Shown: one piece after another, positions 1 through 64,000 of the stretch
Layout: the number at the start of each line of letters is the position of its first letter
Position numbering within the stretch: position 1 is the first letter of the stretch
Origin: Candidatus Poribacteria bacterium
GTDB taxonomy: Bacteria; Poribacteria; WGA-4E; PCPOR2b
Assembly: GCA_028819845.1 (NCBI GenBank)
Contig: JAPPKS010000035.1
Span: forward strand, 1 to 64,000
Reading direction: 5' to 3'
DNA length: 64,000 nucleotides
The notes under the pieces: model-generated
Seen by the model: the letters and a program-made list of their open reading frames with translations, nothing else
Databases searched by the model: none
Told to the model about the DNA's origin: nothing
Program-made: the position numbers and the translations under genes

Positions 1-112
1 AAAATACCTTCTTAACATCGGCAATTTCGTGTCCAAACAATTGGGGTCACTGCCGAACACTCAAACTTAAAACAATCAGAATCACTAGCAATGTTGCCTT
101 ACGACGTAACAT
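1..112 (-). pseudogene. 5' end of an exported-protein gene with an early in-frame stop, cut by the window edge
   Basis: Reading the minus strand from an ATG at 112, the frame encodes a 21-residue leader: M-L-R-R-K followed by a long hydrophobic run (T-L-L-V-I-L-I-V-L-S-L-S-V). This looks like a signal peptide. A near-perfect ribosome binding site (AAGGAGG, complement of 121-127) lies 8 nt upstream, so the start is well supported. A TGA at 47-49 then ends the frame, although the same frame stays open afterwards to the window edge. Either this is a broken exported protein (nonsense mutation or frameshift just after the signal peptide) or a very short peptide gene. The rest lies outside the window, so the product cannot be named. 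Confidence 0.45.
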
Positions 113-331
113 CGTACACCCCTCCTTGTTGTTTAAGGGTTAGTGAAAAATCCAATGATTAACGAGGCTGCTTATTTATAATCTTGGCTACCTTATGAGC
201 AATTTGTGTGCCAAAACGAATAATTCCCTACAATTTGGAAACAGATTGGCCTCGGAAACCCTGATGTGGCAAGGGGTTCGGGCAGTTTAATTTTTTTTCG
301 GTCCGGAGGGACTGCGCACTGGTGGGATAGG

Positions 332-462
332 CAAAGGGGTGCGACATTTGTCTACAGAAATCGGGAAAATTGGGGAGAAGTAGCGCGCGAAGCCTTACCA
401 GACAAGGGTCTGAGCAAGGTGCGACAAAAGTTGACAAAAGCGACAAATGTCGCACCCCTTTG
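332..462. repeat. 21-bp perfect inverted repeat enclosing about 89 bp
   Basis: The arms 332-352 and 442-462 are exact reverse complements over 21 bp; the core is GGGGTGCGACATTTGTC. The 131-bp unit could be a small non-autonomous element (MITE-like) or a long hairpin. No target-site duplication was obvious. Short open frames cross it on both strands but have no recognisable content and are probably incidental. Apart from this and the tRNA-like fragment at about 470-515, I see no gene between 130 and 748. Confidence 0.6.
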
Positions 463-748
463 AAGGAATGGTTGTCGGTAGGCGGAATCGAACCGGGCGT
501 CGCTCAAAAATATTTATTAAAAGTCGTTAGGGGCCGCTGTCGGCCTTAGATATAGCCATTATAGCGTCCATCCAGAGCAAAATAATTCCAAAAGCCGGTG
601 TTCTGAAATACTACGGCAGGAAAACGATGATTCATCTCATACCCTTTGATCGCAGACAAAAATCCAACCCCATTTTGCGTTGACATTGAAGGGCAAATGG
701 GATATCCTCTGCCTGAATTCAAGCATTAATTAGACGATTGATGATACA

Positions 749-1717
749 TTGAACGAACGTATAAGGAGGCGCGCCATTTCCGGCTACAAAAACCCCTATT
801 CAAATTCATCCCGCTGGCTTCGCGGCAACTTGCATGCGCACACCTGCTGCGGGAAATTCATGGATGCCGGCGTCAGCGGACAGATATACGCCAATTTGGG
901 CTATGATTTCCTGGCAATCACCGACCACAATTTGGCGCATTCCCCGGAACAGTGGCAGAAGTGGCAAGCGGAAAACAGCCTTACGATTATCCCGGGCGAA
1001 GAAAACGGCAGTAAAGGACACATCCTAGAGTTAGGCGTTTACGACGTAACACCCACAGGAACGGACATCTACACCGAACGAGCAAAGCTGCTGCGGCAGG
1101 CTGGCGGTTTTGTCGTTGGATGTCATCCGCAGGAATATCCGGACTGCGGCGAGGACGATATCCGCGATGCAGTCGGAATGCTGCACGGCTTTGAGATTTT
1201 TAACGGCTTACGCGAGGGGCGGGGCTGCGACGAAATGGCAAATGTCGCGCTCTGGGACCAAATCTTAACCGGCGGCGGGCGAATTTGGGGCGTTGCCACC
1301 GATGATTTTCATTGCGCCTATGTCACGCCGGGCCACGGTTGGGTATGTGTCCAAGTGCCCGAAGACACACCGGAACCCGTGAGTTGGAGTACCATCGTCC
1401 AGCAACTAAAAAATGGTGCATTTTTCTCCAGTACATACCCCGCCTTTGAAAAAATTGCGCTGGGGTCAAATGGCTCGTCTTCCGACACCTTGGTCGTGGA
1501 AGCCGCGGGTACGAGAGAACTGCGCGTCATCGGCGACGGCGGTGCCGCATTGCACCGTGTTAGAGGCAACCGTTTAGAATGGAAGGTTGAACCAAACCTG
1601 ACCTATTTTCGGGTCGAAGCCGTCAGCGGTATCAAGCGGGGGTGGAGTCAACCGTTCTACCGCGAATCCCAGCTTCGGGTGGCAAGCCGCTCGGTTACGC
1701 TGCCAACCGCCAAATAA
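749..1717 (+). CDS. PHP-domain metal-dependent hydrolase
   Basis: A PHP (polymerase and histidinol phosphatase-like) domain covers most of the protein. The family hydrolyses phosphoester bonds using a cluster of metal-binding His/Asp residues. Visible motifs: GNLHAHTCC near residue 27, LAITDHN near 53, PGEEN near 80, GCHPQE near 124 and TDDFH near 190, which together supply the expected ligands. No signal peptide, so cytoplasmic. The start is odd: a TTG at 749 has no ribosome binding site, whereas a strong AAGGAGG at 763-769 sits 6 nt before an in-frame ATT at 776. Relatives typically begin a few residues before the Y-x-N-P-Y motif, which favours 776. It is followed 26 bp later by the NAD(P)-binding gene, probably in one transcript. 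The substrate is unknown. Confidence 0.85.
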   Translation: MNERIRRRAISGYKNPYSNSSRWLRGNLHAHTCCGKFMDAGVSGQIYANLGYDFLAITDHNLAHSPEQWQKWQAENSLTIIPGEENGSKGHILELGVYDVTPTGTDIYTERAKLLRQAGGFVVGCHPQEYPDCGEDDIRDAVGMLHGFEIFNGLREGRGCDEMANVALWDQILTGGGRIWGVATDDFHCAYVTPGHGWVCVQVPEDTPEPVSWSTIVQQLKNGAFFSSTYPAFEKIALGSNGSSSDTLVVEAAGTRELRVIGDGGAALHRVRGNRLEWKVEPNLTYFRVEAVSGIKRGWSQPFYRESQLRVASRSVTLPTAK

Positions 1718-1743
1718 CCTCCAAAGATAAAATAAGGTGAAAT

Positions 1744-2373
1744 ATGAAAGTGTTGGTCATTGGTGCAAATGGAAATACAGGGGCTCGCGTTGTGCAGCGA
1801 TTGAAAGACAGCCCTCACCAACCGATTGCCATGATCCGTAATCCGGAGCAACGCGGAAAATTTGACGGTATGGGCGTACCGGCGGTACTTGCCGATCTGG
1901 AATATCCCATCGACCACGCGGTCAAAGGCTGTGATGCAATAATCTTTGCCGCGGGCTCCGGAAGCCATACAGGAAAAGACAAGACCGTACTCGTGGATCA
2001 CATTGGGGCGATACGCTCAATGGTGTCGGCTCAGGTGCTCGGCGCGAGCCGGTACATCATGCTCAGCGCGCTGAATGCGGACGTGAACAGCCGTTCGGCA
2101 ATCGCACATTACCACAAAGCCAAGGGTCATGCCGACGCTCACCTCTCCCAATCCGATTTAGACTATACGATTATCTGTCCGGGCGGGTTGACCGATGAAC
2201 CCGGCACTGGCGAGGTCGTCGTCAACACTGAAATACACGGCGACGGCCAGACCTCGCGCGAAAACCTCGCCGCTGCGTTGGTGATGTGTCTCGACTTGGA
2301 AAACACCGTCGGCAAGTGTTTTAGCCTGCTCGAAGGCGAAACACCGCTAGAGGCGGCGCTTCGGTCGGTTTAA
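1744..2373 (+). CDS. NAD(P)-binding atypical SDR, YhfK/NmrA-like
   Basis: This 209-residue Rossmann protein starts MKVLVIGANGNTGARVV, the glycine-rich dinucleotide-binding loop of atypical short-chain dehydrogenases (SDR_a5 group). The body (GCDAIIFAAGSGSHTGKDKT, then YIMLSALNAD, then YTIICPGGLTDEPGTG) closely follows Bacillus YhfK-type proteins from memory. It lacks the classical YxxxK pair in its usual context, as expected for this group, whose members may act as NADPH sensors or epimerase-like enzymes. The start is supported by an AAGGTGA site just upstream. Length is normal for the family. The neighbouring PHP hydrolase and glycosidase suggest a sugar-related setting, but the substrate cannot be inferred. 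Confidence 0.85.
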   Translation: MKVLVIGANGNTGARVVQRLKDSPHQPIAMIRNPEQRGKFDGMGVPAVLADLEYPIDHAVKGCDAIIFAAGSGSHTGKDKTVLVDHIGAIRSMVSAQVLGASRYIMLSALNADVNSRSAIAHYHKAKGHADAHLSQSDLDYTIICPGGLTDEPGTGEVVVNTEIHGDGQTSRENLAAALVMCLDLENTVGKCFSLLEGETPLEAALRSV

Positions 2374-2461
2374 CCTTCCCAGCCGAATCATTTCAGTCTT
2401 GGCTTGGAAGAAACCTTGTTTAGATGCGGTTCGCAGCCATCACCTCACAAATCCTCCGCCA

Positions 2462-5362
2462 ATGAAGAGCCCGGAAATGTCTCGAAGTCTCGGAGTGTTG
2501 ATGTTGTTGCTGACAAGCTCAACTGCTTATCCCCAAGAAGAGCGAGGCTGCTACATCGAACAACAGGACGGCAATCTCATCCTCGGCAGCCGTGATTTTC
2601 GGTGGCAACTCGACCTCTCGAAGGGCGTCCAGGCGGTAGTCATTGAGAATCGTCAGACCGGCGAACGGATCGGCTTGGGCAATGGTCCTGAGTGCGGGTT
2701 GAGATTCTCCGCGGCGCAACAGCGCATCGAACTGCTTGCGTGGAAACAAGCCGCCGGCGGCAGCGGCGCAAGCGCGCCGGACGAAGAGAACGGATTCCGC
2801 CTCGGATTTCACCGCCCTGAATTCGACGATAGCCAGTGGCAAGATACCGATTCGCCGTGGGTGCTCAGTTCAGGCCCCGGCGGCACACCACGCAGCCCAA
2901 ACCCGGACGGCTACAACTGGTACCGCGTTGCATTCGATCTGCCGGAGGCAACCGGCCGTTCGGTCTCGTTTGGGTTGGGCGGTTGCGGCATCTACGATTT
3001 CGGCGAACAGCGGTTTTTCGTAAACGGAATGCCGATCGGTGAACGCCGCGTCCGGCAGGAGTGGACCGATCCCGGTTTGGTGACGCTGAATCCTGGCGAC
3101 CCGCATTACCGCGCCCTTCGCTTTGACGGACGCAACGTCCTCGCCGTCCAAGCGTGGTCGCAGTTCGATTGCCGGCCCGCACGGTTGAGACGCCTAGACC
3201 CCAATCGGCATTACGAATCCACGCGTATCCTGTTGTTAGGCGACCAATTCGTATCCGTCGGCACTGCATTCCAAGATACCGCCGTCACCGCAGCAAAGAA
3301 CTTAGAAGTCCTCGTTGGGACGCCAAAAGCGCACCATATCCGAATCGCATTGGACACCCAGCCGAGTATCGGCGAACTCCACCTCCACTACGAATGGAAG
3401 GCGGACGAACCTGCTCTGCGAAAATGGCTCACCTTCAAGAACACCTCGGATGCCGAACAACTCCTCTTGGATGTCAATCTGGGGGATTACCGTATTGATG
3501 TTCCGGTCACCGAAGGCTTCAGGGGCCTTCCCATCTACCTCGGTGATACCGCATTTGCGAGCATCGCGCATCCGTCGGGCGTGACACAGGGAAGTGAAGG
3601 GCGAGCGCGCTTACGGCTGTTTCCGGGGCGCCATCTGAAACCGGGCGAGATGTACACCTCCAAACAAGCGGTATGGGGCATGGCGAGAGCTGGCGAGGCG
3701 CGCACTGCATTCTGGGACTACATCATATCGCGGTCAATGCGCCGAAAAGCCGTTGGGATGAAGACCTCGCTGCATTACGACGCGCTCGGCGCTGCCTGGG
3801 GTAGGACGCACGCTTGGGGCCGTCTAGATCCCCCTTCCGAATCGGTGTGCCTCTCCATCATGGACAAGATGGAAGAGTTACAGAACCAGGTTGGGCTTCA
3901 GTTCGACTATTTCTGGATGGACGCCGGCTGGTGGGAATTCGAGAAACGGTTCGGACTCAAGGTGTGGAACGAAAAAACTTTTCCGAACGGTCCGCGTCGG
4001 ATAATTGAAAGAGCCAACCAGCTAGAGATGCGCTTCGGATTATGGCTGACCGGCGGGTGCACCGTTCCAGACGAGGTACAGGACCACTGGCGAAGCGTGC
4101 TCTCTCACCATCTCGCCGATCACGGCATCGAAGGCTTAAAGCACGACGGGATGCAGCCGCGGTGCTACAACCGTGAACACGCCGAAAAACGCTTGCACCT
4201 GCCCGGCAAATACTCGGTTGAGCCGATTCAGGATGCCAACATCAGAATCTATGACCATGCCCGCGAATTGTGCCCGCAAATCTGGCTCTTCTTGTACTGG
4301 GGACACGATTCGCCGTGGTGGCTGCTCCACGGGCATACCGCATTCGACACCGGCCTGAACATGGAGATGCAGACGCCGAGCGCCTATCCGACGCTTTACG
4401 ATCGGGACACCTTTATGCTCATGTTGGATCAGGCACAACAGTATCGGCACGATACACCGGCTGCCGGCCGCGATTCGTTGGGTGTCTGGATGACCACCGG
4501 ATGGGCGCCCCTCGGTTTTGAACGCTGGCTTGAAAACCTTGTGCTGGACATCTGCCGCGGCACCGGTGTTTTACATCTATGGGCAGACCTGCAGCGCTTC
4601 TCCGGCGAAGACATCGCTGCGTTGACTCGCATCGCCAAAGTCTTCAAGGCTTATCCCGAATGTTTCCTGAATTCCAAGCCAATTATCGGCGATCCATGGA
4701 AAGGCGAACCCTACGGTTACGCCTGCTCCGACGGACAAAACGTCTTCGCCGCCGTGAACAATCCCACATGGCAGGATCAACGTGTGGAACTCCGTTTGGA
4801 TGAAAGCATCGGCATAGCGCGTGATGGAGCGTGGCATCTCTATAGGCACTATCCCATGCCGGCTCGATTGGTGACGCCGCGCCGTTCCAAATGGCGTTTC
4901 GGCGAATCCATAAACTGGTATCTTCGACCCTTTGAGGTTGTTCTTCTCCAGCTTGCGCCTGTTGGCGAGACCCCGGAATTGGTTGAGTCGTTTCAGGAGG
5001 CGCAATTGTGCGTGACACCTCCAGTCCCGCCCTCTCAACAACTGAATCTGTCCTTCGAGAAGGCGGAGACCTCCGTCATTCACGTTCGGGGCGCTATCGA
5101 ACCGTGTCCTAAAAATGCCCTTCTGGCGCTAGTCTTTCACGCGACCCATCGGGTGGCGGTGTTGCCCGGCAGCACCGTCGGTGGCCGAGAAATCGGGCGC
5201 GGCGGCTACTCGCTTGTCCCAGAATTTCGCTCCGCACCGTGGCGGGTTGTCAAGATTCCGGTCGAGGCATCCCCGGCTAGCCGGCAAATTGAACTTTTCT
5301 TAGAAGCAGCCCATCCTCCGAACGTAAAACGGTCGGCGTATCTCATTCCAGAAAGCCCTTAA
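2462..5362 (+). CDS. Secreted GH36-like (alpha-galactosidase-type) glycoside hydrolase
   Basis: A large exported glycosidase of about 966 residues. The chosen ATG gives a leader with a hydrophobic core (GVLMLLLTSSTAYPQ) typical of a signal peptide; a second ATG at 2477 is also possible and neither has a strong ribosome binding site. After the leader comes a beta-sandwich region with an inserted galactose-binding-like jelly roll (FDDSQW..., GYNWYRVAFDLP, FVNG). A TIM-barrel catalytic domain follows with DYFWMDAGWWEFE near residue 485 and GLKHDGMQPRCYN near 560. The K-x-D context matches the nucleophile strand of clan GH-D enzymes (GH27/GH36). A C-terminal beta domain ends the protein. It probably removes alpha-linked galactose or a similar sugar outside the cytoplasm. 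The exact family is inferred from motifs. Confidence 0.75.
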   Translation: MKSPEMSRSLGVLMLLLTSSTAYPQEERGCYIEQQDGNLILGSRDFRWQLDLSKGVQAVVIENRQTGERIGLGNGPECGLRFSAAQQRIELLAWKQAAGGSGASAPDEENGFRLGFHRPEFDDSQWQDTDSPWVLSSGPGGTPRSPNPDGYNWYRVAFDLPEATGRSVSFGLGGCGIYDFGEQRFFVNGMPIGERRVRQEWTDPGLVTLNPGDPHYRALRFDGRNVLAVQAWSQFDCRPARLRRLDPNRHYESTRILLLGDQFVSVGTAFQDTAVTAAKNLEVLVGTPKAHHIRIALDTQPSIGELHLHYEWKADEPALRKWLTFKNTSDAEQLLLDVNLGDYRIDVPVTEGFRGLPIYLGDTAFASIAHPSGVTQGSEGRARLRLFPGRHLKPGEMYTSKQAVWGMARAGEARTAFWDYIISRSMRRKAVGMKTSLHYDALGAAWGRTHAWGRLDPPSESVCLSIMDKMEELQNQVGLQFDYFWMDAGWWEFEKRFGLKVWNEKTFPNGPRRIIERANQLEMRFGLWLTGGCTVPDEVQDHWRSVLSHHLADHGIEGLKHDGMQPRCYNREHAEKRLHLPGKYSVEPIQDANIRIYDHARELCPQIWLFLYWGHDSPWWLLHGHTAFDTGLNMEMQTPSAYPTLYDRDTFMLMLDQAQQYRHDTPAAGRDSLGVWMTTGWAPLGFERWLENLVLDICRGTGVLHLWADLQRFSGEDIAALTRIAKVFKAYPECFLNSKPIIGDPWKGEPYGYACSDGQNVFAAVNNPTWQDQRVELRLDESIGIARDGAWHLYRHYPMPARLVTPRRSKWRFGESINWYLRPFEVVLLQLAPVGETPELVESFQEAQLCVTPPVPPSQQLNLSFEKAETSVIHVRGAIEPCPKNALLALVFHATHRVAVLPGSTVGGREIGRGGYSLVPEFRSAPWRVVKIPVEASPASRQIELFLEAAHPPNVKRSAYLIPESP

Positions 5363-5387
5363 TACGCATTCGCCGCGAAGGCTTAAA

Positions 5388-7691
5388 CTACCTGATTTCC
5401 ACCGTACCGCGCTCATGCAGCACAATCAGGCGGCCCGTGTCCGGTTCGTACAGCCAGCCGGCGGGCGCCGTAATCGAACGAGATTGCGGCGGCGTCTTGG
5501 CTTCCGGGATGGGTTGGCTGTTAATCGTTGCCTGCGTCGGTTTGAAACTCACAACCAGGATATCCTGGCTGGGCGTAAGGCTATCGTAACAGATTGCCTT
5601 GTCATAGTATCTGATTTTCTTCACATAACCGGAATTATACAGCAGACGGTTCTCGCCGTCGGGCGCAGTGTCCGGAAACTCTGCCATGATACGCGAAAGT
5701 TGCGTGTTAAAGTCCAAAAGCAGGCACGTCCGATTTTCGATGCCGGAGTTTAGTCCCTGACGGTACTTGCCGTCAGACTGCACCATCCATGTCATCGAGT
5801 TTGTGATGCGAAGCGCGAGCTCCTTGGCTTCCATGTCCCCAGTCGCGCCATACAGCCGCGCATAGGTTTCTGCCAGCCGCATATTGTGATGCGGCAGAAA
5901 TGCAGGCCAGCCCGTCTGCTCACCAATCGACGGAACGCCCCTGTGAATACCGCCCGGTATGGCAAATTTCTCCTGTATATAATCGAGGATGCCCCTAACG
6001 CACGCCAAATACTCCTCGTTCTCGTGGAGATGGTCGATCAACCACTGAGCGGTCATGAGCGCAGTTTGCTGATCGAACGACTTTTCACCTTCAGAATCGG
6101 TGTCCTCCGGATTGTCCCCATAAAAGCCCCACCAACGGTTGGTTTTCACAGGCCCTTCAACCAGCCAAGCAAGGGCGTGTTCGCCGGCTTGCCGATAATC
6201 CGCATTTCCCGTCAGATGCGCTAAATTCCTATAAAGTTGCGCGTGCCACAACTGGCTGGCGGTGTATTCGCCGACAACTTCGCCCGTCTCCAGGCTGACC
6301 CGAAACGGAAAACTGCCGTCGCGCCGCTGACGGGGTAACAGCGATTCGGCAATTTTTTGCGCTGCCTGAAGATATTTTGCTTCCTCTGTCACCGCATAAA
6401 GCGACAGATAGGCGACCCCGGTATAGGACGCCTTATCCAGTTCAATCACGTCCGCTAATCCGCCGGTTAGCGGTTGTTCTTCCCGGATGCCAAAGGTGCT
6501 CTTTGGCAGGTTGGGGAAAGGGAAATCCTCGGGGGTGCTGAACGAATCAATCAGCCAGTCCGCCCATTGCCTCGCAGCCGCAATAGGCCGCGCATCGCCG
6601 CTGTACAAATAATATTGAATAAATCCGAATATCGTCGGCGGACCGTTGTGGGTCGGCCATTGGGTGGGGGAGTCGAATCCAATGTCGTCGAGAATTGTTG
6701 CCCATGTGAAAAAGTAAGGCGGCCAGCCGGTTTCATCCATCATCTTGTCAAAATCCGTGCCCTTGGCTTCCGGGCTTCCGCCCCCGCCAGTCACCAGATT
6801 CCGGGCATTAAGGAACCAATCGGTGTACTTTTCCATTATCCACGAGAACTCCCAACGCGGCAAGATGCGTCCGTTCCGTTCGTACGGCGGGTTAAACGCG
6901 GTGTGCAGCACCGTGTCTGGCGGCAGAGCGTCCACGTCCAAATACGCAAATCGCGCCGCGGTGTTGCGCGTAACCAAACCTACCTTCCCGCTCATCTGAA
7001 ATACTTCCGCCCCCCACTTCGAAACCAGATGGATGTCTGTGGTCTGGTCCGATACATGGGTCGGACGCCGCACCTCCTCCGGAAACGACGGCATACTCCC
7101 TTCAACCAACGGGAAGGAATAGGTGAGCGTAACTCCGTTATTGAAGGTCGCCCGCACGTGCGCGCCGTCGGCGTAAACTTCAATCTGATGCCACGAATTG
7201 CGTTGAGCGCTGGGCAACTGCGCCAAATCTCCCGGCATCCGTCCAAAATCGTAGCCCGGTCCAAACCTCGTCAACGCCGCGTATAAGGAGTCACCCTTCC
7301 CCCGGCGGATAGAGCAGATGATGTAGGTATTTCTGTCTTTTACGTGCACGGCAACGCCCGCTTCAGCCTCCGGTGTGTCGGGGTTGTCTAGCTTGACAAG
7401 CGCCCTAACACGGCACCGCTCGAATTTGGGATTGGGTAGGACAATGACCGCACTCCCGTGCTGAAGGTCCGCCTCGCTGCGGGTGGTTGGATCCGATTGG
7501 ACAAGCAGTCCGGATTGGATTGCCCATTTTCCAGACAACGCCTCCATCTGTAGTTCGCCAGGGTTCCCAAAATTGCACCGCGCGGGAATTTGCCACGGCA
7601 TAGCCTCCTCTGACGCTGCAACAAAAGCCATCCCGCCATGGGCATGCACAAGGGTTGACCCTATGATGAATAAAAGACTCTCACTTGACAT
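5388..7691 (-). CDS. Secreted protein with LamG-like and alpha/alpha-toroid glycosidase-like domains
   Basis: A 767-residue exported protein converging on the GH36-like gene (25 bp apart). The N-terminus has a hydrophobic segment (SLLFIIGSTLV) followed by small residues, consistent with a signal peptide. Residues about 50-250 look like a concanavalin/LamG-type jelly roll (RCRVRALVKLDNPDTPEAEAG, SWHQIEVYADG), often a carbohydrate-binding module. Residues about 290-660 are helical and rich in aromatic residues and Asp/Glu (YSGDARPIAAARQWADWL, YTASQLWHAQLYRNLAHLTG, MRLAETYARLYGATGD), resembling the (alpha/alpha)6 barrels of GH88/GH105/AGE-type enzymes. The family could not be pinned down and no catalytic pair can be named. 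Probably polysaccharide processing together with its neighbours. Confidence 0.6.
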   Translation of the reverse strand: MSSESLLFIIGSTLVHAHGGMAFVAASEEAMPWQIPARCNFGNPGELQMEALSGKWAIQSGLLVQSDPTTRSEADLQHGSAVIVLPNPKFERCRVRALVKLDNPDTPEAEAGVAVHVKDRNTYIICSIRRGKGDSLYAALTRFGPGYDFGRMPGDLAQLPSAQRNSWHQIEVYADGAHVRATFNNGVTLTYSFPLVEGSMPSFPEEVRRPTHVSDQTTDIHLVSKWGAEVFQMSGKVGLVTRNTAARFAYLDVDALPPDTVLHTAFNPPYERNGRILPRWEFSWIMEKYTDWFLNARNLVTGGGGSPEAKGTDFDKMMDETGWPPYFFTWATILDDIGFDSPTQWPTHNGPPTIFGFIQYYLYSGDARPIAAARQWADWLIDSFSTPEDFPFPNLPKSTFGIREEQPLTGGLADVIELDKASYTGVAYLSLYAVTEEAKYLQAAQKIAESLLPRQRRDGSFPFRVSLETGEVVGEYTASQLWHAQLYRNLAHLTGNADYRQAGEHALAWLVEGPVKTNRWWGFYGDNPEDTDSEGEKSFDQQTALMTAQWLIDHLHENEEYLACVRGILDYIQEKFAIPGGIHRGVPSIGEQTGWPAFLPHHNMRLAETYARLYGATGDMEAKELALRITNSMTWMVQSDGKYRQGLNSGIENRTCLLLDFNTQLSRIMAEFPDTAPDGENRLLYNSGYVKKIRYYDKAICYDSLTPSQDILVVSFKPTQATINSQPIPEAKTPPQSRSITAPAGWLYEPDTGRLIVLHERGTVEIR

Positions 7692-7825
7692 TTCGGTTTT
7701 CCGCCCAATTAAACATAAGAACTAATCATTAGCGTTACAGCCTTTTAGCGGCCACAGGTTTCGGCTTCCAAGCCGCTATCATAACCGATAACGGTCCATT
7801 CCTGCAAACTCAAATTATTCAATCG

Positions 7826-9730
7826 CTATCCAAAAAAACCGACAGAGGGCATGTGGACGTTGAGAACCATGCCCAAGATACTAAAAAGGCTTCGTGGAAT
7901 ATGATCCCCCAAGATTAGCCCGAAAAAGAAGGGAATACCCTTCCGATACACCTTCAATCCCCCGTAGGTGATGATTAGTGACTTTATGAGCCATCCCACC
8001 ATTGTAGGAAACCAAAAGTATACCATCCCGCCCCACGATGCGCCGGATAGGACATATCCCGATGGATGAAGCGGCCACCACAGAAACCGCGTCCGCATCG
8101 CATACAAGAAACATACAAATAAGAAGCCGCCGACCATGGATGTTACGCTGCCGGCATCCGTCCCCTGAGGATACTGGAGCCAATTTTGAAGCGGCCTGAA
8201 GCACTCCTGGCCGAAATGGTAACCGACCCCTCTGCCTTGAGCACCGTGTGTGTAAGCTGCCTGTAGATACGCCAAGAACGCCGCTACTCCGCCGACGCCG
8301 ATAGCCAACATCATTGCTTGTATCAGTCTGCGGTTACTCGCATTGACCCGTGCGCCAATCTTCAGGGATTCCACCTGGCTTGCCATCGGATGGGCTCTGT
8401 TGCACCTGTTGAACGCATGAAAGTGCGTCATTACCGCCAGATTCTCTCCGCGGAGCCGCCGCGATCCGAACATCTTTACCATCATCCCTCTAGGGGTCAA
8501 GTTTATGCCGATTACTTCATGGTAGGGAGGTCCAAGTTCTGCCCGAACCCTGGCTATAGCTATGGCGAGTAGGTAGTAGAGAACGAAAAACATTACAACT
8601 GTCCATAGTGACATCCCCGCAAGGGAACAGAACAGAGCCAGAAAAGCAAAGCTAATGAAAAACAGAAAAGTTGCCGGCCTATATCGTAACGGTTCGCTCG
8701 AATCGTCGGTTCGATTCAACCCAAACACGTGCTTGGCAAAGCTAATCAAGTGCCGTCTAGAAACCCAAAGTGCGAGCAAACCGATGCCCATCCACGCGCC
8801 CCCGGCTCGTTCGTCTAGATAGAGCGATTTCGTTCCTGCCATGCTCGCAAACACGCGTTCTGTCTTCGTCAGCCAAAAGAAGAACCAGCATGAAAAAACC
8901 AGATCGAGCGGCATAAAATAGGTAAGCCCGACAACGGAGAGGTTGAAGAAGATTAACGTGTATCCTATAGCACTCCACGGTTTTTCGGTGAGAAATTGGT
9001 CAATCCTGAATCCGGAAGGAATCTCTGGCAGCAGCGGGAAAAGGTCATGGAATCCGTTTATTATGCGGACGGACGCGGAGACTGCAAATCCTGCCCACAT
9101 CATCCTTGAATTGAAAAATTTCCGGTCCGTCGCCATAGCGATGGGCAGTTGTACGATTGGGTAGCTCAGCTTCTCTTTTTCGTCCCACTGCTTTCTCAGA
9201 ACAGAACTTATGCACAGCAGCGAAGTGTAGAGGAAGAAAATGAAAGCCGACCACATCAAAATCGGAATTGCCCACGCTTTGAGATGTTTAACCGTGTGGA
9301 ATGTGGATTCGCCGTAGAAGTAACCCTTCAATATCTCCTTATCTGAAACGGAAAACCACTGCGGTATATATTGCCAGAACAGCCGCTGCCACTCATTTTC
9401 TGGCGATGCGTGCCAAAACGGATGGCTTAATGCCCCAACCAAATAATCCATCATCGTATGGCCCGATATCGTCGACACCATCGTCACCATTATGTAGATA
9501 ATCAACAGTTCCGCGGCTGATAACGAAATCTTATTCGTGAATCTCCTGCATATGTAGTTGAAGACAATGAGAAGAACCAGGGTAAAAATTGCGTTTGAGC
9601 AGGGATGAACCAAGGTAAACAGATAACCCCACAGCTCACTTGCGATTCCAATCCAGTAAGCGTTAAGGACGACTAGAATCAATCCAATGACAACTGCTCT
9701 TGAGGTAATAATGTTATTGGTTGATTTCAT
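7826..9730 (-). CDS. Polytopic membrane protein, DUF6785-like
   Basis: A 634-residue integral membrane protein with about a dozen hydrophobic segments. It has a short cytoplasmic start (MKSTNNIITSRAVVIGLILVVLNAYWIG), a long soluble loop around WRQ/WQYIPQWFSVSDKEIL, and conserved-looking EKLSYPIVQLP and RARAELGPPYHEVIG stretches. This pattern matches proteins annotated DUF6785/DUF6784, common in Poribacteria, Planctomycetes and Lentisphaerae, whose role is not established; a transport function is often assumed because of the topology. It sits next to secreted glycosidase genes, which would fit import or export of breakdown products, but that is inference. Family assignment is from memory of characteristic segments. 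Confidence 0.65.
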   Translation of the reverse strand: MKSTNNIITSRAVVIGLILVVLNAYWIGIASELWGYLFTLVHPCSNAIFTLVLLIVFNYICRRFTNKISLSAAELLIIYIMVTMVSTISGHTMMDYLVGALSHPFWHASPENEWQRLFWQYIPQWFSVSDKEILKGYFYGESTFHTVKHLKAWAIPILMWSAFIFFLYTSLLCISSVLRKQWDEKEKLSYPIVQLPIAMATDRKFFNSRMMWAGFAVSASVRIINGFHDLFPLLPEIPSGFRIDQFLTEKPWSAIGYTLIFFNLSVVGLTYFMPLDLVFSCWFFFWLTKTERVFASMAGTKSLYLDERAGGAWMGIGLLALWVSRRHLISFAKHVFGLNRTDDSSEPLRYRPATFLFFISFAFLALFCSLAGMSLWTVVMFFVLYYLLAIAIARVRAELGPPYHEVIGINLTPRGMMVKMFGSRRLRGENLAVMTHFHAFNRCNRAHPMASQVESLKIGARVNASNRRLIQAMMLAIGVGGVAAFLAYLQAAYTHGAQGRGVGYHFGQECFRPLQNWLQYPQGTDAGSVTSMVGGFLFVCFLYAMRTRFLWWPLHPSGYVLSGASWGGMVYFWFPTMVGWLIKSLIITYGGLKVYRKGIPFFFGLILGDHIPRSLFSILGMVLNVHMPSVGFFG

Positions 9731-10020
9731 AGCGGGTAGTGGAAATCGCTGCGGATGTGCGTTTTACGTCTGGTTTTTTGGTGGGGATGTTTAAGCTGTC
9801 AACTGTGCCGAGGGTGGCAGGCCTGAGCGCGAAAAGGCCGGTTAGGTTGCTCCGCTTCTACCCGCCCGCAGTTGTCAGCATGGACGAGGAGCGTAAATCT
9901 TATGAGTGATTAGTAACAAGAAATGGCGGTTTTGGTGGGAAGTTTGTGAGTGCACTAATCATGTTGCCGTCCACCCGGACAAGGGCATCTCGTTAGATAT
10001 TCATAATTCTGTTAGTGTTT

Positions 10021-10782
10021 CTATTGCGCCGTGTATCCGCCGTCCACGAGAAGATGAGTCCCTGTAACAAATGAAGCGTCATCGGACGCGAGAAACAGGA
10101 TGCCGTGTGCAATTTCCCGCGGGCGGGCAACACGCTTCAGAAGCGCCGGGTCGCCCCACTCTTTTTGCGCGTCTTCAGGCGAAAAATTAAACTCCACCAT
10201 TGCCTGATCAAGCGCCGGTGTATGCGTCACACCCGGACAGATTGCGTTAACCCGAATGTTGAAGGGTGCAAGGTCCATCGCAAGGCATCGCGTGAAATTC
10301 AGCACAGCCGATTTTGAGGTGTTGTAGGGGACATAATCCGGCTGCGCAATAAAGGAGCTGATCGAACCGATATTGACGATTGAACCGACGCCCGCCGCCT
10401 TCATTGCAGGCAGCGCCGCCTTAACACAGAACGCGGGCCCCTTCACGTTGACCGCCAAAATCCGGTCCCAATCCGCTTCCGTCGCGTCTTCAACCCGGCC
10501 GTAAATAAATGCGGCGGCGTTGTTGACGAGGATGTTAATGGTTCCGAAAGCCTCGACTGCCGCATCGGCAATCTTCTGTGCATCTGCCTCTTTGGAAACG
10601 TCCGCTTCAACCGCCACCGCCTCACCAGTTTCCCGCACGAGTTCTGCCGTCTCGTTCGCACCGTCAAGGTTGATGTCGGCGGCAACCACCTTCGCGCCCT
10701 CTTCGGCAAAGAGCTGACACGCGGCGCGTCCAATCCCTGAACCGCCTCCTGTAATAATGGCAACCTTATCTTTGACCCGCAT
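10021..10782 (-). CDS. Short-chain dehydrogenase/reductase (classical SDR, FabG-like)
   Basis: A 253-residue classical SDR using NAD(P)H to oxidise or reduce an alcohol or keto group. All landmark motifs are present: TGGGSGIG near residue 11 (cofactor loop), NNAA near 89, catalytic Ser in NIGSISS near 140, the YxxxK pair in YVPYNTSKSA near 155, and the C-terminal SFVTGTHLLVDGGYT. The acidic residue after the second strand (AADINLDG) suggests NAD(H) preference. A GGA-rich ribosome binding site lies just upstream of the ATG. It is isolated between two non-coding stretches, so its substrate is not indicated by context; sugar or polyol dehydrogenase is plausible given the upstream block. Confidence 0.9.
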   Translation of the reverse strand: MRVKDKVAIITGGGSGIGRAACQLFAEEGAKVVAADINLDGANETAELVRETGEAVAVEADVSKEADAQKIADAAVEAFGTINILVNNAAAFIYGRVEDATEADWDRILAVNVKGPAFCVKAALPAMKAAGVGSIVNIGSISSFIAQPDYVPYNTSKSAVLNFTRCLAMDLAPFNIRVNAICPGVTHTPALDQAMVEFNFSPEDAQKEWGDPALLKRVARPREIAHGILFLASDDASFVTGTHLLVDGGYTAQ

Positions 10783-10909
10783 AGTTTTCCTTTCGTATAT
10801 GAAGTCCTACCCTACAGAACCTAAAGGACTCGCAATTCAAATCTAGTTTTTAAAACCCATATTTGCCAAGAGGATGGATTATGCACCGCACCGTTTCAAC
10901 TATTCAGTT

Positions 10910-10930
10910 CTCCCCCTTGGCAAGGGGGAG
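10910..10930. repeat. Short GC-rich hairpin repeat (CTCCCCCTTGG type)
   Basis: A 9-bp stem, CTCCCCCTT pairing with AAGGGGGAG, with a 3-nt loop. Related sequences occur at 15586-15602 and about 63831-63860, so this is a dispersed hairpin family rather than a gene-specific terminator. The 350 bp between 10783 and 11133 hold this and the next repeat and no gene. Confidence 0.6.
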
Positions 10931-11114
10931 TTAGAGGGGGTACGTTGTGGACGCGCATAAACCCATAGTCCAAGAAATGGTCGTGGTCATCACTTAGACC
11001 ATTACGTTTCCAAAAAATATCGCCGACAATTCTAACATTTTTTAGTCCAGACTGCAATTGCCGCTCAGCTTGAAGCGCCTAGAGCGACAATTCGTAATCT
11101 CCTTCGCTCTCCCT

Positions 11115-11149
11115 AGAAACCGAGTTTTTTTCTTCAAAACTCGGTTTCT
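11115..11149. repeat. Inverted repeat AGAAACCGAGTTTT with 7-nt loop
   Basis: Arms 11115-11128 and 11136-11149 are perfect 14-bp reverse complements. The right arm overlaps the last codons of the minus-strand gene ending at 11134, so the hairpin lies at the 3' end of that mRNA and may stabilise or end it, although there is no run of U after it. A half copy (AAAACTCGGTTTCT) occurs at 15640-15653, so it also appears to be a dispersed sequence. Confidence 0.6.
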
Positions 11150-11445
11150 GCATTCCCTGAATCCCCATCCACTTTCAGATGCGGCGGACGGCAGGTCGGA
11201 CACGGTTTATAATCAATTTGCACCGCATCGGATAGAAAAAACTCCTTATTTTCAAGTCCGACATCACGGCAGCTCCGCCGATGATAATACCCTGATGTAC
11301 CCGTTACAACAACGGTATCATCGCCCGACCCCGTTACAGAAGTGGCTCGGCGATAGATGCCGCACCCAGTGAAATTCACAGTTGCAAGTAAAAACGCTGC
11401 GGCAAACAGATAGACTGCCCAATACCTCCATTTCACCAGTGTCAC
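11134..11445 (-). CDS. Small lipoprotein with a Cys/His cluster
   Basis: A 103-residue hypothetical protein. The N-terminus is a hydrophobic helix ending in a lipobox-like segment (VNFTGCG), predicting a lipoprotein or an anchored exported protein. The mature part carries YHRRSC, then KPCPTCRPP about 30 residues later, a spacing reminiscent of the small Cys/His zinc-binding-like tail (YHxxxC ... PCxxCxP) found at the ends of some exported nucleases and competence proteins. The gene overlaps the stop of the upstream small membrane protein by 4 bp, so the two are probably co-translated. Function unknown; metal binding is an inference from the motif. Confidence 0.6.
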   Translation of the reverse strand: MTLVKWRYWAVYLFAAAFLLATVNFTGCGIYRRATSVTGSGDDTVVVTGTSGYYHRRSCRDVGLENKEFFLSDAVQIDYKPCPTCRPPHLKVDGDSGNAETEF

Positions 11446-11741
11446 CCCCTTTTCACCGCAAATTGAGCTAATGCTGCTTGAAGCTCTTGTAGGTTAGGTA
11501 GAGCGGAAGTCCCGTTATCTTTCTCGGTCTCGTGCGGTCGCTCCTTGGCGGAAAACTTCCGCGGCGGCAGGCGAAAATCATCACTGCCATGAGCCGGCAA
11601 CTCTGGTAGGAAATCATCGCCCGATTCGCCGATGTCCCCTAATCTCTCCACCGCCCAAATATAATAAATCACAGAACCGGCGATAAGCGCAACACCAACA
11701 ACGAACATCAAGATGACCGCCGCATTATACCATTTTCTCAT
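11442..11741 (-). CDS. Small single-pass membrane protein
   Basis: A 99-residue hypothetical protein with one N-terminal transmembrane helix (AAVILMFVVGVALIAGSVIYYIW) followed by an acidic then Pro/Arg-rich tail (DDFLPELPAHGSDDF, LPPRKF) and a short helical end. A purine-rich site precedes the ATG. Its stop overlaps the start of the Cys-rich lipoprotein by 4 bp, marking a two-gene operon. I do not recognise the family; the operon arrangement is the main support that it is real. Confidence 0.55.
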   Translation of the reverse strand: MRKWYNAAVILMFVVGVALIAGSVIYYIWAVERLGDIGESGDDFLPELPAHGSDDFRLPPRKFSAKERPHETEKDNGTSALPNLQELQAALAQFAVKRG

Positions 11742-11827
11742 CGTCCGCCCCTCCCTCGGAATTCGGCGAATAGATTTGCCTCAATTCTTTGGTCAAGAAA
11801 ACCGGTGCGGAGTTTTTCCACACTCGC

Positions 11828-12778
11828 CTATTTTTCCTTCCGAAAAATCAAAATAAACTGATGTAGTTGGTTGGACACATATGCGTACGGATAGCCGAAC
11901 GGATAGAGTTTAAGCGACTTGTCGTACCAGATTTTATACCCGCGGAACCGGAGATTCGGTATTTGCGCCAATGTATTGACCACATCGGCATGGATGAGGT
12001 TGTGGTATTCATCCGTCGGTTGGAGGTCTTTACAGAAGACCAAAACGTATCCTTTGACATTTAAGTATTTCATGGATTGCGCGATAACGGATTTTAAGGC
12101 GTCGTAAAACTGTTCTGCCGGCATGTTTCCGAGGTCGTCCGCTTCATCCGTAAACGGCGTAGGCGAATCATCCCCGGTTTTCTTCTTCCGTTCGCCGGTG
12201 CGCTTTCTTGAGAGCATATCCCCATACGGCGGATCGGTCAGAATCAGATCGAAATGGTAATCCTCGCCGTTAAAAATCTCTTCAAGATGCCTCGAATCGC
12301 CGCGGTAAACCGTCTGAGGTTCTAAATTCAACGTTTCGGACGCGCTCTGGTATAGGTCGAGATACGACTGGGACAGTTCCACACCCACGCCCCGGCGCCC
12401 TGCCATCGAACAACCCAACAACGTGCCGCCGACGCCCGCAAACGGATCGAACACCCAACCATCATGTTTGGTAAAAAATTCGATGAGCCGCTTCATCAGT
12501 TGCGGCGGCTTCGGTGACGGATGCCGCTTTCGGATGTGATGGGCATACCCGGCTTCACCGGATGTCGGGTAGAACGTGTCAATGATGGGCGACTGATACG
12601 CCGCCCACTGCTCCTCCGGCAGGTCGTTGAGGAACTCACCTGAGAGCAGGTCAGGCTCTCCTTCAATCAAGTCGATTGAATTTAAAAAATAGACCCATTC
12701 TCTGCCGGTTAAGTCGTTGAGCCTATTGCGCGCATCCGGCACTCCTCTTGGTGTTTCCGTCTCACTTCGATTGGACAT
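11828..12778 (-). CDS. Site-specific DNA methyltransferase (N4-cytosine/N6-adenine class)
   Basis: A 316-residue AdoMet-dependent DNA methyltransferase that modifies an exocyclic amino group. The AdoMet-binding motif FDPFAGVGGT is at residues 110-119 and the catalytic DPPY tetrad at 182-185, in the order of a TRM11-like/alpha-gamma arrangement. A His/Pro-rich stretch before motif I (HHIRKRHPSPKPP) is common in small orphan methylases that recognise DNA without a large target domain. The start overlaps the upstream adenine methylase by 17 bp, so the two are coupled. No endonuclease gene is adjacent. The target sequence and the modified base cannot be read from the sequence. Confidence 0.88.
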   Translation of the reverse strand: MSNRSETETPRGVPDARNRLNDLTGREWVYFLNSIDLIEGEPDLLSGEFLNDLPEEQWAAYQSPIIDTFYPTSGEAGYAHHIRKRHPSPKPPQLMKRLIEFFTKHDGWVFDPFAGVGGTLLGCSMAGRRGVGVELSQSYLDLYQSASETLNLEPQTVYRGDSRHLEEIFNGEDYHFDLILTDPPYGDMLSRKRTGERKKKTGDDSPTPFTDEADDLGNMPAEQFYDALKSVIAQSMKYLNVKGYVLVFCKDLQPTDEYHNLIHADVVNTLAQIPNLRFRGYKIWYDKSLKLYPFGYPYAYVSNQLHQFILIFRKEK

Positions 12779-13832
12779 AGAACAGATACTCTTGTACGAG
12801 GTTATTATTTTTTTGCGCGCCGGTGGAGCTGCTTTTGAAGCGGCGGTAATCGATGGGAATCAGTTCAGGCGCCTCCCCTTTTTGACTGAGAACCCCAAGT
12901 ATCTCCGCACTGCCCATAATGCCTTCGCTGTTATAACTCACGATGATGTGCTTTGCTCGCGCTCGCGCGATTAACGCCGCAAACGCTGGCAGACACGCGC
13001 TCTTTGAGCAGTACGCAGACTTCTCCGCTTCGGAATATGGCCGCATCCCCGTTTTGCCGTAAACAAATGGATTGTCATATCGGGCTATAGTTTCGAGGAG
13101 ATGATAGTTCGAAATATATTGGCGGCTATTATACGGCGGATCAATGTAGAGAATGTCGCAGTCAATCCGCCCAATGAGTCGGTTTGCATCCTCCTGATAG
13201 ACGGCATGTTCCTTGTCCGATGCAATCGGTGTAAACGGTTCAAGCGTTAGGTCCTTGAAGGTTCTCGCGTCCCAGTCTTTGAGATACGCGCCGTATGTCC
13301 CAGAGATGTTGGTCACTTTCGAGACCGCCTCCAGAAGCGAAAGTAGGAGGGTATAATACTCGTCTTCGGTGATTGTCCCATCCTCCCGCCACGCTTCAAT
13401 CTGCTGCCTAACTGAGTCGACCTTCTGTCCGTTACTATCGGAGAGGTACTGTCGGTTGTAGACGTTTTCCCCGCCCGGACAGTATGTATTGTAGATAAAG
13501 CCATCGGTGGTTGCCTCTAGCTGGTTCAAATAGTTCAATACGTTCGTGTACGAATCCATCCCATTAAAAAGGTTTGACGGGTGAGCCACTGGGAGTTCCG
13601 TTAACTTGTTGAAAGCGGGTGTATGGCTGTATTGAATCAGCGCGCGTCCAAAGACATAAGCGAGGTAGAGCAGATCGTTGGATATAATCTGAAACCCTAG
13701 TCTCTTGAAATGCGCCGCGACCGAATGCGTGCCGGCAAAAAGATCACAAAAAACACCTTCCCGCGGACAGTGCGTTCGCACGACCTCCTCAATAGAAGAC
13801 AGTAGATTGTTTTTGCAACCGATATATCTCAT
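12762..13832 (-). CDS. D12-class DNA adenine methyltransferase (Dam-like)
   Basis: A 356-residue N6-adenine methyltransferase. It begins MRYIGCKNNLL, the K-x-x-L start typical of the D12 class. AdoMet motif I is CDLFAGTHSVAAHF at residues 29-42, and the catalytic DPPYNSRQY is at 231-239. The middle region (about 80-200) should hold the target recognition part. Length is slightly above that of a typical Dam. It is the first gene of a two-methylase operon with a 17-bp overlap into the next gene. It may be the modification arm of a restriction system whose nuclease is elsewhere, or an orphan regulatory methylase; the defence island 2 kb away makes the former possible. Confidence 0.88.
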   Translation of the reverse strand: MRYIGCKNNLLSSIEEVVRTHCPREGVFCDLFAGTHSVAAHFKRLGFQIISNDLLYLAYVFGRALIQYSHTPAFNKLTELPVAHPSNLFNGMDSYTNVLNYLNQLEATTDGFIYNTYCPGGENVYNRQYLSDSNGQKVDSVRQQIEAWREDGTITEDEYYTLLLSLLEAVSKVTNISGTYGAYLKDWDARTFKDLTLEPFTPIASDKEHAVYQEDANRLIGRIDCDILYIDPPYNSRQYISNYHLLETIARYDNPFVYGKTGMRPYSEAEKSAYCSKSACLPAFAALIARARAKHIIVSYNSEGIMGSAEILGVLSQKGEAPELIPIDYRRFKSSSTGAQKNNNLVQEYLFYVQSK

Positions 13833-14008
13833 AGCCGCTGCCGCTTCAAATCGGTTTTTGCAGGTTTGATTGCGTTAGAAATGCCGCAAGAGGCAGCGTA
13901 ACCCAACGCGTGCTGGTTGTTCCGATGCGTTCAGTTTATTGCATTCGGCGCCGGCTTCCGAGAAAACCAACATTCTTGTATCCTTCTGATAATATCCCTG
14001 CCCATACC

Positions 14009-14350
14009 CTATGACGGCTTGTCGCCTCTCTGATGATCGAAATCATCAGGCGCTTCCTTCTTTTCTATGACTTTAATGAGGTGATAGGAATATCGCCCGG
14101 CGTCCTGAATGGGTCCGCGGTCTTCTAACCTGACTTCGAGGGTATAAAAATATCCCGGCTCAAAATTAAAGCCCTGAATCGATTCGTAGAAAAATTCCCA
14201 ACGGCCTGAATCCGCGTTGTACTCAAGGTAACAGTCCTGTTCGACAAATCCTTGGCACCGCACCTCGTAGGGCCCCAACGTCAATGTCTCAATATGCTCC
14301 CCGCCGCAGGCGCAAAAAACCGCTAACGCCGCCATCAACAACAATCTCAT
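14009..14350 (-). CDS. DUF4377-like lipoprotein, copy 2
   Basis: A lipoprotein of 113 residues with a short signal (MRLLLMAALAVF) and lipobox Cys (CACGG). The mature part has a Cys pair (VRCQGFVEQDCYLEY), W-E-F-F-Y and EPGYFYTLEVRLED, the pattern of DUF4377 domains. The ATG at 14350 is preferred over the one at 14356 because GGAGG lies 7 nt upstream and because it aligns exactly with the start of its paralogue. The neighbour just upstream (14405-14749) is a close tandem copy, with the same ending (DDFDHxRGDKP). DUF4377 is also found in HslJ/META-related stress lipoproteins, but its function is unclear. Confidence 0.75.
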   Translation of the reverse strand: MRLLLMAALAVFCACGGEHIETLTLGPYEVRCQGFVEQDCYLEYNADSGRWEFFYESIQGFNFEPGYFYTLEVRLEDRGPIQDAGRYSYHLIKVIEKKEAPDDFDHQRGDKPS

Positions 14351-14404
14351 TTTCATTCCTCCGAATCCCGTGTGTGACAGATGCTCAATTCTCCATAGCC
14401 TCTG

Positions 14405-14749
14405 CTACTCGGGCTTGTCGCCTCTTTTGTGGTCGAAATCATCCGGCGCTTTCTTCTTGTCCAATATCTTTACGAGGTGGTAATCGTATCGTCCGGCATC
14501 TTGGTATTCGGTGCCAATGTCTTCTAACCTGACTTCAAGCGTGTAAAAGTATCCCGGTTCAAAATCAAAGCCGCTAATCGCATCGTAGAAAAACTCCCAG
14601 CGTTCTGAGTCCGCGTTGTATTCGAGGTAACAATCCTGCTCAAAAGCCCCTACACACGGCACCTCGTAAGGTCCCAGCGTCATTATCTCGATATGTTCCT
14701 CGCCGCACGCACACAATAGCACCAATACGAGCACCAACAGAATTCTCAT
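14405..14749 (-). CDS. DUF4377-like lipoprotein, copy 1
   Basis: A 114-residue lipoprotein, tandem paralogue of the gene at 14009-14350. Signal MRILLVLVLVLL then lipobox CACGE; mature Cys pair (VPCVGAFEQDCYLEY), WEFFYDAI, EPGYFYTLEVRLED. The start at 14749 is chosen because AGGAGG lies 7 nt upstream. The frame is open further upstream to 14872, but that extension has no signal peptide logic and would bury the lipobox. The two copies are separated by 54 bp and likely share a transcript. Probably anchored in the outer membrane; role unknown. Confidence 0.75.
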   Translation of the reverse strand: MRILLVLVLVLLCACGEEHIEIMTLGPYEVPCVGAFEQDCYLEYNADSERWEFFYDAISGFDFEPGYFYTLEVRLEDIGTEYQDAGRYDYHLVKILDKKKAPDDFDHKRGDKPE

Positions 14750-14922
14750 CGTTGCACCTCCTAATTCATTTCTGATAGAATTACCGTTCCGTACGTGCAA
14801 ACGCAACACCCAACCCACCCGATGACAGCATACACCAAAATCAGTACACCTGCAAGCCATTTCACTAAACACAGCTCAATCCGCGTCGGCGTCCTATTCT
14901 TACCTCAATTCATTGATTTTGC

Positions 14923-14950
14923 TTGACTTGAGTGAGAGGTGTCGTATAAT
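14923..14950 (+). promoter_or_regulatory. Sigma70-type promoter TTGACT-N16-TATAAT
   Basis: A -35 TTGACT at 14923-14928 and a perfect -10 TATAAT at 14945-14950, spaced 16 bp, on the plus strand. The expected start of transcription is near 14957, about 75 nt before the ATG of the hypothetical gene at 15033. Confidence 0.65.
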
Positions 14951-15032
14951 TATCGGACCTTAAATCCGTATTCGTTTCTGACTACAGGAATTTCCGTGTG
15001 GGTCTCCAAAGCGTCGGTGGGAGATAAATAAA

Positions 15033-15443
15033 ATGAAACACTCTGATTTGCGAGATCTGCCGTTGTCCGTTCAATACCTAACCACACCCGTTGGGAGTGC
15101 TGTAGGTCAAGTCGAAAATAAGAATGTCGCTGATGGTGCGAGAAGAATCCTATGGATCTTAACAGAAATTAGCCTAACCTTCCAAAGCCGAGGGGTTGAC
15201 TTGGATTGCCTTCCCCAAATTCATGCTTTTTCCATACAAGACGGTTCGTTACTCATCGAATGGATATTTGATGATTTTAGAGTCGGTTTTAGTATAGAGC
15301 CAATTCCTTCTGAATCAAGTTGGTATCTAGTATCGAACGCAAAATTAGGAGATATAAGCGTAGCCGGACATATTTCTCAACACGAATCTGAGACCCAAAT
15401 TCTAATGTCGACGCTCTTGACTTTCATTATTTTGCATGTCTAA
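15033..15443 (+). CDS. Hypothetical protein, stand-alone transcription unit
   Basis: A 136-residue protein I do not recognise. It has no signal peptide. The middle alternates beta strands (AFSIQDGSLLIEWIFDDFRVGFSIEPI, SWYLVSNAKLGDISVAGHI) and the C-terminus is a short hydrophobic helix (LMSTLLTFIILHV). It has its own promoter (14923-14950) and its own strong terminator (15481-15515), so it is expressed separately from the island genes downstream. Position at the edge of a defence island makes a defence or immunity role imaginable, but nothing in the sequence proves that. Confidence 0.6.
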   Translation: MKHSDLRDLPLSVQYLTTPVGSAVGQVENKNVADGARRILWILTEISLTFQSRGVDLDCLPQIHAFSIQDGSLLIEWIFDDFRVGFSIEPIPSESSWYLVSNAKLGDISVAGHISQHESETQILMSTLLTFIILHV

Positions 15444-15480
15444 TTGTAGTATGGAGTAAATCCAATCGTTCTTGTCAATT

Positions 15481-15515
15481 GGGGTTGTCATGATTGCTAG
15501 GCAACCCCTTTTTTT
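15481..15515 (+). terminator. Rho-independent terminator
   Basis: A GGGGTTG stem (15481-15487) pairs with CAACCCC (15502-15508), directly followed by seven T on the plus strand. It closes the single-gene unit at 15033-15443 and insulates the methyltransferase gene downstream. Confidence 0.8.
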
Positions 15516-15585
15516 CTTCTACGGAGTCCTGTCACGCCCTGCCTACTTCTGCATTCCCTTTGCCAAGGAGAAGAACAATTATCCC

Positions 15586-15602
15586 CCTCCTTACCAAGGA
15601 GG
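15586..15602. repeat. Short hairpin repeat (CCTCCTT-ACC-AAGGAGG)
   Basis: A perfect 7-bp stem with a 3-nt loop, member of the same dispersed hairpin family as 10910-10930. It is followed at 15640-15653 by a half copy of the AAAACTCGGTTTCT repeat, so two dispersed families sit together just upstream of the island's first large gene. Confidence 0.5.
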
Positions 15603-15683
15603 AGGAGGTTCATAACACGCAACCTAGCTAATTTTTCAAAAAACTCGGTTTCTCCCAACTGACCATCACAAATAGAGGCACCC

Positions 15684-18600
15684 ATGCCAAACTATCTCAC
15701 ACAACATCAAAGAATCCTAGAAATCCTCCAGAACTTCCGCGGCATCGAACCCCTCAAAAAACTGTTCTGGTCCGAGCTAAACTACGACCAGCGCAACGCC
15801 CCGCTCTCCTATCAAGGCGGAGACGCCCTCGCCAACGATCCAATCCTTCTCGCCGCCGGCGGAACGGACGGCGCTTTTCATATCATCTACGTCCATCTCA
15901 ATACTGACCGCCTGCTCCTGACGGCGGAACGCCCCATCATCTCGCGCCTCTTGGGTAACCACCCTTACGCCATGTTTGTTTTTAGCAACCGTGAACAGAC
16001 GCACTGGCATTTCGTCAATATCAAATACGATACGGACGACGCTAAAAAACGCCGCATGTACCGCCGCATCACAATCAGCCCCTACGAAAAACTCCGCACC
16101 GCGTCCGAGCGGATTGCCATGCTCGACCTGGAATCCATCAGTCCCATTCTCGAAACCATTCAACCCCTCGACATCCAGACCCGCCACGAATCAGCTTTCG
16201 ATGTCGAAGCCGTCACAAAGCAATTCTTTGAAGACTACAAATCCGTCTTTGACAATCTGCAGAAAGACTTGAAAGATCAGACGGACGAACGTGGGTGGGC
16301 GCACGATTATTCCCTACAATTCCTCAACCGCTGCATGTTCCTCTACTTCATCCAGCGCAAACGTTGGCTCGGTGACGATTCCGGCTTTCTGCGGACGTTT
16401 TGGGAGAGCTACTGTTCCGCAAACCAGCCGGACGATTCGTTTGTCGAGCGTTGGCTCAACGTCCTCTTCTTCGAGGCGTTTAACAAAAGATTCCACGGCG
16501 GACACCGCCAGTTTCCGGACGAAATCAGAAAAGCGCTGGCGTCGGCTCCCTACCTCAACGGCGGTCTGTTCACCGAGAACGCCCTCGACGAGTCACACCA
16601 TTTCCATATTTCTGATTCCCGCTTCGTGCGTATTTTCGATTTTCTTGAAAACTACAACTTCACTATCGCCGAAGACAGCCCGCTCGATCAGGAGGTCGCC
16701 GTCGATCCGGAGATGATCGGTAAGGTCTACGAAAGCCTCGTTAACGTCTCGGCGGAGACCGATGAACGCGGCGACGCCGGCATCTTCTACACGCCGCGCA
16801 CCGAGATTGACCTGATGTGCCGCCTCGCGCTGGTGGACAACCTTGCGAATCACTTGGGAGAGGAACACAAACCGGCGCTTTACCAAGCCGTGTTCGCCTT
16901 CGACCCGGACGACAAAACCGACGCCGATCAGAGGCTCATCGAAGCAAAACTTTGGAATCCGATTGGAGAGCGGCTAAGCGATATCGCAATTGTAGATCCC
17001 GCCTGCGGTTCCGGCGCTTTCCTCGTCGGGATGCTCCAAATCCTCGACGACCTGCGCGAAAGAGCCAATCGAGCGCTTGGACGGGAAGCATCCAGCTTCG
17101 ACCGCAAGAAGGCAATTATCGGAAGCAACCTCTACGGCGTGGACGTGATGGAGTGGGCATGCCACGTCGCGGAGTTGCGGCTCTGGCTGGCGCTCATCAT
17201 TGACGCAGAGTTTTCCACCGTTGAACTCCAATTGCGCAACGAGCCGCTGCTCCCGCACTTCTCCTTTAACATACGATGCGGCGACAGCCTTGTCCAAGAA
17301 ATCGGCGGCATGAACCTCGCCCAAATCCGTGCTGATTTCAGCGAGATACCAAAATCCTTAAAAGCCCGTACCACCCGCCTCAAAAATGAAAAGCTAAAGT
17401 TCTTTAACAATGACAGGACTTGTCATTACGATTCCGAACAGGAACTCAAACAAGAGGAAAAGAAGCTCTTCCAAGCCCTTATAGATACACGTGCCGAAGA
17501 TATCAAAAAGCAGATTGGCGATTTGCAGGAGCTTATTGAAGGACCAAGAGCGCAACAGATCCGGCTTGATGGCACAATCGAAGAGAGAATTGCTCACCAA
17601 TTTGAACTGGAGGCGGCGGAGTGGCGGAAACAGATTGAAACTTTGACTATAGACCGTGGCCGGCTTGTCCAAGCTCACGGCGCCCTCGCAGACGCGCGAA
17701 CATTGCCGTTTGTGTGGGACATCGCCTTTGTCGAAATCTTTGCTGACGACAGACGCGGGTTCGATATGGTTATTGGCAACCCGCCGTATGTCCGGCAGGA
17801 GAATATTTTGGATCCGAAACTATCGCGCGAAGAAATGACAGACGCACAAAAGAAGGTGTTCAATAAGACACGTAAGGCAAAACTCGCCCGATCCGTGTAT
17901 CAAGCCTACCCGCGCTATTTCGGTTACAAACGCGAAAAGGATGTCAAACCGGATAACCCGTCCGCCGCCGTCTCACAAAAACTCGACGCCAAAAGCGACC
18001 TCTACATTTACTTCTATTTCCACGGGCTTTCACTTCTCAATCCCAAGGGGTCGTTCTGTTTCATTACGTCCAATTCGTGGCTCGATGTCGGCTACGGAAA
18101 AGACCTCCAGGAGTTCACCCTCAAGCACTGCCGCATCAAACAGATTATCGACAATCGCGCGCGGCGTTCCTTCGCATCCGCCGATGTGAACACCGTCATC
18201 TGTCTCTTCTCCGCGCCCGACGAAAGTCGCCAGTCGGGGTTGGACTGTACGGCAAGATTCGTCTCCTTCAATACCCCTTTTGAAGCCATCCTAGATCCCG
18301 TGATTTTCTATGAGATTGAAACCGCCCCGGAACGCGACAGCACACCCGAACACCGCGTCGATCCAGTCTCTCAAAAAACGCTTTTGGAACGAGGTATTGT
18401 TGGCGCTTCTCCCAAACCGAAATACGCGGGCGACAAGTGGGGCGGAAAGTACCTCCGCGCACCGGACATCTACTGGACAATCCTGGAGAAAGGCAAAGAC
18501 AAACTAGTGAGGTTAGGCGACATCGCCGAGGTACGTTTCGGCATAAAGACAGGGGCAAACAGGTTTTTTTTCCTTGATGACGAAGCAATTCGACATTGGG

Positions 18601-19295
18601 GAATCGAGGAGGAGTTCCTGAAGCCCGTCATCAAAAGCCCGCGAGAGTGCAAAAGCATCCTAATCGATCCAAGCCAATTGAAGTTCAAACTCTTCATGTG
18701 CAATAAAGACAAAGAGGACCTAAAAGGCACCGCCGCTTTAGAATACATTGAATACGGCAAATCAAGAAGGTTTGACCAGAGACCGAGTTGCAGCGGTCGA
18801 GCGCGGTGGTGGGATTTAGGCATATGGAACCATGCCGAACTGCTTTGGATTGAAACAATGTATCAATCATTCAGGGTACATCGAAACGCACCATTTGTTT
18901 ACGAAAGTGATAAATTCTATGGGATAAAGTCTCAAGATAAAATCGACACTTTAACGGTTTTGCTCAACTCCACGTTCGTTATGCTTTTCAAACTCCTTTC
19001 GGGCTTCCATTCACTCGGAGAAGGAGCATTGAAGACGGCTGTGTATGAAGTCAAAGATTTCCAAATTCCATTGCCCGCAATATTTAATTTTGACGATAGG
19101 TTGGTGAACCAGTTTATCCACAGAGAAGTCGAGGCAATTCAAGATGAGATTAAGCACTCTGATCGTCGCGCCCTTGACGCAATAATCTTCGACGCTCTCA
19201 ACCTCACCCAAGGAGAACGCGATGCCGTATATAAAGACGTTATTGATCTTGTGCAGGCGCGCCTGCAAAAAGCGAGTAGTTTGAAGGAGACCTAA
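15684..19295 (+). CDS. Eco57I-type DNA methyltransferase with specificity region
   Basis: A 1203-residue restriction-modification protein. The N-terminal 300 residues are helical/beta and do not show a clear PD-ExK nuclease. The methyltransferase core has motif I VDPACGSGAFLVG at residues 437-449 and the adenine-specific NPPYVRQ at 699-705, separated by a long insert with a coiled coil (about 560-660; EQELKQEEKKL, KKQIGDLQELIEG). The last 350 residues (APDIYWTILEKGKDKLVRLGDIAEVRFGIKTG onwards) look like a target recognition region. The size and layout match Eco57I/PglX-like enzymes. Without a visible nuclease, cutting may depend on a partner, possibly the PLD-SNF2 helicase at 27101. First large gene of the defence island. 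Confidence 0.88.
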   Translation: MPNYLTQHQRILEILQNFRGIEPLKKLFWSELNYDQRNAPLSYQGGDALANDPILLAAGGTDGAFHIIYVHLNTDRLLLTAERPIISRLLGNHPYAMFVFSNREQTHWHFVNIKYDTDDAKKRRMYRRITISPYEKLRTASERIAMLDLESISPILETIQPLDIQTRHESAFDVEAVTKQFFEDYKSVFDNLQKDLKDQTDERGWAHDYSLQFLNRCMFLYFIQRKRWLGDDSGFLRTFWESYCSANQPDDSFVERWLNVLFFEAFNKRFHGGHRQFPDEIRKALASAPYLNGGLFTENALDESHHFHISDSRFVRIFDFLENYNFTIAEDSPLDQEVAVDPEMIGKVYESLVNVSAETDERGDAGIFYTPRTEIDLMCRLALVDNLANHLGEEHKPALYQAVFAFDPDDKTDADQRLIEAKLWNPIGERLSDIAIVDPACGSGAFLVGMLQILDDLRERANRALGREASSFDRKKAIIGSNLYGVDVMEWACHVAELRLWLALIIDAEFSTVELQLRNEPLLPHFSFNIRCGDSLVQEIGGMNLAQIRADFSEIPKSLKARTTRLKNEKLKFFNNDRTCHYDSEQELKQEEKKLFQALIDTRAEDIKKQIGDLQELIEGPRAQQIRLDGTIEERIAHQFELEAAEWRKQIETLTIDRGRLVQAHGALADARTLPFVWDIAFVEIFADDRRGFDMVIGNPPYVRQENILDPKLSREEMTDAQKKVFNKTRKAKLARSVYQAYPRYFGYKREKDVKPDNPSAAVSQKLDAKSDLYIYFYFHGLSLLNPKGSFCFITSNSWLDVGYGKDLQEFTLKHCRIKQIIDNRARRSFASADVNTVICLFSAPDESRQSGLDCTARFVSFNTPFEAILDPVIFYEIETAPERDSTPEHRVDPVSQKTLLERGIVGASPKPKYAGDKWGGKYLRAPDIYWTILEKGKDKLVRLGDIAEVRFGIKTGANRFFFLDDEAIRHWGIEEEFLKPVIKSPRECKSILIDPSQLKFKLFMCNKDKEDLKGTAALEYIEYGKSRRFDQRPSCSGRARWWDLGIWNHAELLWIETMYQSFRVHRNAPFVYESDKFYGIKSQDKIDTLTVLLNSTFVMLFKLLSGFHSLGEGALKTAVYEVKDFQIPLPAIFNFDDRLVNQFIHREVEAIQDEIKHSDRRALDAIIFDALNLTQGERDAVYKDVIDLVQARLQKASSLKET

Positions 19296-19342
19296 GGGGC
19301 ATGGTGTGTCGGCTTTACCAAAATCCGCAAAAATTCATAACT

Positions 19343-19360
19343 ACCCCAATATGTTGGGGT
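19343..19360 (+). terminator. Hairpin downstream of the Eco57I-type gene
   Basis: ACCCCAA (19343-19349) pairs perfectly with TTGGGGT (19354-19360) with a 4-nt loop, 48 bp after the stop of the methyltransferase gene. No long T run follows, so it is a weak or Rho-assisted terminator, or an mRNA-stabilising hairpin. Confidence 0.4.
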
Positions 19361-19396
19361 TTACCAATTGATTTATACATTATGCGGACTTTTTGC

Positions 19397-19425
19397 TTGC
19401 ATTCTTAGGATTTGGTAGGTATAAT
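19397..19425 (+). promoter_or_regulatory. Sigma70-type promoter TTGCAT-N17-TATAAT
   Basis: A -35 TTGCAT at 19397-19402 and a perfect -10 at 19420-19425 with ideal 17-bp spacing. It points to the HNH gene. Its position also decides the start of that gene: any start at 19412 would lie inside the promoter, so 19457 is used. Confidence 0.6.
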
Positions 19426-19456
19426 TTGCCATTCTTCTTCAAACGAGGTGATTTCA

Positions 19457-20710
19457 ATGGTAGAAGACAGATGTATCTACTGCAAGAGAGTTAAAGCCTT
19501 GAACAAAGAACATGCTTTTCCCAAAGCTCTATTGCATAAATGCGCAGCATTAAATGAATGTGCCCCCGAGTGGATAATAAAAAAGTTGTGTGTAGAATGT
19601 AACGGAAAGTTGGGCAAACTTGATGATATTCTAGTGACCAAGGGCCCCATGGCATTTGTATGGAAGATAATAAAAGCTGAGTTGAATCCAGAAAACCGGA
19701 GCAGCGATAGCGATTCCGTTTTCTACAACGCGGGCACGTATGGAATAAATCCTGTAAACCTGTTTTATCCAGATTCACTATACGGAAACCTAATAATTCT
19801 CCATGAGGAAGTGGGGACAAAGGCGGCCGGCTTCTATCCGACCCTATTAGGACAAGCTAGGGTTCCTCAAATGGTTTTGATTCATTACCCTGAAGGACAG
19901 ACTGCTGAGCAGGTCGTACAGGAGAACTGTGAAAAGTGGACTTCCGGCGAAATATCTGAATCAAATCATGATGAATACGACGATGTGTACAGCATTTTCG
20001 GAAATACTTATGTGTTTGGCCCGAAGGCTACGGAGTATTTCGTAGCTGGAATCGAAAGAGAACAAGAATTCGTGTCTAAGTTCGTGAAGAAACACGAACA
20101 CCTTCGATATGCCTTGGCCGCTCTATTTCCTGACAATCCTAAAGATGCCGGTAAGTTAAGCGGATTTTGCAAACGTCTCAACGCAAAAACTGAGATTCAG
20201 ATTGAAGCGAGTCAATTTGAACCGAAAGATCCCACGTCGAATTTTGTAATGGCGACTGCCGATAAAAATGCCATTCCATACATTGACAGAGCCATAGCCA
20301 AAGTAGCATTTCATTGCTTTTTATATTGGCATCCTGAATTCAGTGGTCAGGAACGTATTTTTAAAGAGATTAGAACTTTCGTTTTGAAAAACGGGAATCA
20401 TCAGACCTCAAATGGCGAAGATTTCGTGACTGATTTATACGTACCGAAAAGTTATTTTTGGTCATCAGATAAACATTTTCACATTTTCCGTTTTTATGAA
20501 AATGGAGACAATATAATCTGCCAGATTGTCTTCTTCACCGGGCTTTCGCTAGATTCCCTTCGCCGCGAGGCTCCTGAACCCCTTGCCAGCGAGATAATCT
20601 TGGCGGGGCATTCGGAAACAGCACGACGCGGTAGTGCTGAAGTGAAACGTCTTCCTTTCTACGTGCATGAGAAAAGCCAACTGAAGAGAAAGATACCTGT
20701 CAAGTTATGA
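19457..20710 (+). CDS. HNH-type endonuclease-like protein
   Basis: A 417-residue protein with an N-terminal zinc-supported HNH-like fold: C6-x2-C9, then E18-H19 in KEHAFPKAL, and a second pair C45-x2-C48-N49 followed by GKLG. This is the arrangement of HNH_5-like nucleases that cut or nick DNA. The remaining 350 residues are not recognised and could be a recognition or sensor region. The ATG at 19457 follows a GAGGTGA site by 5 nt and lies behind its own promoter. It is a single gene between the methyltransferase and TIR genes and is probably an independent defence gene. The nuclease role is inferred from the motif. Confidence 0.7.
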   Translation: MVEDRCIYCKRVKALNKEHAFPKALLHKCAALNECAPEWIIKKLCVECNGKLGKLDDILVTKGPMAFVWKIIKAELNPENRSSDSDSVFYNAGTYGINPVNLFYPDSLYGNLIILHEEVGTKAAGFYPTLLGQARVPQMVLIHYPEGQTAEQVVQENCEKWTSGEISESNHDEYDDVYSIFGNTYVFGPKATEYFVAGIEREQEFVSKFVKKHEHLRYALAALFPDNPKDAGKLSGFCKRLNAKTEIQIEASQFEPKDPTSNFVMATADKNAIPYIDRAIAKVAFHCFLYWHPEFSGQERIFKEIRTFVLKNGNHQTSNGEDFVTDLYVPKSYFWSSDKHFHIFRFYENGDNIICQIVFFTGLSLDSLRREAPEPLASEIILAGHSETARRGSAEVKRLPFYVHEKSQLKRKIPVKL

Positions 20711-20784
20711 CCGATTGGAAAACTCCGTGCGATATGCGACCTAAAGACGTCAACTGCCTGTATAGGAAAAGGCTAGCGATTCAA

Positions 20785-20813
20785 TTGAAAACTTAACGGT
20801 TGTGTGGTATACT
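20785..20813 (+). promoter_or_regulatory. Sigma70-type promoter TTGAAA-N17-TATACT
   Basis: A -35 TTGAAA at 20785-20790 and -10 TATACT at 20808-20813 with 17-bp spacing, upstream of the first TIR gene (ATG at 20881). It indicates separate expression of the TIR gene. Confidence 0.6.
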
Positions 20814-20880
20814 TAATCTCATTTAGTCAGCTGTCAAGAGCGGTAAATCAATAGCCAAAATATGTTGGAGCAGAGGAAAA

Positions 20881-21735
20881 ATGGAAGAGAAAGAGTATGA
20901 CGTCGCTTTGTCGTTTGCCGGGAAAGATAGACACCAGGCCGAACGGCTAGCCAAACTACTCGACGCGGAAGGATATTCGGTTTTCTACGACGAATTTGAA
21001 AGGGCGCAACTTTGGGGCAAAAACCTCTATCAACACTTGTCATCTGTTTACAAGGATCAAGCGCATTATTGTGTGATATTCTTGTCTAAACACTATGCAC
21101 GAAAGTTGTGGCCGCAACACGAACTCCAGAGTGCTCAGGCGAGGGCATTTAAAGAAAGCAAAGAGTACATCCTTCCTGTCCGTCTTGACGATACAGAGAT
21201 TCCGGGGCTTTTGGAAACGATCGGGTATCTTGATCTACGCGAAGTGTGCATTGAGCAAGTCTATAAAGCACTAGTAGAAAAATTACAGGACCGCACCTTT
21301 CAGTCGGCGGTAACTAATGAATCGGCCGGCATTGATAGTCCTAATACAACAATTACCCGCAATGGAGAAATAACTCGATCACATCAGAATGAAGAGTCCG
21401 ACAAATTCCTGAATATGCACGACCGTCGCGACGATTTACAGATAGTCACTCCGCAGATTTTTGAACAAATGGAAGAGAGAGCTGAAACGACATTTCGAAC
21501 TAGTGCCCCGAATCTTACAGTAAAAGTCCGCCCTGCTCTTCCCCATCGTCCGATAATCTCCACATCTGATATTTACGAGTTCATGAAAGTGGAACCGTCA
21601 ATCCCATTCAATGATTGGGCGGACGAGTTCGGGACAAAAAAGGTTAAAGGTGGGGTCTGCTTCATGGGAATTCCCGGTTCTTCAATCTATTGGGAATTGA
21701 ATGAACATGGTATCATTTATCACCGATTGGCATAA
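20881..21735 (+). CDS. TIR-domain protein (copy 1), ended by an in-frame TAA
   Basis: A 284-residue product with an N-terminal TIR domain (residues 1-135): YDVALSFAGKDR, VFYDEFERAQLWGKNL, YCVIFLSKHYARKLWPQHELQSAQARAF. The glutamate at residue 81 in the W-x-x-H-E motif is at the position of the catalytic Glu of NAD-degrading bacterial TIR domains, so NAD cleavage on phage sensing is plausible. After a linker, a second domain begins around 215 (TSDIYEFMKVEPSIPFNDWADEFG). The TAA at 21733-21735 interrupts a frame that otherwise stays open to 22155, so this may be a truncated gene or a readthrough product. It has its own promoter and an AGAGGA binding site. Confidence 0.8.
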   Translation: MEEKEYDVALSFAGKDRHQAERLAKLLDAEGYSVFYDEFERAQLWGKNLYQHLSSVYKDQAHYCVIFLSKHYARKLWPQHELQSAQARAFKESKEYILPVRLDDTEIPGLLETIGYLDLREVCIEQVYKALVEKLQDRTFQSAVTNESAGIDSPNTTITRNGEITRSHQNEESDKFLNMHDRRDDLQIVTPQIFEQMEERAETTFRTSAPNLTVKVRPALPHRPIISTSDIYEFMKVEPSIPFNDWADEFGTKKVKGGVCFMGIPGSSIYWELNEHGIIYHRLA

Positions 21736-22155
21736 AGTAAATCACCAAGTAGTGAATTTTACGCGTTTACCAAAGAAGAGGGCGTTGAGGAAAAGTACCT
21801 TTCCTTTGACCGACTTGTTCGAGATCTTGGTAACCTGATTCCTGTGGCACAATCCTTTTACAAGAAATGCTGTTATTCAGATGAAATTGTGTTTGCAGCC
21901 CAATTGCGACAAATCAAGGGTGAAAAACTGAAATATACAGAACACCAACACTCAGAGGAAATAAAGCGACAGGAGAGTGTTGAGTCTGAAATTTCAGTTT
22001 CCGTTGAGTGTCTACCGGGAGGCCTAGCGGACGCAGAAAAACTAATAGACCTTGTTGATGAGTTGATGAACCGACTTATCTGGGTGTTTAATGTAAACGA
22101 CCACGCTAGGCGAGATAAGGTCGAAGCTATCTTGAGACGATGTGAATTGGCGTGA
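21736..22155 (+). pseudogene. Downstream part of TIR protein copy 1, same frame after the TAA
   Basis: This segment continues the TIR frame with no further stop for 139 codons. It begins SKSPSSEFYAFTKEEGVEEKYLSFDRLVRDLGN and continues through VAQSFYKKCCYSDEIVFAAQLRQIKGEKL to a helical end (LIDLVDELMNRLIW). It reads as a natural continuation of the second domain (GSSIYWELNEHGIIYHRLA just before the stop). An independent ATG or GTG start exists at about 21844 but has no ribosome binding site, and it would begin in mid-domain. The full protein would be 424 residues. Either the gene was recently inactivated by a point mutation or the stop is read through. Confidence 0.65.
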
Positions 22156-22213
22156 ACGGCTACTCAATACCGGTTAGCATTTTCCATGCCGGGGAAGCGA
22201 CGGAAAAAACCAT

Positions 22214-22298
22214 CTGAATCACGGATTAAACAGATGAAGCGGATAGCGCAGATTTTCAATCCATGTCATCCGTTAATCCGCGGCAATCCGCGATTCAG
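22214..22298. repeat. Palindromic repeat, copy 1 of the 24-bp CCGCGATTCAG family
   Basis: CTGAATCACGGA (22214-22225) and TCCGCGATTCAG (22287-22298) are reverse complements with one mismatch, forming a long hairpin. The right part, 22275-22298, is the 24-bp sequence found exactly again at 22999-23022 and 24367-24390. It precedes the YwgA-like gene by 75 bp. A short open frame across 22186-22413 is made of this repeat and is not considered a gene. Confidence 0.7.
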
Positions 22299-22372
22299 GC
22301 AATTTCAAGTGTTTTGCTATCTGTCGAAAAGGGAGCGTTATACGGCATCATCCCTCAAAGGAAAACGTTCCT

Positions 22373-22948
22373 ATGCACATTCAAGACCTGATTCTGCTTG
22401 TCATCGGGAGTGAGGCAGAGAAAAGTCTCCGGGGACGAACTACGCTCCAAAAGAAACTCTATTTCCTGTCGGTAATAAACAAAACCGACCTCGGTTTCCG
22501 GCCGCACTACTATGGACCTTATAGCAGTCCGGTTGCGGAAAACCTAGATATACTCGTTTACGCCCGCTTTCTGAAAGAAGTCACGGAGTCTTATTCAACC
22601 GACCAAAACGTCTTTGGCGAGACCCGCCGCCATACCTATTTTTGGACATCCGACAGCGAAATTGTAATGGGCGAGATTAAAAAAGAGGACGGATACACAG
22701 ATTGGAAGCAAGCGCTTGACACGTTAAACAGCCTCCCATTGGCGGGCGATTTTAATACGCTCTCAATCGCTGCGAAAGTGCATTACATTTTCCAACAGCG
22801 GAAGCGCACCAAACGCAAACACATTAAGAAATTCGCCAAGGAATATGACTGGGAAATCAGTAACCTAGAGATTGCAGGCGTGCACTCATTTCTTAAAGCA
22901 CTTTCGCTTATATCCGTAAAAAAATCTACTAGACCGCAAGAGAAGTAA
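22373..22948 (+). CDS. YwgA-like protein
   Basis: A 191-residue cytoplasmic protein. The N-terminus (LILLVIG, RGRTTLQKKLYFL, FRPHYYGPYSSPVAENLDIL) matches the pattern of YwgA-type and SocA/Panacea-related proteins: a helical domain opening with R-T-x-L-Q-K and a GPYS motif. Such proteins occur in defence islands and some Panacea relatives act as antitoxins, but no toxin partner is fused here. The C-terminal 60 residues are very basic (QQRKRTKRKHIKKFAKEY), suggesting nucleic-acid contact. An AAGGA site precedes the ATG. It lies between two copies of the 24-bp repeat, as a single-gene cassette. Confidence 0.55.
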   Translation: MHIQDLILLVIGSEAEKSLRGRTTLQKKLYFLSVINKTDLGFRPHYYGPYSSPVAENLDILVYARFLKEVTESYSTDQNVFGETRRHTYFWTSDSEIVMGEIKKEDGYTDWKQALDTLNSLPLAGDFNTLSIAAKVHYIFQQRKRTKRKHIKKFAKEYDWEISNLEIAGVHSFLKALSLISVKKSTRPQEK

Positions 22949-22998
22949 CGATTCCCAGCGATAGGAAAACCGGGGATTCTATCCGTGTTTTTCCCGTA

Positions 22999-23022
22999 AA
23001 TCCGCGGCAATCCGCGATTCAG
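22999..23022. repeat. 24-bp repeat, copy 2 (AATCCGCGGC...GATTCAG)
   Basis: Exact copy of 22275-22298 and 24367-24390. It lies 51 bp after the YwgA-like gene and 30 bp before the AlbA-type gene start. Confidence 0.75.
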
Positions 23023-23051
23023 ACATTAGTAAATTGACTTGGGAACGATCG

Positions 23052-24275
23052 ATGTTTAACAGCGTAACCGAACTCACCGAGAAAATATATCTGGGAGAAG
23101 ACGCAACGATTGAATTCAAAAGAGAGTTGCCTCACAGAGATGGGCTCGCCGATGAAATCGTGGCGTTTGCCAACGCGAACGGTGGGGTGATACTAATCGG
23201 CGTCGGCGATGACAGCGAAATTGTCGGTATTGACCGCCACGATCTCGACAGGATAGAGAAAACAGTGGTTGAAATATGCAGCGACAACATTGACCCTATG
23301 GTTCACATAGTTACAGAAAAACTGCGAATCGACGATAAGAATCTGTTGAAAATAGATGTGCAGCCAAGCGCATTTGTACATAAATCGTCTAACGGTTATT
23401 TTATCCGCCAAGGCAGCAGTAGTAGAGAGATGACCACCGAGCAGTTGGGGCGGTTATTACAAAGCCGGTCGCAGGCACACAGAATCTCTTTTGATGAGCA
23501 GTTTGTACCGAACACTCACAAAGACACACTAAGGGAAAAGCTGTATCGGCGATTTATCACGGTGGAAGCAACCGATCCTGAGAAAGTAGTAGCCCTGCTA
23601 CTCAAAAGGCGCTTGCTGGTCAAAGACGGTCAAGATTGCCGCGCCTCGGTAGCCGGTCTGTTGATGTGTCATGACAGCCCCGACGATTACCTCTATAACA
23701 GCTTCATCCAAGCCGTTTTTTACAATGGCGAGCACAAGGATGCGAACTACCAGATTGACGCTAAGGATTTTAGGGGACCGCTGGACCAACAGGTTGTGGA
23801 CGCATTCAAGTTTGTTGAAAGATATAACCAAGTATCCGCCCGCAAGGACATTGGCAGAATAGAACGATCGCAATACAGCATGAGAGCTGTTTTTGAAGCA
23901 ATCGTTAATGCGGTTGTCCACCGAGATTATTCAAAAGCTGGCTCGAAGATTCGGTTGTTCATGTTCACAGACCGGCTGGAACTCTATTCGCCCGGGGCAT
24001 TGGCAAACACCTTAACCGTGGACGATTTGCCTTACAACCAAGCAACCCGAAACGAACTCCTCGCACGTCTACTTTCCGAAACAACGCTTGACGACAATAT
24101 GGGCAGGCAAGTAAAGAGGCGGCACTTTCTTGAGCGCCGGGGCGAAGGCGTCGGAATCATTCTCAACGAAAGCAATGAACTTAGCGGCAAAACCCCTGTT
24201 TACGAACTCTTCGGCGAGGAGTTGCGCTTGACCATTTTCGCCGCAAAATCCTTGCAAGATAACGACGAAACCTAG
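23052..24275 (+). CDS. AlbA/Schlafen-like ATP-binding protein
   Basis: A 407-residue protein with an N-terminal AlbA_2/Schlafen-type domain (DATIEFKREL near residue 14, EIVAFANANGGVILIGVGDD near 32, GYFIRQGSSSREMTTEQL near 116) and a C-terminal GHKL-type ATPase part (ALFEAIVNAVVHRDYS near 283, DRLELYSPGAL near 310, RGEGVGIILNE near 365). This is the arrangement of transcriptional regulators or defence-associated AAA_4 proteins. The ATG at 23052 is preferred over a TTG at 23034; a weak GGGAAC site lies before it. It sits directly behind repeat copy 2 and before copy 3. Role inferred: nucleic-acid sensing or regulation. Confidence 0.75.
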   Translation: MFNSVTELTEKIYLGEDATIEFKRELPHRDGLADEIVAFANANGGVILIGVGDDSEIVGIDRHDLDRIEKTVVEICSDNIDPMVHIVTEKLRIDDKNLLKIDVQPSAFVHKSSNGYFIRQGSSSREMTTEQLGRLLQSRSQAHRISFDEQFVPNTHKDTLREKLYRRFITVEATDPEKVVALLLKRRLLVKDGQDCRASVAGLLMCHDSPDDYLYNSFIQAVFYNGEHKDANYQIDAKDFRGPLDQQVVDAFKFVERYNQVSARKDIGRIERSQYSMRAVFEAIVNAVVHRDYSKAGSKIRLFMFTDRLELYSPGALANTLTVDDLPYNQATRNELLARLLSETTLDDNMGRQVKRRHFLERRGEGVGIILNESNELSGKTPVYELFGEELRLTIFAAKSLQDNDET

Positions 24276-24366
24276 AGGCGAAATCATAATACCCAGCCTC
24301 AACAAGAACGGCAACGTGATATGTAAACATTGGCATTTCAAACGAATCCCCTCCGTGTAGTCCTTT

Positions 24367-24390
24367 AATCCGCGGCAATCCGCGATTCAG
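24367..24390. repeat. 24-bp repeat, copy 3
   Basis: Exact third copy, 91 bp after the AlbA-type gene and 18 bp before the small membrane protein gene. The three copies span 2.1 kb and each precedes a single plus-strand gene. Confidence 0.75.
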
Positions 24391-24408
24391 ACAAAGCACA
24401 GCGCTCCC

Positions 24409-24816
24409 ATGGACGGCACTGAAAAAGTCGTAGAACACCTGAAAATGACCCAAGTTATCATTAACCGTCTAGCAAACAACTGTGTCTTGGTCAAAGGCTG
24501 GAGCATGACCATCATTCTCGCCGTCATGGTTTTAATCACCAAACATGAAATCCAAATCCCGTATTTTGTTGCAGTGCCCCTCATTCTTCCTATTTGGATA
24601 CTAGACGGATATTTCCTCCGCCAAGAGAGGTTATTTCGACAAGTGTATAACGAAATCAGGACAAAATACGACACCGATTTCGAAATGAATCCTATAAAAC
24701 ACAGCAAAAAGCCGAAATGTAGCTGGCTATCTGTTATCTTTTCTCCCACCCTTATTACTTTTTACATAGTAGAGATTTTCTTTATTATGGGGGTATTTGC
24801 TATTATCCAAAAGTAA
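24409..24816 (+). CDS. Small membrane protein of the KGW/LDGYxLRQERLF type
   Basis: A 135-residue protein. A short amphipathic start (VVEHLKMTQVIINRLANN) leads to two close transmembrane helices (WSMTIILAVMVLI, YFVAVPLILPIWIL), a conserved-looking loop (DGYFLRQERLFRQVYNEIR) and a C-terminal third helix (LITFYIVEIFFIMGVFAII). I recall related small membrane proteins with the LLKGWS and DGYYLRQERLFR motifs in many bacteria, often without an assigned name. The topology recalls SLATT-type membrane effectors, but the relation is unproven. The start has no good ribosome binding site; an in-frame ATG at 24445 is an alternative. It stands behind repeat copy 3 within the island, so a membrane effector role is possible. 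Confidence 0.65.
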   Translation: MDGTEKVVEHLKMTQVIINRLANNCVLVKGWSMTIILAVMVLITKHEIQIPYFVAVPLILPIWILDGYFLRQERLFRQVYNEIRTKYDTDFEMNPIKHSKKPKCSWLSVIFSPTLITFYIVEIFFIMGVFAIIQK

Positions 24817-25062
24817 GTCTGCTGCATCGTCAACTTTAACGTCAGCCGATACAACGCCGAAAAATGAGCTAATCAAAATAGGCTAACGCAGGCTAATCGC
24901 ATCAAGGAACATTAGAAACGCCATCGGCAACCGGCATGCAAGCCTAGGAGCGGGTTGAACACCGCGCATGACAATTCGAAATCGACAATTTTAGCCTTTA
25001 GCTCAAAGCGCGCCTCAACCGCTGTAAAAATTGCGCAAGACATCTTGCGAAAATAGACTACA

Positions 25063-25857
25063 ATGGTTACGCAGACGAAGATAGAGTGGACGGAATCGAC
25101 TTGGAATCCGGTGCGCGGCTGCAGCCGCGTGTCTGAAGGCTGCCGTTATTGCTACGCCGAACGTATCGCCGCGCGATTTGCTCAAAAGGGCTTAGCATAC
25201 GAGGGGATTGCCAAAATGACGAGTGCCGGACCTCGGTGGACGAATCGCGTCCAACGTGTGCCCGACGTTTTGGATCAGCCCTTAAAATGGAAAAAACCTC
25301 GCTTGATTTTTGTAAATTCCATGAGCGACCTGTTCCATGAGGACGTGCCGTTAAAATACATCCAAGAAGTCTTTGATGTTATGAGACGGGCGGACCGGCA
25401 CCAATTTCAAGTCCTCACCAAACGAGCGGAACGCCTTGCCGAATTGAGCCCTAAACTGCGCTGGCCGCCGAATGTTTGGATGGGGGTAAGTGTGGAAAGC
25501 GCAGAATACACCTTCCGGATTGACTGTTTGCGAGGCACCGAAGCGCAGCTCAAATTCCTGTCATTGGAACCCTTGATCGGGCGGCTCCGCCAACTCAGAT
25601 TAGACGGTATACATTGGGTGATTGTCGGAGGCGAATCAGGACCCGGTGCAAGACCTATGAATGAGGCGTGGGTCGCCGAGATTCGAGATCAGTGCCGTGA
25701 AGATTCGGTCCCCCTGTTTGTCAAACAAATGGGCACGGTTTGGGCGCGTAAACGGTCGCTGAACGGTGTCAGTGTCCGGCGCCGCGGCCGAAAAGGCGAC
25801 AACATGTCCGAATGGCGCGAAGATTTACAGATACGCGACTATCCGAAATGGAGTTAG
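25063..25857 (+). CDS. DUF5131 (phage Gp37/Gp68-like) three-Cys protein
   Basis: A 264-residue protein with the hallmark start of DUF5131: KIEWTESTWNPVRGCSRVSEGCRYCYAE, giving C-x6-C-x2-C at about residues 19-29, followed by FVNSMSDLFHEDVP, FQVLTKRAERL, NVWMGVSVES, LSLEPLIGRL and VIVGGESGPGARPM. The three Cys and the barrel-like pattern resemble radical-SAM-type iron-sulfur proteins. Members are found in phages and mobile elements, often paired with a three-Cys-motif partner protein (TcmP); no such partner is visible here. The enzymatic role is unknown. There is no strong ribosome binding site. The preceding 246 bp (24817-25062) hold no gene. Confidence 0.85.
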   Translation: MVTQTKIEWTESTWNPVRGCSRVSEGCRYCYAERIAARFAQKGLAYEGIAKMTSAGPRWTNRVQRVPDVLDQPLKWKKPRLIFVNSMSDLFHEDVPLKYIQEVFDVMRRADRHQFQVLTKRAERLAELSPKLRWPPNVWMGVSVESAEYTFRIDCLRGTEAQLKFLSLEPLIGRLRQLRLDGIHWVIVGGESGPGARPMNEAWVAEIRDQCREDSVPLFVKQMGTVWARKRSLNGVSVRRRGRKGDNMSEWREDLQIRDYPKWS

Positions 25858-26019
25858 GGGTTTTGTAACAGACGCCCCTCGGCTCACGGTAATCCCAAAT
25901 GGCATACGGTTCACGGCGATTCAATTCCAAACTTATCAATTCTGTGGTGGACTCAATCTCATAGGGTATACTATCTTGCGCCGTGTAAAGAAACCAAAAT
26001 TTGATGCGGGAGCGCAAAA

Positions 26020-26634
26020 ATGAACGAGAGACAATATGACGTAGCCCTGTCGTTTGCTTGGGAGGATCGTGGCTACGCCGAACATTTAGCCAAACTTCTC
26101 ACGGGAGGAGGGTATTCCATCTTTAATGACACAATTGAACGGGCGAAACTTTGGGGCAAAAATCTTTATGTTCACTTATCTTCTGCTTATACAAATCAGG
26201 CGCGTTACTGCGTCATATTCCTTTCTGAACGCTATGCACAGGGGCTGTGGACGAAACATGAGCTCCACAGCGCTCAGGCAAGGGCATTCGTTGAGGAGAA
26301 CCGAGAGAAAATTTTGCCAATCCGGCTTGACGCCACAGAGGTACCAAAATTCCTTTTGACCGCCGGATATTTTGATGGGCGTTCAATGACCGTTGAAGAA
26401 ATTTATCATGCTTTAGTAGAAAAGCTATCCGGCACCAAATCGAAGGCTATGGCACGGTCAAAACCAAAGTCACGCGAAGAATTCATCAAGTTAGCGCGAG
26501 AACATGCTAACATCGGTGGGTGGTACGATGAATCTTTTCTTGAACAAATAGGACGTGCAATCTACAACTCATGGCTAGGCGAAGAAATTGTCAATAACTA
26601 CAAACCTGCATGGAAAGTGCTATCCAATTTCTGA
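26020..26634 (+). CDS. TIR-domain protein (copy 2) with an extra tail, overlapping doc
   Basis: A 204-residue protein with a TIR domain (1-135) clearly paralogous to that at 20881: YDVALSFAWEDR, ERAKLWGKNLYVHL, YCVIFLSERYAQGLW, KHELHSAQARAF. The probable catalytic Glu is residue 81. The tail from residue 144 (MARSKPKSREEFIKL, then GWYDESFLEQIGRAIYNSWLGEEI) is unlike the C-terminus of copy 1 and is about 61 residues. It starts at an in-frame ATG (26449) preceded by GAAGG, so a separate small product may be made. The last 25 bp overlap the Doc toxin gene, so the tail occupies the position of a Doc antitoxin. I infer a coupled TIR-Doc unit; an antitoxin role is unproven. Confidence 0.82.
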   Translation: MNERQYDVALSFAWEDRGYAEHLAKLLTGGGYSIFNDTIERAKLWGKNLYVHLSSAYTNQARYCVIFLSERYAQGLWTKHELHSAQARAFVEENREKILPIRLDATEVPKFLLTAGYFDGRSMTVEEIYHALVEKLSGTKSKAMARSKPKSREEFIKLAREHANIGGWYDESFLEQIGRAIYNSWLGEEIVNNYKPAWKVLSNF

Positions 26635-27002
26635 GATATTTGACGGTTGAGGATATTCTGATGGTTGCCCACAGGCATGTGCGCAACTATCAGTTGTTGA
26701 AAGAAAATCAACTGCGCTATTTGGTTCAAATGGTCGGCGAATCATTGAATGACACGGAATTGTTCCCGACTCTGACCCAAAAAGCTGCACTATATGCCCA
26801 TCACATTATTACAGGACATATTTTCCTCGACGGGAATAAGCGCATAGGTTTGGATTGCGCACTCTGGTTTCTTGCGATGAATGGTTGTTCCCTGCGTCTC
26901 GACATCAATGAGTCTATAATCGAGCTTGGTCTTCGTATTGCCGATGGTACTTTGACAGATCTTGAAGCAATCGCAGATCGGCTCGAATCATGGATCTTGT
27001 GA
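26610..27002 (+). CDS. Doc/Fic-family toxin (death on curing)
   Basis: A 130-residue Fic-fold protein of the Doc type. The catalytic loop H-I-F-L-D-G-N-K-R at residues 70-78 fits the HxFx(D/N)(A/G)NKR signature, with the preceding helix (AALYAHHIITG) and the N-terminal LTVEDIL start typical of Doc. Phage P1 Doc phosphorylates elongation factor Tu and stops translation; a similar reaction is expected, since the motif carries the Doc-type loop. The gene begins within the end of the TIR gene (25-bp overlap, no separate ribosome binding site), so translation is coupled. No Phd-like gene precedes it, only the TIR protein tail. Confidence 0.85.
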   Translation: MESAIQFLRYLTVEDILMVAHRHVRNYQLLKENQLRYLVQMVGESLNDTELFPTLTQKAALYAHHIITGHIFLDGNKRIGLDCALWFLAMNGCSLRLDINESIIELGLRIADGTLTDLEAIADRLESWIL

Positions 27003-27100
27003 TTCTTCGATGGAAACATCTCCTCAAAAAAGACACCATTTAAAATGTAAAGCTACCTCAGAAAGCGAAAATCCTGATTTAAGATCATACGTAAAAGGGC

Positions 27101-30100
27101 ATGCCGCACGACATCATCGACAACCGCAACGAAAAGCTGGTTGAACACATTAACCTCCTCCTCGATTCGACCGAGAAGGCGAGGTTCGCGGTCGGATACT
27201 TCTTCCTTTCGGGCTTCCAGAGTATTGTTGAAGAACTTCAGAATGTCAGTGAACTGCGTCTGCTTATCGGCAACACCACGGATCGGAACACGCTAGAGCA
27301 GCTCGCCGAGGGGCACCGTAGGCTTGAACAGGTCGTCGAGTTTGCGGACGCGCACCGCTATGTTAAACGTGCACATGCAAGACAGGTGGGTTTTGACACC
27401 GCAGAAAACATCAGCGAGTCCGTGGAATTCATGGATCAGACTGACGACGCCGAAGCCCTAATCAAATCTATCGTACAGATGATTGCCGAGAAGCGCCTTC
27501 TCGTGCGGGTTTATACCAAAGGACGGCTGCACGCAAAAGCCTACATCTTCGACTATCGCCAAGACGGGCGGTACGAGAAGGGAGCCGCCATCATAGGGTC
27601 GTCCAACCTCACATTAGCCGGTCTAAACCACAACACCGAACTCAATGTGGTTGTGCACGGTACCACCAATCACGCCGAACTCTGCCGCTGGTTCGACGAG
27701 CTTTGGGACGAAGCTGACGACTTCGATGCATCCTTGATGGAGGCGATGAAAGCCTCATGGGGGTACGCGCTCGTCAAGCCTTACGACATCTACATGAAGA
27801 CGCTGTACGAATTGGTGAAAGACCGGCTGGAGGGCGGTGATGACCGCGAAGTACTCTGGGAAGATGACATTACCAAAGATCTGGCGGATTTTCAAAAGGT
27901 CGCCGTGCGGCAAGCGGTGCAGATAATCCGCGATAACGGCGGTGTATTTGTTTCCGATGTCGTGGGGCTCGGAAAAAGCTACGTCGGCGCGTCAATTATC
28001 AAGCACTTTGAATGGACCGAGCATGCGCGTCCGCTCATTATCTGTCCGGCGCCGCTGGTCAACATGTGGGAACGCTACAATGAGGTCTATCACCTCAACG
28101 CCCGCGTCCTTTCCATGGGCAAGTTGCGCGAGCGTGCCGGCGATAACGCTGAGGACAAGGATGGCGCGACGTCCTCGGTGTTTAACGATGTCAGATACCG
28201 CGACCGCAATTTCGTGCTGATTGACGAAAGCCACAACTTCCGCCACTCCGACACGCAGCGCTATAAGTTGCTGCAGACGTTCTTGGCATCTGGACGGCGC
28301 TGCTGTTTTCTCACCGCAACACCGCGCAACAAAAGCGCCTGGGACGTGTTCCATCAGATTAAACTCTTCCACCCGAGCGACATCACCGATTTGCCGATTG
28401 ACCCGCCCGACCTGCGAGAATACTTCCGTAAAATTGAGAAGGGCGAGCGGCGTCTCCCCGATCTCTTGGGAAACATTCTGATTCGACGCACCCGCAGCCA
28501 CATTCTGCGCTGGTACGGTTTCGATGCCCAGACCGAAAAACCGGTCGATCCGTCCGAGTTTCAGCAGTACCTCGACGGGGGTCGAAAGGCTTACGTCCTC
28601 GTCGGCGGCAACAAGCAGTTCTTTCCTAACCGTTCGTTAGAAACCGTATCCTACAGCATTGAGGACACATATCAAGGGCTTTATCATGAGTTGCGCGGTC
28701 ATTTGGGCAAACCGCGCGGGAAAGACTCGGCTTCGCTCGCGGCTGGACAGCTTACCTATGCGCGGTACGGACTCTGGAACTATGTGCGTCCATCGAAGCA
28801 GAAGCAGGATCCGTATGCCGACCTGCAGCGATCCGGGGCAAATCTTCGCGGGTTGATGCGGATACTCCTGTTCAAACGCTTTGAATCAAGCGTCCACGCC
28901 TTTAGGCAGACGATACGGCGGCTGCTTAAGCTGCACAAACTTTTCGCGGTGGCGCTCGAAAACGGAATTGTGCCCGCTGGGGATGATGCGCAGGCGATTC
29001 TTTACGAACCCTCTGCCGTCGAAGAGCAAGACCTAATGGACGCTTTGGCAGCGGCGTCCGAGCGGTATAAGGCAGACGATTTCAATGTCGAATCGCTTCA
29101 AGAACACCTCTCCAACGACATAGAACTGTTGCAGCGAATTTTGAATCTAGTCGATCCGATTACCCCCGAACAAGACGCGAAGCTGCGATCGTTGCTAAGC
29201 CGTCTGGAACAACCCCCGCTGCAAGGCGGCAAGTGCCTAATCTTCACGGAATACGCGGACACCGCAGACTATCTATACAAAAACCTCAACCCGGGCAACG
29301 AGCGCGGCGATATTGATGTGATTTATAGCGGGGACAAAAGCAAGGAACGCGCCGTGGGGCGGTTCGCCCCGAAAGCAAATCCAGAATACGAATTTCAGCG
29401 CGGTGAATCGGAACTGTCCACGCTCATCGCCACCGATGTCTTGGCGGAAGGGTTGAACCTGCAAGACGGGAATACAATCATCAACTACGACCTCCACTGG
29501 AATCCGGTGCGGCTCATCCAGCGGTTCGGCCGTATCGACCGCATCGGAAGCAAACACGATGTGATTTACGGCTTCAATTTTCTGCCTGAAACCGGAATCG
29601 AGCGGAATTTGGGGTTGCGTGAGATTCTCCGTTCGCGGATCCAGGAGATTCACGACACCATCGGCGAGGACGCGGCTATCCTTGATGAATCCGAGCAACT
29701 CAACGAAACCGCAATGTACGCCATCTATGAGGGGCAGGGCGACCAGTTGAGCCTCTTCGATGACGATAAAGAGTTGATGGATCTTAACGAGGCAGAGGAG
29801 TTGCTGCGGCGGTTGCAGCGCGATGACCCGCCTGAATTTGAACGTATCGCGAAACTTCGAAACGGTATCCGCGCCGCGATACCGAGAGAATCAAAGGGCA
29901 CCTATCTCTTTTGTCAGGCTGGACGGTATCAGCAACTCTTTCTCTTGAACGAAGCGGGCGAGATTATCTCTAGAGACATCCCTCGCATCCTCACCGCCAT
30001 CAAGTGCGAACCCGATCTGCTCGGCGGCGCGTTGCCCGCCGATTACAATCAAACCGTCATGCGGGTCAAGCGAGAATTCGCCCGAGAGATGAGAGCGCGT

Positions 30101-30430
30101 CAAGCGGAACGTGAGCACAAACTTTCGCTGTCGCATGCGCAACGGTATGTAATCCGTGAGTTGCAACTTATCTACATGGAGGCGAGCGGCGAAGACCTTA
30201 AGGCACAAATCAACCTGTTGGAGCGTGCGTTCCGCGGCGCCATTACCGACGCGCTTAACCGCGAGCTTAATCTGCTGCGCCGTAATGGTGTAACTGGAGA
30301 TGCGCTGCTCAGAAACCTAAGCCAACTCTACCGCCAACACAACATGAGGGAATGGAACATGAGGCAGCAGGACATCCAGTCCCAGAACGCAGACCTGCCG
30401 CAGATTATCTGCAGCGCGGCGCTAGTCTAA
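27101..30430 (+). CDS. PLD nuclease-SNF2 helicase fusion
   Basis: A 1109-residue defence-type ATPase. Residues 1-210 form a phospholipase D-like nuclease domain with one HKD motif (H144-A-K146 in GRLHAKAYIFDY, then GSSNLTLAGLNHNTELN). The SNF2/superfamily 2 helicase follows: Walker A GLGKS (Lys292), DESH at 375-378, ATPRN near 406, and C-terminal motifs LIATDVLAEGLNLQ and LIQRFGRIDRIG near 800. Such proteins translocate on DNA and couple it to cleavage; relatives occur in DISARM-like and other restriction islands, commonly with an Eco57I-type methyltransferase. Here the likely partner is 7.8 kb upstream at 15684. Length is typical. It is the last gene of the island. Confidence 0.88.
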   Translation: MPHDIIDNRNEKLVEHINLLLDSTEKARFAVGYFFLSGFQSIVEELQNVSELRLLIGNTTDRNTLEQLAEGHRRLEQVVEFADAHRYVKRAHARQVGFDTAENISESVEFMDQTDDAEALIKSIVQMIAEKRLLVRVYTKGRLHAKAYIFDYRQDGRYEKGAAIIGSSNLTLAGLNHNTELNVVVHGTTNHAELCRWFDELWDEADDFDASLMEAMKASWGYALVKPYDIYMKTLYELVKDRLEGGDDREVLWEDDITKDLADFQKVAVRQAVQIIRDNGGVFVSDVVGLGKSYVGASIIKHFEWTEHARPLIICPAPLVNMWERYNEVYHLNARVLSMGKLRERAGDNAEDKDGATSSVFNDVRYRDRNFVLIDESHNFRHSDTQRYKLLQTFLASGRRCCFLTATPRNKSAWDVFHQIKLFHPSDITDLPIDPPDLREYFRKIEKGERRLPDLLGNILIRRTRSHILRWYGFDAQTEKPVDPSEFQQYLDGGRKAYVLVGGNKQFFPNRSLETVSYSIEDTYQGLYHELRGHLGKPRGKDSASLAAGQLTYARYGLWNYVRPSKQKQDPYADLQRSGANLRGLMRILLFKRFESSVHAFRQTIRRLLKLHKLFAVALENGIVPAGDDAQAILYEPSAVEEQDLMDALAAASERYKADDFNVESLQEHLSNDIELLQRILNLVDPITPEQDAKLRSLLSRLEQPPLQGGKCLIFTEYADTADYLYKNLNPGNERGDIDVIYSGDKSKERAVGRFAPKANPEYEFQRGESELSTLIATDVLAEGLNLQDGNTIINYDLHWNPVRLIQRFGRIDRIGSKHDVIYGFNFLPETGIERNLGLREILRSRIQEIHDTIGEDAAILDESEQLNETAMYAIYEGQGDQLSLFDDDKELMDLNEAEELLRRLQRDDPPEFERIAKLRNGIRAAIPRESKGTYLFCQAGRYQQLFLLNEAGEIISRDIPRILTAIKCEPDLLGGALPADYNQTVMRVKREFAREMRARQAEREHKLSLSHAQRYVIRELQLIYMEASGEDLKAQINLLERAFRGAITDALNRELNLLRRNGVTGDALLRNLSQLYRQHNMREWNMRQQDIQSQNADLPQIICSAALV

Positions 30431-30602
30431 AGGACGCTCGCATCTCGAACTACCGAGTCGCCGGAGTTGTTAGAAGATTTGCCAGCAATCGCTGATTTCC
30501 CGCCGCCTCGCTGGAGAATTTCAGCAGCCACTGCGCTAGAATAGATTGTTCCAAAACCTAACGTTTCCGGCTGGGTTCTGTGTGCCTGATTCGCACTATG
30601 TA

Positions 30603-32171
30603 TCAATTTTTGAACGGTTCGGCAATCGTCTCACCTTTCCCAATCTGGAGCGGAAGCACCTCAATCTCTTCAGTTTCATAGAAAAAATCTGGGTGGTGTG
30701 TACAGTGTTCCAACCGCCATCGCCCCGGCATAACGCGCGAAAACGTGAACTCCCGGCTATCCAGTATCTCGTATGATTCGTCGCAGTCCATTTCGTCTAG
30801 GCTGAGCGCCCCGCAACTGGCTATCAACTGGCCGCATTCAATCTTAAGGTGTGGAATCTCGTCTGACGCGAGCCAGACAGATTCTATTGGTGCCGCTGAA
30901 CAGGCATGAAAATCCTTGTAGTGAGCGATTTCCGCCGCCGGCAGTTCCGGCACCTTGCCTTGAATCGTGCCGCCCGGGTTACACATGATTACCATCTCGA
31001 TTTCCGATGCTCCGTCATCAAATTCGATTGGTCCAACGACCGAAGGTGCAAGTCGGCTGTCATCAGGCGGTTCGACGTAAAGATAGCCCCCCATCTTACC
31101 AAGAGTGTTGAGAACGAAACGCCCCGCTGCATCGGTCACGTTCGATTGTCCACCTTGTTTTTCATAGCGAACTGAACCCGACCCGCCAAAAAAAATAAAA
31201 CGTTGGACACCTAGCATATGGACTAATGGGCGTTCGGCACAGAAATGGCGAACTGCCGCGTTGGCAATCGGCTGCATTGTATCGGCTTCAACAACGCGCC
31301 CATGAACGGTTTTACCCGGCTCCAGCGGGAATCGAAGCCGTTCGCAGCCCACGACAGCGTTGCCGATGCGAAATGGTGCATATCCGTCCGCTGTTACGAT
31401 GATATCAAGTTCACAATCAATCTCGAGCGCCTTGGTGGTAAATTCTCCAGATTTCGATGTAACGCGGCGTCCATCCGCTTTCAATCCCCTCCAAGCTGAG
31501 TCCCGCTCTTTTGACGGTTTGTACGGCCTGTCTGTAAAATAGGTGAAATCGTGAATCGGGTTTCCCGTATCCGCATCAACAACCTGCCCGATGATGTTTG
31601 CTAGGGTCATCGGCGTCAACGCCAATTCGACATCTGTATCTCCTGACACTATCTCCTGCCAGTCCTCAGTTCTGTGATAGTCATCGTGCGAAGCCTTGGC
31701 TCGCATCCCGCCTTCAGGCAATCCGGAGATACAAAAACGGCCGTCCGCATCGGTGAATGTTGACCACGGGTCTAAGACCCCGTGTTGTTGCAGAGGATAG
31801 TGAAATCCGACGTAAGCCCGTTCCACCGGCTCGCCGTATTCGTCAGTAACTCGCCCCGATGTTTCGACGGCGGGCTTGAGCGCAAAATCGATTGAGAACG
31901 AAGTATGATTGACCAAATCGAGATGCGCGACGCCAGTCGTATAACCGTCAGCCATTGCGTAGAGCAGTGGACGGTCGTTAACCCATCTGTCAATCGAATA
32001 CGCTCCCGCAGCGTCTGTCGCGGCGGTGTTTTCGTTTCGCTTTTCGTCTCTGCATTCGTGATAGTGATATATCGAACAGAGCAGTGCCCCTTCGATCGGG
32101 TTGCCGCGTTCATCGGTGACCTTGCCTTTAACCGTGCGAACCGGCGGCGTTTTCATCAAAAGATTGGACAT
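30603..32171 (-). CDS. Multi-domain carboxypeptidase-regulatory-like (CarboxypepD_reg) protein
   Basis: A protein of about 522 residues built from repeated beta-sandwich domains of the carboxypeptidase regulatory-like/transthyretin-like type. Each has the V-x-G-x-V-x-D-x-x-G-x-P-I-x-x-A pattern (VKGKVTDERGNPIEGALL, TSGRVTDEYGEPVERAYV, IIGQVVDADTGNPIHDF, VHGRVVEADTMQPIANAAV). No signal peptide is obvious, yet such domains are usually extracellular or periplasmic. The ATG at 32171 is chosen because GGAGA lies 7 nt upstream; a GTG at 32210 is the other option. The C-terminal part is irregular. Function unknown; probably structural or binding. Confidence 0.75.
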   Translation of the reverse strand: MSNLLMKTPPVRTVKGKVTDERGNPIEGALLCSIYHYHECRDEKRNENTAATDAAGAYSIDRWVNDRPLLYAMADGYTTGVAHLDLVNHTSFSIDFALKPAVETSGRVTDEYGEPVERAYVGFHYPLQQHGVLDPWSTFTDADGRFCISGLPEGGMRAKASHDDYHRTEDWQEIVSGDTDVELALTPMTLANIIGQVVDADTGNPIHDFTYFTDRPYKPSKERDSAWRGLKADGRRVTSKSGEFTTKALEIDCELDIIVTADGYAPFRIGNAVVGCERLRFPLEPGKTVHGRVVEADTMQPIANAAVRHFCAERPLVHMLGVQRFIFFGGSGSVRYEKQGGQSNVTDAAGRFVLNTLGKMGGYLYVEPPDDSRLAPSVVGPIEFDDGASEIEMVIMCNPGGTIQGKVPELPAAEIAHYKDFHACSAAPIESVWLASDEIPHLKIECGQLIASCGALSLDEMDCDESYEILDSREFTFSRVMPGRWRLEHCTHHPDFFYETEEIEVLPLQIGKGETIAEPFKN

Positions 32172-32510
32172 ATCGAGTTCTCCAGCTGTTTCGGGTATAA
32201 ATCTCGACACCTATGACTCCTCGAAGCCGGGGCGTTTTGACCGATTGCTGTAGCTGGGTGGACGCAGCTTTTGGTATGTTCGTGGAAGCGTCGTTTTCAA
32301 CCATTGCCCATAACCGTTGGTTGAGTTGTTTCCTAGCGTCGTGAAACCGGTCCGCAACACCGCTGATTCCAATATCCAAAAACTGGTTGAGTTACTCACT
32401 AGACGCTCTGCGCGTGCAACACCGTGTGACCGCTGGGAGTTCCGCCGGCGGATGCGGTTTCCGCACCGTCAGGTGCAACGAACCTCATGCATCTTCACAA
32501 AAACACGTAA
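32172..32510. other. Gap without a convincing gene
   Basis: 339 bp between the carboxypeptidase-regulatory-like gene and the WD40 gene (both minus strand). Two short minus-strand frames cross it, but neither has a ribosome binding site or known content. No hairpin terminator is obvious. Confidence 0.5.
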
Positions 32511-34382
32511 CTACTGGAGTTCCCAGAGAAGGATTGTACCGTCCATACTCCCGCTCGCGAGCGTAGCGCCGTCGGCTCTGAAGGTAACGCTAGTTACACC
32601 GCCGGTATGTCCAGTGAGTGTTCTGCGGAGTTCTCCCGAGTCAATATCCCACAATCGGATGGCGGCGTCCCAGCCCCCGCTGGCGAGTGTGGCGCCATCG
32701 GCGCTGAACGCTATGCTGTTGACGGGCGCCATTTTGCCGGTGAGGGTTTTTCGGAGCTCTCCGGTGTCAATATCCCACAATCGGATGGTGCCGTCCCTAC
32801 CCTCACTGGCGAGTGCCGTGCCATCGGCGTTGAACGCAATACTCGTGACGGCTTCCGTATGCCCTGCTAGCGTTTTTCGATGCGCCCCCGTGGCGGCATC
32901 CCATAATCGGATGGTAGCGTCCCAACTCCCGCTGGCAAGCGTGGCGCCATCCGCGCTGAACACTAAGCTGTTAATCGGGGACGTATGCCCCGTGAGCATG
33001 CTGCGAAACTGGCCCGTGGCGGCATTCCACAGGTAAATTGTGCCGTGCAAACCCCCGTCATTGGCGAGTGTAGCGTCATCGGCGCTGAACGCAACACTAT
33101 TGACATCGCCTGCATGGCCCGTAATCTCTTTGCGGATCGTACCCTCGGCAATATCCCACAAGTGGATGGTGCCGTCTCTACTCCCGCTGGCAAGTGTCGC
33201 GCCATCGGCGCTGAACGCAACGCTATCGACCTCGTCTGTATGTCCCGTGAGGGTTTTGCGGGGTTCGCCTTTGGCAACATCCCACAAGCGGATTGCACCG
33301 TCCCAACCGCCGGCGGCGAGCGTCGTGCCGTCTGCGTTGAACACAACGCTCCACACATCGCACGTATAACCTGAAAGCGTTGCCCGCGGCTCACCCGTGG
33401 CTGCGTCCCACAGGCGGACGGTGTTGTCCTTTCGGCCGCCGCCGCTGGCGAGCGTGGCGCCATCCGCGCTGAACGCAACGCTATTGACATCGCCTGCATG
33501 ACCTTCGAGTGTTATGCGAATTTTCCGCGTAGCGGCGTCCCACAGGCGGATAGTATTGTCCCAACTGCCGCTAGCTAGCGTTGCCCCATCCGCGCTGAAC
33601 GCAAGGCTAGTCACGGCATCCGTATGTCCCTTGAGCGTTTTTCGCAGCTTTCCGTTCGCGGCGTTCCACAGACGGATGGTGTTGTCTCTCCACCCCCCCG
33701 CGCTGGCGAGCGTCCTCCCATTGGCGCTGAACACAACGCTCCTTACACCGCCGCTATGCCTCGTAATCTTTCGGCGCAGCTTGCCGGTGGCGGCATTCCA
33801 CAGCATTATTGTGCCGTCCTTACTCCCGCTCGCGATTGTCTTGCCGCTGCCGCTGATTGCAACGCAATAAATATCAGACTCATGCCCCGTGAGTGTTGTG
33901 CGCAACGCTCCCGTTGCGGTGCTCCACAGGCGAATTGTATTGTCCTCCCAACCGCCGCCGCTAACCAGGGTCGTGCCATCTGAATTGAACACAACGCTCC
34001 TCACATCGGACGTATGCCCCTTGAGCGTTCTGTGGGATTCGCCGGTAACGGCATCCCACAAGCGGATGGTTCCGTCCGCACTCCCGCTTGCGAGCGTCCC
34101 GCCATCGGGACTGAATTCAACGGTATTGACCCAAGTATGCCCGGCCAATAGGGTAGTCTCTTGATAAGTACGTGCATCATAAAGCCAAATCCCGACGCTG
34201 CTAGCCACAGCAAGTTGCGCCCCATCCGGAGAAAACGCAACATCTGTTATTGAACCTCTACCCAGACGCGCACTCGCACCCTCGGGCAAACCCCAGCGGG
34301 TGTAATCTTGCGCGGACGCATCCGGTAGAAACAAAATGTAGACCAACAACATGGTCAAACTAAAATACAACTTCTTGGTCAT
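32511..34382 (-). CDS. Exported WD40 protein with 14 repeats
   Basis: A 623-residue protein: signal peptide (MTKKLYFSLTMLLVYILFL, cleavage after DASA) then 14 consecutive WD40 repeats filling nearly the whole length. Each is about 42 residues with the pattern V-x-S-V-A-F-S-x-D-G-x-T-L-A-S-G-S-x-D-x-T-I-R-L-W-D followed by a G-H dipeptide. Fourteen blades fit two seven-bladed propellers. Repeats 3, 5, 7 and 10 carry short insertions of 1-2 residues (GGGWEDN, GGGRKDN). High identity between repeats suggests recent internal duplication. Likely a periplasmic or secreted protein-binding scaffold; no enzymatic domain is fused. Such proteins are abundant in Poribacteria and Planctomycetes. Confidence 0.9.
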   Translation of the reverse strand: MTKKLYFSLTMLLVYILFLPDASAQDYTRWGLPEGASARLGRGSITDVAFSPDGAQLAVASSVGIWLYDARTYQETTLLAGHTWVNTVEFSPDGGTLASGSADGTIRLWDAVTGESHRTLKGHTSDVRSVVFNSDGTTLVSGGGWEDNTIRLWSTATGALRTTLTGHESDIYCVAISGSGKTIASGSKDGTIMLWNAATGKLRRKITRHSGGVRSVVFSANGRTLASAGGWRDNTIRLWNAANGKLRKTLKGHTDAVTSLAFSADGATLASGSWDNTIRLWDAATRKIRITLEGHAGDVNSVAFSADGATLASGGGRKDNTVRLWDAATGEPRATLSGYTCDVWSVVFNADGTTLAAGGWDGAIRLWDVAKGEPRKTLTGHTDEVDSVAFSADGATLASGSRDGTIHLWDIAEGTIRKEITGHAGDVNSVAFSADDATLANDGGLHGTIYLWNAATGQFRSMLTGHTSPINSLVFSADGATLASGSWDATIRLWDAATGAHRKTLAGHTEAVTSIAFNADGTALASEGRDGTIRLWDIDTGELRKTLTGKMAPVNSIAFSADGATLASGGWDAAIRLWDIDSGELRRTLTGHTGGVTSVTFRADGATLASGSMDGTILLWELQ

Positions 34383-35249
34383 CTATTCCGTTAAAATTCC
34401 TCCGAGGTTCCGATGCTAATAGTTAATCCGATAATTATTTATACGTTGCGGTGGGTTCGGTTTCCTAACCGAAATAGGTACTGTTGACATTTCATCGCAA
34501 CTGGACAATCAAGAACGGTGCACAGACACATGACCCTTCGTAGGGGTTGGGTCCCCCAACCCTTTTTTCACAATCAGATACGATTTCGGACTGCTGTAGG
34601 TTGTTTGACCAAAATCGACTCAATCTGTACGGTTGGAAGTTCCCTGCCCGCGTTGGTCAATGGGCGAGGTAACCAGATAAACACTATAAGTAAAACTATC
34701 GCACTCCCTATTCAGTCGCTTGATCCCTCGCTATTCACTCGGTTGATCCCCTACGATTACAGACCGTTTTACATAAATGTCAACACGCCCTAGTATTTAT
34801 CCCGTCCGCACGCGCGCATGGAAACCGCGCCTGCGGAAATATATGCAAATATGAAGGGAATTGACTTTAGTTGCCCATCGTCACATTGAATATCAAAACT
34901 CAAACATTGCAAAAATGTAACGCCATCGGCATCTAAATTGTAACGCCTTTCTCTCCGTGTGACAAGCATTTATGAGCGTCTTGCCTTTCCTATACCCCGT
35001 TTTGAGTGTGGTATCGGTAAAACCTCCGTGGGAGAAGTTGTTTCATATATACGCGCAATATATCAGAGGATGATTGATATAATTAGCCGTGTATGATACA
35101 ATCTACCCGCTGCGCGCGGGCCGTAGTTGTCCAGTGTTTGGTCGTGAACTGCTGCCCGTCGGAATCGTGCAGTGCATCGGCTCACTGGAACAAAAGGACT
35201 GTATCCGCCGATACTGTCTATGCTGATTTTTTAGGAAGGACCAGAGATT
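34383..35249. other. Long intergenic region with hairpins only
   Basis: 867 bp separate the divergent WD40 and alcohol dehydrogenase genes. It contains two hairpins (34456-34473, TTCGGTT/AACCGAA; and the terminator-like structure at 34544-34568) and AT-rich stretches, including a TATAAT at 35078-35083 that may serve the downstream gene. No open frame has coding character, and no tRNA cloverleaf was found by eye. Confidence 0.5.
34544..34568 (+). terminator. Strong terminator-like hairpin with no gene before it
   Basis: GGGTTGGG (34544-34551) pairs with CCCAACCC (34555-34562) across a 3-nt loop and is followed by six T. On the plus strand this is a textbook Rho-independent terminator, but no plus-strand gene lies upstream within the intergenic region. 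It may end a small RNA, or belong to the dispersed hairpin families of this genome. Confidence 0.5.
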
Positions 35250-36407
35250 ATGGGCGATGTCGTCCAAGCGGCGGTAATGGTGCACCCGGGAAAAATCGAG
35301 ATTCAAGAGTTTCCTTTCCCAGAGTTGGAAGATGGCGGTGTGCTCCTCAAGGTGGAGATGTGCGGCATCTGCGGCACGGACAAGCACACTTGGCGCGGGG
35401 AGACGAAACAATATGCCGGCACCGACGCAGAATCGGATACCCCGTTCCCAATCATTCCGGGGCATGAAGTGGTTGGAATCGTCGCTGAAATCAACGATAG
35501 CAAGAACCCGCGCCTCGACTTCAACGGGGAACGGCTGCGGGTGGGCGATCGCGTCGCCTTGTGCCCGGACGTCATTTGCGGCGAATGCTATGACTGCCGG
35601 CACACGTTTGCGTTCCCTTGGTGTGAAAATCTGCAAGGTTATGGCAATGCGTTTACCGCCGCAGTTCCTCCTCACCTGTTTGGAGGTTGGGCGGAATATA
35701 TGTACATCCTGCCTAACGCATTTCTCTACAAAGTTCCCGAAGAACTTCCGCTGCGAGTTGCCGTCATGGTCGAGTTGATGGCAGTTAGCTACAACCTGGA
35801 TAAGACGAAGGAGTTCTTCACGCTCACCGGTGAGGGATTCGCCACGGGCAGCACCGTTGTTATTCAAGGCGTCGGCCCAATGGGAATTTGTCACGTCATT
35901 AAGGCGCGAATGATGGGCGCTGGACAGATTATCGCCACCGATGGAGCGGATTTCCGACTTGACCTTGCTAGAGAATTTGGTGTTGACCACACCCTCAATG
36001 TGACTCAGACCACCCAAGATGAGCGAATCGAATTCGTCCGTTCTTTGACCCATGGGCGCGGCGCGGACATCATCGTGGAATGTGCCGGCATTGCCGAAGT
36101 CGTGCCTGAAGGGCTGGAGATGCTGCGCAAGGGCGGCGTTTACATTGAGGCCGGCAATTTTGTCGAGACGGGAGAGGTATCGTTAAGCCCCCACCGTCAT
36201 TTCTGTTCAAAAAATATACGGCTAATCGGGATGACAAATCACCCATTCACCGGCTACACGCCGAGCATGGAGTTAATGCAAAGGAATACCAACCGCTTTC
36301 CATTTGAGAAATTCGTGACACATGAATACCCGCTCGCTCAGACCGAAATCGGAATGCTGAAGTCGATGCAACCCGAGCAGTGTATGAAGGTAGTCGTTGC
36401 ACCATAA
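35250..36407 (+). CDS. Zinc-dependent medium-chain alcohol dehydrogenase
   Basis: A 385-residue MDR-family dehydrogenase that oxidises an alcohol or polyol using NAD(P). Catalytic zinc ligands appear in CGICGTDKH (about residues 38-46) and PGHEVVG (about 70). The structural zinc loop is CPDVICGECYDC (about 107-118) with a later Cys (PWCEN). The Rossmann nucleotide-binding loop is VVIQGVGPMGICHV near 206. It begins behind an AGGAAGGA site. Close to sorbitol/threonine-type dehydrogenases; the substrate is not determined. It is followed by PhyH-HEAT and UbiD genes on the same strand, perhaps one catabolic group. A long antisense open frame exists across it but has no family features. Confidence 0.9.
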   Translation: MGDVVQAAVMVHPGKIEIQEFPFPELEDGGVLLKVEMCGICGTDKHTWRGETKQYAGTDAESDTPFPIIPGHEVVGIVAEINDSKNPRLDFNGERLRVGDRVALCPDVICGECYDCRHTFAFPWCENLQGYGNAFTAAVPPHLFGGWAEYMYILPNAFLYKVPEELPLRVAVMVELMAVSYNLDKTKEFFTLTGEGFATGSTVVIQGVGPMGICHVIKARMMGAGQIIATDGADFRLDLAREFGVDHTLNVTQTTQDERIEFVRSLTHGRGADIIVECAGIAEVVPEGLEMLRKGGVYIEAGNFVETGEVSLSPHRHFCSKNIRLIGMTNHPFTGYTPSMELMQRNTNRFPFEKFVTHEYPLAQTEIGMLKSMQPEQCMKVVVAP

Positions 36408-36533
36408 GAGACTTAAACAAACTATCACGGTTGCGCATCAAATTTTCAACTGCATTAAACTACGCTGAAGATGGATTATTGTGTAGGCAACGAAAAATAG
36501 CCTCTGATGTAAAACCAAGAAAAGGAATTAAAA

Positions 36534-38057
36534 ATGCTTGATGACAGATATCTCTTCAATGACAATCAGATACGGGATTTCATTGTCAACGGATATGTGA
36601 CGGTCAAGACGAATCTACCCACTAGTTTCCACGAATACGTCTACCAGCAGCTTAACTCGGTCGTCGAGAAGGAAGGCAACCCGGGGAACAACGTGCTGCC
36701 GAGGATTCCTGAGATTCAGGAAGTCTTCGATCAACCCGTTATCCGGGGCGCCTTTACCAGTATACTAGGTCCGGATTATATCATGCACCCGCACCGCCAT
36801 CCCCACCACAATTCGCCCGGCAGTGAGGCGCAGGGCTGGCACAAGGACAGCTATTGGGGTTATTTAAAGATGCGCAACCACCGCCCCTGGTGGGCAATGG
36901 CGTTCTACTATCCGCAGGATGTCGCCGAAGACATTGGACCGACCGCGGTGTTACCGGGCACACAATATTACTGTACAGGTGAACATGGAAATGATGAAGC
37001 CGGAGTGCCGCTTTTCGGTGGTGCCGGTACAGTAACGATTATCCATTATGACCTTTTGCACCGGGCGATGGCAAATCGTACCGACAAGCATCGGTTCATG
37101 TTGAAATTCCAATTCATCCGCATGGATGCGCCGAAAGAACCCACTTGGAACAATGAAATGTCGGCCTGGTCGCCCGTCGAAAACGGCGGCCCAGCCTTAA
37201 AACCTCAGACTATGTGGCGGCATTGTTGGAACTGGTTGTCGGGCAGGGAACGATTGCATGAGAAAGGCGCCCCATCGCACAACGAAAATTCGTCGAGGAA
37301 TGGCGATGCGGCTAAATTGATTAAAGCGCTGCGCGATGAGAACCCTACCCACCGCCTCAATGCGGTGGACGCGTTGGGAATGATGAGTGATGAAGCCAGC
37401 CAAGACGCTGTGCCGGCATTGATAGAATCTCTGGGAGACACTCAAGAAGCTGTCGGCCTCAACGCCGCCTACGCGTTGGGCGATATTGGCGCCCACGCTG
37501 TGTCGTTGTTGATAGATGCATTGAATCACGAGACGGAGTCGGTGCGGCGGAATGCCGCGTACGCACTCAGCGCGGCCGGCGCGCCGGCTGTTCCTGCGCT
37601 GGAAGCCGCGTTGGAACACAAGTCTGACGCGGTTCGCGCCGGTGCGGCTTTTGCACTGGGCGAGATTGGGGCAGCGACTCAAGACACCGTGGCGAAACTA
37701 GCCAAACTTCTAAAAGATCCGTCAGAGGAGGTGCGCCAGAACATGGTTGAGGCGTTAGGAATAATTGAATCCCCGCCCAAAGATGTTGTGCCGGCGTTGA
37801 CGGACGCCTTGCACGATTCGGACGCTCAGGTTAGGTTCACGGCTGCACTCTCATTGACTCGGATCGGAACGCATGCGCATGAAGCGGTGCCGGCGTTGAA
37901 GGCCGCGTTGAACGATGAGAATCGCTATGTCCGTGCGAATGCGATTGATGCACTGCATCGAATTGGCACACCTGAAGCGCAAGAAGCCTTGTTACACTTT
38001 CTTTTTGCCGCCCGATGGTGTCCCACAACCACCAAAGATAACAACTTTTTCCCATAA
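36534..38057 (+). CDS. Phytanoyl-CoA dioxygenase (PhyH)-like protein fused to HEAT repeats
   Basis: A 507-residue fusion. Residues 1-205 form a PhyH-type Fe(II)/2-oxoglutarate oxygenase: iron ligands in W-H-K-D-S (H-x-D) near residue 102 and the distal His in HYDLLHRA near 168, with RFMLKFQF behind it. From about 260 to the end, at least six HEAT/PBS-lyase-like repeats follow (DAVPALIESLGD, HAVSLLIDALNHE, VPALEAALEHKSDAVRAGAAFALGEIG, VPALTDALHDSDAQVR, VPALKAALNDENRYVRANAIDAL). The repeats probably bind a partner or substrate. This combination is unusual; PhyH expansions are typical of Poribacteria. The link (210-255) is low in structure. The start has an AGGAATT site. Confidence 0.88.
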   Translation: MLDDRYLFNDNQIRDFIVNGYVTVKTNLPTSFHEYVYQQLNSVVEKEGNPGNNVLPRIPEIQEVFDQPVIRGAFTSILGPDYIMHPHRHPHHNSPGSEAQGWHKDSYWGYLKMRNHRPWWAMAFYYPQDVAEDIGPTAVLPGTQYYCTGEHGNDEAGVPLFGGAGTVTIIHYDLLHRAMANRTDKHRFMLKFQFIRMDAPKEPTWNNEMSAWSPVENGGPALKPQTMWRHCWNWLSGRERLHEKGAPSHNENSSRNGDAAKLIKALRDENPTHRLNAVDALGMMSDEASQDAVPALIESLGDTQEAVGLNAAYALGDIGAHAVSLLIDALNHETESVRRNAAYALSAAGAPAVPALEAALEHKSDAVRAGAAFALGEIGAATQDTVAKLAKLLKDPSEEVRQNMVEALGIIESPPKDVVPALTDALHDSDAQVRFTAALSLTRIGTHAHEAVPALKAALNDENRYVRANAIDALHRIGTPEAQEALLHFLFAARWCPTTTKDNNFFP

Positions 38058-38156
38058 CGGCCGGAGATTCGGGCGTGTAAAGAATCGAGGAAATGCAGGT
38101 AACGCGATTCCCGATAGTCATAGGAATTTGTGTTCCGATACGGCACGAGGTAAAAC

Positions 38157-39608
38157 ATGGCATATTCCAGCCTAAGAGATTTTGTCAAAACATTGGAACA
38201 AGAGGGCGAACTGAAACGCATTAAAGCCAAAGTCTCACCCAATCTTGAAGTCTCGCAGATTACCGATCGGGTGAGTAAAGCAGAAGGTCCGGCATTGCTG
38301 TTTGAAAATGTAGAAGGGAGCGAGATGCCGTTGCTCATCAACGCCTTCGGATCTTACAAGCGGATGGCAATGGCGCTCGGCGTGGAAGACCTCAACGAGA
38401 TTGCCGATGAAATTGAAGGAATGATTAAGCTTGGCCCGCCAGAATCGCTTCTTGATAAAGTCAAGATACTCGGCATACTGGCGAAATTGACCAAATTCCC
38501 TCCCAAGACCGTGCGGCGCGGCGCCAGCCAAGAAGTAGTGCATACCGGCGATAGCGTCTCATTGGATAGCTTGCCGCTTATCAAATGTTGGCCCCTTGAT
38601 GCGGATAAATATATCACACTGCCCCAAGTTTTTACGCACAGCCTGAAAACAGGTCAGCGCAATGTTGGCACCTATCGAATACAGAAGATTGATTCACGGA
38701 CAATGGCGATGCATTGGCAGATTCACCATGACGGCGCGGCGCATCACCGCGAATACCGTCAGGCGGGGGAGCGGATGCCTGTCGCCGTTGCAATCGGCGG
38801 CGATCCGGTCATGTCTTATATCGGTACCGCCCCGCTCCCGACAGGCATTGATGAAATCCTGTTCGCGGGCTTTCTCCGCGAATCCAATGTGCCAATGGTG
38901 CAGTGTAAGACGATTGATATGCTTGCGCCAGCAGACGCCGACATTGTGATTGAAGGCTATATCGAACCCGACGAAACCTGCATAGAAGGCCCTTTCGGCG
39001 ATCACACCGGCTATTATTCGCTTGAGGACGAATATCCCGTTTTTCATATCACCGCTATCACCCACCGTAAGAACCCTATCTACCAAACTATCATCGTTGG
39101 CAAACCGCCAATGGAAGACTGCTACATGGGTAAAGCAACTGAGCGAATCTTCTTGCCGTTGATTAAAACACAACTTCCGGAACTGGTCGACATGAATCTT
39201 CCGTTGTTCGGTGTGTTCCACAATTTTGCCTTGGTCTCGATTGATAAACGCTATCCCTTCCACGCAAAGAAGATTATGCATAGCTTGTGGGGACTCGGAC
39301 AACTCATGTTCAGCAAAATCATCATCGTTGTCGATAAAGATGTAGATGTGCAGCGTGTGGAGGAGGTGTTTTTCCGCGTCGGCAGCAACGTCGATCCGAA
39401 ACGCGACGTAACCATTGTCGAGGGGCCCGTTGATGTACTAGACCACGCCGCCCCCCTGATAGGCGCCGGGTCAAAGATGGGGATTGATGCAACGACCAAA
39501 TGGAGTGAAGAGGGTTACGAACGCGAATGGCCCGACGAAATCAAGATGTCTCAAGAGGTAATCGATCTCGTCGACAAACGGTGGAAGGAGTATGGGTTTG
39601 GTGAATAG
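38157..39608 (+). CDS. UbiD-family decarboxylase
   Basis: A 483-residue UbiD-family (de)carboxylase, which uses prenylated FMN made by a UbiX partner not present in this window. Features: LRDFVKTLEQEGELKRI at the start, ALLFENVEGSEMPLLINAFGS near 43, the cofactor region GTYRIQKID...MHWQIHHDGA near 170, and the C-terminal GPVDVLDHAA, GSKMGIDATTKW. Acid residues of the E-R-E-type network are expected near EGPFGDHTGYY (residue 277). Members act in ubiquinone/menaquinone biosynthesis or aromatic acid decarboxylation; length and sequence suit a quinone-pathway enzyme, but the substrate cannot be fixed. Situated 99 bp behind the PhyH-HEAT gene. Confidence 0.88.
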   Translation: MAYSSLRDFVKTLEQEGELKRIKAKVSPNLEVSQITDRVSKAEGPALLFENVEGSEMPLLINAFGSYKRMAMALGVEDLNEIADEIEGMIKLGPPESLLDKVKILGILAKLTKFPPKTVRRGASQEVVHTGDSVSLDSLPLIKCWPLDADKYITLPQVFTHSLKTGQRNVGTYRIQKIDSRTMAMHWQIHHDGAAHHREYRQAGERMPVAVAIGGDPVMSYIGTAPLPTGIDEILFAGFLRESNVPMVQCKTIDMLAPADADIVIEGYIEPDETCIEGPFGDHTGYYSLEDEYPVFHITAITHRKNPIYQTIIVGKPPMEDCYMGKATERIFLPLIKTQLPELVDMNLPLFGVFHNFALVSIDKRYPFHAKKIMHSLWGLGQLMFSKIIIVVDKDVDVQRVEEVFFRVGSNVDPKRDVTIVEGPVDVLDHAAPLIGAGSKMGIDATTKWSEEGYEREWPDEIKMSQEVIDLVDKRWKEYGFGE

Positions 39609-39714
39609 TCGCGGGATCGGAGGAGCGCGCAGCGGCTGCGGTAGTTTTGAAGACTACTGCCATTGTAAATCACGCTGTCGCCCCCTCTTAATCCAATGCG
39701 TTAATCGTTCAAAC

Positions 39715-39744
39715 TTGACAAATCCTTTTGCCTTAATGTAAACT
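39715..39744 (+). promoter_or_regulatory. Promoter for nadA, TTGACA-N18-TAAACT
   Basis: A perfect -35 TTGACA at 39715-39720 and a weaker -10 TAAACT at 39739-39744, with a TG directly before it. It gives a leader of about 120 nt before nadA, containing the small hairpin CCCCG/CGGGG (39848-39865) just ahead of the start codon. Confidence 0.5.
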
Positions 39745-39876
39745 CTAGCAATTTAGCAAGTATCATGACTTTGTTGTAGCTTTTAATAAAATGCCGTAAT
39801 ATTTCCTCACTGCAATCATGACACTAAAAAGACATGAGGTGAAAATCCCCCGTAAAATATCGGGGTAGATGAAATC

Positions 39877-40986
39877 ATGGACGCCCAACCCACAGCAAGA
39901 GACTTTAGCATGCATACGGAAGAGTTCAGTCTTGAAGGCGTAAAAAATGAACTCTACCAGCGGCATCATCCGAGTTTAACGAACATCGACATCGAAGCGC
40001 ATGCAGAAACTGTCTACAATATATTAAAACTCAAGAAAAAACACAACGTGTTAATGCTCGGCCACAATTACATGGAACCGCTTGTGTTCGGTCTGTCTGA
40101 AACATCAGAGCAAGGGGACTCGCTTGGATTAAGCATGCACGCTGCAAAAACAGAAGCACAATACATTATCTTTAACGGCGTGCCGTTTATGGCGGAAACG
40201 GCAAAGATACTTAATCCGTTAAAAACAGTGCTTGTCGCTGATAAATCGGCGGGATGTTCATTGGCGGACAATTTCGGCGCGGAGGATGTGAAGAAGTTGA
40301 AAGCGCTCTACCCCGGCGTTCCGGTCATGATTTACATCAACAGCTACGCTGATGCGAAAGCGGAATCAGACATCTGCTGTACATCAGCGAATGCCGCCAA
40401 GATTGCGCAAGCCATGCCGGGCGAGGAGATTCTTTTTGTTCCGGATATCTTCTTCTCACAAAATTTGGAACAAGAACTCATGGGAGAAAAAACAGTTCTG
40501 TATCCGGGCAAAGGCAATCAAGAACCGGGCGCCGTGTGCGAGGTCCATGAAAGGTTCTCACTCCAAGATTTACTCGCGATACGAGACTCGTTCGAAATCC
40601 CCAAAGGTCATCCGGAGCGAATACTCTATGCACACTGGGAATGCCGCCCGGAGGTGCTTCATGAGGCGGACTATTACGGCAGCACCAGCCAGATTCGCAG
40701 GGACATCGCAAAGCGGGTCGAAGAAAACACGCTGGAACGCGCCTTTATCGCATCGGAATGTGAATTAACCTCGAATCTGGCGCAGGAGTTTCCAACAATT
40801 CAGTTTTGGACGGCTTGTTCCGTGCGTTGCTCGCACATGGCAAAAGTTTCTCTCGACAAAGTGCTGCGTATACTGGAAACGCTAGATAGCGGCGGCGATT
40901 TAAGCCCGCACGAAGTTACGTTGAGCCCGGAGGTCATTGAGGGGGCGAGAAGCCCAATTGAGCGAATGCTTGAAATGAGCGATTGA
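39877..40986 (+). CDS. nadA: Quinolinate synthase
   Basis: A 369-residue quinolinate synthase, making quinolinate from iminoaspartate and dihydroxyacetone phosphate for NAD synthesis, with a [4Fe-4S] cluster. Family marks: LMLGHNYMEP near 60, FMAETAKIL near 105, the cluster cysteines in SAGCSLADN (about 126), HWECRPEV (about 252) and TACSVRCSHM (about 312), and YINSYADAKA and SECELTSNL. No nadB or nadC lies nearby. An ATG at 39910 is an alternative start; 39877 keeps the upstream residues but has only a weak GATG-rich site. Transcribed from its own promoter and convergent with the MoxR gene. Housekeeping. Confidence 0.95.
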   Translation: MDAQPTARDFSMHTEEFSLEGVKNELYQRHHPSLTNIDIEAHAETVYNILKLKKKHNVLMLGHNYMEPLVFGLSETSEQGDSLGLSMHAAKTEAQYIIFNGVPFMAETAKILNPLKTVLVADKSAGCSLADNFGAEDVKKLKALYPGVPVMIYINSYADAKAESDICCTSANAAKIAQAMPGEEILFVPDIFFSQNLEQELMGEKTVLYPGKGNQEPGAVCEVHERFSLQDLLAIRDSFEIPKGHPERILYAHWECRPEVLHEADYYGSTSQIRRDIAKRVEENTLERAFIASECELTSNLAQEFPTIQFWTACSVRCSHMAKVSLDKVLRILETLDSGGDLSPHEVTLSPEVIEGARSPIERMLEMSD

Positions 40987-41020
40987 GTTGCCGCCAATCC
41001 ATCCAATCCCCCACCAGACT

Positions 41021-42004
41021 TCACTCCGCATCTAAAGATTCAAGAATACTCGTGACGATTTCATCAGTTTTGATGTCCTCGCCCTTACCTTCATAGTTCA
41101 AGAATATGCGGTGACGCAGCGCAGGGAGTGCAACTGCTTGTACGTCCTCAAAAGCCACGTTGTAGCGCTCGTCTAGCAATGCCTTAATCTTTGCTGTTAG
41201 TGTGACCGCTTGTACACCGCGAATGCTCCCCCCCAACTCGACATACTGCTTGGTAATCTCCGGTGCATCGGGATTGTCCGAATGAGTCGCTCGAATTAGC
41301 GCAATGATATACCGCTCCACATGTTCCACAATTGGCACACGCCGAACCATCTGCCGCATCCACTGAATCGTCTCTGAATCAATCACCCGCTCTATTGGAA
41401 CATCTCCATCCCTTGTGGTGCGGCGCATAATCTCAAGCATTTCATCTGCGTCCGGATAATTCACGTGAAGCTTAAATAGAAATCGATCTAACTGGGCTTC
41501 TGGCAACGGATACGTCCCCTCTAACTCCAACGGATTTTGCGTTGCGAGAACACAAAACGGTTCATCGAGTTTGTGGCTTGTCCGCGCTACACTTACTGTC
41601 CGCTCCTGCATAGCTTCCAGCAACGCGGATTGGGTTCGCGGTGTGGCTCGGTTAATCTCGTCTGCCAACACAATCTGCGCGAAAATCGGCCCCTTCTGAA
41701 ATTCGAACTGTTTGCGCCCTTGTGCGTTTTCGATAAGCAACATAGTACCCGTAATGTCGGATGGCATCATATCGGGCGTGAACTGAATTCGCGAAAAGGA
41801 CAAGCTCAACACTTCGCTTAACGTATGTACCAGTTGCGTTTTGCCCAAGCCGGGAACGCCTTCGAGCAGTGCATGTCCGTCGGCGAGCAGGCACAGTAAC
41901 GCGCCTTCGATGATTTCATCCTGCCCAACGATGCGCTTTTGGACCTCTGCCTTAATGCGGTTGTAATTTTCTCGGAACTGTTGTACTTGGACTTCGGTCT
42001 GCAT
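41021..42004 (-). CDS. MoxR-family AAA+ ATPase
   Basis: A 327-residue MoxR-type AAA+ protein, a chaperone-like ATPase that assembles or activates partner proteins, often with von Willebrand factor A domain proteins. Walker A GVPGLGKTQ near residue 54, Walker B LADEINRATP near 114, followed by SALLEAMQE, sensor-1 ATQNP near 155, and the C-terminal lid (LPALRHRIFLNYEGKGED). Length is normal. The usual companions (DUF58 and VWA proteins) are absent here: its neighbours are nadA and trkH. It could act with genes outside the window. Partner unknown. Confidence 0.92.
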   Translation of the reverse strand: MQTEVQVQQFRENYNRIKAEVQKRIVGQDEIIEGALLCLLADGHALLEGVPGLGKTQLVHTLSEVLSLSFSRIQFTPDMMPSDITGTMLLIENAQGRKQFEFQKGPIFAQIVLADEINRATPRTQSALLEAMQERTVSVARTSHKLDEPFCVLATQNPLELEGTYPLPEAQLDRFLFKLHVNYPDADEMLEIMRRTTRDGDVPIERVIDSETIQWMRQMVRRVPIVEHVERYIIALIRATHSDNPDAPEITKQYVELGGSIRGVQAVTLTAKIKALLDERYNVAFEDVQAVALPALRHRIFLNYEGKGEDIKTDEIVTSILESLDAE

Positions 42005-42122
42005 AATTGATAAGCGGCTAAAGCTAATAACTGCTGAATTCCTGTAGAGTCAAATATAGGGGTTGTGTAACCGTTCAACCTATCCTACATGCACTTTAAT
42101 GATTTCGTATCGCGACGTTAAT

Positions 42123-43658
42123 TCACTTTCTCCATAACTCCGGTGAGAATAAAACCAATACGGTGTAAAGTTCCAGACGCCCTAATAACATGCAAAAACT
42201 GAGGATAAATTTCCCCAGCGGGTGGACATGTGCGTAATTGTCCGCGGGCCCTACAGATCCGAAACCGGGGCCGATGTTCCCCATCGTTGCAATAACGGAC
42301 GCGGCTGCACTAGCTAAATCCATGCCTAGCGTTGCCATCATGCAAGTCGCAATCGTGAAAATTCCGACGAATAGAAAGAAAAACCCAAGGATGTGCGTCA
42401 TGACCTCCGGCGGAACCACCCTATCATTGAGTTTAATAGGCAAGACGGCGTGCGGGAGTATTAACCGTTTAATCTCTGTGTACCCCTGCTTGATGAGCAG
42501 CAAAAAACGCACATGCTTAATCCCGCCCCCTGTTGAACCAGCACACCCACCGAAGAACATCAATACAATTAAGATAATTTGGGATAAGTAAGGCCACCGT
42601 TCAAAATCTGCGGTGCCGAATCCTGTTGTCGTGATAACGGATACGACTTGAAAAGATGCGTAGCGCAGCGCTGTGCCAATCGAACCGTAGACGACCTCCT
42701 CACCAACTTTGACCCTCGCCGTGTTCCAAGCGATTAACCCCGTACAAAGGATGATCATGAGGCAGTAAAACCGAAACTCGGCATCTTGCAGGTAACTCTT
42801 GAAATTACCGCGTAAAGCCCGATAGTGTAAGGAAAAACTTGCCCCGGCAATGAACATGAAGATGATGACGACCACGTCAATAAAAACGCTGTCATAATGC
42901 CCGATGCTCGAATTTTTGGTTGCGAAGCCGCCGGTCGCCATCGTACCGAATGCGTGGCAGAATGCATCAAATAACGCTTCTCCCGTAGGTGCGCGAAGCT
43001 CAGGGGCAACAAACTTGGTAGCGCCAATCCAGAGAAGCATGACTTCTACAAACGTAATCAGAACATAAACCACCCAAAGCAGTTTGGCGGTTTGTGCGAT
43101 GCGCGGTGTTAATCGATCCTTACTGGGCCCCGGAACTTCAGCGCGGTAAAGCTGCATCCCGCCGACGCCCAACATCGGCAATATCGCCAGCGCAAGCACA
43201 ACAATGCCCATTCCGCCAAGCCAATGCATCAAGCTTCGCCAGAGAAGAATGGCATGGGGAAGATGCTCGATTTCGGTGAGAACGGTTGCGCCGGTTGTTG
43301 TGAACCCCGACATGGATTCAAAGTAGCAAAAAGAAAATTCAGCCAGCCAATTTCTCCCCGCCCCCTCGAACACATGGTAAAAATAATATGGGAACGACCC
43401 AAACAGGGCGATAACCGCCCAACCTAATGTGACAACGGCAAACCCTTCTTTGTTTCCAAGTTCTTGACCGGATTTAGTCCTCAGACGGAGTGCTAGTCCG
43501 ACGAGGAGCGTGATGAGAAAGGAGTAGATAAACGCTCGTAAATCCGTTTCGCCCTTTGCCGATTGATAGTACACAGCTATCAGCAGCGGGCATAGCATCG
43601 TTGCCGCAAGACATACCAGTAAATTGCCAAGCGTGTACCGTACTAATCTTAAATTCAC
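42123..43658 (-). CDS. trkH: TrkH-family potassium transporter membrane subunit
   Basis: A 511-residue integral membrane protein forming the ion path of the Trk potassium uptake system. It has four P-loop repeats: the first filter is SGFTTTGAT near 115, others are around GTMATGGFATKN and VITTTGFGTAD, and the last is in ATMGNIGPGFG near 470. N-terminal double helix, no extra domain. A GTG at 43658 is the start. It lies downstream of trkA (180 bp apart, no gene in between), on the same strand, so the two probably form one unit: TrkA gates TrkH in response to nucleotides. Confidence 0.92.
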   Translation of the reverse strand: MNLRLVRYTLGNLLVCLAATMLCPLLIAVYYQSAKGETDLRAFIYSFLITLLVGLALRLRTKSGQELGNKEGFAVVTLGWAVIALFGSFPYYFYHVFEGAGRNWLAEFSFCYFESMSGFTTTGATVLTEIEHLPHAILLWRSLMHWLGGMGIVVLALAILPMLGVGGMQLYRAEVPGPSKDRLTPRIAQTAKLLWVVYVLITFVEVMLLWIGATKFVAPELRAPTGEALFDAFCHAFGTMATGGFATKNSSIGHYDSVFIDVVVIIFMFIAGASFSLHYRALRGNFKSYLQDAEFRFYCLMIILCTGLIAWNTARVKVGEEVVYGSIGTALRYASFQVVSVITTTGFGTADFERWPYLSQIILIVLMFFGGCAGSTGGGIKHVRFLLLIKQGYTEIKRLILPHAVLPIKLNDRVVPPEVMTHILGFFFLFVGIFTIATCMMATLGMDLASAAASVIATMGNIGPGFGSVGPADNYAHVHPLGKFILSFCMLLGRLELYTVLVLFSPELWRK

Positions 43659-43838
43659 AGCATCAGGAGCAGACTATACCATTTTTCCTATGCGCGAGAA
43701 AGCATATAGAGAAACCCGTCAAGCGTGGTTTCATGATTCAAAACTAATCGTTTTTGCGGCATCAATGCTTCAGGATTACATCAAAATGACGTTACAGTCG
43801 AATCAGCCAATCAAGGCGTTGTGTTTTAACTTTCGCCA

Positions 43839-45218
43839 TTACTTCTCTGAGAACAGTGCTTCGACAGCAGGGATTGCATCTGGTAAACTGAAGATAATGA
43901 CACGGTCCCCCACTTGAACCACGAGGTCACCTGTCGGAACAAAAACTCGATCGCGCCGAACAATTGCGCCAATCAAAGCGTCATCGGGCAATTTCAAGTG
44001 GTTAATCTCTTTGTGCGTAACTCTTGAGTTGATACCCGCAACAAGCTCGATGACTTCCGCGTCAACCTCTCGCAACGATGCCGCAGACACCACGGGCCCG
44101 CGGCGAATAAGCCGGAGACTGTTGTTGACTGCATTTAGGTGGAGACTCACCGCCGCATCAAGTGTGGGAATAGATGCGAGGATTGGCAAGTAACGTGGTT
44201 TTTGAACCAGTGCAACCACACGGGCAGCGCCGTTCTGCTTGGCTGTCACACACGCCATAATATCGTTTTCATCATCGCCCGTTACGGAAACAAATCCATC
44301 CGCTTCGTTGACACCGGCTTGCTCCAAGAAACCGGGCTGCAGGTAATTTCCGTAGAGCAGCGTGGTTTTATTCAAAATGGTTGATGCAGCTTCGGCCAAC
44401 CTACGGTCCGACTCAATCATTTTGACTTGAACCCCGCCCTTTTCGAGGGCTTGCGCCAGATAAATACCAATTCGCCCGGCACCGACGATTATTACCCGCT
44501 TGAGTTTTCGATTCAAGGACACACCGGAAAGTTCGAGTAGATGCATAACCGCGTCGCGGCTTCCGATTGCAAACGCTTCATCGCCTACTAAGATGCGGTC
44601 TCCCCCTTTTGGAATAATCGTCGCGCCATCCTTACGTTTTATCGCCGTGAATAGTATGTTCGACGTGAGTTCTTTATTTCCCCAAGCTGCGCCTTCCCTT
44701 CCAATCTGGCTTAGCGTTTTGCCCTGGAGCGGATTGGAGGCATTCACCTGAAATGCAACCAACTGTACCTTGCCGTCTTCGAATTCGACAATTTCACGCG
44801 CTTCCGGCATATTGAGCAGCCGCAAGAGTTCTTGTGCACAGAGTTGGTCCGGATTGATGAGCAGGTCAATTCCAAAGTCCTGCGGCGATAAATCTTCACT
44901 GTTAGCGAAGTAGTCCGGAGACGAAACGCGCGCAACCTTCGTCTCGACTCCATGTTTGGAAGCGATCAAACACGCGAGTAAGTTTATTTCATCGCAGTTC
45001 GTTGCAGCAATAAGTAACTCGGCGTCTTGGATGCCAGCCTGTTTTAGTAAGGGGGGTGAAGCCCCTGAACCTTGGAGTGTCGAGAGATCTAGCTGTTCCT
45101 GAGCACGCCGGCAAGCTGTCTCCGACTGGTCAATCAGAACAACGTCGTTGTTCTCGGCGGTCAACAGCTTTGCTGCATGAAATCCGAACTCTCCCACACC
45201 TATGACGATTGCTTTCAT
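43839..45218 (-). CDS. trkA: TrkA, nucleotide-binding subunit of the Trk system
   Basis: A 459-residue cytoplasmic protein with two tandem RCK units, each an NAD-binding Rossmann domain plus a small TrkA-C domain. The first loop is VIGVGEFGFHAAKLL at the very start, the second VIIVGAGRIGIYLAQAL near 230. TrkA-C parts carry the DRILVGDEAFAIGS and LVVQVGDRVIIFS motifs. This double-unit length is typical of TrkA proteins. It binds NADH/ATP and controls the TrkH channel encoded next. Start ATG at 45218. Upstream is the gcvP stop, 81 bp away. Confidence 0.93.
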   Translation of the reverse strand: MKAIVIGVGEFGFHAAKLLTAENNDVVLIDQSETACRRAQEQLDLSTLQGSGASPPLLKQAGIQDAELLIAATNCDEINLLACLIASKHGVETKVARVSSPDYFANSEDLSPQDFGIDLLINPDQLCAQELLRLLNMPEAREIVEFEDGKVQLVAFQVNASNPLQGKTLSQIGREGAAWGNKELTSNILFTAIKRKDGATIIPKGGDRILVGDEAFAIGSRDAVMHLLELSGVSLNRKLKRVIIVGAGRIGIYLAQALEKGGVQVKMIESDRRLAEAASTILNKTTLLYGNYLQPGFLEQAGVNEADGFVSVTGDDENDIMACVTAKQNGAARVVALVQKPRYLPILASIPTLDAAVSLHLNAVNNSLRLIRRGPVVSAASLREVDAEVIELVAGINSRVTHKEINHLKLPDDALIGAIVRRDRVFVPTGDLVVQVGDRVIIFSLPDAIPAVEALFSEK

Positions 45219-45299
45219 ACCTGTTCAAGTTTACGTCGAGCTTTAAGGCACAACAAGTTTTGATATCTCTAGATGCATCCTGTTGAACGCCCCAAAAAT

Positions 45300-48236
45300 C
45301 TACACGGGAGGACACCAACAAATAAGATTACGGTCTCCGAATACCTCATCTATCCGCGCCACGGGGGGCCAAAATTTACGTTCGTTTGTCCACGGCGCTG
45401 GAAACGCCGCTTTTTCTCGAGAATATCCATGACCCCACGCGGACCGCGTTACGTGTTTAACAGTGTGGGGTGCATTTTTAAGTACATTGTCAGACCGGTC
45501 TACCGTTCCCGCCTCAATTTCAGATATTTCTTGCCGGATGGAAATCAACGCTTCGCTAAACCGATCCAATTCCGCCTTGGATTCGCTTTCAGTCGGTTCA
45601 ATCATCATGGTTTCAGGAACTGGCCACGATACCGTCGGCGCGTGAAAACCGTAGTCCATTAACCGCTTTGCAACGTCGCCCACACCAACACCGATACTCT
45701 TTTTGAAATCACGAAGGTCAATTATGCATTCGTGTGCTACCAATCCTTGTTTCCCTTTGTAAAGTATCGAGAAATGCGGTTCAAGAGTTTTGGCGGCATA
45801 GTTCGCATTTAAAATTGCCACTTCGGTTGCCCGCTTTAACCCTTCGGCGCCCATCATTGCAATGTATGCCCAGGAGATTGGAAGGATGCTGGCACTGCCC
45901 CAAGGCGCGCCTGAAATTGCACCAATCCCATCGTCACCGCCAACCGCCGCCACCGGATGGGTTGGGAGAAAACGAACCAGATGTTCCTTAACGCCAATCG
46001 GCCCCATGCCAGGGCCGCCGCCGCCGTGAGGAATACAAAAAGTCTTGTGCAGATTCAGATGGCACACGTCCGGACCGAAATTACCCGGACGAGACAGACC
46101 TACCATGGCGTTCATGTTTGCCCCATCCATGTAGACCTGTCCACCGTGTTCGTGGACGATATCGCAAATTTCCATAATCTGTTCTTCAAAAACGCCATGA
46201 GTGGATGGGTAAGTAACCATTGCTGCCGCAAGATTTTGATGGTGTTCCTCAGACTTCGCCCGAAGATTCGCAAGATCGATATTGCCGTCGGAATCGCAGA
46301 TTACACCCACTACTCTCATCCCTGCCATCACCGCGCTCGCAGGGTTTGTGCCGTGCGCAGATTGGGGAATCAAGCAAACGTTTCGATGTCCTTCGCCCTG
46401 GCGCAGATGATATTTGCGGATGACCAAAAGTCCCGCGTACTCGCCCTGGGATCCGGCGTTAGGCTGTAGGGAGATGCCGGCGAATCCAGTGATTTCTGCA
46501 AGCCACGATTCCAGCTGCTTAAAGAGAATTTGGTATCCCTCCGCCTGTTCAAGCGGGGCGAACGGGTGAAGATGGCTGAATTCGGGCCATGTGACAGGAA
46601 TCATTTCAGCCGTGGCATTGAGTTTCATCGTGCAAGATCCGAGCGGAATCATTGATGTTACCAATGACAGATCTTTTTCCTGAAGTTTCTGGATGTACCT
46701 CAACATCTCCGTTTCGGAGTGATAGATATTGAAAACGGGATGCGTAAGATAGGAACTTTTTCGCCGTAATGGTTTAGGAATGTGTGCCGAATCCTGAAGT
46801 GCGGTTGGGGTTTTTGCGGCATGTATATCAACTAAATCTTCAACTTCAAAGGGGAGATTTTTCCCGAGTGAGAATATTTCAAGAAGATCATGTACATCCC
46901 GAAGAGAGCTTGTTTCATCGAGCGAAATTCCGGCGTGCGAGCAATCAAGAACTCGAATATTAATCTGCTTTTCACGCGCCGCGGACAAAATGTCCTTGAG
47001 ATTGACTGTATTTAGATTGACCTTGAGCGTATCAAAGAACGGGCTGCCGCCGGAGGAGTATCCTAACCGCTCCAATCCTTCGCGGAGCGCACAAGTAAGA
47101 AGATGAACGCGCTCAGCAATTCTCCGAAGCCGATTGGGCCCATGATAAACAGCGTACATACTCGCCATCACCGCCAACAACACTTGCGCCGTACAAATGT
47201 TGCTTGTGGCTTTTTCTCTCCGGATGTGCTGCTCACGTGTCTGAAGCGCGAGACGCAGTGCAGGATGCCCTTCTGCGTCCTCTGAAACGCCTACCATTCT
47301 CCCCGGTGTCTTGCGCTTGAATTCTTCTTTGGTTGCGAAATAAGCTGCATGAGGACCGCCGTATCCCATCGGCACGCCAAACCGTTGGGTGGATCCGACA
47401 GCAATATCCGCACCGAATTCGCCTGGAGACGCCAATAATGTAAGGCTCAGCACATCCGCAGCCACTACCAACAGCCCATTCACATCATGGATTCGTTTAG
47501 CAAAATCAGAATAGTCATAAACCTCGCCATCACTTGCAGGATATTGTACAAGCGCACCCAAAATAGGGGCGGATTCGAACGTAACTTCCCGATGATCGCC
47601 GATAAGGAACTCTATCCCCAGAGGCTCTGCACGAGTCTGAAGGACAGAAATAGTTTGGGGATGACACGATTCTGAAACAAAAAATTGCCGCCTCGCGTTA
47701 GGTTTTTTCACGGCGAGGCACATTCCCATCGCCTCAGCGGCGGCGGTACTTTCATCCAAAAGCGAAGCGTTCGCAATGGGGAGGCCGGTCAGGTCAATTA
47801 TCATCGTTTGAAAGTTTAACAAAGCTTCGAGCCGGCCTTGTGATATCTCTGCCTGATACGGTGTGTACTGTGTATACCACCCGGGATTTTCAAGGATGTT
47901 TCTCCGGATAACCGGCGGGGTAATGCAATTGTGATATCCCATTCCAATAAAACTTCGAAACACCTTGTTTTGAGAAGCAATATCTTTCAACGCCTCAAGG
48001 GCTTCATATTCGGTTTTGCCCTTTCCGAGATTAAGAGGGCGGCCTAGACGAATATCTGCGGGTACGATATCTTCAATCAATTTGTCTAGTGAAGCATACC
48101 CAATTTTTTCTAGCATCAGACTTACTTCGTCCTCACGAGGGCCAATATGTCGGTCAACAAAATTGTCTGTAAAGGGGAGGTGCCTTGAAGTCTGACGCTC
48201 ATCGGCGTTGGAAGTTAGGGTTATCCGATCGGTCAA
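45300..48236 (-). CDS. gcvP: Glycine dehydrogenase (decarboxylating), P-protein
   Basis: A 978-residue single-chain P-protein of the glycine cleavage system; it decarboxylates glycine with pyridoxal phosphate and passes the aminomethyl group to GcvH. The PLP lysine is K731 in [16 protein letters not shown]. Other marks: [31 protein letters not shown] near 95, [15 protein letters not shown] near 533, [13 protein letters not shown] near 577. Length is usual for the fused alpha/beta form. A TTG start overlaps the gcvH TGA stop (TTGA), so translation is coupled. Third gene of gcvT-gcvH-gcvP, minus strand. Confidence 0.97.
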
Positions 48237-48634
48237 TCTCTCTCCCCTTCGACAAGTGTCCGGTATTCATCAGGGGACAAGAGGGTATCCAACTCGTCCG
48301 GATTGTTCATCCGAATCTTAATCAGCCAACCTAAGCTGTAGGGATGTTCGTTTATTAACTCCGGCGCATCTTCGAGCTCTGCATTCACCTCAATAACTTC
48401 GCCGCTGACCGGCGGCCAGAGATTAAATGCTGCTTTAACGGATTCGATGACACCAAACTCTTGTTCCAATGCTACGGCTGCTCCGGCTTCTGGCAGCTCA
48501 ACGTAGACGACATCTTGAAGTTCTTCTTGTGCATAGTTGCTAATACCCACTGTGACAATGCCGCCTTCGCGCCTAGCCCATTCGTGAGTCTCGCGGTACT
48601 TTAGGTCTTCAGGAAATTTTGGTTCTTCTGGCAT
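48233..48634 (-). CDS. gcvH: Glycine cleavage system H protein
   Basis: A 133-residue lipoyl carrier that shuttles the aminomethyl group between P, T and L proteins. The lipoylated lysine is K67 in [15 protein letters not shown]. Also seen: [33 protein letters not shown] and [12 protein letters not shown] at the end. The start has GAGGAG 5 nt upstream. It is 9 bp after gcvT and overlaps gcvP. Confidence 0.97.
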
Positions 48635-48643
48635 CTTTACTCC

Positions 48644-49741
48644 TCAATCAGGTTGATAAAACGGCGTACGTACAACCTTCGCCGGATGGCGTTTCCCTCG
48701 AATGTCGATTTCGATTTTCGTGTTAATCTTGCTGTGTTCGACGGGAAGATATGCAAGTCCAATATTGCATTTCAAACTCGGTGACGGCAGGCCGCTCGTA
48801 ACCGCCCCGACGTGTTGGTTTTTGTTGTAAACCGCGTAGTGAGGGCGTGCAACACTGCGATTCAACATCTGAAACCCTGCCAAGCGGCGTTTTATCCCTT
48901 GGGTACGTTGTTTGATTAGCGCATCTCGGCCTATGAAATCCTTCTTGTCAAAGGCGATTGTCCAATTCAATCCCGCCTCCAACGGCGTTGTTGTCTCGTT
49001 GATATCGTTTCCGTACAGGCAATACTTCATCTCAAGGCGCAATGTGTCCCGTGCGCCCAATCCAACGGGTTTACCGCTAATTGTAGCCGCTGCTTCATAG
49101 ATGGCATTCCACAAATCTGTTCCGCAATCCGCATTCGCATAAAGCTCGAATCCGGCCTCGCCTGTATACCCTGTCCGTGAAATAACCGTCGGCACACCGG
49201 CAACCTTTCCTTCGGTAAACCAGAAGTATTTGAGCGCCGAGATTTCGGTATTGGTAAGATTTTGCAAAACCGTCGGGGCATTCCGTCCTTGCAGCGCAAT
49301 AAGCACAGTTTCATCGCTGCGATTCGCAATTTCCGCGCCGGTGTCATTGTGACCACATATCCAATCAAAGTCCATCCCGATGTTCGTCGCGTTCACAACA
49401 AGCATATACCGGTCAGCTTGGAAACGATAAACCACTACATCATCGACAATGCCGCCAGTTTCATTGCACATCGGGGAATAGAGAATCCGTCCATCAACGA
49501 GTTTGTGTTCTGCGTCATTGGTGATGAGTTTCTGAATCAGCGGCAAAGCGCCCGCACCACGTATTTCAATCTCTCCCATGTGTGAAAGGTCAAAAATCCC
49601 CAAGTTCGACCTGACCGCCAAATGTTCATCAATTATGCCGCTATATTGGACCGGCATCTCCCAACCGCCAAATTCAATTAGTTTCGCGCCGAGTTTTTTG
49701 TGTATGTCGTAGAGCGGCGTGCGTTTCAGGCTTTCTTGCAT
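48644..49741 (-). CDS. gcvT: Aminomethyltransferase, T-protein of the glycine cleavage system
   Basis: A 365-residue tetrahydrofolate-dependent aminomethyltransferase, releasing ammonia from the aminomethyl-GcvH intermediate. It begins QESLKRTPLYDIHKKLGAKL, then GWEMPVQYSGI; the catalytic region has FDLSHMGEIEIRG and DDVVVYRF. The ATG at 49741 matches the family start; the frame is open further to a TTG at 49780 but with no support. A hairpin with 8-bp stems (49789-49808) lies upstream. No glycine-riboswitch signature was seen in the 160-bp leader. First gene of the gcvTHP run. Confidence 0.95.
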   Translation of the reverse strand: MQESLKRTPLYDIHKKLGAKLIEFGGWEMPVQYSGIIDEHLAVRSNLGIFDLSHMGEIEIRGAGALPLIQKLITNDAEHKLVDGRILYSPMCNETGGIVDDVVVYRFQADRYMLVVNATNIGMDFDWICGHNDTGAEIANRSDETVLIALQGRNAPTVLQNLTNTEISALKYFWFTEGKVAGVPTVISRTGYTGEAGFELYANADCGTDLWNAIYEAAATISGKPVGLGARDTLRLEMKYCLYGNDINETTTPLEAGLNWTIAFDKKDFIGRDALIKQRTQGIKRRLAGFQMLNRSVARPHYAVYNKNQHVGAVTSGLPSPSLKCNIGLAYLPVEHSKINTKIEIDIRGKRHPAKVVRTPFYQPD

Positions 49742-49788
49742 GATGAATTTACTGAAGAAAAATAAGCGGAATCTATTCAAACACCCAA

Positions 49789-49808
49789 ACCTGTCCTAAA
49801 GGACAGGT
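49789..49808. repeat. Perfect hairpin in front of gcvT
   Basis: ACCTGTCC (49789-49796) pairs with GGACAGGT (49801-49808) over a 4-nt loop. It falls between the DUF6599-like gene and gcvT. It may attenuate transcription into the gcv genes or be one of the dispersed hairpins; no T run follows. Confidence 0.5.
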
Positions 49809-49902
49809 ATAACAAATTTGCGGTCGATAGATACAATCGGTTTCCTCGTTTAACTCACGCCGTGTAGTGGCAGCCAAGACGAGGTTCGTGCCAGTAATTG
49901 CG

Positions 49903-50916
49903 CTAATGCTTGGCAATAATCCCGCCAGATTGCGTTGTATCGACAACGGTTGCGTTTTCATTGAGGTAACCTTGATAACCTTCGTAAGCTCCTTTTGCAT
50001 CAGACGCATTGTCATACCGGCTGATAAATCCAATCATTGCATCTGGCAAAGCTAAATCTGTGGGTTTTTTGGAAGATTTATGGTGATACTGCGCGGAAAC
50101 GGTAGAAGCGTTCGACCCCAGGTTTAACTCATTCTCCGGCAGGAAGCGATATATCTCCCGTAACAGTGAGTCAGATACAAAATATTTTCCGCTATACCGC
50201 ACTTGATTTTTTCGGGGAAGCAACCTCAGTAGCACCGGTTTTGAGCCTGGTGCATCCTTGATGCGCTTGGCAATCACTCGGGCAAGTGCCTTCATGCCGT
50301 CTTTAATCGCACTCGCAAACTCATAACCTTCAATCTGTATAAAATATTTCCCCTTGCAAAAACTAAGCGTATCGCCGGAGATGATTGCTTTGCTGCCGAC
50401 CCACTCGTGGTTATCTTGTGGGTAGCGATCGAAGCTAAAGCGTCCAAAGGCTTTCTCAGGTGTTCCCATGTCGAAGACTTCCACCAAAATCAGGGGTTTC
50501 GATCCAAGCTTGGGGGTTTGGTACTCAACATTTGCCGCTTCGACAAATCCGTAGGAATGATACAATCCAGCGTTGCCGCCGATCACATCTTTATACAGAT
50601 TTTGACCCGTATAAGTATCCGGTGTCCGTGAGCGCACCCAATCGGATGCTTCCCCGTTTTTTGGCAAGAGATTTATCGATTTGTCGACGGTGATTATTGA
50701 AAGTTGCTCAATTTGCGGAGGATTTGCTGCGCAGGCAGTCGCTATTTGGCGTGAGAGGTTCTTTGCCGCTTTGGCTGTATGGGCATGCCATACTCCATAA
50801 AGATAGTGGCCGTCATGATTTACGGCGGTGTAATTGCCCTGTTCTGCGCGGCATGAGAGAAAGATTAATGCGTAAATGGTAAGAAAAAACCAGAGATACT
50901 GCCGCCGCGTTCCCAT
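49903..50916 (-). CDS. DUF6599-like exported protein
   Basis: A protein of about 337 residues. With the ATG at 50916 it has a hydrophobic leader ending in Cys (LTIYALIFLSC), suggesting a lipoprotein. The core holds the DUF6599-like run Y-T-G-Q-N-L-Y-K-D-V-I-G-G-N-A-G-L-Y-H-S near residue 103, then ILVEVFDMG, AFGRFSFDR and YFIQIEGYE. A GTG at 50943 is another possible start. It lies 30 bp behind lptE on the same strand, likely in the same operon. Function unknown; the family is frequent in Poribacteria and Acidobacteria. The C-terminus ends a little early compared with what I would expect, but I cannot confirm a frameshift. Confidence 0.65.
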   Translation of the reverse strand: MGTRRQYLWFFLTIYALIFLSCRAEQGNYTAVNHDGHYLYGVWHAHTAKAAKNLSRQIATACAANPPQIEQLSIITVDKSINLLPKNGEASDWVRSRTPDTYTGQNLYKDVIGGNAGLYHSYGFVEAANVEYQTPKLGSKPLILVEVFDMGTPEKAFGRFSFDRYPQDNHEWVGSKAIISGDTLSFCKGKYFIQIEGYEFASAIKDGMKALARVIAKRIKDAPGSKPVLLRLLPRKNQVRYSGKYFVSDSLLREIYRFLPENELNLGSNASTVSAQYHHKSSKKPTDLALPDAMIGFISRYDNASDAKGAYEGYQGYLNENATVVDTTQSGGIIAKH

Positions 50917-50946
50917 TCCTGAATTTCCGATATTTCCGCCCACAAT

Positions 50947-51486
50947 TTACCACTGTTCAGCGAGCTGGTTGTAAAGATCATCAGTTAGTTCTCGAATAAG
51001 CCGTGTCGTTGCTTCCTGGCGAGTCTCCGGTTCCTCGCCTGTAACTGAAGTAATATAGAAGTCGTGGACTTGTATATAGTTCTCCTGACGATCAATAATC
51101 CTGTTTTGCACGCGATCCCGAAACTCGTATTCAATCTGCAAACTCATGCGAAATTGAGACGGATTATTGTTGACATCATACTGAATCGGTTCCAAGTCGT
51201 AGTCGAGTATAACCATGTCAAGTTGTGCATCGTTGCCGTCGCGCCATTTCTGGTTAAACCGATCCCTCAGTTGCTCGGTAATGATTTCATCGTAGGTTGT
51301 CCCTGAATCCGCGTCATAAGAAAAGTCTGGATCTTCAATAGAAATTAGCGGGATATTAACAGTCTTGATATGTTCAAGATAAGAGGAGGTTGACACATAG
51401 CCGCAACCGAAGATGAAATTGGGCAATATTAATAGCGCCGTAATCAGAACACATTGAGATATAAAGGATTGTTTATTTTCAGACAT
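50947..51486 (-). CDS. lptE: LptE-like LPS-assembly lipoprotein
   Basis: A protein of 179 residues, with signal peptide and lipobox (ITALLILPNFIFGCGYVS), followed by the LptE-type domain: HIKTVNIPLI near 42, ITEQLRDRF near 70, and the beta-rich middle (MSLQIEYEFRDR), ending ATTRLIRELTDDLYNQL. LptE plugs the LptD barrel that inserts lipopolysaccharide into the outer membrane, so the gene supports a Gram-negative envelope. The ATG at 51486 is chosen because AGGAG lies 8 nt upstream; a longer frame to 51564 would precede the signal. LptD is not in the window. Confidence 0.78.
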   Translation of the reverse strand: MSENKQSFISQCVLITALLILPNFIFGCGYVSTSSYLEHIKTVNIPLISIEDPDFSYDADSGTTYDEIITEQLRDRFNQKWRDGNDAQLDMVILDYDLEPIQYDVNNNPSQFRMSLQIEYEFRDRVQNRIIDRQENYIQVHDFYITSVTGEEPETRQEATTRLIRELTDDLYNQLAEQW

Positions 51487-51551
51487 CTGATGTGCTCCTG
51501 CCTTGTAAATTTTGCGGCGGACAAAAAGAAGATGGGTGGGTGAGAGATGCA

Positions 51552-51827
51552 CTATGCGATGCAAAGTGAGAAACTTGGCGTAGGTGCCGCTTTCTCACTT
51601 TGCCGCATTCCCATCGGACGTGGACGGGGAGGTTCGCTTTTTTTTCTATTTAGTAACTGCTTCGCATGATGCAGTAGCCGTTTTGCATGTCGGACAATCG
51701 AATCTTGATACCTCAAGGACAGTACAAAGATTGCAATTAACAAGAGTAATACAAAGATTAAGAAATAGGTCAACCATTTCTGATCCAGTAAATCTCTTTT
51801 TGCCCGAATCGGTCTTTTTGATTGCAT
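51552..51827 (-). CDS. Small basic single-pass membrane protein
   Basis: A 91-residue hypothetical protein: basic start (QSKRPIRAKRDLLDQK), one transmembrane helix (WLTYFLIFVLLLLIAIFVLSL) and a positively charged tail rich in Arg, Lys and Pro (KKSEPPRPRPMG). It sits between pnp and lptE on the same strand. No family is recognised; the clear membrane helix and operon position support it. The C-terminus might extend from an alternative frame, so confidence is moderate. Confidence 0.5.
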   Translation of the reverse strand: MQSKRPIRAKRDLLDQKWLTYFLIFVLLLLIAIFVLSLRYQDSIVRHAKRLLHHAKQLLNRKKSEPPRPRPMGMRQSEKAAPTPSFSLCIA

Positions 51828-51907
51828 CTCACACGGCTTTCATCAAGTATGAGCATAGAATAAAAGGTTAGAATCAGACAATTCCCGCAACACCCAAGCC
51901 CTAATAG

Positions 51908-54133
51908 TTAAACGCGTCCTTTAGGAATTCTCGGCGGTCCGCGACGCTGTGACTCGCGTGGATTTTCGTTGCGGCCATTCCGATTGTTACGAGAGTCGCG
52001 TTGTCCTCCTCGACGGCCGCGCGGCGCACTCCGGTCTGGCGGGCTTGATTCAGCCGACGGCCCATCATTTGCCATTCTTAAATCAACGCGGCCCTGTTCA
52101 TCAATTGTCAATACGCTTACAGCGACTTCGTCACCCACGTTCATTACATCTTCAACCTGTCGGACATAACCATCGCCCATTTGCGAAATATGAATAAGGC
52201 CGTCTTGACCCGGCAGTATTTCAACAAAAGCACCAAACGACGTGGTCCGAATTACTTTCCCGGCATATTCTTTGCCGATTTCCGGCACGGCCGTCACCGC
52301 AAGAATTCTCTCTTCCGCTTTTTTAGCGGCTTCCGCGCTTGTTGATGCCACCTCAACTTTTCCATCATCCTCTACATTGATTGTCACACCCGTTTCTTCT
52401 TGGATTCCCTGAATAACTTTGCCGCGGGGACCAATCAAATCCTTAATCTTCGCTGGCGAAATTTGCAGGTAATAAATTCGTGGCGCGTACGGGGAAAGTT
52501 CTTCACGCGGTTCCGCAATAACCTCGCCCATCTTGTCTAGGACAATCACACGGGCTTCCCTAGCCTGATGGATAGCCTTTCGCATTAACTCCGGCGTTAC
52601 ACCGTCAATCTTAATGTCCATCTGAACGGCGGTTACGCCGCCCATCGTACCCGCAACCTTAAAATCCATATCCCCAAGGAAGTCTTCGGCGCCAAGCATG
52701 TCCGTCAAAATAATCTCCTGATCGCCTTCTTTGATCAAGCCCACGCCAACTCCGGCAACCGGTTTCTTTATAGGCACACCTGCGTCCATCAACGCCAAAG
52801 TGGCACCGCATACAGTTGCCATTGAAGATGAGGCGTTTGATTCAAGAATATCTGCAACGACGCGGACCGTATATGCAAACTCCTCCTTCGAGGGAATAAC
52901 GGGTTCGAGCGCCCTTTGCGCCAGCGCGCCATGACCCATTTCCCTTCGCCCCGGCCCCATCATGCGTTTCACTTCACCAGTGCTGAACGGCGGAAAATTA
53001 TAGTGCAAAAAGAACGGGCGGCTGATTTCCCCTATTAGCCCCCGCTCCACATCCGCATCTCCCGAAGTACCCAGCGTTACAACACAAAGCGCCTGGGTTT
53101 GCCCGCGTGTGAATAGTGACGAACCGTGTACTCGCGGAAGAAGAGAAATCTCTCCCGCAATCTGGCGAATTTCCTTGGTGCCGCGTCCATCGGCGCGTTT
53201 GCCTTCATCCAAAATAGAACGCCGCATCTCCTCTTTCTCAATTTCGCTCAATACGGAGATGGCGTTTTGTGATACGGCGCTGTCTGGTTCCTCGTTCTCG
53301 TCCAAGATTTCTGACAGAACTTCTTCCTGCACCTGCTCTAGGTAAGCCTCGCGATCCTGTTTGTTCGTCATACCAATTGACGCACGGATTTTTTCCGTTG
53401 CGAGATTCCGAACCTGTGCATTCAGTTCCGCATCAATTTCCTTTGTCTGGTACTCTCGCGGAGGTCTTCCGCATAATGCAACCAAACCCTCCTGAAGTTT
53501 GATAATTTCTTTGATTTGTTCATGGGCAAAAACGATGGCATCAATTATTTCATCTTCTGGGAGTTCGTCAGCCCCGCCTTCAACGGACATAACCGCGGAT
53601 GTGTTGCCGCTCACAAAGAGTTCTAGCTCAGACGCTTCCAATTCTTCATAGGTTGGGTTAATAACCAATCTGCCATCCAGTTTTCCTACCGTAACCGCCC
53701 CGACCGGACCATTAAACGGTATATCCGAAATGCTCAATGCCGCCGATGTCCCAATTAAAGCAGGTACATCCGCCGGGTGAACCTGATCTGAAGAAAGTAC
53801 CGTCGCTAAAATCTGTACTTCAGGTTTAAAATCTTTCGGAAAAAGCGGGCGAATACAATGATCCGCTAAACGCGCAATCAAGCGTTCCCGCATACCGGGA
53901 CGCGGCTCTCGTCTCCCATATACATTTGGAATCTTCCCTGCAGCATAGGCTCTCTCACGATAGTCAACGGTTAAAGGAAAAAAATCTAAGTTGCTTTCCC
54001 GCTTATCCGCAACGACAGTCACTAAAACCACCGTTCCGCCATATTGCACCCAAGCAGCGCCATCCGCTTGTTTCGCGACCTTCCCTGTTTCGATCGACAG
54101 CTTTTCCTCTCCAAGTTGCATTTCTACCTTCAT
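51908..54133 (-). CDS. pnp: Polyribonucleotide nucleotidyltransferase (PNPase)
   Basis: An enzyme of about 741 residues that degrades RNA by phosphorolysis from the 3' end. Two RNase PH-like domains: the first with VLVTVVADKRESNLDFFPLTVDYRERAYAAGKIP, the second with RTRGQTQALCVVTLGTSGD and the catalytic region GAEDFLGDMDFKVAGT. A KH domain (QISPAKIKDLIGPRGKVIQGI) and an S1 domain (VEILPGQDGLIHISQMG) follow, then an Arg/Gly-rich tail (APRGRRGGQRD). The ATG at 54133 has a GAGGAGG site upstream. It follows rpsO by 37 bp, the conserved rpsO-pnp order, and probably shares its promoter. Confidence 0.97.
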   Translation of the reverse strand: MKVEMQLGEEKLSIETGKVAKQADGAAWVQYGGTVVLVTVVADKRESNLDFFPLTVDYRERAYAAGKIPNVYGRREPRPGMRERLIARLADHCIRPLFPKDFKPEVQILATVLSSDQVHPADVPALIGTSAALSISDIPFNGPVGAVTVGKLDGRLVINPTYEELEASELELFVSGNTSAVMSVEGGADELPEDEIIDAIVFAHEQIKEIIKLQEGLVALCGRPPREYQTKEIDAELNAQVRNLATEKIRASIGMTNKQDREAYLEQVQEEVLSEILDENEEPDSAVSQNAISVLSEIEKEEMRRSILDEGKRADGRGTKEIRQIAGEISLLPRVHGSSLFTRGQTQALCVVTLGTSGDADVERGLIGEISRPFFLHYNFPPFSTGEVKRMMGPGRREMGHGALAQRALEPVIPSKEEFAYTVRVVADILESNASSSMATVCGATLALMDAGVPIKKPVAGVGVGLIKEGDQEIILTDMLGAEDFLGDMDFKVAGTMGGVTAVQMDIKIDGVTPELMRKAIHQAREARVIVLDKMGEVIAEPREELSPYAPRIYYLQISPAKIKDLIGPRGKVIQGIQEETGVTINVEDDGKVEVASTSAEAAKKAEERILAVTAVPEIGKEYAGKVIRTTSFGAFVEILPGQDGLIHISQMGDGYVRQVEDVMNVGDEVAVSVLTIDEQGRVDLRMANDGPSAESSPPDRSAPRGRRGGQRDSRNNRNGRNENPRESQRRGPPRIPKGRV

Positions 54134-54170
54134 TATCTTCTTCCTCCTCAAAAAGTCCTACGGTGGACTG

Positions 54171-54461
54171 CTAACTTTTCCTTACAGTGATCGTGTCCCG
54201 AATTCCCAATTGCTCAATGAGCTTGTGGTAACGTCGAACATCCTTTTTGTAAAGATAACGCAATAAACGGCGCTGTTTTCCCACAAGCTTATAAAGGCCG
54301 CATCTGGAATGATGGTCTTTGTTGTGATTGCGGAAATGCTCCGTCAACTCCCGGATACGGGTATTAATAATTGCAACTTGTACTTCGGGTGAACCCGTAT
54401 CACTATCGTGCAATCTGTGTGCTTCCAAGAGTTCTTTTTTCCTTTCAAATTCAAGTGCCAC
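54171..54461 (-). CDS. rpsO: Ribosomal protein S15
   Basis: A 96-residue small-subunit protein, slightly longer than the usual 89 residues. It binds 16S rRNA early in assembly. Family marks: [26 protein letters not shown] and [20 protein letters not shown]. It starts with GTG behind a strong AAGGAGGTGA site and has its own promoter at 54516-54544. Followed directly by pnp. Confidence 0.97.
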
Positions 54462-54515
54462 TCCAATTCACCTCCTTTTGGCACATTCCCCTCATAAAGC
54501 CTTTCCCTGAAGGTT

Positions 54516-54544
54516 AATATACCATAATCAAATCGTTTTGTAAA
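54516..54544 (-). promoter_or_regulatory. Promoter of rpsO-pnp, TTTACA-N17-TATATT
   Basis: On the minus strand, -35 TTTACA (complement of 54539-54544) and -10 TATATT (complement of 54516-54521), spaced 17 bp. It yields a short leader (about 45 nt) before the GTG of rpsO. Confidence 0.6.
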
Positions 54545-54576
54545 TTAAATTTTCCAGCCAGTAGTATGCACCACGG

Positions 54577-55509
54577 TCAATTCTCCCGCTGTTTAAGAAT
54601 TGTCTGAGCCGTGACGATGTCTTGCTGAATTTGATGCACTAACGCGCTTTGGTTTGGAAACGTACGCTCATCACGAATTTTTTCGACAAAGAATATTTCC
54701 ATGTCTTTATCGTAAAACATGCCGTCAACACCGAATAGATGACTTTCAATCTGGAACTTCAATCCATCAAATGTTGGCCTCGTTCCCATATTCAGCACCC
54801 CATCGTACATTCGATTCCCTAATTTAGCTTGGATTGCGTAAACACCGTTTGGCGGGCGCATCTGATCGCCGGCGTCAATGTTTGCCGTTGGAAACCCGAG
54901 TTTGCGTCCAAGGCCCGTCCCCGTAATGACCTTACCGAGAATCGAGTGCTGGCGCCCTAATAATTGCTCCGCTAAATCAAGCTTACCTGCTGCAATCGCT
55001 TCTCGGACGCGAGTACTATGAACGGGAAGTCCATGAAATTCAGTGGGGCCAACAACAACCACGCCAAATTCATACTGTGTTCCAAGCTGCTTTAAATCCT
55101 CCACATTGCCGGTTCGCCCTTTGCCGAACTGCCATTCATAGCCAATGACTACCTGTTTTGCGTGTAATTGCTCTAGTAAGACCTGCTGCGCAAATTGGTC
55201 GGGAGACATCTTTTGCAAGTTGGCATCGAAACGGGCAAAAATCACGGTATCAACACCGAGGCGTTCCAGTATCTCAATCCGCTTCGAGATAACCGTCAAA
55301 GTTGGCGGGCACTTTTCGGGAGCTAGAAAAGCAAGCGGAGGCGGATGGAATGCAAGAACAAGACTGGGCAACTCAGACTTTTCCGCTTGAGATAATACCT
55401 GCTTAATGACAGCTTGATGTCCAATGTGTAATCCGTCGAACACACCAACGGTGGCAACAGATGCATGGCAAAACTTAGACGCTGCTTCTAGATTGTAGAA
55501 AATTTCCAA
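54577..55509 (-). CDS. ribF: Bifunctional riboflavin kinase/FAD synthetase
   Basis: A 310-residue enzyme making FMN and FAD. The N-terminal nucleotidyltransferase part has GVFDGLHIGHQAV near residue 23 and HPPP near 55. The C-terminal kinase part has TGTGLGRKLGFPTANI near 197, GVYAIQ, and IESHLFGVDG. Length is normal. It lies between truB and rpsO, the order seen in many bacteria. On the minus strand with truB upstream; a gap of 83 bp carries no terminator. Confidence 0.96.
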   Translation of the reverse strand: MEIFYNLEAASKFCHASVATVGVFDGLHIGHQAVIKQVLSQAEKSELPSLVLAFHPPPLAFLAPEKCPPTLTVISKRIEILERLGVDTVIFARFDANLQKMSPDQFAQQVLLEQLHAKQVVIGYEWQFGKGRTGNVEDLKQLGTQYEFGVVVVGPTEFHGLPVHSTRVREAIAAGKLDLAEQLLGRQHSILGKVITGTGLGRKLGFPTANIDAGDQMRPPNGVYAIQAKLGNRMYDGVLNMGTRPTFDGLKFQIESHLFGVDGMFYDKDMEIFFVEKIRDERTFPNQSALVHQIQQDIVTAQTILKQREN

Positions 55510-55592
55510 AAATCAGTCTCCAAGTTTTGACGCATTTCGAACTGATAAGACAACATCCTGCAATCTTCATATGAAATGACACATTATTTGGA

Positions 55593-56333
55593 TTAAAACG
55601 CACTTTTTGCCTGCAATGGGAAACGGCGATGCAGCGATTCAATAACAACCTCAATCGGCATAACCGTCCGATGAGCAAGAACGGGATTGTTTTCAAGGCT
55701 GTCAAGAGCCTGAGAATCCGCGATATTGAATATTCCGGATTGCGTGCGGGTTAACTGTGAAAGATGAGCGCCGCAAGCCAGCACAGCGCCAAAATCAGAT
55801 ACAAGCGTCCGGATATACGTCCCTTTGGAACAAACGACTCGGAACCGAACTTCTGGTATTTTGGTTGACAGAATTTCAAGTGATTCAATGAACACTTTTT
55901 TTCTGGGTAAATGCTCCAATTCAATTCCTTGGCGTGCTAGTTTGTACAGCCGTTTACCCTTCCGTTTCGCAGCAGAAAATATTGGAACAACTTGCTCAAT
56001 CTCTCCAATAAATTGTTGGGAAACAGTATAAATTTTTTCTAAAGTAACCTCGCTTACCTCCGCCGTGCTGAGAATGCGTCCACTTGCATCAAGCGTATCT
56101 GTGGTGATGCCTAATGTCAGCGTGCCTTCGTACTCCTTTGTACCAAGCTGTAGCGGTTCAAACAACTTTGTCCCATTCCCCAAACAGATGGGCAGTACAC
56201 CAGTTGCATCGGGATCGAGCGTTCCTCCATGCCCAGCTTTCCGGACATTTAACAGGTGTTTAATCCGATCAACTGCTTGCCTAGAGGTCATTTTGGCAGG
56301 TTTATTCAGGTTGAGAACGCCGTCAATCCGCAT
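55593..56333 (-). CDS. truB: tRNA pseudouridine(55) synthase
   Basis: A 246-residue enzyme that turns U55 of tRNA into pseudouridine. Begins RIDGVLNLNKPAKMTSRQAVD, then the catalytic loop GHGGTLDPDATGVLPI with the Asp at residue 40. Later motifs: KEYEGTLTLGITTDTLD, RLYKLARQGIELE, and the RNA-binding stretch VCSKGTYIRTLVSDFG. The ATG at 56333 matches the family start; the frame stays open to 56411 but adds no family residues. The C-terminus is shorter than in E. coli, lacking the PUA-like extension. It follows nrnA by 83 bp. Confidence 0.94.
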   Translation of the reverse strand: MRIDGVLNLNKPAKMTSRQAVDRIKHLLNVRKAGHGGTLDPDATGVLPICLGNGTKLFEPLQLGTKEYEGTLTLGITTDTLDASGRILSTAEVSEVTLEKIYTVSQQFIGEIEQVVPIFSAAKRKGKRLYKLARQGIELEHLPRKKVFIESLEILSTKIPEVRFRVVCSKGTYIRTLVSDFGAVLACGAHLSQLTRTQSGIFNIADSQALDSLENNPVLAHRTVMPIEVVIESLHRRFPLQAKSAF

Positions 56334-56416
56334 TGGGCAACCATTGTAGATTATCGGACAAACCGTGATGTGCGATGTGAATACTAGTGACAGAATTGGC
56401 ATCAGAGGCAATAAGA

Positions 56417-57439
56417 TTAGTTTAGCCGTTCACTAAATTCTTCAGGCTTAACGCCCGATACCTCCTTCAACTTGTTGATTCGTTGTTGAGCGCTTGCCAC
56501 GAGTTGCGCAATTGCGGCATCATAGTGCGCATCAATCTCGCAGCCCGCGGCGCGTTGATGCCCGCCCCCGCCAAATTCCGCGGCAATTTCCCCGGCATCA
56601 ATATACGATTTGCTGCGCAGACTCGCTTTAGACCGCCCATCTTCCTGTTCACTTACCAACACCGCAAACTCAACAGTATCAATGGATCGTATGTGATTGA
56701 TGAATCCATCTACATCCTCCCGGCCCGTTCCTGTTTTTCGGAACATCTCCTGAGTCGCGTATCCCCATGCAATCTTGCCGTCGGGTGTCATACCGAGCGT
56801 TTGAAGAACGTCGCCAAGCAAACGAATTCTTGCAGCCGGCGTGGTTTCATAAACCAAACGGTAAATCTCATCTACGGATACACCCGCATTAATGAGTTCT
56901 GCGGCAATTCGATGCGCCGCGGGTGTGGAATTCGAATATCGAAAACAGCCGGTATCAAACATGATTCCGGTGTAAAGGCATAGCGCTCTATCTCTCCCAA
57001 TCGGCGTACCGTGGTGTTGAATTAACTGATAAATAATCTCGGATGTTGATGACGCTTCTTCTTCAATTAGGTTGTAACGCCCAAAATGATTTGCCGTGGC
57101 GTGATGATCGATGTTGACAATCGCGTTAGACGGGATAAGGCTCCGGCACAGGTCGTCACCAATACGTTTTAGCATTCCTGAGTCAAGAACGACTAGAATC
57201 TCGGGTGAATATCCCTGGAGCGCTTCGGGAGGTAAAACAGCATCGGAGAAAGGTAGGAATTGGTAGATTTTTGGTACAGCATCCGTATTGAAAATCAGGA
57301 CCTGCTTCCCTAAGTCTCTAAGGAACGAATAAAGTGCTAATTCCGATCCAATCGCATCGCCGTCGGGATTGATGTGTGTGGAAAGCGCAAAATTCTGGTG
57401 GTCATCAAATACATCTAGGACTGTATCGTAGGTTTCCAT
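56417..57439 (-). CDS. nrnA: DHH-family phosphoesterase NrnA (nanoRNase/pAp phosphatase)
   Basis: A 340-residue bifunctional enzyme that degrades nanoRNA and dephosphorylates pAp. DHH domain: LSTHINPDGDAIGSELAL near residue 20, ILVVLDSG, and the DHHATANHFG motif near 113. DHHA1 domain near the end with GGGGHQRAAGCEI. Its place between rbfA and truB is a well-known order. Length is normal for NrnA (about 310-340 residues). Confidence 0.94.
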   Translation of the reverse strand: METYDTVLDVFDDHQNFALSTHINPDGDAIGSELALYSFLRDLGKQVLIFNTDAVPKIYQFLPFSDAVLPPEALQGYSPEILVVLDSGMLKRIGDDLCRSLIPSNAIVNIDHHATANHFGRYNLIEEEASSTSEIIYQLIQHHGTPIGRDRALCLYTGIMFDTGCFRYSNSTPAAHRIAAELINAGVSVDEIYRLVYETTPAARIRLLGDVLQTLGMTPDGKIAWGYATQEMFRKTGTGREDVDGFINHIRSIDTVEFAVLVSEQEDGRSKASLRSKSYIDAGEIAAEFGGGGHQRAAGCEIDAHYDAAIAQLVASAQQRINKLKEVSGVKPEEFSERLN

Positions 57440-57454
57440 ATCTAATGAAGCGGT

Positions 57455-57847
57455 TTAGGAAATTTCATCGCCGCATTCCGACGAAATACCGAGTTTTTCT
57501 TCCTCAGCGCGCACCTGCTTCAGTAGTCCGTCTAAATTCATTAAATGGTCAATAGACTGGTCCAACTTGAAACGCAGTTCAGGCACATACCGCAAATCAA
57601 TTCGCCCTCCCACTTCGCGTCGGAGATAACCGGCGGCGCTTTTTAATCCCGCCATCGCCCCCTGTTTTTGTTGCTTGTCGCCAATTACGCTCACCTTAAC
57701 ATCGGCATATTTCAAATCTAAAGACACATCGACCTGCGTAATAGAGCAAAATTTCACCCGCGGATCTTTAAGGGATCGATGAATTACGGTACTTAGTTCC
57801 TTCTGAATGAGTGCGCTCACCCGATCGATACGCCTGTTTTCAAACAT
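57455..57847 (-). CDS. rbfA: 30S ribosome-binding factor A
   Basis: A 130-residue KH-fold protein needed for 16S rRNA maturation and cold adaptation. From the ATG at 57847: FENRRIDRVSALIQKELSTVI, then KFCSITQVDVSLDLKYADVKVSV, and IDLRYVPELRFKLDQSIDHL. The frame is open to a TTG at 57874 inside the DUF503 gene, but the ATG fits the family start better. It sits 10 bp behind that gene and 15 bp before nrnA. Confidence 0.95.
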   Translation of the reverse strand: MFENRRIDRVSALIQKELSTVIHRSLKDPRVKFCSITQVDVSLDLKYADVKVSVIGDKQQKQGAMAGLKSAAGYLRREVGGRIDLRYVPELRFKLDQSIDHLMNLDGLLKQVRAEEEKLGISSECGDEIS

Positions 57848-57857
57848 TGCCGCTTCG

Positions 57858-58142
57858 TCAGAATATGAATTCAATCTCGTAGTCAGTTAATTCCGCTAAT
57901 CCGTTTGCCTCAATGAAATTTATTGCTTTCGACAACACGCGGTTGAGGTGCGCTGAATCGTTGGACACCGAAACAATGCCAAGCACGGCTCGCTGGTGCA
58001 CATCTAACGCATCAACTTCCCCAACGGCAACGTTAAACTGATTTTTCAACCGTGCAATAATGCTTTTGACAACCCGCCGTTTCTGTTTCAGTGAATGGCT
58101 TTCTGAAATCGTCAAAAAGGCTTTACAAATCCCAACATGCAT
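57858..58142 (-). CDS. ylxP: DUF503 (YlxP) family protein
   Basis: A 94-residue protein with the ferredoxin-like fold of DUF503: begins MHVGICKAFLTISESHSLKQKRRVVKSII, continues RLKNQFNVAVGEVDALDVHQRAVLGIVSVSNDSAHLNRVL. It is regularly found between infB and rbfA and has been linked to ribosome maturation; the exact role is not settled. Here it has exactly that position, 134 bp after infB. Confidence 0.92.
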   Translation of the reverse strand: MHVGICKAFLTISESHSLKQKRRVVKSIIARLKNQFNVAVGEVDALDVHQRAVLGIVSVSNDSAHLNRVLSKAINFIEANGLAELTDYEIEFIF

Positions 58143-58276
58143 AGCGTTGTACGTTGAACATCCTCGGCTTCATGTAACACAACCCAATAAGGTACTGAAT
58201 TCCCGCATAGATTGAACGAGAACGGAAGTTGTTAAATTTTAAATACGCGATTCCCCCAACCGGGTACTCCCCGAAT

Positions 58277-60298
58277 TTACCTCAATACGCGCGGGATATG
58301 TTCGTGGGTATAGCATTCCAACACATCATCCACTTTGAAATCGTCGAAAGCGCTCGTGCCGATACCGCATTCGTAGTTCGCCGCAACCTCGGTAACATCG
58401 TCTTTAAACCGGCGTAACGAGTCTACTTTCCCCTCATAAATCAGCCGATTGTCACGTAAAACACGCAGGGGGTAGTTATAAATGATTTGCCCCCAATTGA
58501 CATAAGTGCCAGCAATCATACCCCTCCGCGGAATCTTGAACAACTCGCGAACAATTGCTCTGCCCACGGCAACCTCTCGAACCTCAGGATCTAACAATCC
58601 TTCCATTGCAGACCTGACATCGGAAATCAGATTATAAATCACATTATACGTCCGAACATCAATGCTTTCGAGGTCCTTTGCTATCAAGGCTTCAGTTGTG
58701 GGGCGAACGTTAAATCCGAGCACAATTGCATTGGATGCAGATGCAAGTAAGATATCTGTTTCTGTAATTCCCCCTACAGCTTGATGGATGATGTTGACTT
58801 TGACCTCATTGGCGTTTAACTTTCGCAGCGAATCACATACGGCTTCAACCGAGCCTTGAACATCGCCTTTGACAATCACGTTCAATTCTTTGATATCGCC
58901 CTCATGAATCTGCTGAAAGAGATCGTCCAAATTCACACGGCTCTGCGGCCCGAGTTGAGCATACCGGTGTTCTGATTGCCGAGTTTCGCTGATGGTCCTG
59001 GCGTCTTTCTCGGAATCTACAACGTGAAAGCTGTCACCCGCTTCTGGTACCCCGGTGAAACCAAGCACTTCAACCGGTGTCGATGGCGATGCCTGTTTAA
59101 GCCGGTGTCCTCTATCATCGATTAACGCCCGAACCTTGCCATAGCAGCGGCCTGCGATGAACACATCCCCAACTCCCAACGTTCCGCTCTGCACTAGCAC
59201 TGTTGCAACAGGGCCTCGCCCTTTATCCAACTTCGCTTCAATAATAGCGCCTCGTCCCGCTTTATTTGGATTGGCTGTCAGTTCAAGCAGTTCCGACTCA
59301 AGCAGCAGCATATCCAACAGTTCATCAACGCCAATACTTTCCTTCGCAGAAATCTCAACAAAAATCGTTTGCCCGCCCCAATCCTCCGGAATAAGACCCT
59401 GATCCGCCAACTGTTGCTTGACATAGTCGGGTCTGGCGCTATCTACATCAATTTTGTTGATTGCAACAACAATGGGAATTTCTGCCGCCTTTGCGTGATT
59501 GATAGCTTCTATCGTTTGCGGCATTACACCATCATCTGCCGCTACAACCAAAACGACGATATCTGTCACTTGTGTGCCGCGCGCGCGCATAGCCGTGAAT
59601 GCGGCATGACCGGGGGTGTCTAGAAAAACAACGTTGCCGGTCTTCAATTCCACATGATACGCACCAATATGTTGCGTAATATTTCCCGCTTCTGTCTCCA
59701 TTACATTCGACTCGCGAACGGCGTCAAGCAGTGACGTCTTGCCGTGGTCGACATGTCCCATAATCGTGACAACGGGAGCGCGCGGAACGAGATCTTTCGG
59801 ATCTTCAGGTGCTTCCTTCAGCACCTTTTCCTCTAGTGTTAATTGGCGGACAGCTTCAAATTCAAACTTCTCGCTGATACTCTCCAACGTGTCGAAATCC
59901 AGGCGTTGATTAATGCTCGCCATTATCCCGAGTTTCATCAACCGCCTAATCATTTCTGTGTCCTTAAATCCCAGGATTGATGCGATTTGAGCCACTGAAA
60001 CACCCTCTTGAACTTGCGGAATACTTGGGGTTTCTTCTTTAACCGTAACTGCTTCGGTAGCGGCTTCTTCAATTGCCGCTTCACCTCGATCTAAAGGCGT
60101 TTCAAGTTTGGATTTTTTTGATTTACGTTCAGCCTCAATTAACTCCACGGTTTCCGGATCTAGCGTGCTCATGTGGTTCTTGACAGGCACACCTAACTCC
60201 TGGAGCTCTTCAATAAATACTTTGCTGCTCAACCCATAGCGTTTTGCCAACTGGTAAACTCGGATATTCTTGCTGTTTTTGGTTTTATCGGTTTTCAT
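58277..60298 (-). CDS. infB: Translation initiation factor IF-2
   Basis: A 673-residue GTPase that places initiator tRNA on the ribosome. N-terminal IF2_N helix ([23 protein letters not shown]), a second IF2_N ([26 protein letters not shown] near 105), then the G domain: [12 protein letters not shown] near 180, [19 protein letters not shown] near 282. Domains II-IV follow; the C-terminal initiator tRNA-binding part is [10 protein letters not shown]. It is compact (no long linker). It lies in the nusA-infB-ylxP-rbfA run. Confidence 0.97.
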
Positions 60299-60377
60299 TC
60301 ACACCTCTTCACGCTTGTCTAATTCGTCAGGTCAAGCAGTTCCTGTTTGATAATACGCATTGTTTACTTTGAGCGAT

Positions 60378-60559
60378 TCACGCCCTAAAAAAGTTTGTGA
60401 TTTTGGGAGACCTGAAAGCTGCGGTGTTGCGCAATCGGGATGGGCAGACATACGCGCCTTAACCTGCTTGTCTGCGTTTTGGACCGATTCAGAGATTTCG
60501 GGGAAAATCGCAAGCCAGCCGAAACAAGTTCTTCTCGGGGATTTACGGTGACGCGCCAT
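60378..60559 (-). pseudogene. ylxR: Degraded ylxR (DUF448) relic
   Basis: Between nusA and infB, where ylxR normally lies, the minus strand starts MARHRKSPRRTCFG, the typical YlxR opening (R-T-C-x-G-C), but the second Cys is Trp. Further on, another frame gives G-A-Y-V-C-P-S and a tail (FRSPKITNFFRA) like the conserved GRGAYVC part of YlxR. The two pieces are in different frames and about 10 codons closer together than normal. I infer a ylxR gene broken by small indels. Sequencing errors would give the same picture. The piece ends at a TGA at 60378-60380. Confidence 0.5.
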
Positions 60560-60616
60560 TCAATTTCGGAATCAAGGTAACCATAAGGGTTCCCCCTACA
60601 GGGAATAAACCGTGTG

Positions 60617-60642
60617 TAGGGGCAGGTTTTGTGCCTGCCCTA
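60617..60642. repeat. Hairpin GGGCAGG/CCTGCCC upstream of the ylxR relic
   Basis: GGGCAGG (60620-60626) pairs with CCTGCCC (60634-60640) across a 7-nt loop, within a TAGGGGCAGG...CCTGCCCTA palindrome. It lies in the 144 bp between nusA and the relic. Probably one of the dispersed hairpins; it could also act on nusA-infB transcription. Confidence 0.5.
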
Positions 60643-60703
60643 TCCCCGGCCGGTGGAACGGAAATATAGTAACCGTGTCCAACGAAGTAAGTCCTAATTG
60701 GTA

Positions 60704-62011
60704 TTATTGGCTTTCAGCTTCCACAGCATTACGCTGAATTTTCTCGGCAGTTTTTGCGCCAATCCCCGGTACCGCTAACAGTTCATCTAACGTTGCTGCC
60801 GCAATGGAATGTATTGTCGAAAATCCAGAGTCTCTCAGTGCATTCGCAGTTTTTGCGCCGACGCCATCCAAATCCGTCAAATCCACCTCGCCGTCAGACG
60901 CTGCTGTCTGCGGAGAATCTTCTGATTCACTCGGCTGAACAATAAACAGTTCCGCCGCGATTTCCTCCTTAAGTTGCGAGTCTGCCTCCGACTCGCTTTT
61001 TATATCAATTTTCCACCCCGTCAATTTTGCGGCAAGCCGTGCGTTTTGCCCGCGCCTGCCAATCGCTAGCGACAGCTGGTCGTCCGGCACAATAACTCCC
61101 GCATTTTCGGCCCCCTCATCAATGTTCACGGACGCCACCGTAGCGGGTTGAAGAGCATTAGCAATGAAAGTCGCCGGCGATGCATCCCATTCAAGGAGGT
61201 CAATTTTCTCCCCGTCCAACTCCCTCACAACTGCCTCAACCCGAGAACCCTTTACCCCAACACAAGTGCCAACAGCGTCAATATTTTCGGACGGCGCAGT
61301 AACAGCCACTTTTGCTCGATTTCCCGGATCCCGTGCGATTGCCATGATGCGTACTAACCCGTCATAAATCTCGGGCACTTCCATTTCAAATAATCGGTCT
61401 ATTAGATCGGGATGTGTCCGGGAAAGGACGATTTGCGGCCCCTTCGCATCAGCTTGCACTTCCAGAATTAAACACTTTAACGTGTCGCCGCGTTGATAAT
61501 TGTGCGGATGAGCGCTTTCGCTATACGGTAAAATACCTTCAGTTCGTTCCAAATCAAGGATGACATTCCCGCGTTCAACTCGTTGCACATACCCCGTGAT
61601 AATCTCTCCTTCGCGGGTTTTATACTCCTGATAAATCTGTTCCCGTTCAGCCTCTTTAATTTTTTGGACAAGAATCTGACGCGCCGTTTGAGCTTCAATT
61701 CTACCAAACTCTCTTGGGTCCACTTCAACCTCGATAATCTCATCCAACTGGCTATCGGGTTTTATTTTCAATGCTTCCTCAATCGGAATCTCTCTCGCGA
61801 AATGGTGCATTATTTCAACCACTTTTTGGGGAACATAACATTTTATCTCGCCGGTCTCAGAATCAATCTTAATGGATACACCTTCCGTTGAGCCGTAACG
61901 CCGCTTCGCCGCTGAATATAGTGCGGCTTCGATCGCCTCGATAAAAATCTCCTGCGGCAGATCCGTCTGATTCATGATTTGACGTATAGTCATTAGTAAG
62001 TCGTTGGTCAT
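60704..62011 (-). CDS. nusA: Transcription termination/antitermination protein NusA
   Basis: A 435-residue RNA polymerase-associated factor. The N-terminal domain ([36 protein letters not shown]) binds RNA polymerase; an S1 domain follows ([21 protein letters not shown] near 130); two KH domains ([33 protein letters not shown] near 230, and [23 protein letters not shown] near 300). The C-terminus carries a helix-hairpin-helix pair ([39 protein letters not shown]) seen in several bacterial NusA proteins. It is 20 bp behind rimP, the conserved order. Confidence 0.96.
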
Positions 62012-62030
62012 TTCATTCCATCCAAAAATA

Positions 62031-62492
62031 TTACCACATCAGTTGGACATGAGCTTTAGTAATATCTGAAAGTTTAACCTGAATTGTTTCCCCTGAACGT
62101 TGAGTAAGCCAAATCTTTTCCGAGTTAACATCTATCAGGACGCCGCTCATTTGCAAAAACTTTCCGCATGAGGAAAGCACTTCAATTTGAATATTCTGAC
62201 TCAAATTTCTGCGGAAGTCCAGTTCCGTAATAAGCGGCCGATCCAATCCCGGAGATGCAATCTCTAGACTATAACTATCCAGTTTAAATCCATGCACCTC
62301 TAGAACCGGTCCCGCAATTTCGCTAACGTGTTGACAATCCTTAGTCGTTATTCCGTCAGGCTTGTGAATTAAAAGCCTAAGCGTTCCATTACTCTTTTGG
62401 TTTTCATGTTCAACGTCAACTAACTCAATCCCTTCGCCGTCCAGCACGGGTGATAACAAGTCGAAAACTGAAGTTTTCAGTGAGGAACTCAT
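62031..62492 (-). CDS. rimP: Ribosome maturation factor RimP
   Basis: A 153-residue protein needed for 30S assembly. N-terminal alpha/beta domain: FDLLSPVLDGEGIELVDVEHENQKSNGTLRLLIHKPDGITTKDCQHVSE, then EIASPGLDRPL, the RimP hallmark; a C-terminal SH3-like domain with NIQIEVLSSCGKFLQMSG and SDITKAHVQL. Length is standard. First gene of the rimP-nusA-infB operon, behind a terminator-like hairpin. Confidence 0.93.
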   Translation of the reverse strand: MSSSLKTSVFDLLSPVLDGEGIELVDVEHENQKSNGTLRLLIHKPDGITTKDCQHVSEIAGPVLEVHGFKLDSYSLEIASPGLDRPLITELDFRRNLSQNIQIEVLSSCGKFLQMSGVLIDVNSEKIWLTQRSGETIQVKLSDITKAHVQLMW

Positions 62493-62572
62493 AACGGCGT
62501 ACTAAAAAGATTGTCTCGCTAAAGCAATTACACTTCTCAATTATTAAACCAAGGTGTCAAAGCGCAATACAC

Positions 62573-62621
62573 AAAAAAACAACCGCGATGTTTTTCCCCG
62601 TAGGGAAAGTTTCCTCGCGGT
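62573..62621 (-). terminator. Minus-strand terminator upstream of rimP
   Basis: ACCGCGA (62615-62621 on the minus strand) pairs with TCGCGGT (complement of 62582-62588) around a long loop, followed on the minus strand by a run of seven T (complement of 62573-62579). It lies 332 bp after rsmE and about 80 bp before the rimP start, so it may end the upstream transcript or work as an attenuator in the rimP-nusA leader. Confidence 0.55.
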
Positions 62622-62729
62622 CTGACTAAATATTATCATACCCGGTTAGGATTTTGCAAGCAAAAAATTGGTCCGCAATTGAATGTCATAAACCGAACTC
62701 CCATTCGCACCGTTCTAACTCGATTATAT

Positions 62730-62899
62730 TGTGGGACAGGCTTCCCAACCTCGATTCCCTTGTGGGAGCGGCTCCCTAACCTCGATTAGCCTGTAGGAGC
62801 GGCTTCCCAGCCTCGATTGTTGTATGGAAAGCCTTCCCAACCTCGATTAGCCTGTAGGAGAGGCTTCCCAGCCTCGATTCCCATGTGGGAGAAGCTTGC
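62730..62899. repeat. Tandem array of about 31-bp hairpin-like units
   Basis: Five full units (starts near 62730, 62761, 62792, 62821, 62853) and a partial sixth (62884), each 29-32 bp with consensus TGTGGGAGCGGCTTCCCA followed by ACCTCGATT. Units 3 and 5 read TGTAGGAG. The part GGGAGCGGCTTCC resembles REP-type hairpins, and a single relative occurs at 63977-64000. There are no spacers, so it is not a CRISPR. It occupies the non-coding region between rsmE and rimP. Confidence 0.8.
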
Positions 62900-62952
62900 T
62901 TATCACAATATGAACCCAAATAACTACAAAGGATGAAATCGTCTAGTCCTAT

Positions 62953-63687
62953 TTAAACCTCGCGCAATTCATACATAACAATCGCCGCACCCACGATTCC
63001 CGCGGTTTCGGTACGCAAGATATTTGGGCAAAGTGAGGCGGGCTGTAATCCACTTTGAATGGCAGTTTCAGTCTCTTCAGCCGAAAACCCTCCCTCGGGT
63101 CCAACATAAAGTCCGACTGATGCTGCGCCTTTATGGCGTCGCAACACCTCCTTGATTTCCCGTTCTTCCTCGTTTTCCCACAACAAAATTGACAGGTCGA
63201 ATTGCGTTGCTTGCGCAAAGCACCGTTCTATCTCTTTTGCTTCGTGCACCTTGGCCAATCGCGAACGCCTGCACTGTTTAGCGGTTTCATTTGCAATCCG
63301 CTGCCACCGCGCTTGCAACTTCCCTTGAGCAGCTTCCGATCGCTTTGGAATCGAACGATGGCAAATCGTGGGCACAATTCCGTCAACACCGATTTCCGTT
63401 GTTTTTTGAACAACGAGATCCATTTTGTCCGACTTAGGCAAACCTTGGAAAAGTGTGATATGCGGCGGGGTGTGCGGATGAAATTGATGTTTGATTATGG
63501 TAGCATAAAGTGCGGGCAGGTGGGTGTCACGAAGGATTGCGGTGTAGCTGTTTCCTTCGCCGTCAAAGACGCGCACCGAATCGCCTGCTTTGAGGCGCAG
63601 CACATTGAGCAGGTGGTGGCGTTCCGCATCATCAATGTGGATTGCGTCCGTAGATATCCGCGCGGGAGCAGCATAGCAACTATACAT
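62953..63687 (-). CDS. rsmE: 16S rRNA (uracil(1498)-N3)-methyltransferase
   Basis: A 244-residue SPOUT-class methyltransferase that methylates U1498 of 16S rRNA. N-terminal PUA-like part (HIDDAERHHLLNVLRLKAGDSVRVFDGEG near 17) and the C-terminal knot domain with LYVGPEGGFSAEE near 195 and LCPNILRTETAGIVGAAIVMYEL near the end. KPTTEIGVDGI-type motif present as VQKTTEIGVDGIVP. Length is normal (about 240 residues). No other gene on this strand in the last 313 bp of the window, so it is the first gene visible of its unit. Confidence 0.94.
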   Translation of the reverse strand: MYSCYAAPARISTDAIHIDDAERHHLLNVLRLKAGDSVRVFDGEGNSYTAILRDTHLPALYATIIKHQFHPHTPPHITLFQGLPKSDKMDLVVQKTTEIGVDGIVPTICHRSIPKRSEAAQGKLQARWQRIANETAKQCRRSRLAKVHEAKEIERCFAQATQFDLSILLWENEEEREIKEVLRRHKGAASVGLYVGPEGGFSAEETETAIQSGLQPASLCPNILRTETAGIVGAAIVMYELREV

Positions 63688-64000
63688 CAGAATTGAATGT
63701 TGTTAGAAGTTACGCAGTTAGCAGAATATTGGTTAGAATTCAGTCAATGAATCAAACTAAATACACTGAATTATGACTATATCAATTTTATCTGTTTACG
63801 GCAAGCGTATATCGTCCGCGCACGAATTGTCTTCTTCCTTGCCAAGAAGGAGGGGGAGGTTTTACTTGTAGTTCTTGCTCGAAGTTACCAAAATAGTCAA
63901 ATCATCGAATCCTACCGCCGGCATCCTAATATTTACCCTCCTCCATAGCAGCAGTCTCCAAATCGCCGCACACCACCTGTGGGAGCGGCTTCCAGCCGCG
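63688..64000. other. Non-coding right end with two dispersed hairpin relatives
   Basis: 313 bp with no open frame of coding character. It holds an imperfect copy of the TTCCTTGCC-AAGAAGGAGG hairpin family at about 63831-63860 and, at the window edge (63977-64000), a single CTGTGGGAGCGGCTTCC unit related to the tandem array at 62730, with a perfect GCGGCT/AGCCGC stem. Confidence 0.6.

Follow-up and report, generated by a model that had tools for sequence, protein, structure and literature searches.

The stretch of DNA analysed here (hereafter the window) comprises 64,000 nucleotides of a 4.6 Mb genome (G000) from Candidatus Poribacteria, best known as symbionts of sponges. At 26020-27002, a gene for a TIR-domain protein with a C-terminal extension (the TIR-tail protein) directly precedes a Doc/Fic toxin gene, inside a locus carrying further defence genes. 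The features to which we refer below, all on the plus strand, are as follows.

15684..19295, +, type IIG-like restriction-methylase, the left bracket of the defence locus (PADLOC REase_MTase_IIG, 1.5e-52)
20881..21735, +, TIR paralogue without a tail, 63% identical over 139 aa
26020..26634, +, TIR-tail protein, a proposed TIR-fused Doc antitoxin of 204 aa
26020..26448, +, TIR domain (TIR_2), residues 1-143 (PF13676, E=1e-14)
26260-26262, +, catalytic-type Glu81 of the TIR-tail protein
26449..26451, +, internal ATG, probably not a start
26449..26577, +, central tail segment, residues 144-186 (REHANIGGWYDES..LEQIGRAIYNSW), found in three poribacterial TIR-tail genes only
26578..26631, +, Phd-C-like putative Doc-neutralising peptide, residues 187-204 (Y194, A197, W198, K199, L201), recognised by HMM and shared pattern
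26610..27002, +, Doc/Fic toxin gene, 130 aa (TIGR01550, PF02661)
26631 (CTG, in a CTGA overlap) or 26640 (TTG), +, alternative Doc starts
26817-26843, +, Doc motif HIFLDGNKR
27101..30430, +, HKD+Snf2 (DrmD-like) helicase, the right bracket of the defence locus (PADLOC C3a139, 5.3e-79)

The first-pass annotation of this locus had described a TIR domain with a probable catalytic Glu81, followed by a 61-residue tail missing from the paralogue at 20881. Both descriptions hold: the TIR_2 match is clear, Glu81 and Trp77 are invariant in an alignment of 22 TIR homologues, and the paralogue matches residues 1-139 of the TIR-tail protein only. The TIR domain and the tail are both under purifying selection, since dN/dS between the window and its relative in genome G022 is approximately 0.31 for the former and 0.13 for the latter. 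Profile searches also show the protein to be weakly similar to PDC-S66 and retron-TIR. It lacks the small N-terminal DNA-binding domain of classical Phd/YefM or AbrB antitoxins, with no DNA-binding family scoring above cut-off in Pfam or NCBIfam, and no Pfam match to the Panacea domain of PanA antitoxins was found. Its AlphaFold model is poor (mean pLDDT 57, with the C-terminal peptide below 50). The same TIR domain also heads a family of approximately 400-aa proteins with a shared C-terminal part of some 260 aa, and occurs in some TIR-TPR proteins of 649-991 aa elsewhere in the phylum (L087-L106); no match to the Doc peptide was found in either group.

Searched against antitoxin and other families, the tail matched nothing in Pfam and gave no usable match in NCBIfam; a weak hit to LIC10486 (0.014) was too poor for use. 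No other part of the TIR-tail protein is as well conserved as the central segment of the tail, which has the lowest dN between the window and G022 and is confined to three of the 85 poribacterial genomes. Across 84,980 genomes it was found, outside its own genome, only in G014 and G022, so it says little about function. The internal ATG at 26449 had been suggested as a start from which the tail might be made separately. We reject this proposal: neither of the other two TIR-tail proteins (G014, G022) has a methionine at the equivalent position, and the GAAGG sequence sits just 2 nt upstream of the ATG.

The downstream gene is a convincing Doc. It scores 46.4 bits against TIGR01550 (cut-off 38.65) and 37.4 against PF02661 (cut-off 24), and carries the HxFx(D/N)(A/G)NKR active-site motif as HIFLDGNKR, whose residues vary little or not at all across 29 homologues. 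Its AlphaFold2 model (pLDDT 92) has the Doc fold, the best matches in the PDB being P1 Doc-Phd complexes (TM 0.74-0.82). The exact start of the gene is less certain. The first-pass annotation placed it 25 bp before the TIR stop, and the mechanical open reading frame does have an ATG 25 bp ahead of the last base of that stop codon. This is, however, just one of two possible starts: a stop closes the Doc frame inside the apparent overlap at 11 of 29 homologous loci, where the Doc ATG lies near the partner stop, often in a 4-bp ATGA overlap; the equivalent position in the window reads CTGA, and the Doc model is disordered at residues 1-4 (pLDDT<50). With either start, the TIR-tail gene lies directly before Doc, overlapping or abutting it, an arrangement kept in G014 and, with a Doc remnant, in G022.

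What links the two genes is the extreme C-terminus of the TIR-tail protein. Reading the gene ahead of each Doc relative in the set of 85 poribacterial genomes, we found Doc relatives in 57, most of them 56-69% identical to the window Doc, and a shared terminal peptide on the upstream partner at 44 of 45 intact Doc loci. The peptide follows the pattern [DE]x[IL][LV]xxYx[R]AW[K]xLGN or, in shorter form, Yx[RDEP]AW[KRE]xL. The TIR-tail proteins end in NYKPAWKVLSNF (window), NYDEAWKTLGNL (G014) and NYEQAWKTLANV (G022), and an HMM built from the non-TIR Doc partners alone recovers all three, in a search space of 5,000, with E-values of 7.7e-8 (G022), 1.2e-7 (G014) and 0.0023 (window), the window's own peptide being the most diverged. 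Genome-wide counts, which derive from a degenerate DNA pattern for the peptide, gave matches at 62 sites across the phylum, compared with 4 for a reversed-pattern control, and nearly all of these matches adjoin Doc or a Doc remnant. The pattern also reaches beyond the phylum. AbrB-type Doc antitoxins from plasmids of Enterococcus and Pseudonocardia and from IMG/VR phage contigs share it, with ends such as LSEYDAAFKELVDR, LREYGPAFRRLADL and LRRYGPAFKQLADYD, or, for the small annotated Doc antitoxins of these plasmids and the one found on phage contigs, ALSEYDAAFKELVDR, MLREYGPAFRRLADL and VLRRYGPAFKQLADYD.

Published studies of known antitoxins point to the same element. The Doc-binding part of E. 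faecalis Phd is its C-terminal part (PMC13034048), and Salmonella Phd needs hydrophobic hot spots, with Phe56 and Leu70 acting as gatekeepers of Doc inhibition (PMC9207808). In a register alignment of the TIR tail with Salmonella Phd the Tyr, Trp and Leu positions match, and a Gly stands at the equivalent of Phe56. Homology, synteny and the way these genes decay strongly support the earlier placing of the tail in the antitoxin position, with the predicted Doc-binding element narrowed to the last 18 or so residues (GEEIVNNYKPAWKVLSNF).

As the codons of the peptide overlie the first Doc codons of the mechanical open reading frame, the likeness might have been forced by the Doc frame, or the overlap and C-terminal resemblance might be accidents of two neighbouring genes. 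We regard this as most improbable. The closure of the Doc frame across the overlap at those 11 of 29 loci led us to reject it as the cause of the shared peptide, and indicates that the peptide is conserved for the sake of the partner; the HMM scores and the keeping of the gene order in three divergent genomes argue likewise. Immediately downstream of each of the three TIR-tail genes lies Doc or what is left of it, so the TIR-tail-Doc order that the first-pass annotation had proposed to look for does recur, and the lack of co-occurrence it had named as fatal to its proposal is not seen.

The proteins that carry the peptide are diverse. Most Doc partners in the phylum are TPR-repeat proteins, and G017 has a short helical one. 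TIR-bearing partners occur in six genomes and represent three unrelated TIR types: the TIR-tail genes of the window genome, G014 and G022; a second type combined with TPR in G060 and G081; and a third type combined with TPR in G049 (1.6e-27), where Doc is intact. In G020 the partner joins TPR to FRG (2.1e-14), an ART-superfamily domain and proposed NADase (PMC9503650). Predicted NAD-acting domains thus seem to have acquired the Doc peptide on about four occasions. The Docs of the window and G014 fall in one clade (support 100/99), which makes a single origin of the TIR-tail form probable. Because the same peptide sits on TPR, TIR-TPR, FRG-TPR or short helical proteins, we propose that the N-terminal domain of a Doc partner is an exchangeable sensor or effector part. 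Two further arrangements were noted in passing: in G020 and G021 (L073, L075) a short helical Doc antitoxin is extended beyond the peptide by approximately 130 residues with no Doc behind it, and in two genomes FRG-domain genes lie about 2 kb or less from Doc-type antitoxin loci (L036 1437-2216, minus strand; G020:C74:38745-39080).

Gene decay at these loci is strongly lopsided. A broken Doc accompanies an intact partner at 17 loci, whereas an intact Doc beside a partner without the peptide end occurs once (p=1.4e-4, an indicative value as the loci are related), and the 17 Docs are broken in differing ways. The single reverse case lies in the window's own genome (contig C21), where a second, intact Doc (G000:C21:28251-28634, L036) follows a TPR partner that is cut by a TGA at the invariant Trp, with the remaining peptide codons still in frame; the TIR-tail protein might cover for this truncated partner. 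Of the loci with TIR or FRG partners, those of the window and G049 keep an intact Doc. In G014, G022, G060, G081 and G020 it is broken, which gives 5 of 7 loci compared with 12 of 55 others (p=0.014, with small numbers and the G060 locus near a contig edge). In G014 a 7-bp deletion has killed the toxin, and what survives in G022 is a 19-codon remnant attached to the 3' end of a Schlafen/AlbA-type gene; both genomes keep an intact TIR-tail gene. Since neither of these other TIR-tail genomes has a working Doc, the pairing cannot be called obligate: either it decays easily, or an effector domain on the partner makes Doc dispensable. At the site of the lost Doc, G022 carries a nucleoside 2-deoxyribosyltransferase-like gene (L037 3687-4154, minus strand; PF05014, 2.1e-27).

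The surroundings are those of a variable defence region. Ends homologous to those in the window bracket the TIR-tail gene in G022 and G014, with the HKD+Snf2 helicase homologue present in the former and truncated in the latter. In all three genomes (window 15684-30430; L037; L038) the methylase and helicase enclose variable cargo, which includes the TIR-tail gene in every case and differs in several other genes, and the bracketed region looks like a defence hot spot. Within the window it also holds, between the two TIR genes, the PADLOC candidates PDC-M50A (24409-24816, 1.1e-34) and PDC-M41B/DUF5131 (25063-25857, 5.9e-98), together with an open reading frame (22373-22948) that weakly resembles PDC-M19A and the C-terminal portion of DarG (1e-6). 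The latter may encode an antitoxin-like domain that has no obvious toxin.

Taken together, homology, synteny and the gene-decay pattern lend strong support to an antitoxin role, and we consider it probable, on the evidence of sequence comparison, that the TIR-tail protein is the antitoxin of a type II pair of the Phd-Doc kind in which a TIR domain replaces the usual N-terminal domain. Counting against this role are the Gly at the Phe56 position, the dead Docs of the other two TIR-tail genomes, the truncated partner of the intact C21 Doc and the divergence of the window's own peptide. A helix formed by the last 18 or so residues would bind Doc and keep it inactive, and the overlap of the genes would couple their translation, so that Doc is made beside its inhibitor. 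The TIR domain would serve as a sensor, as an NADase, or as both. On a trigger, the TIR-antitoxin would be lost or rearranged and Doc set free to phosphorylate EF-Tu, as P1 Doc does, and the outcome would be a two-armed shutdown. With a TIR in place of a small DNA-binding domain, autorepression by the TIR-tail protein is not expected.

The pair agrees with the Phd-Doc systems of phage P1, Salmonella and, of the AbrB type, E. faecalis (PDB 3K33, 3DD7, 9VZC) in its Doc fold and HxFx(D/N)(A/G)NKR motif, in a correspondingly placed C-terminal antitoxin helix of the form [YHF]xx[AL][WFY]xxL, and in an antitoxin gene directly upstream that overlaps Doc in many loci. It differs in carrying an N-terminal TIR rather than a small DNA-binding domain, and its Doc is only some 20-33% identical to the known ones. 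Another precedent is PanA-DocD6 of C. doosanense, where a Phd-C element likewise sits on a foreign N-terminal domain, a proposed sensor, and neutralises Doc; there the carrier is Panacea, not a predicted NAD-consuming enzyme, and the part of that report available to us mentions no TIR, TPR or FRG carrier (PMC10440598). With stand-alone TIR antiphage effectors (Thoeris ThsB, SpbK, retron-TIR, PDC-S66) the protein shares a TIR_2-type domain and a place in a defence locus. To our knowledge, none of these has a Doc partner, and their other parts are sensors or effectors with no Doc-binding peptide. A literature search that covered few subscription journals returned no relevant link between TIR and a death-on-curing antitoxin or between a TPR partner and Doc, and no TIR or FRG carrier of a Doc-silencing peptide. 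Within that coverage, the impression that a joined TIR-Doc system is undescribed survives for the TIR and FRG versions, although the underlying principle of a transplantable Phd-C is already known from PanA-Doc.

The protein could be an antitoxin whose TIR merely carries the peptide, as TPR repeats would, lending stability, oligomerisation or trigger recognition and consuming no NAD. This sub-case of our favoured explanation is a realistic possibility, though we would not put it at even chances: most partners bear TPR repeats and no enzyme, and in PanA-Doc the neutralisation of Doc by Phd-C requires no more than a carrier that lends stability, for which even SUMO will do (PMC10440598). The invariance of Glu81 and Trp77 speaks against it, as does the fact that TIR and FRG are both credited with NAD chemistry (PMC9503650), which a carrier role does not predict. 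Another view, in which the antitoxin peptide is a relic, holds that recombination brought a TIR gene into a TPR-Doc locus, where it acquired the 3' end of the old antitoxin, and that it now functions on its own as Doc decays. The excess of broken Docs beside TIR and FRG partners and the persistence of the TIR-tail gene without Doc in G022 and G014 fit such a history. It remains unlikely in our judgement, given that the window Doc is intact with its catalytic motif, that the peptide keeps its conserved positions despite saturation, relative to G014, at synonymous sites in other parts of the gene, and that G049 pairs an unrelated TIR-TPR partner with an intact Doc. Control might also run the other way, with Doc restraining the TIR, and for adjacent and overlapping genes mutual control is conceivable. 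We think this very improbable; in G014 and G022 the TIR-tail gene has outlived its Doc undamaged, so the TIR needs no Doc as a restraint, and an intact Doc is almost never found without a peptide-bearing partner.

Within the antitoxin reading, the first-pass proposal of one switch that joins a predicted TIR NADase to a putatively EF-Tu-modifying Doc is plausible, though we put it well below even chances. We offer with similar reserve its extension to the phylum, namely that in Poribacteria NAD-consuming domains (three TIR types and FRG) were fused time and again to the Doc peptide, creating dual-lock abortive-infection devices in which one trigger would both fire an NADase and free a translation-blocking kinase. 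One protein may then hold two different cell-shutdown enzymes in check. An antitoxin is usually viewed as a DNA-binding domain with a neutralising tail; here the tail sits on immune-effector domains, which would unite a toxin-antitoxin pair and a TIR effector in one device. Exchange of the N-terminal domain provides a testable explanation of how a Doc module senses its trigger. Finally, the loss of Doc beside partners with a predicted effector of their own, small as the numbers are, suggests a route by which toxin-antitoxin pairs give rise to single-gene immune effectors.
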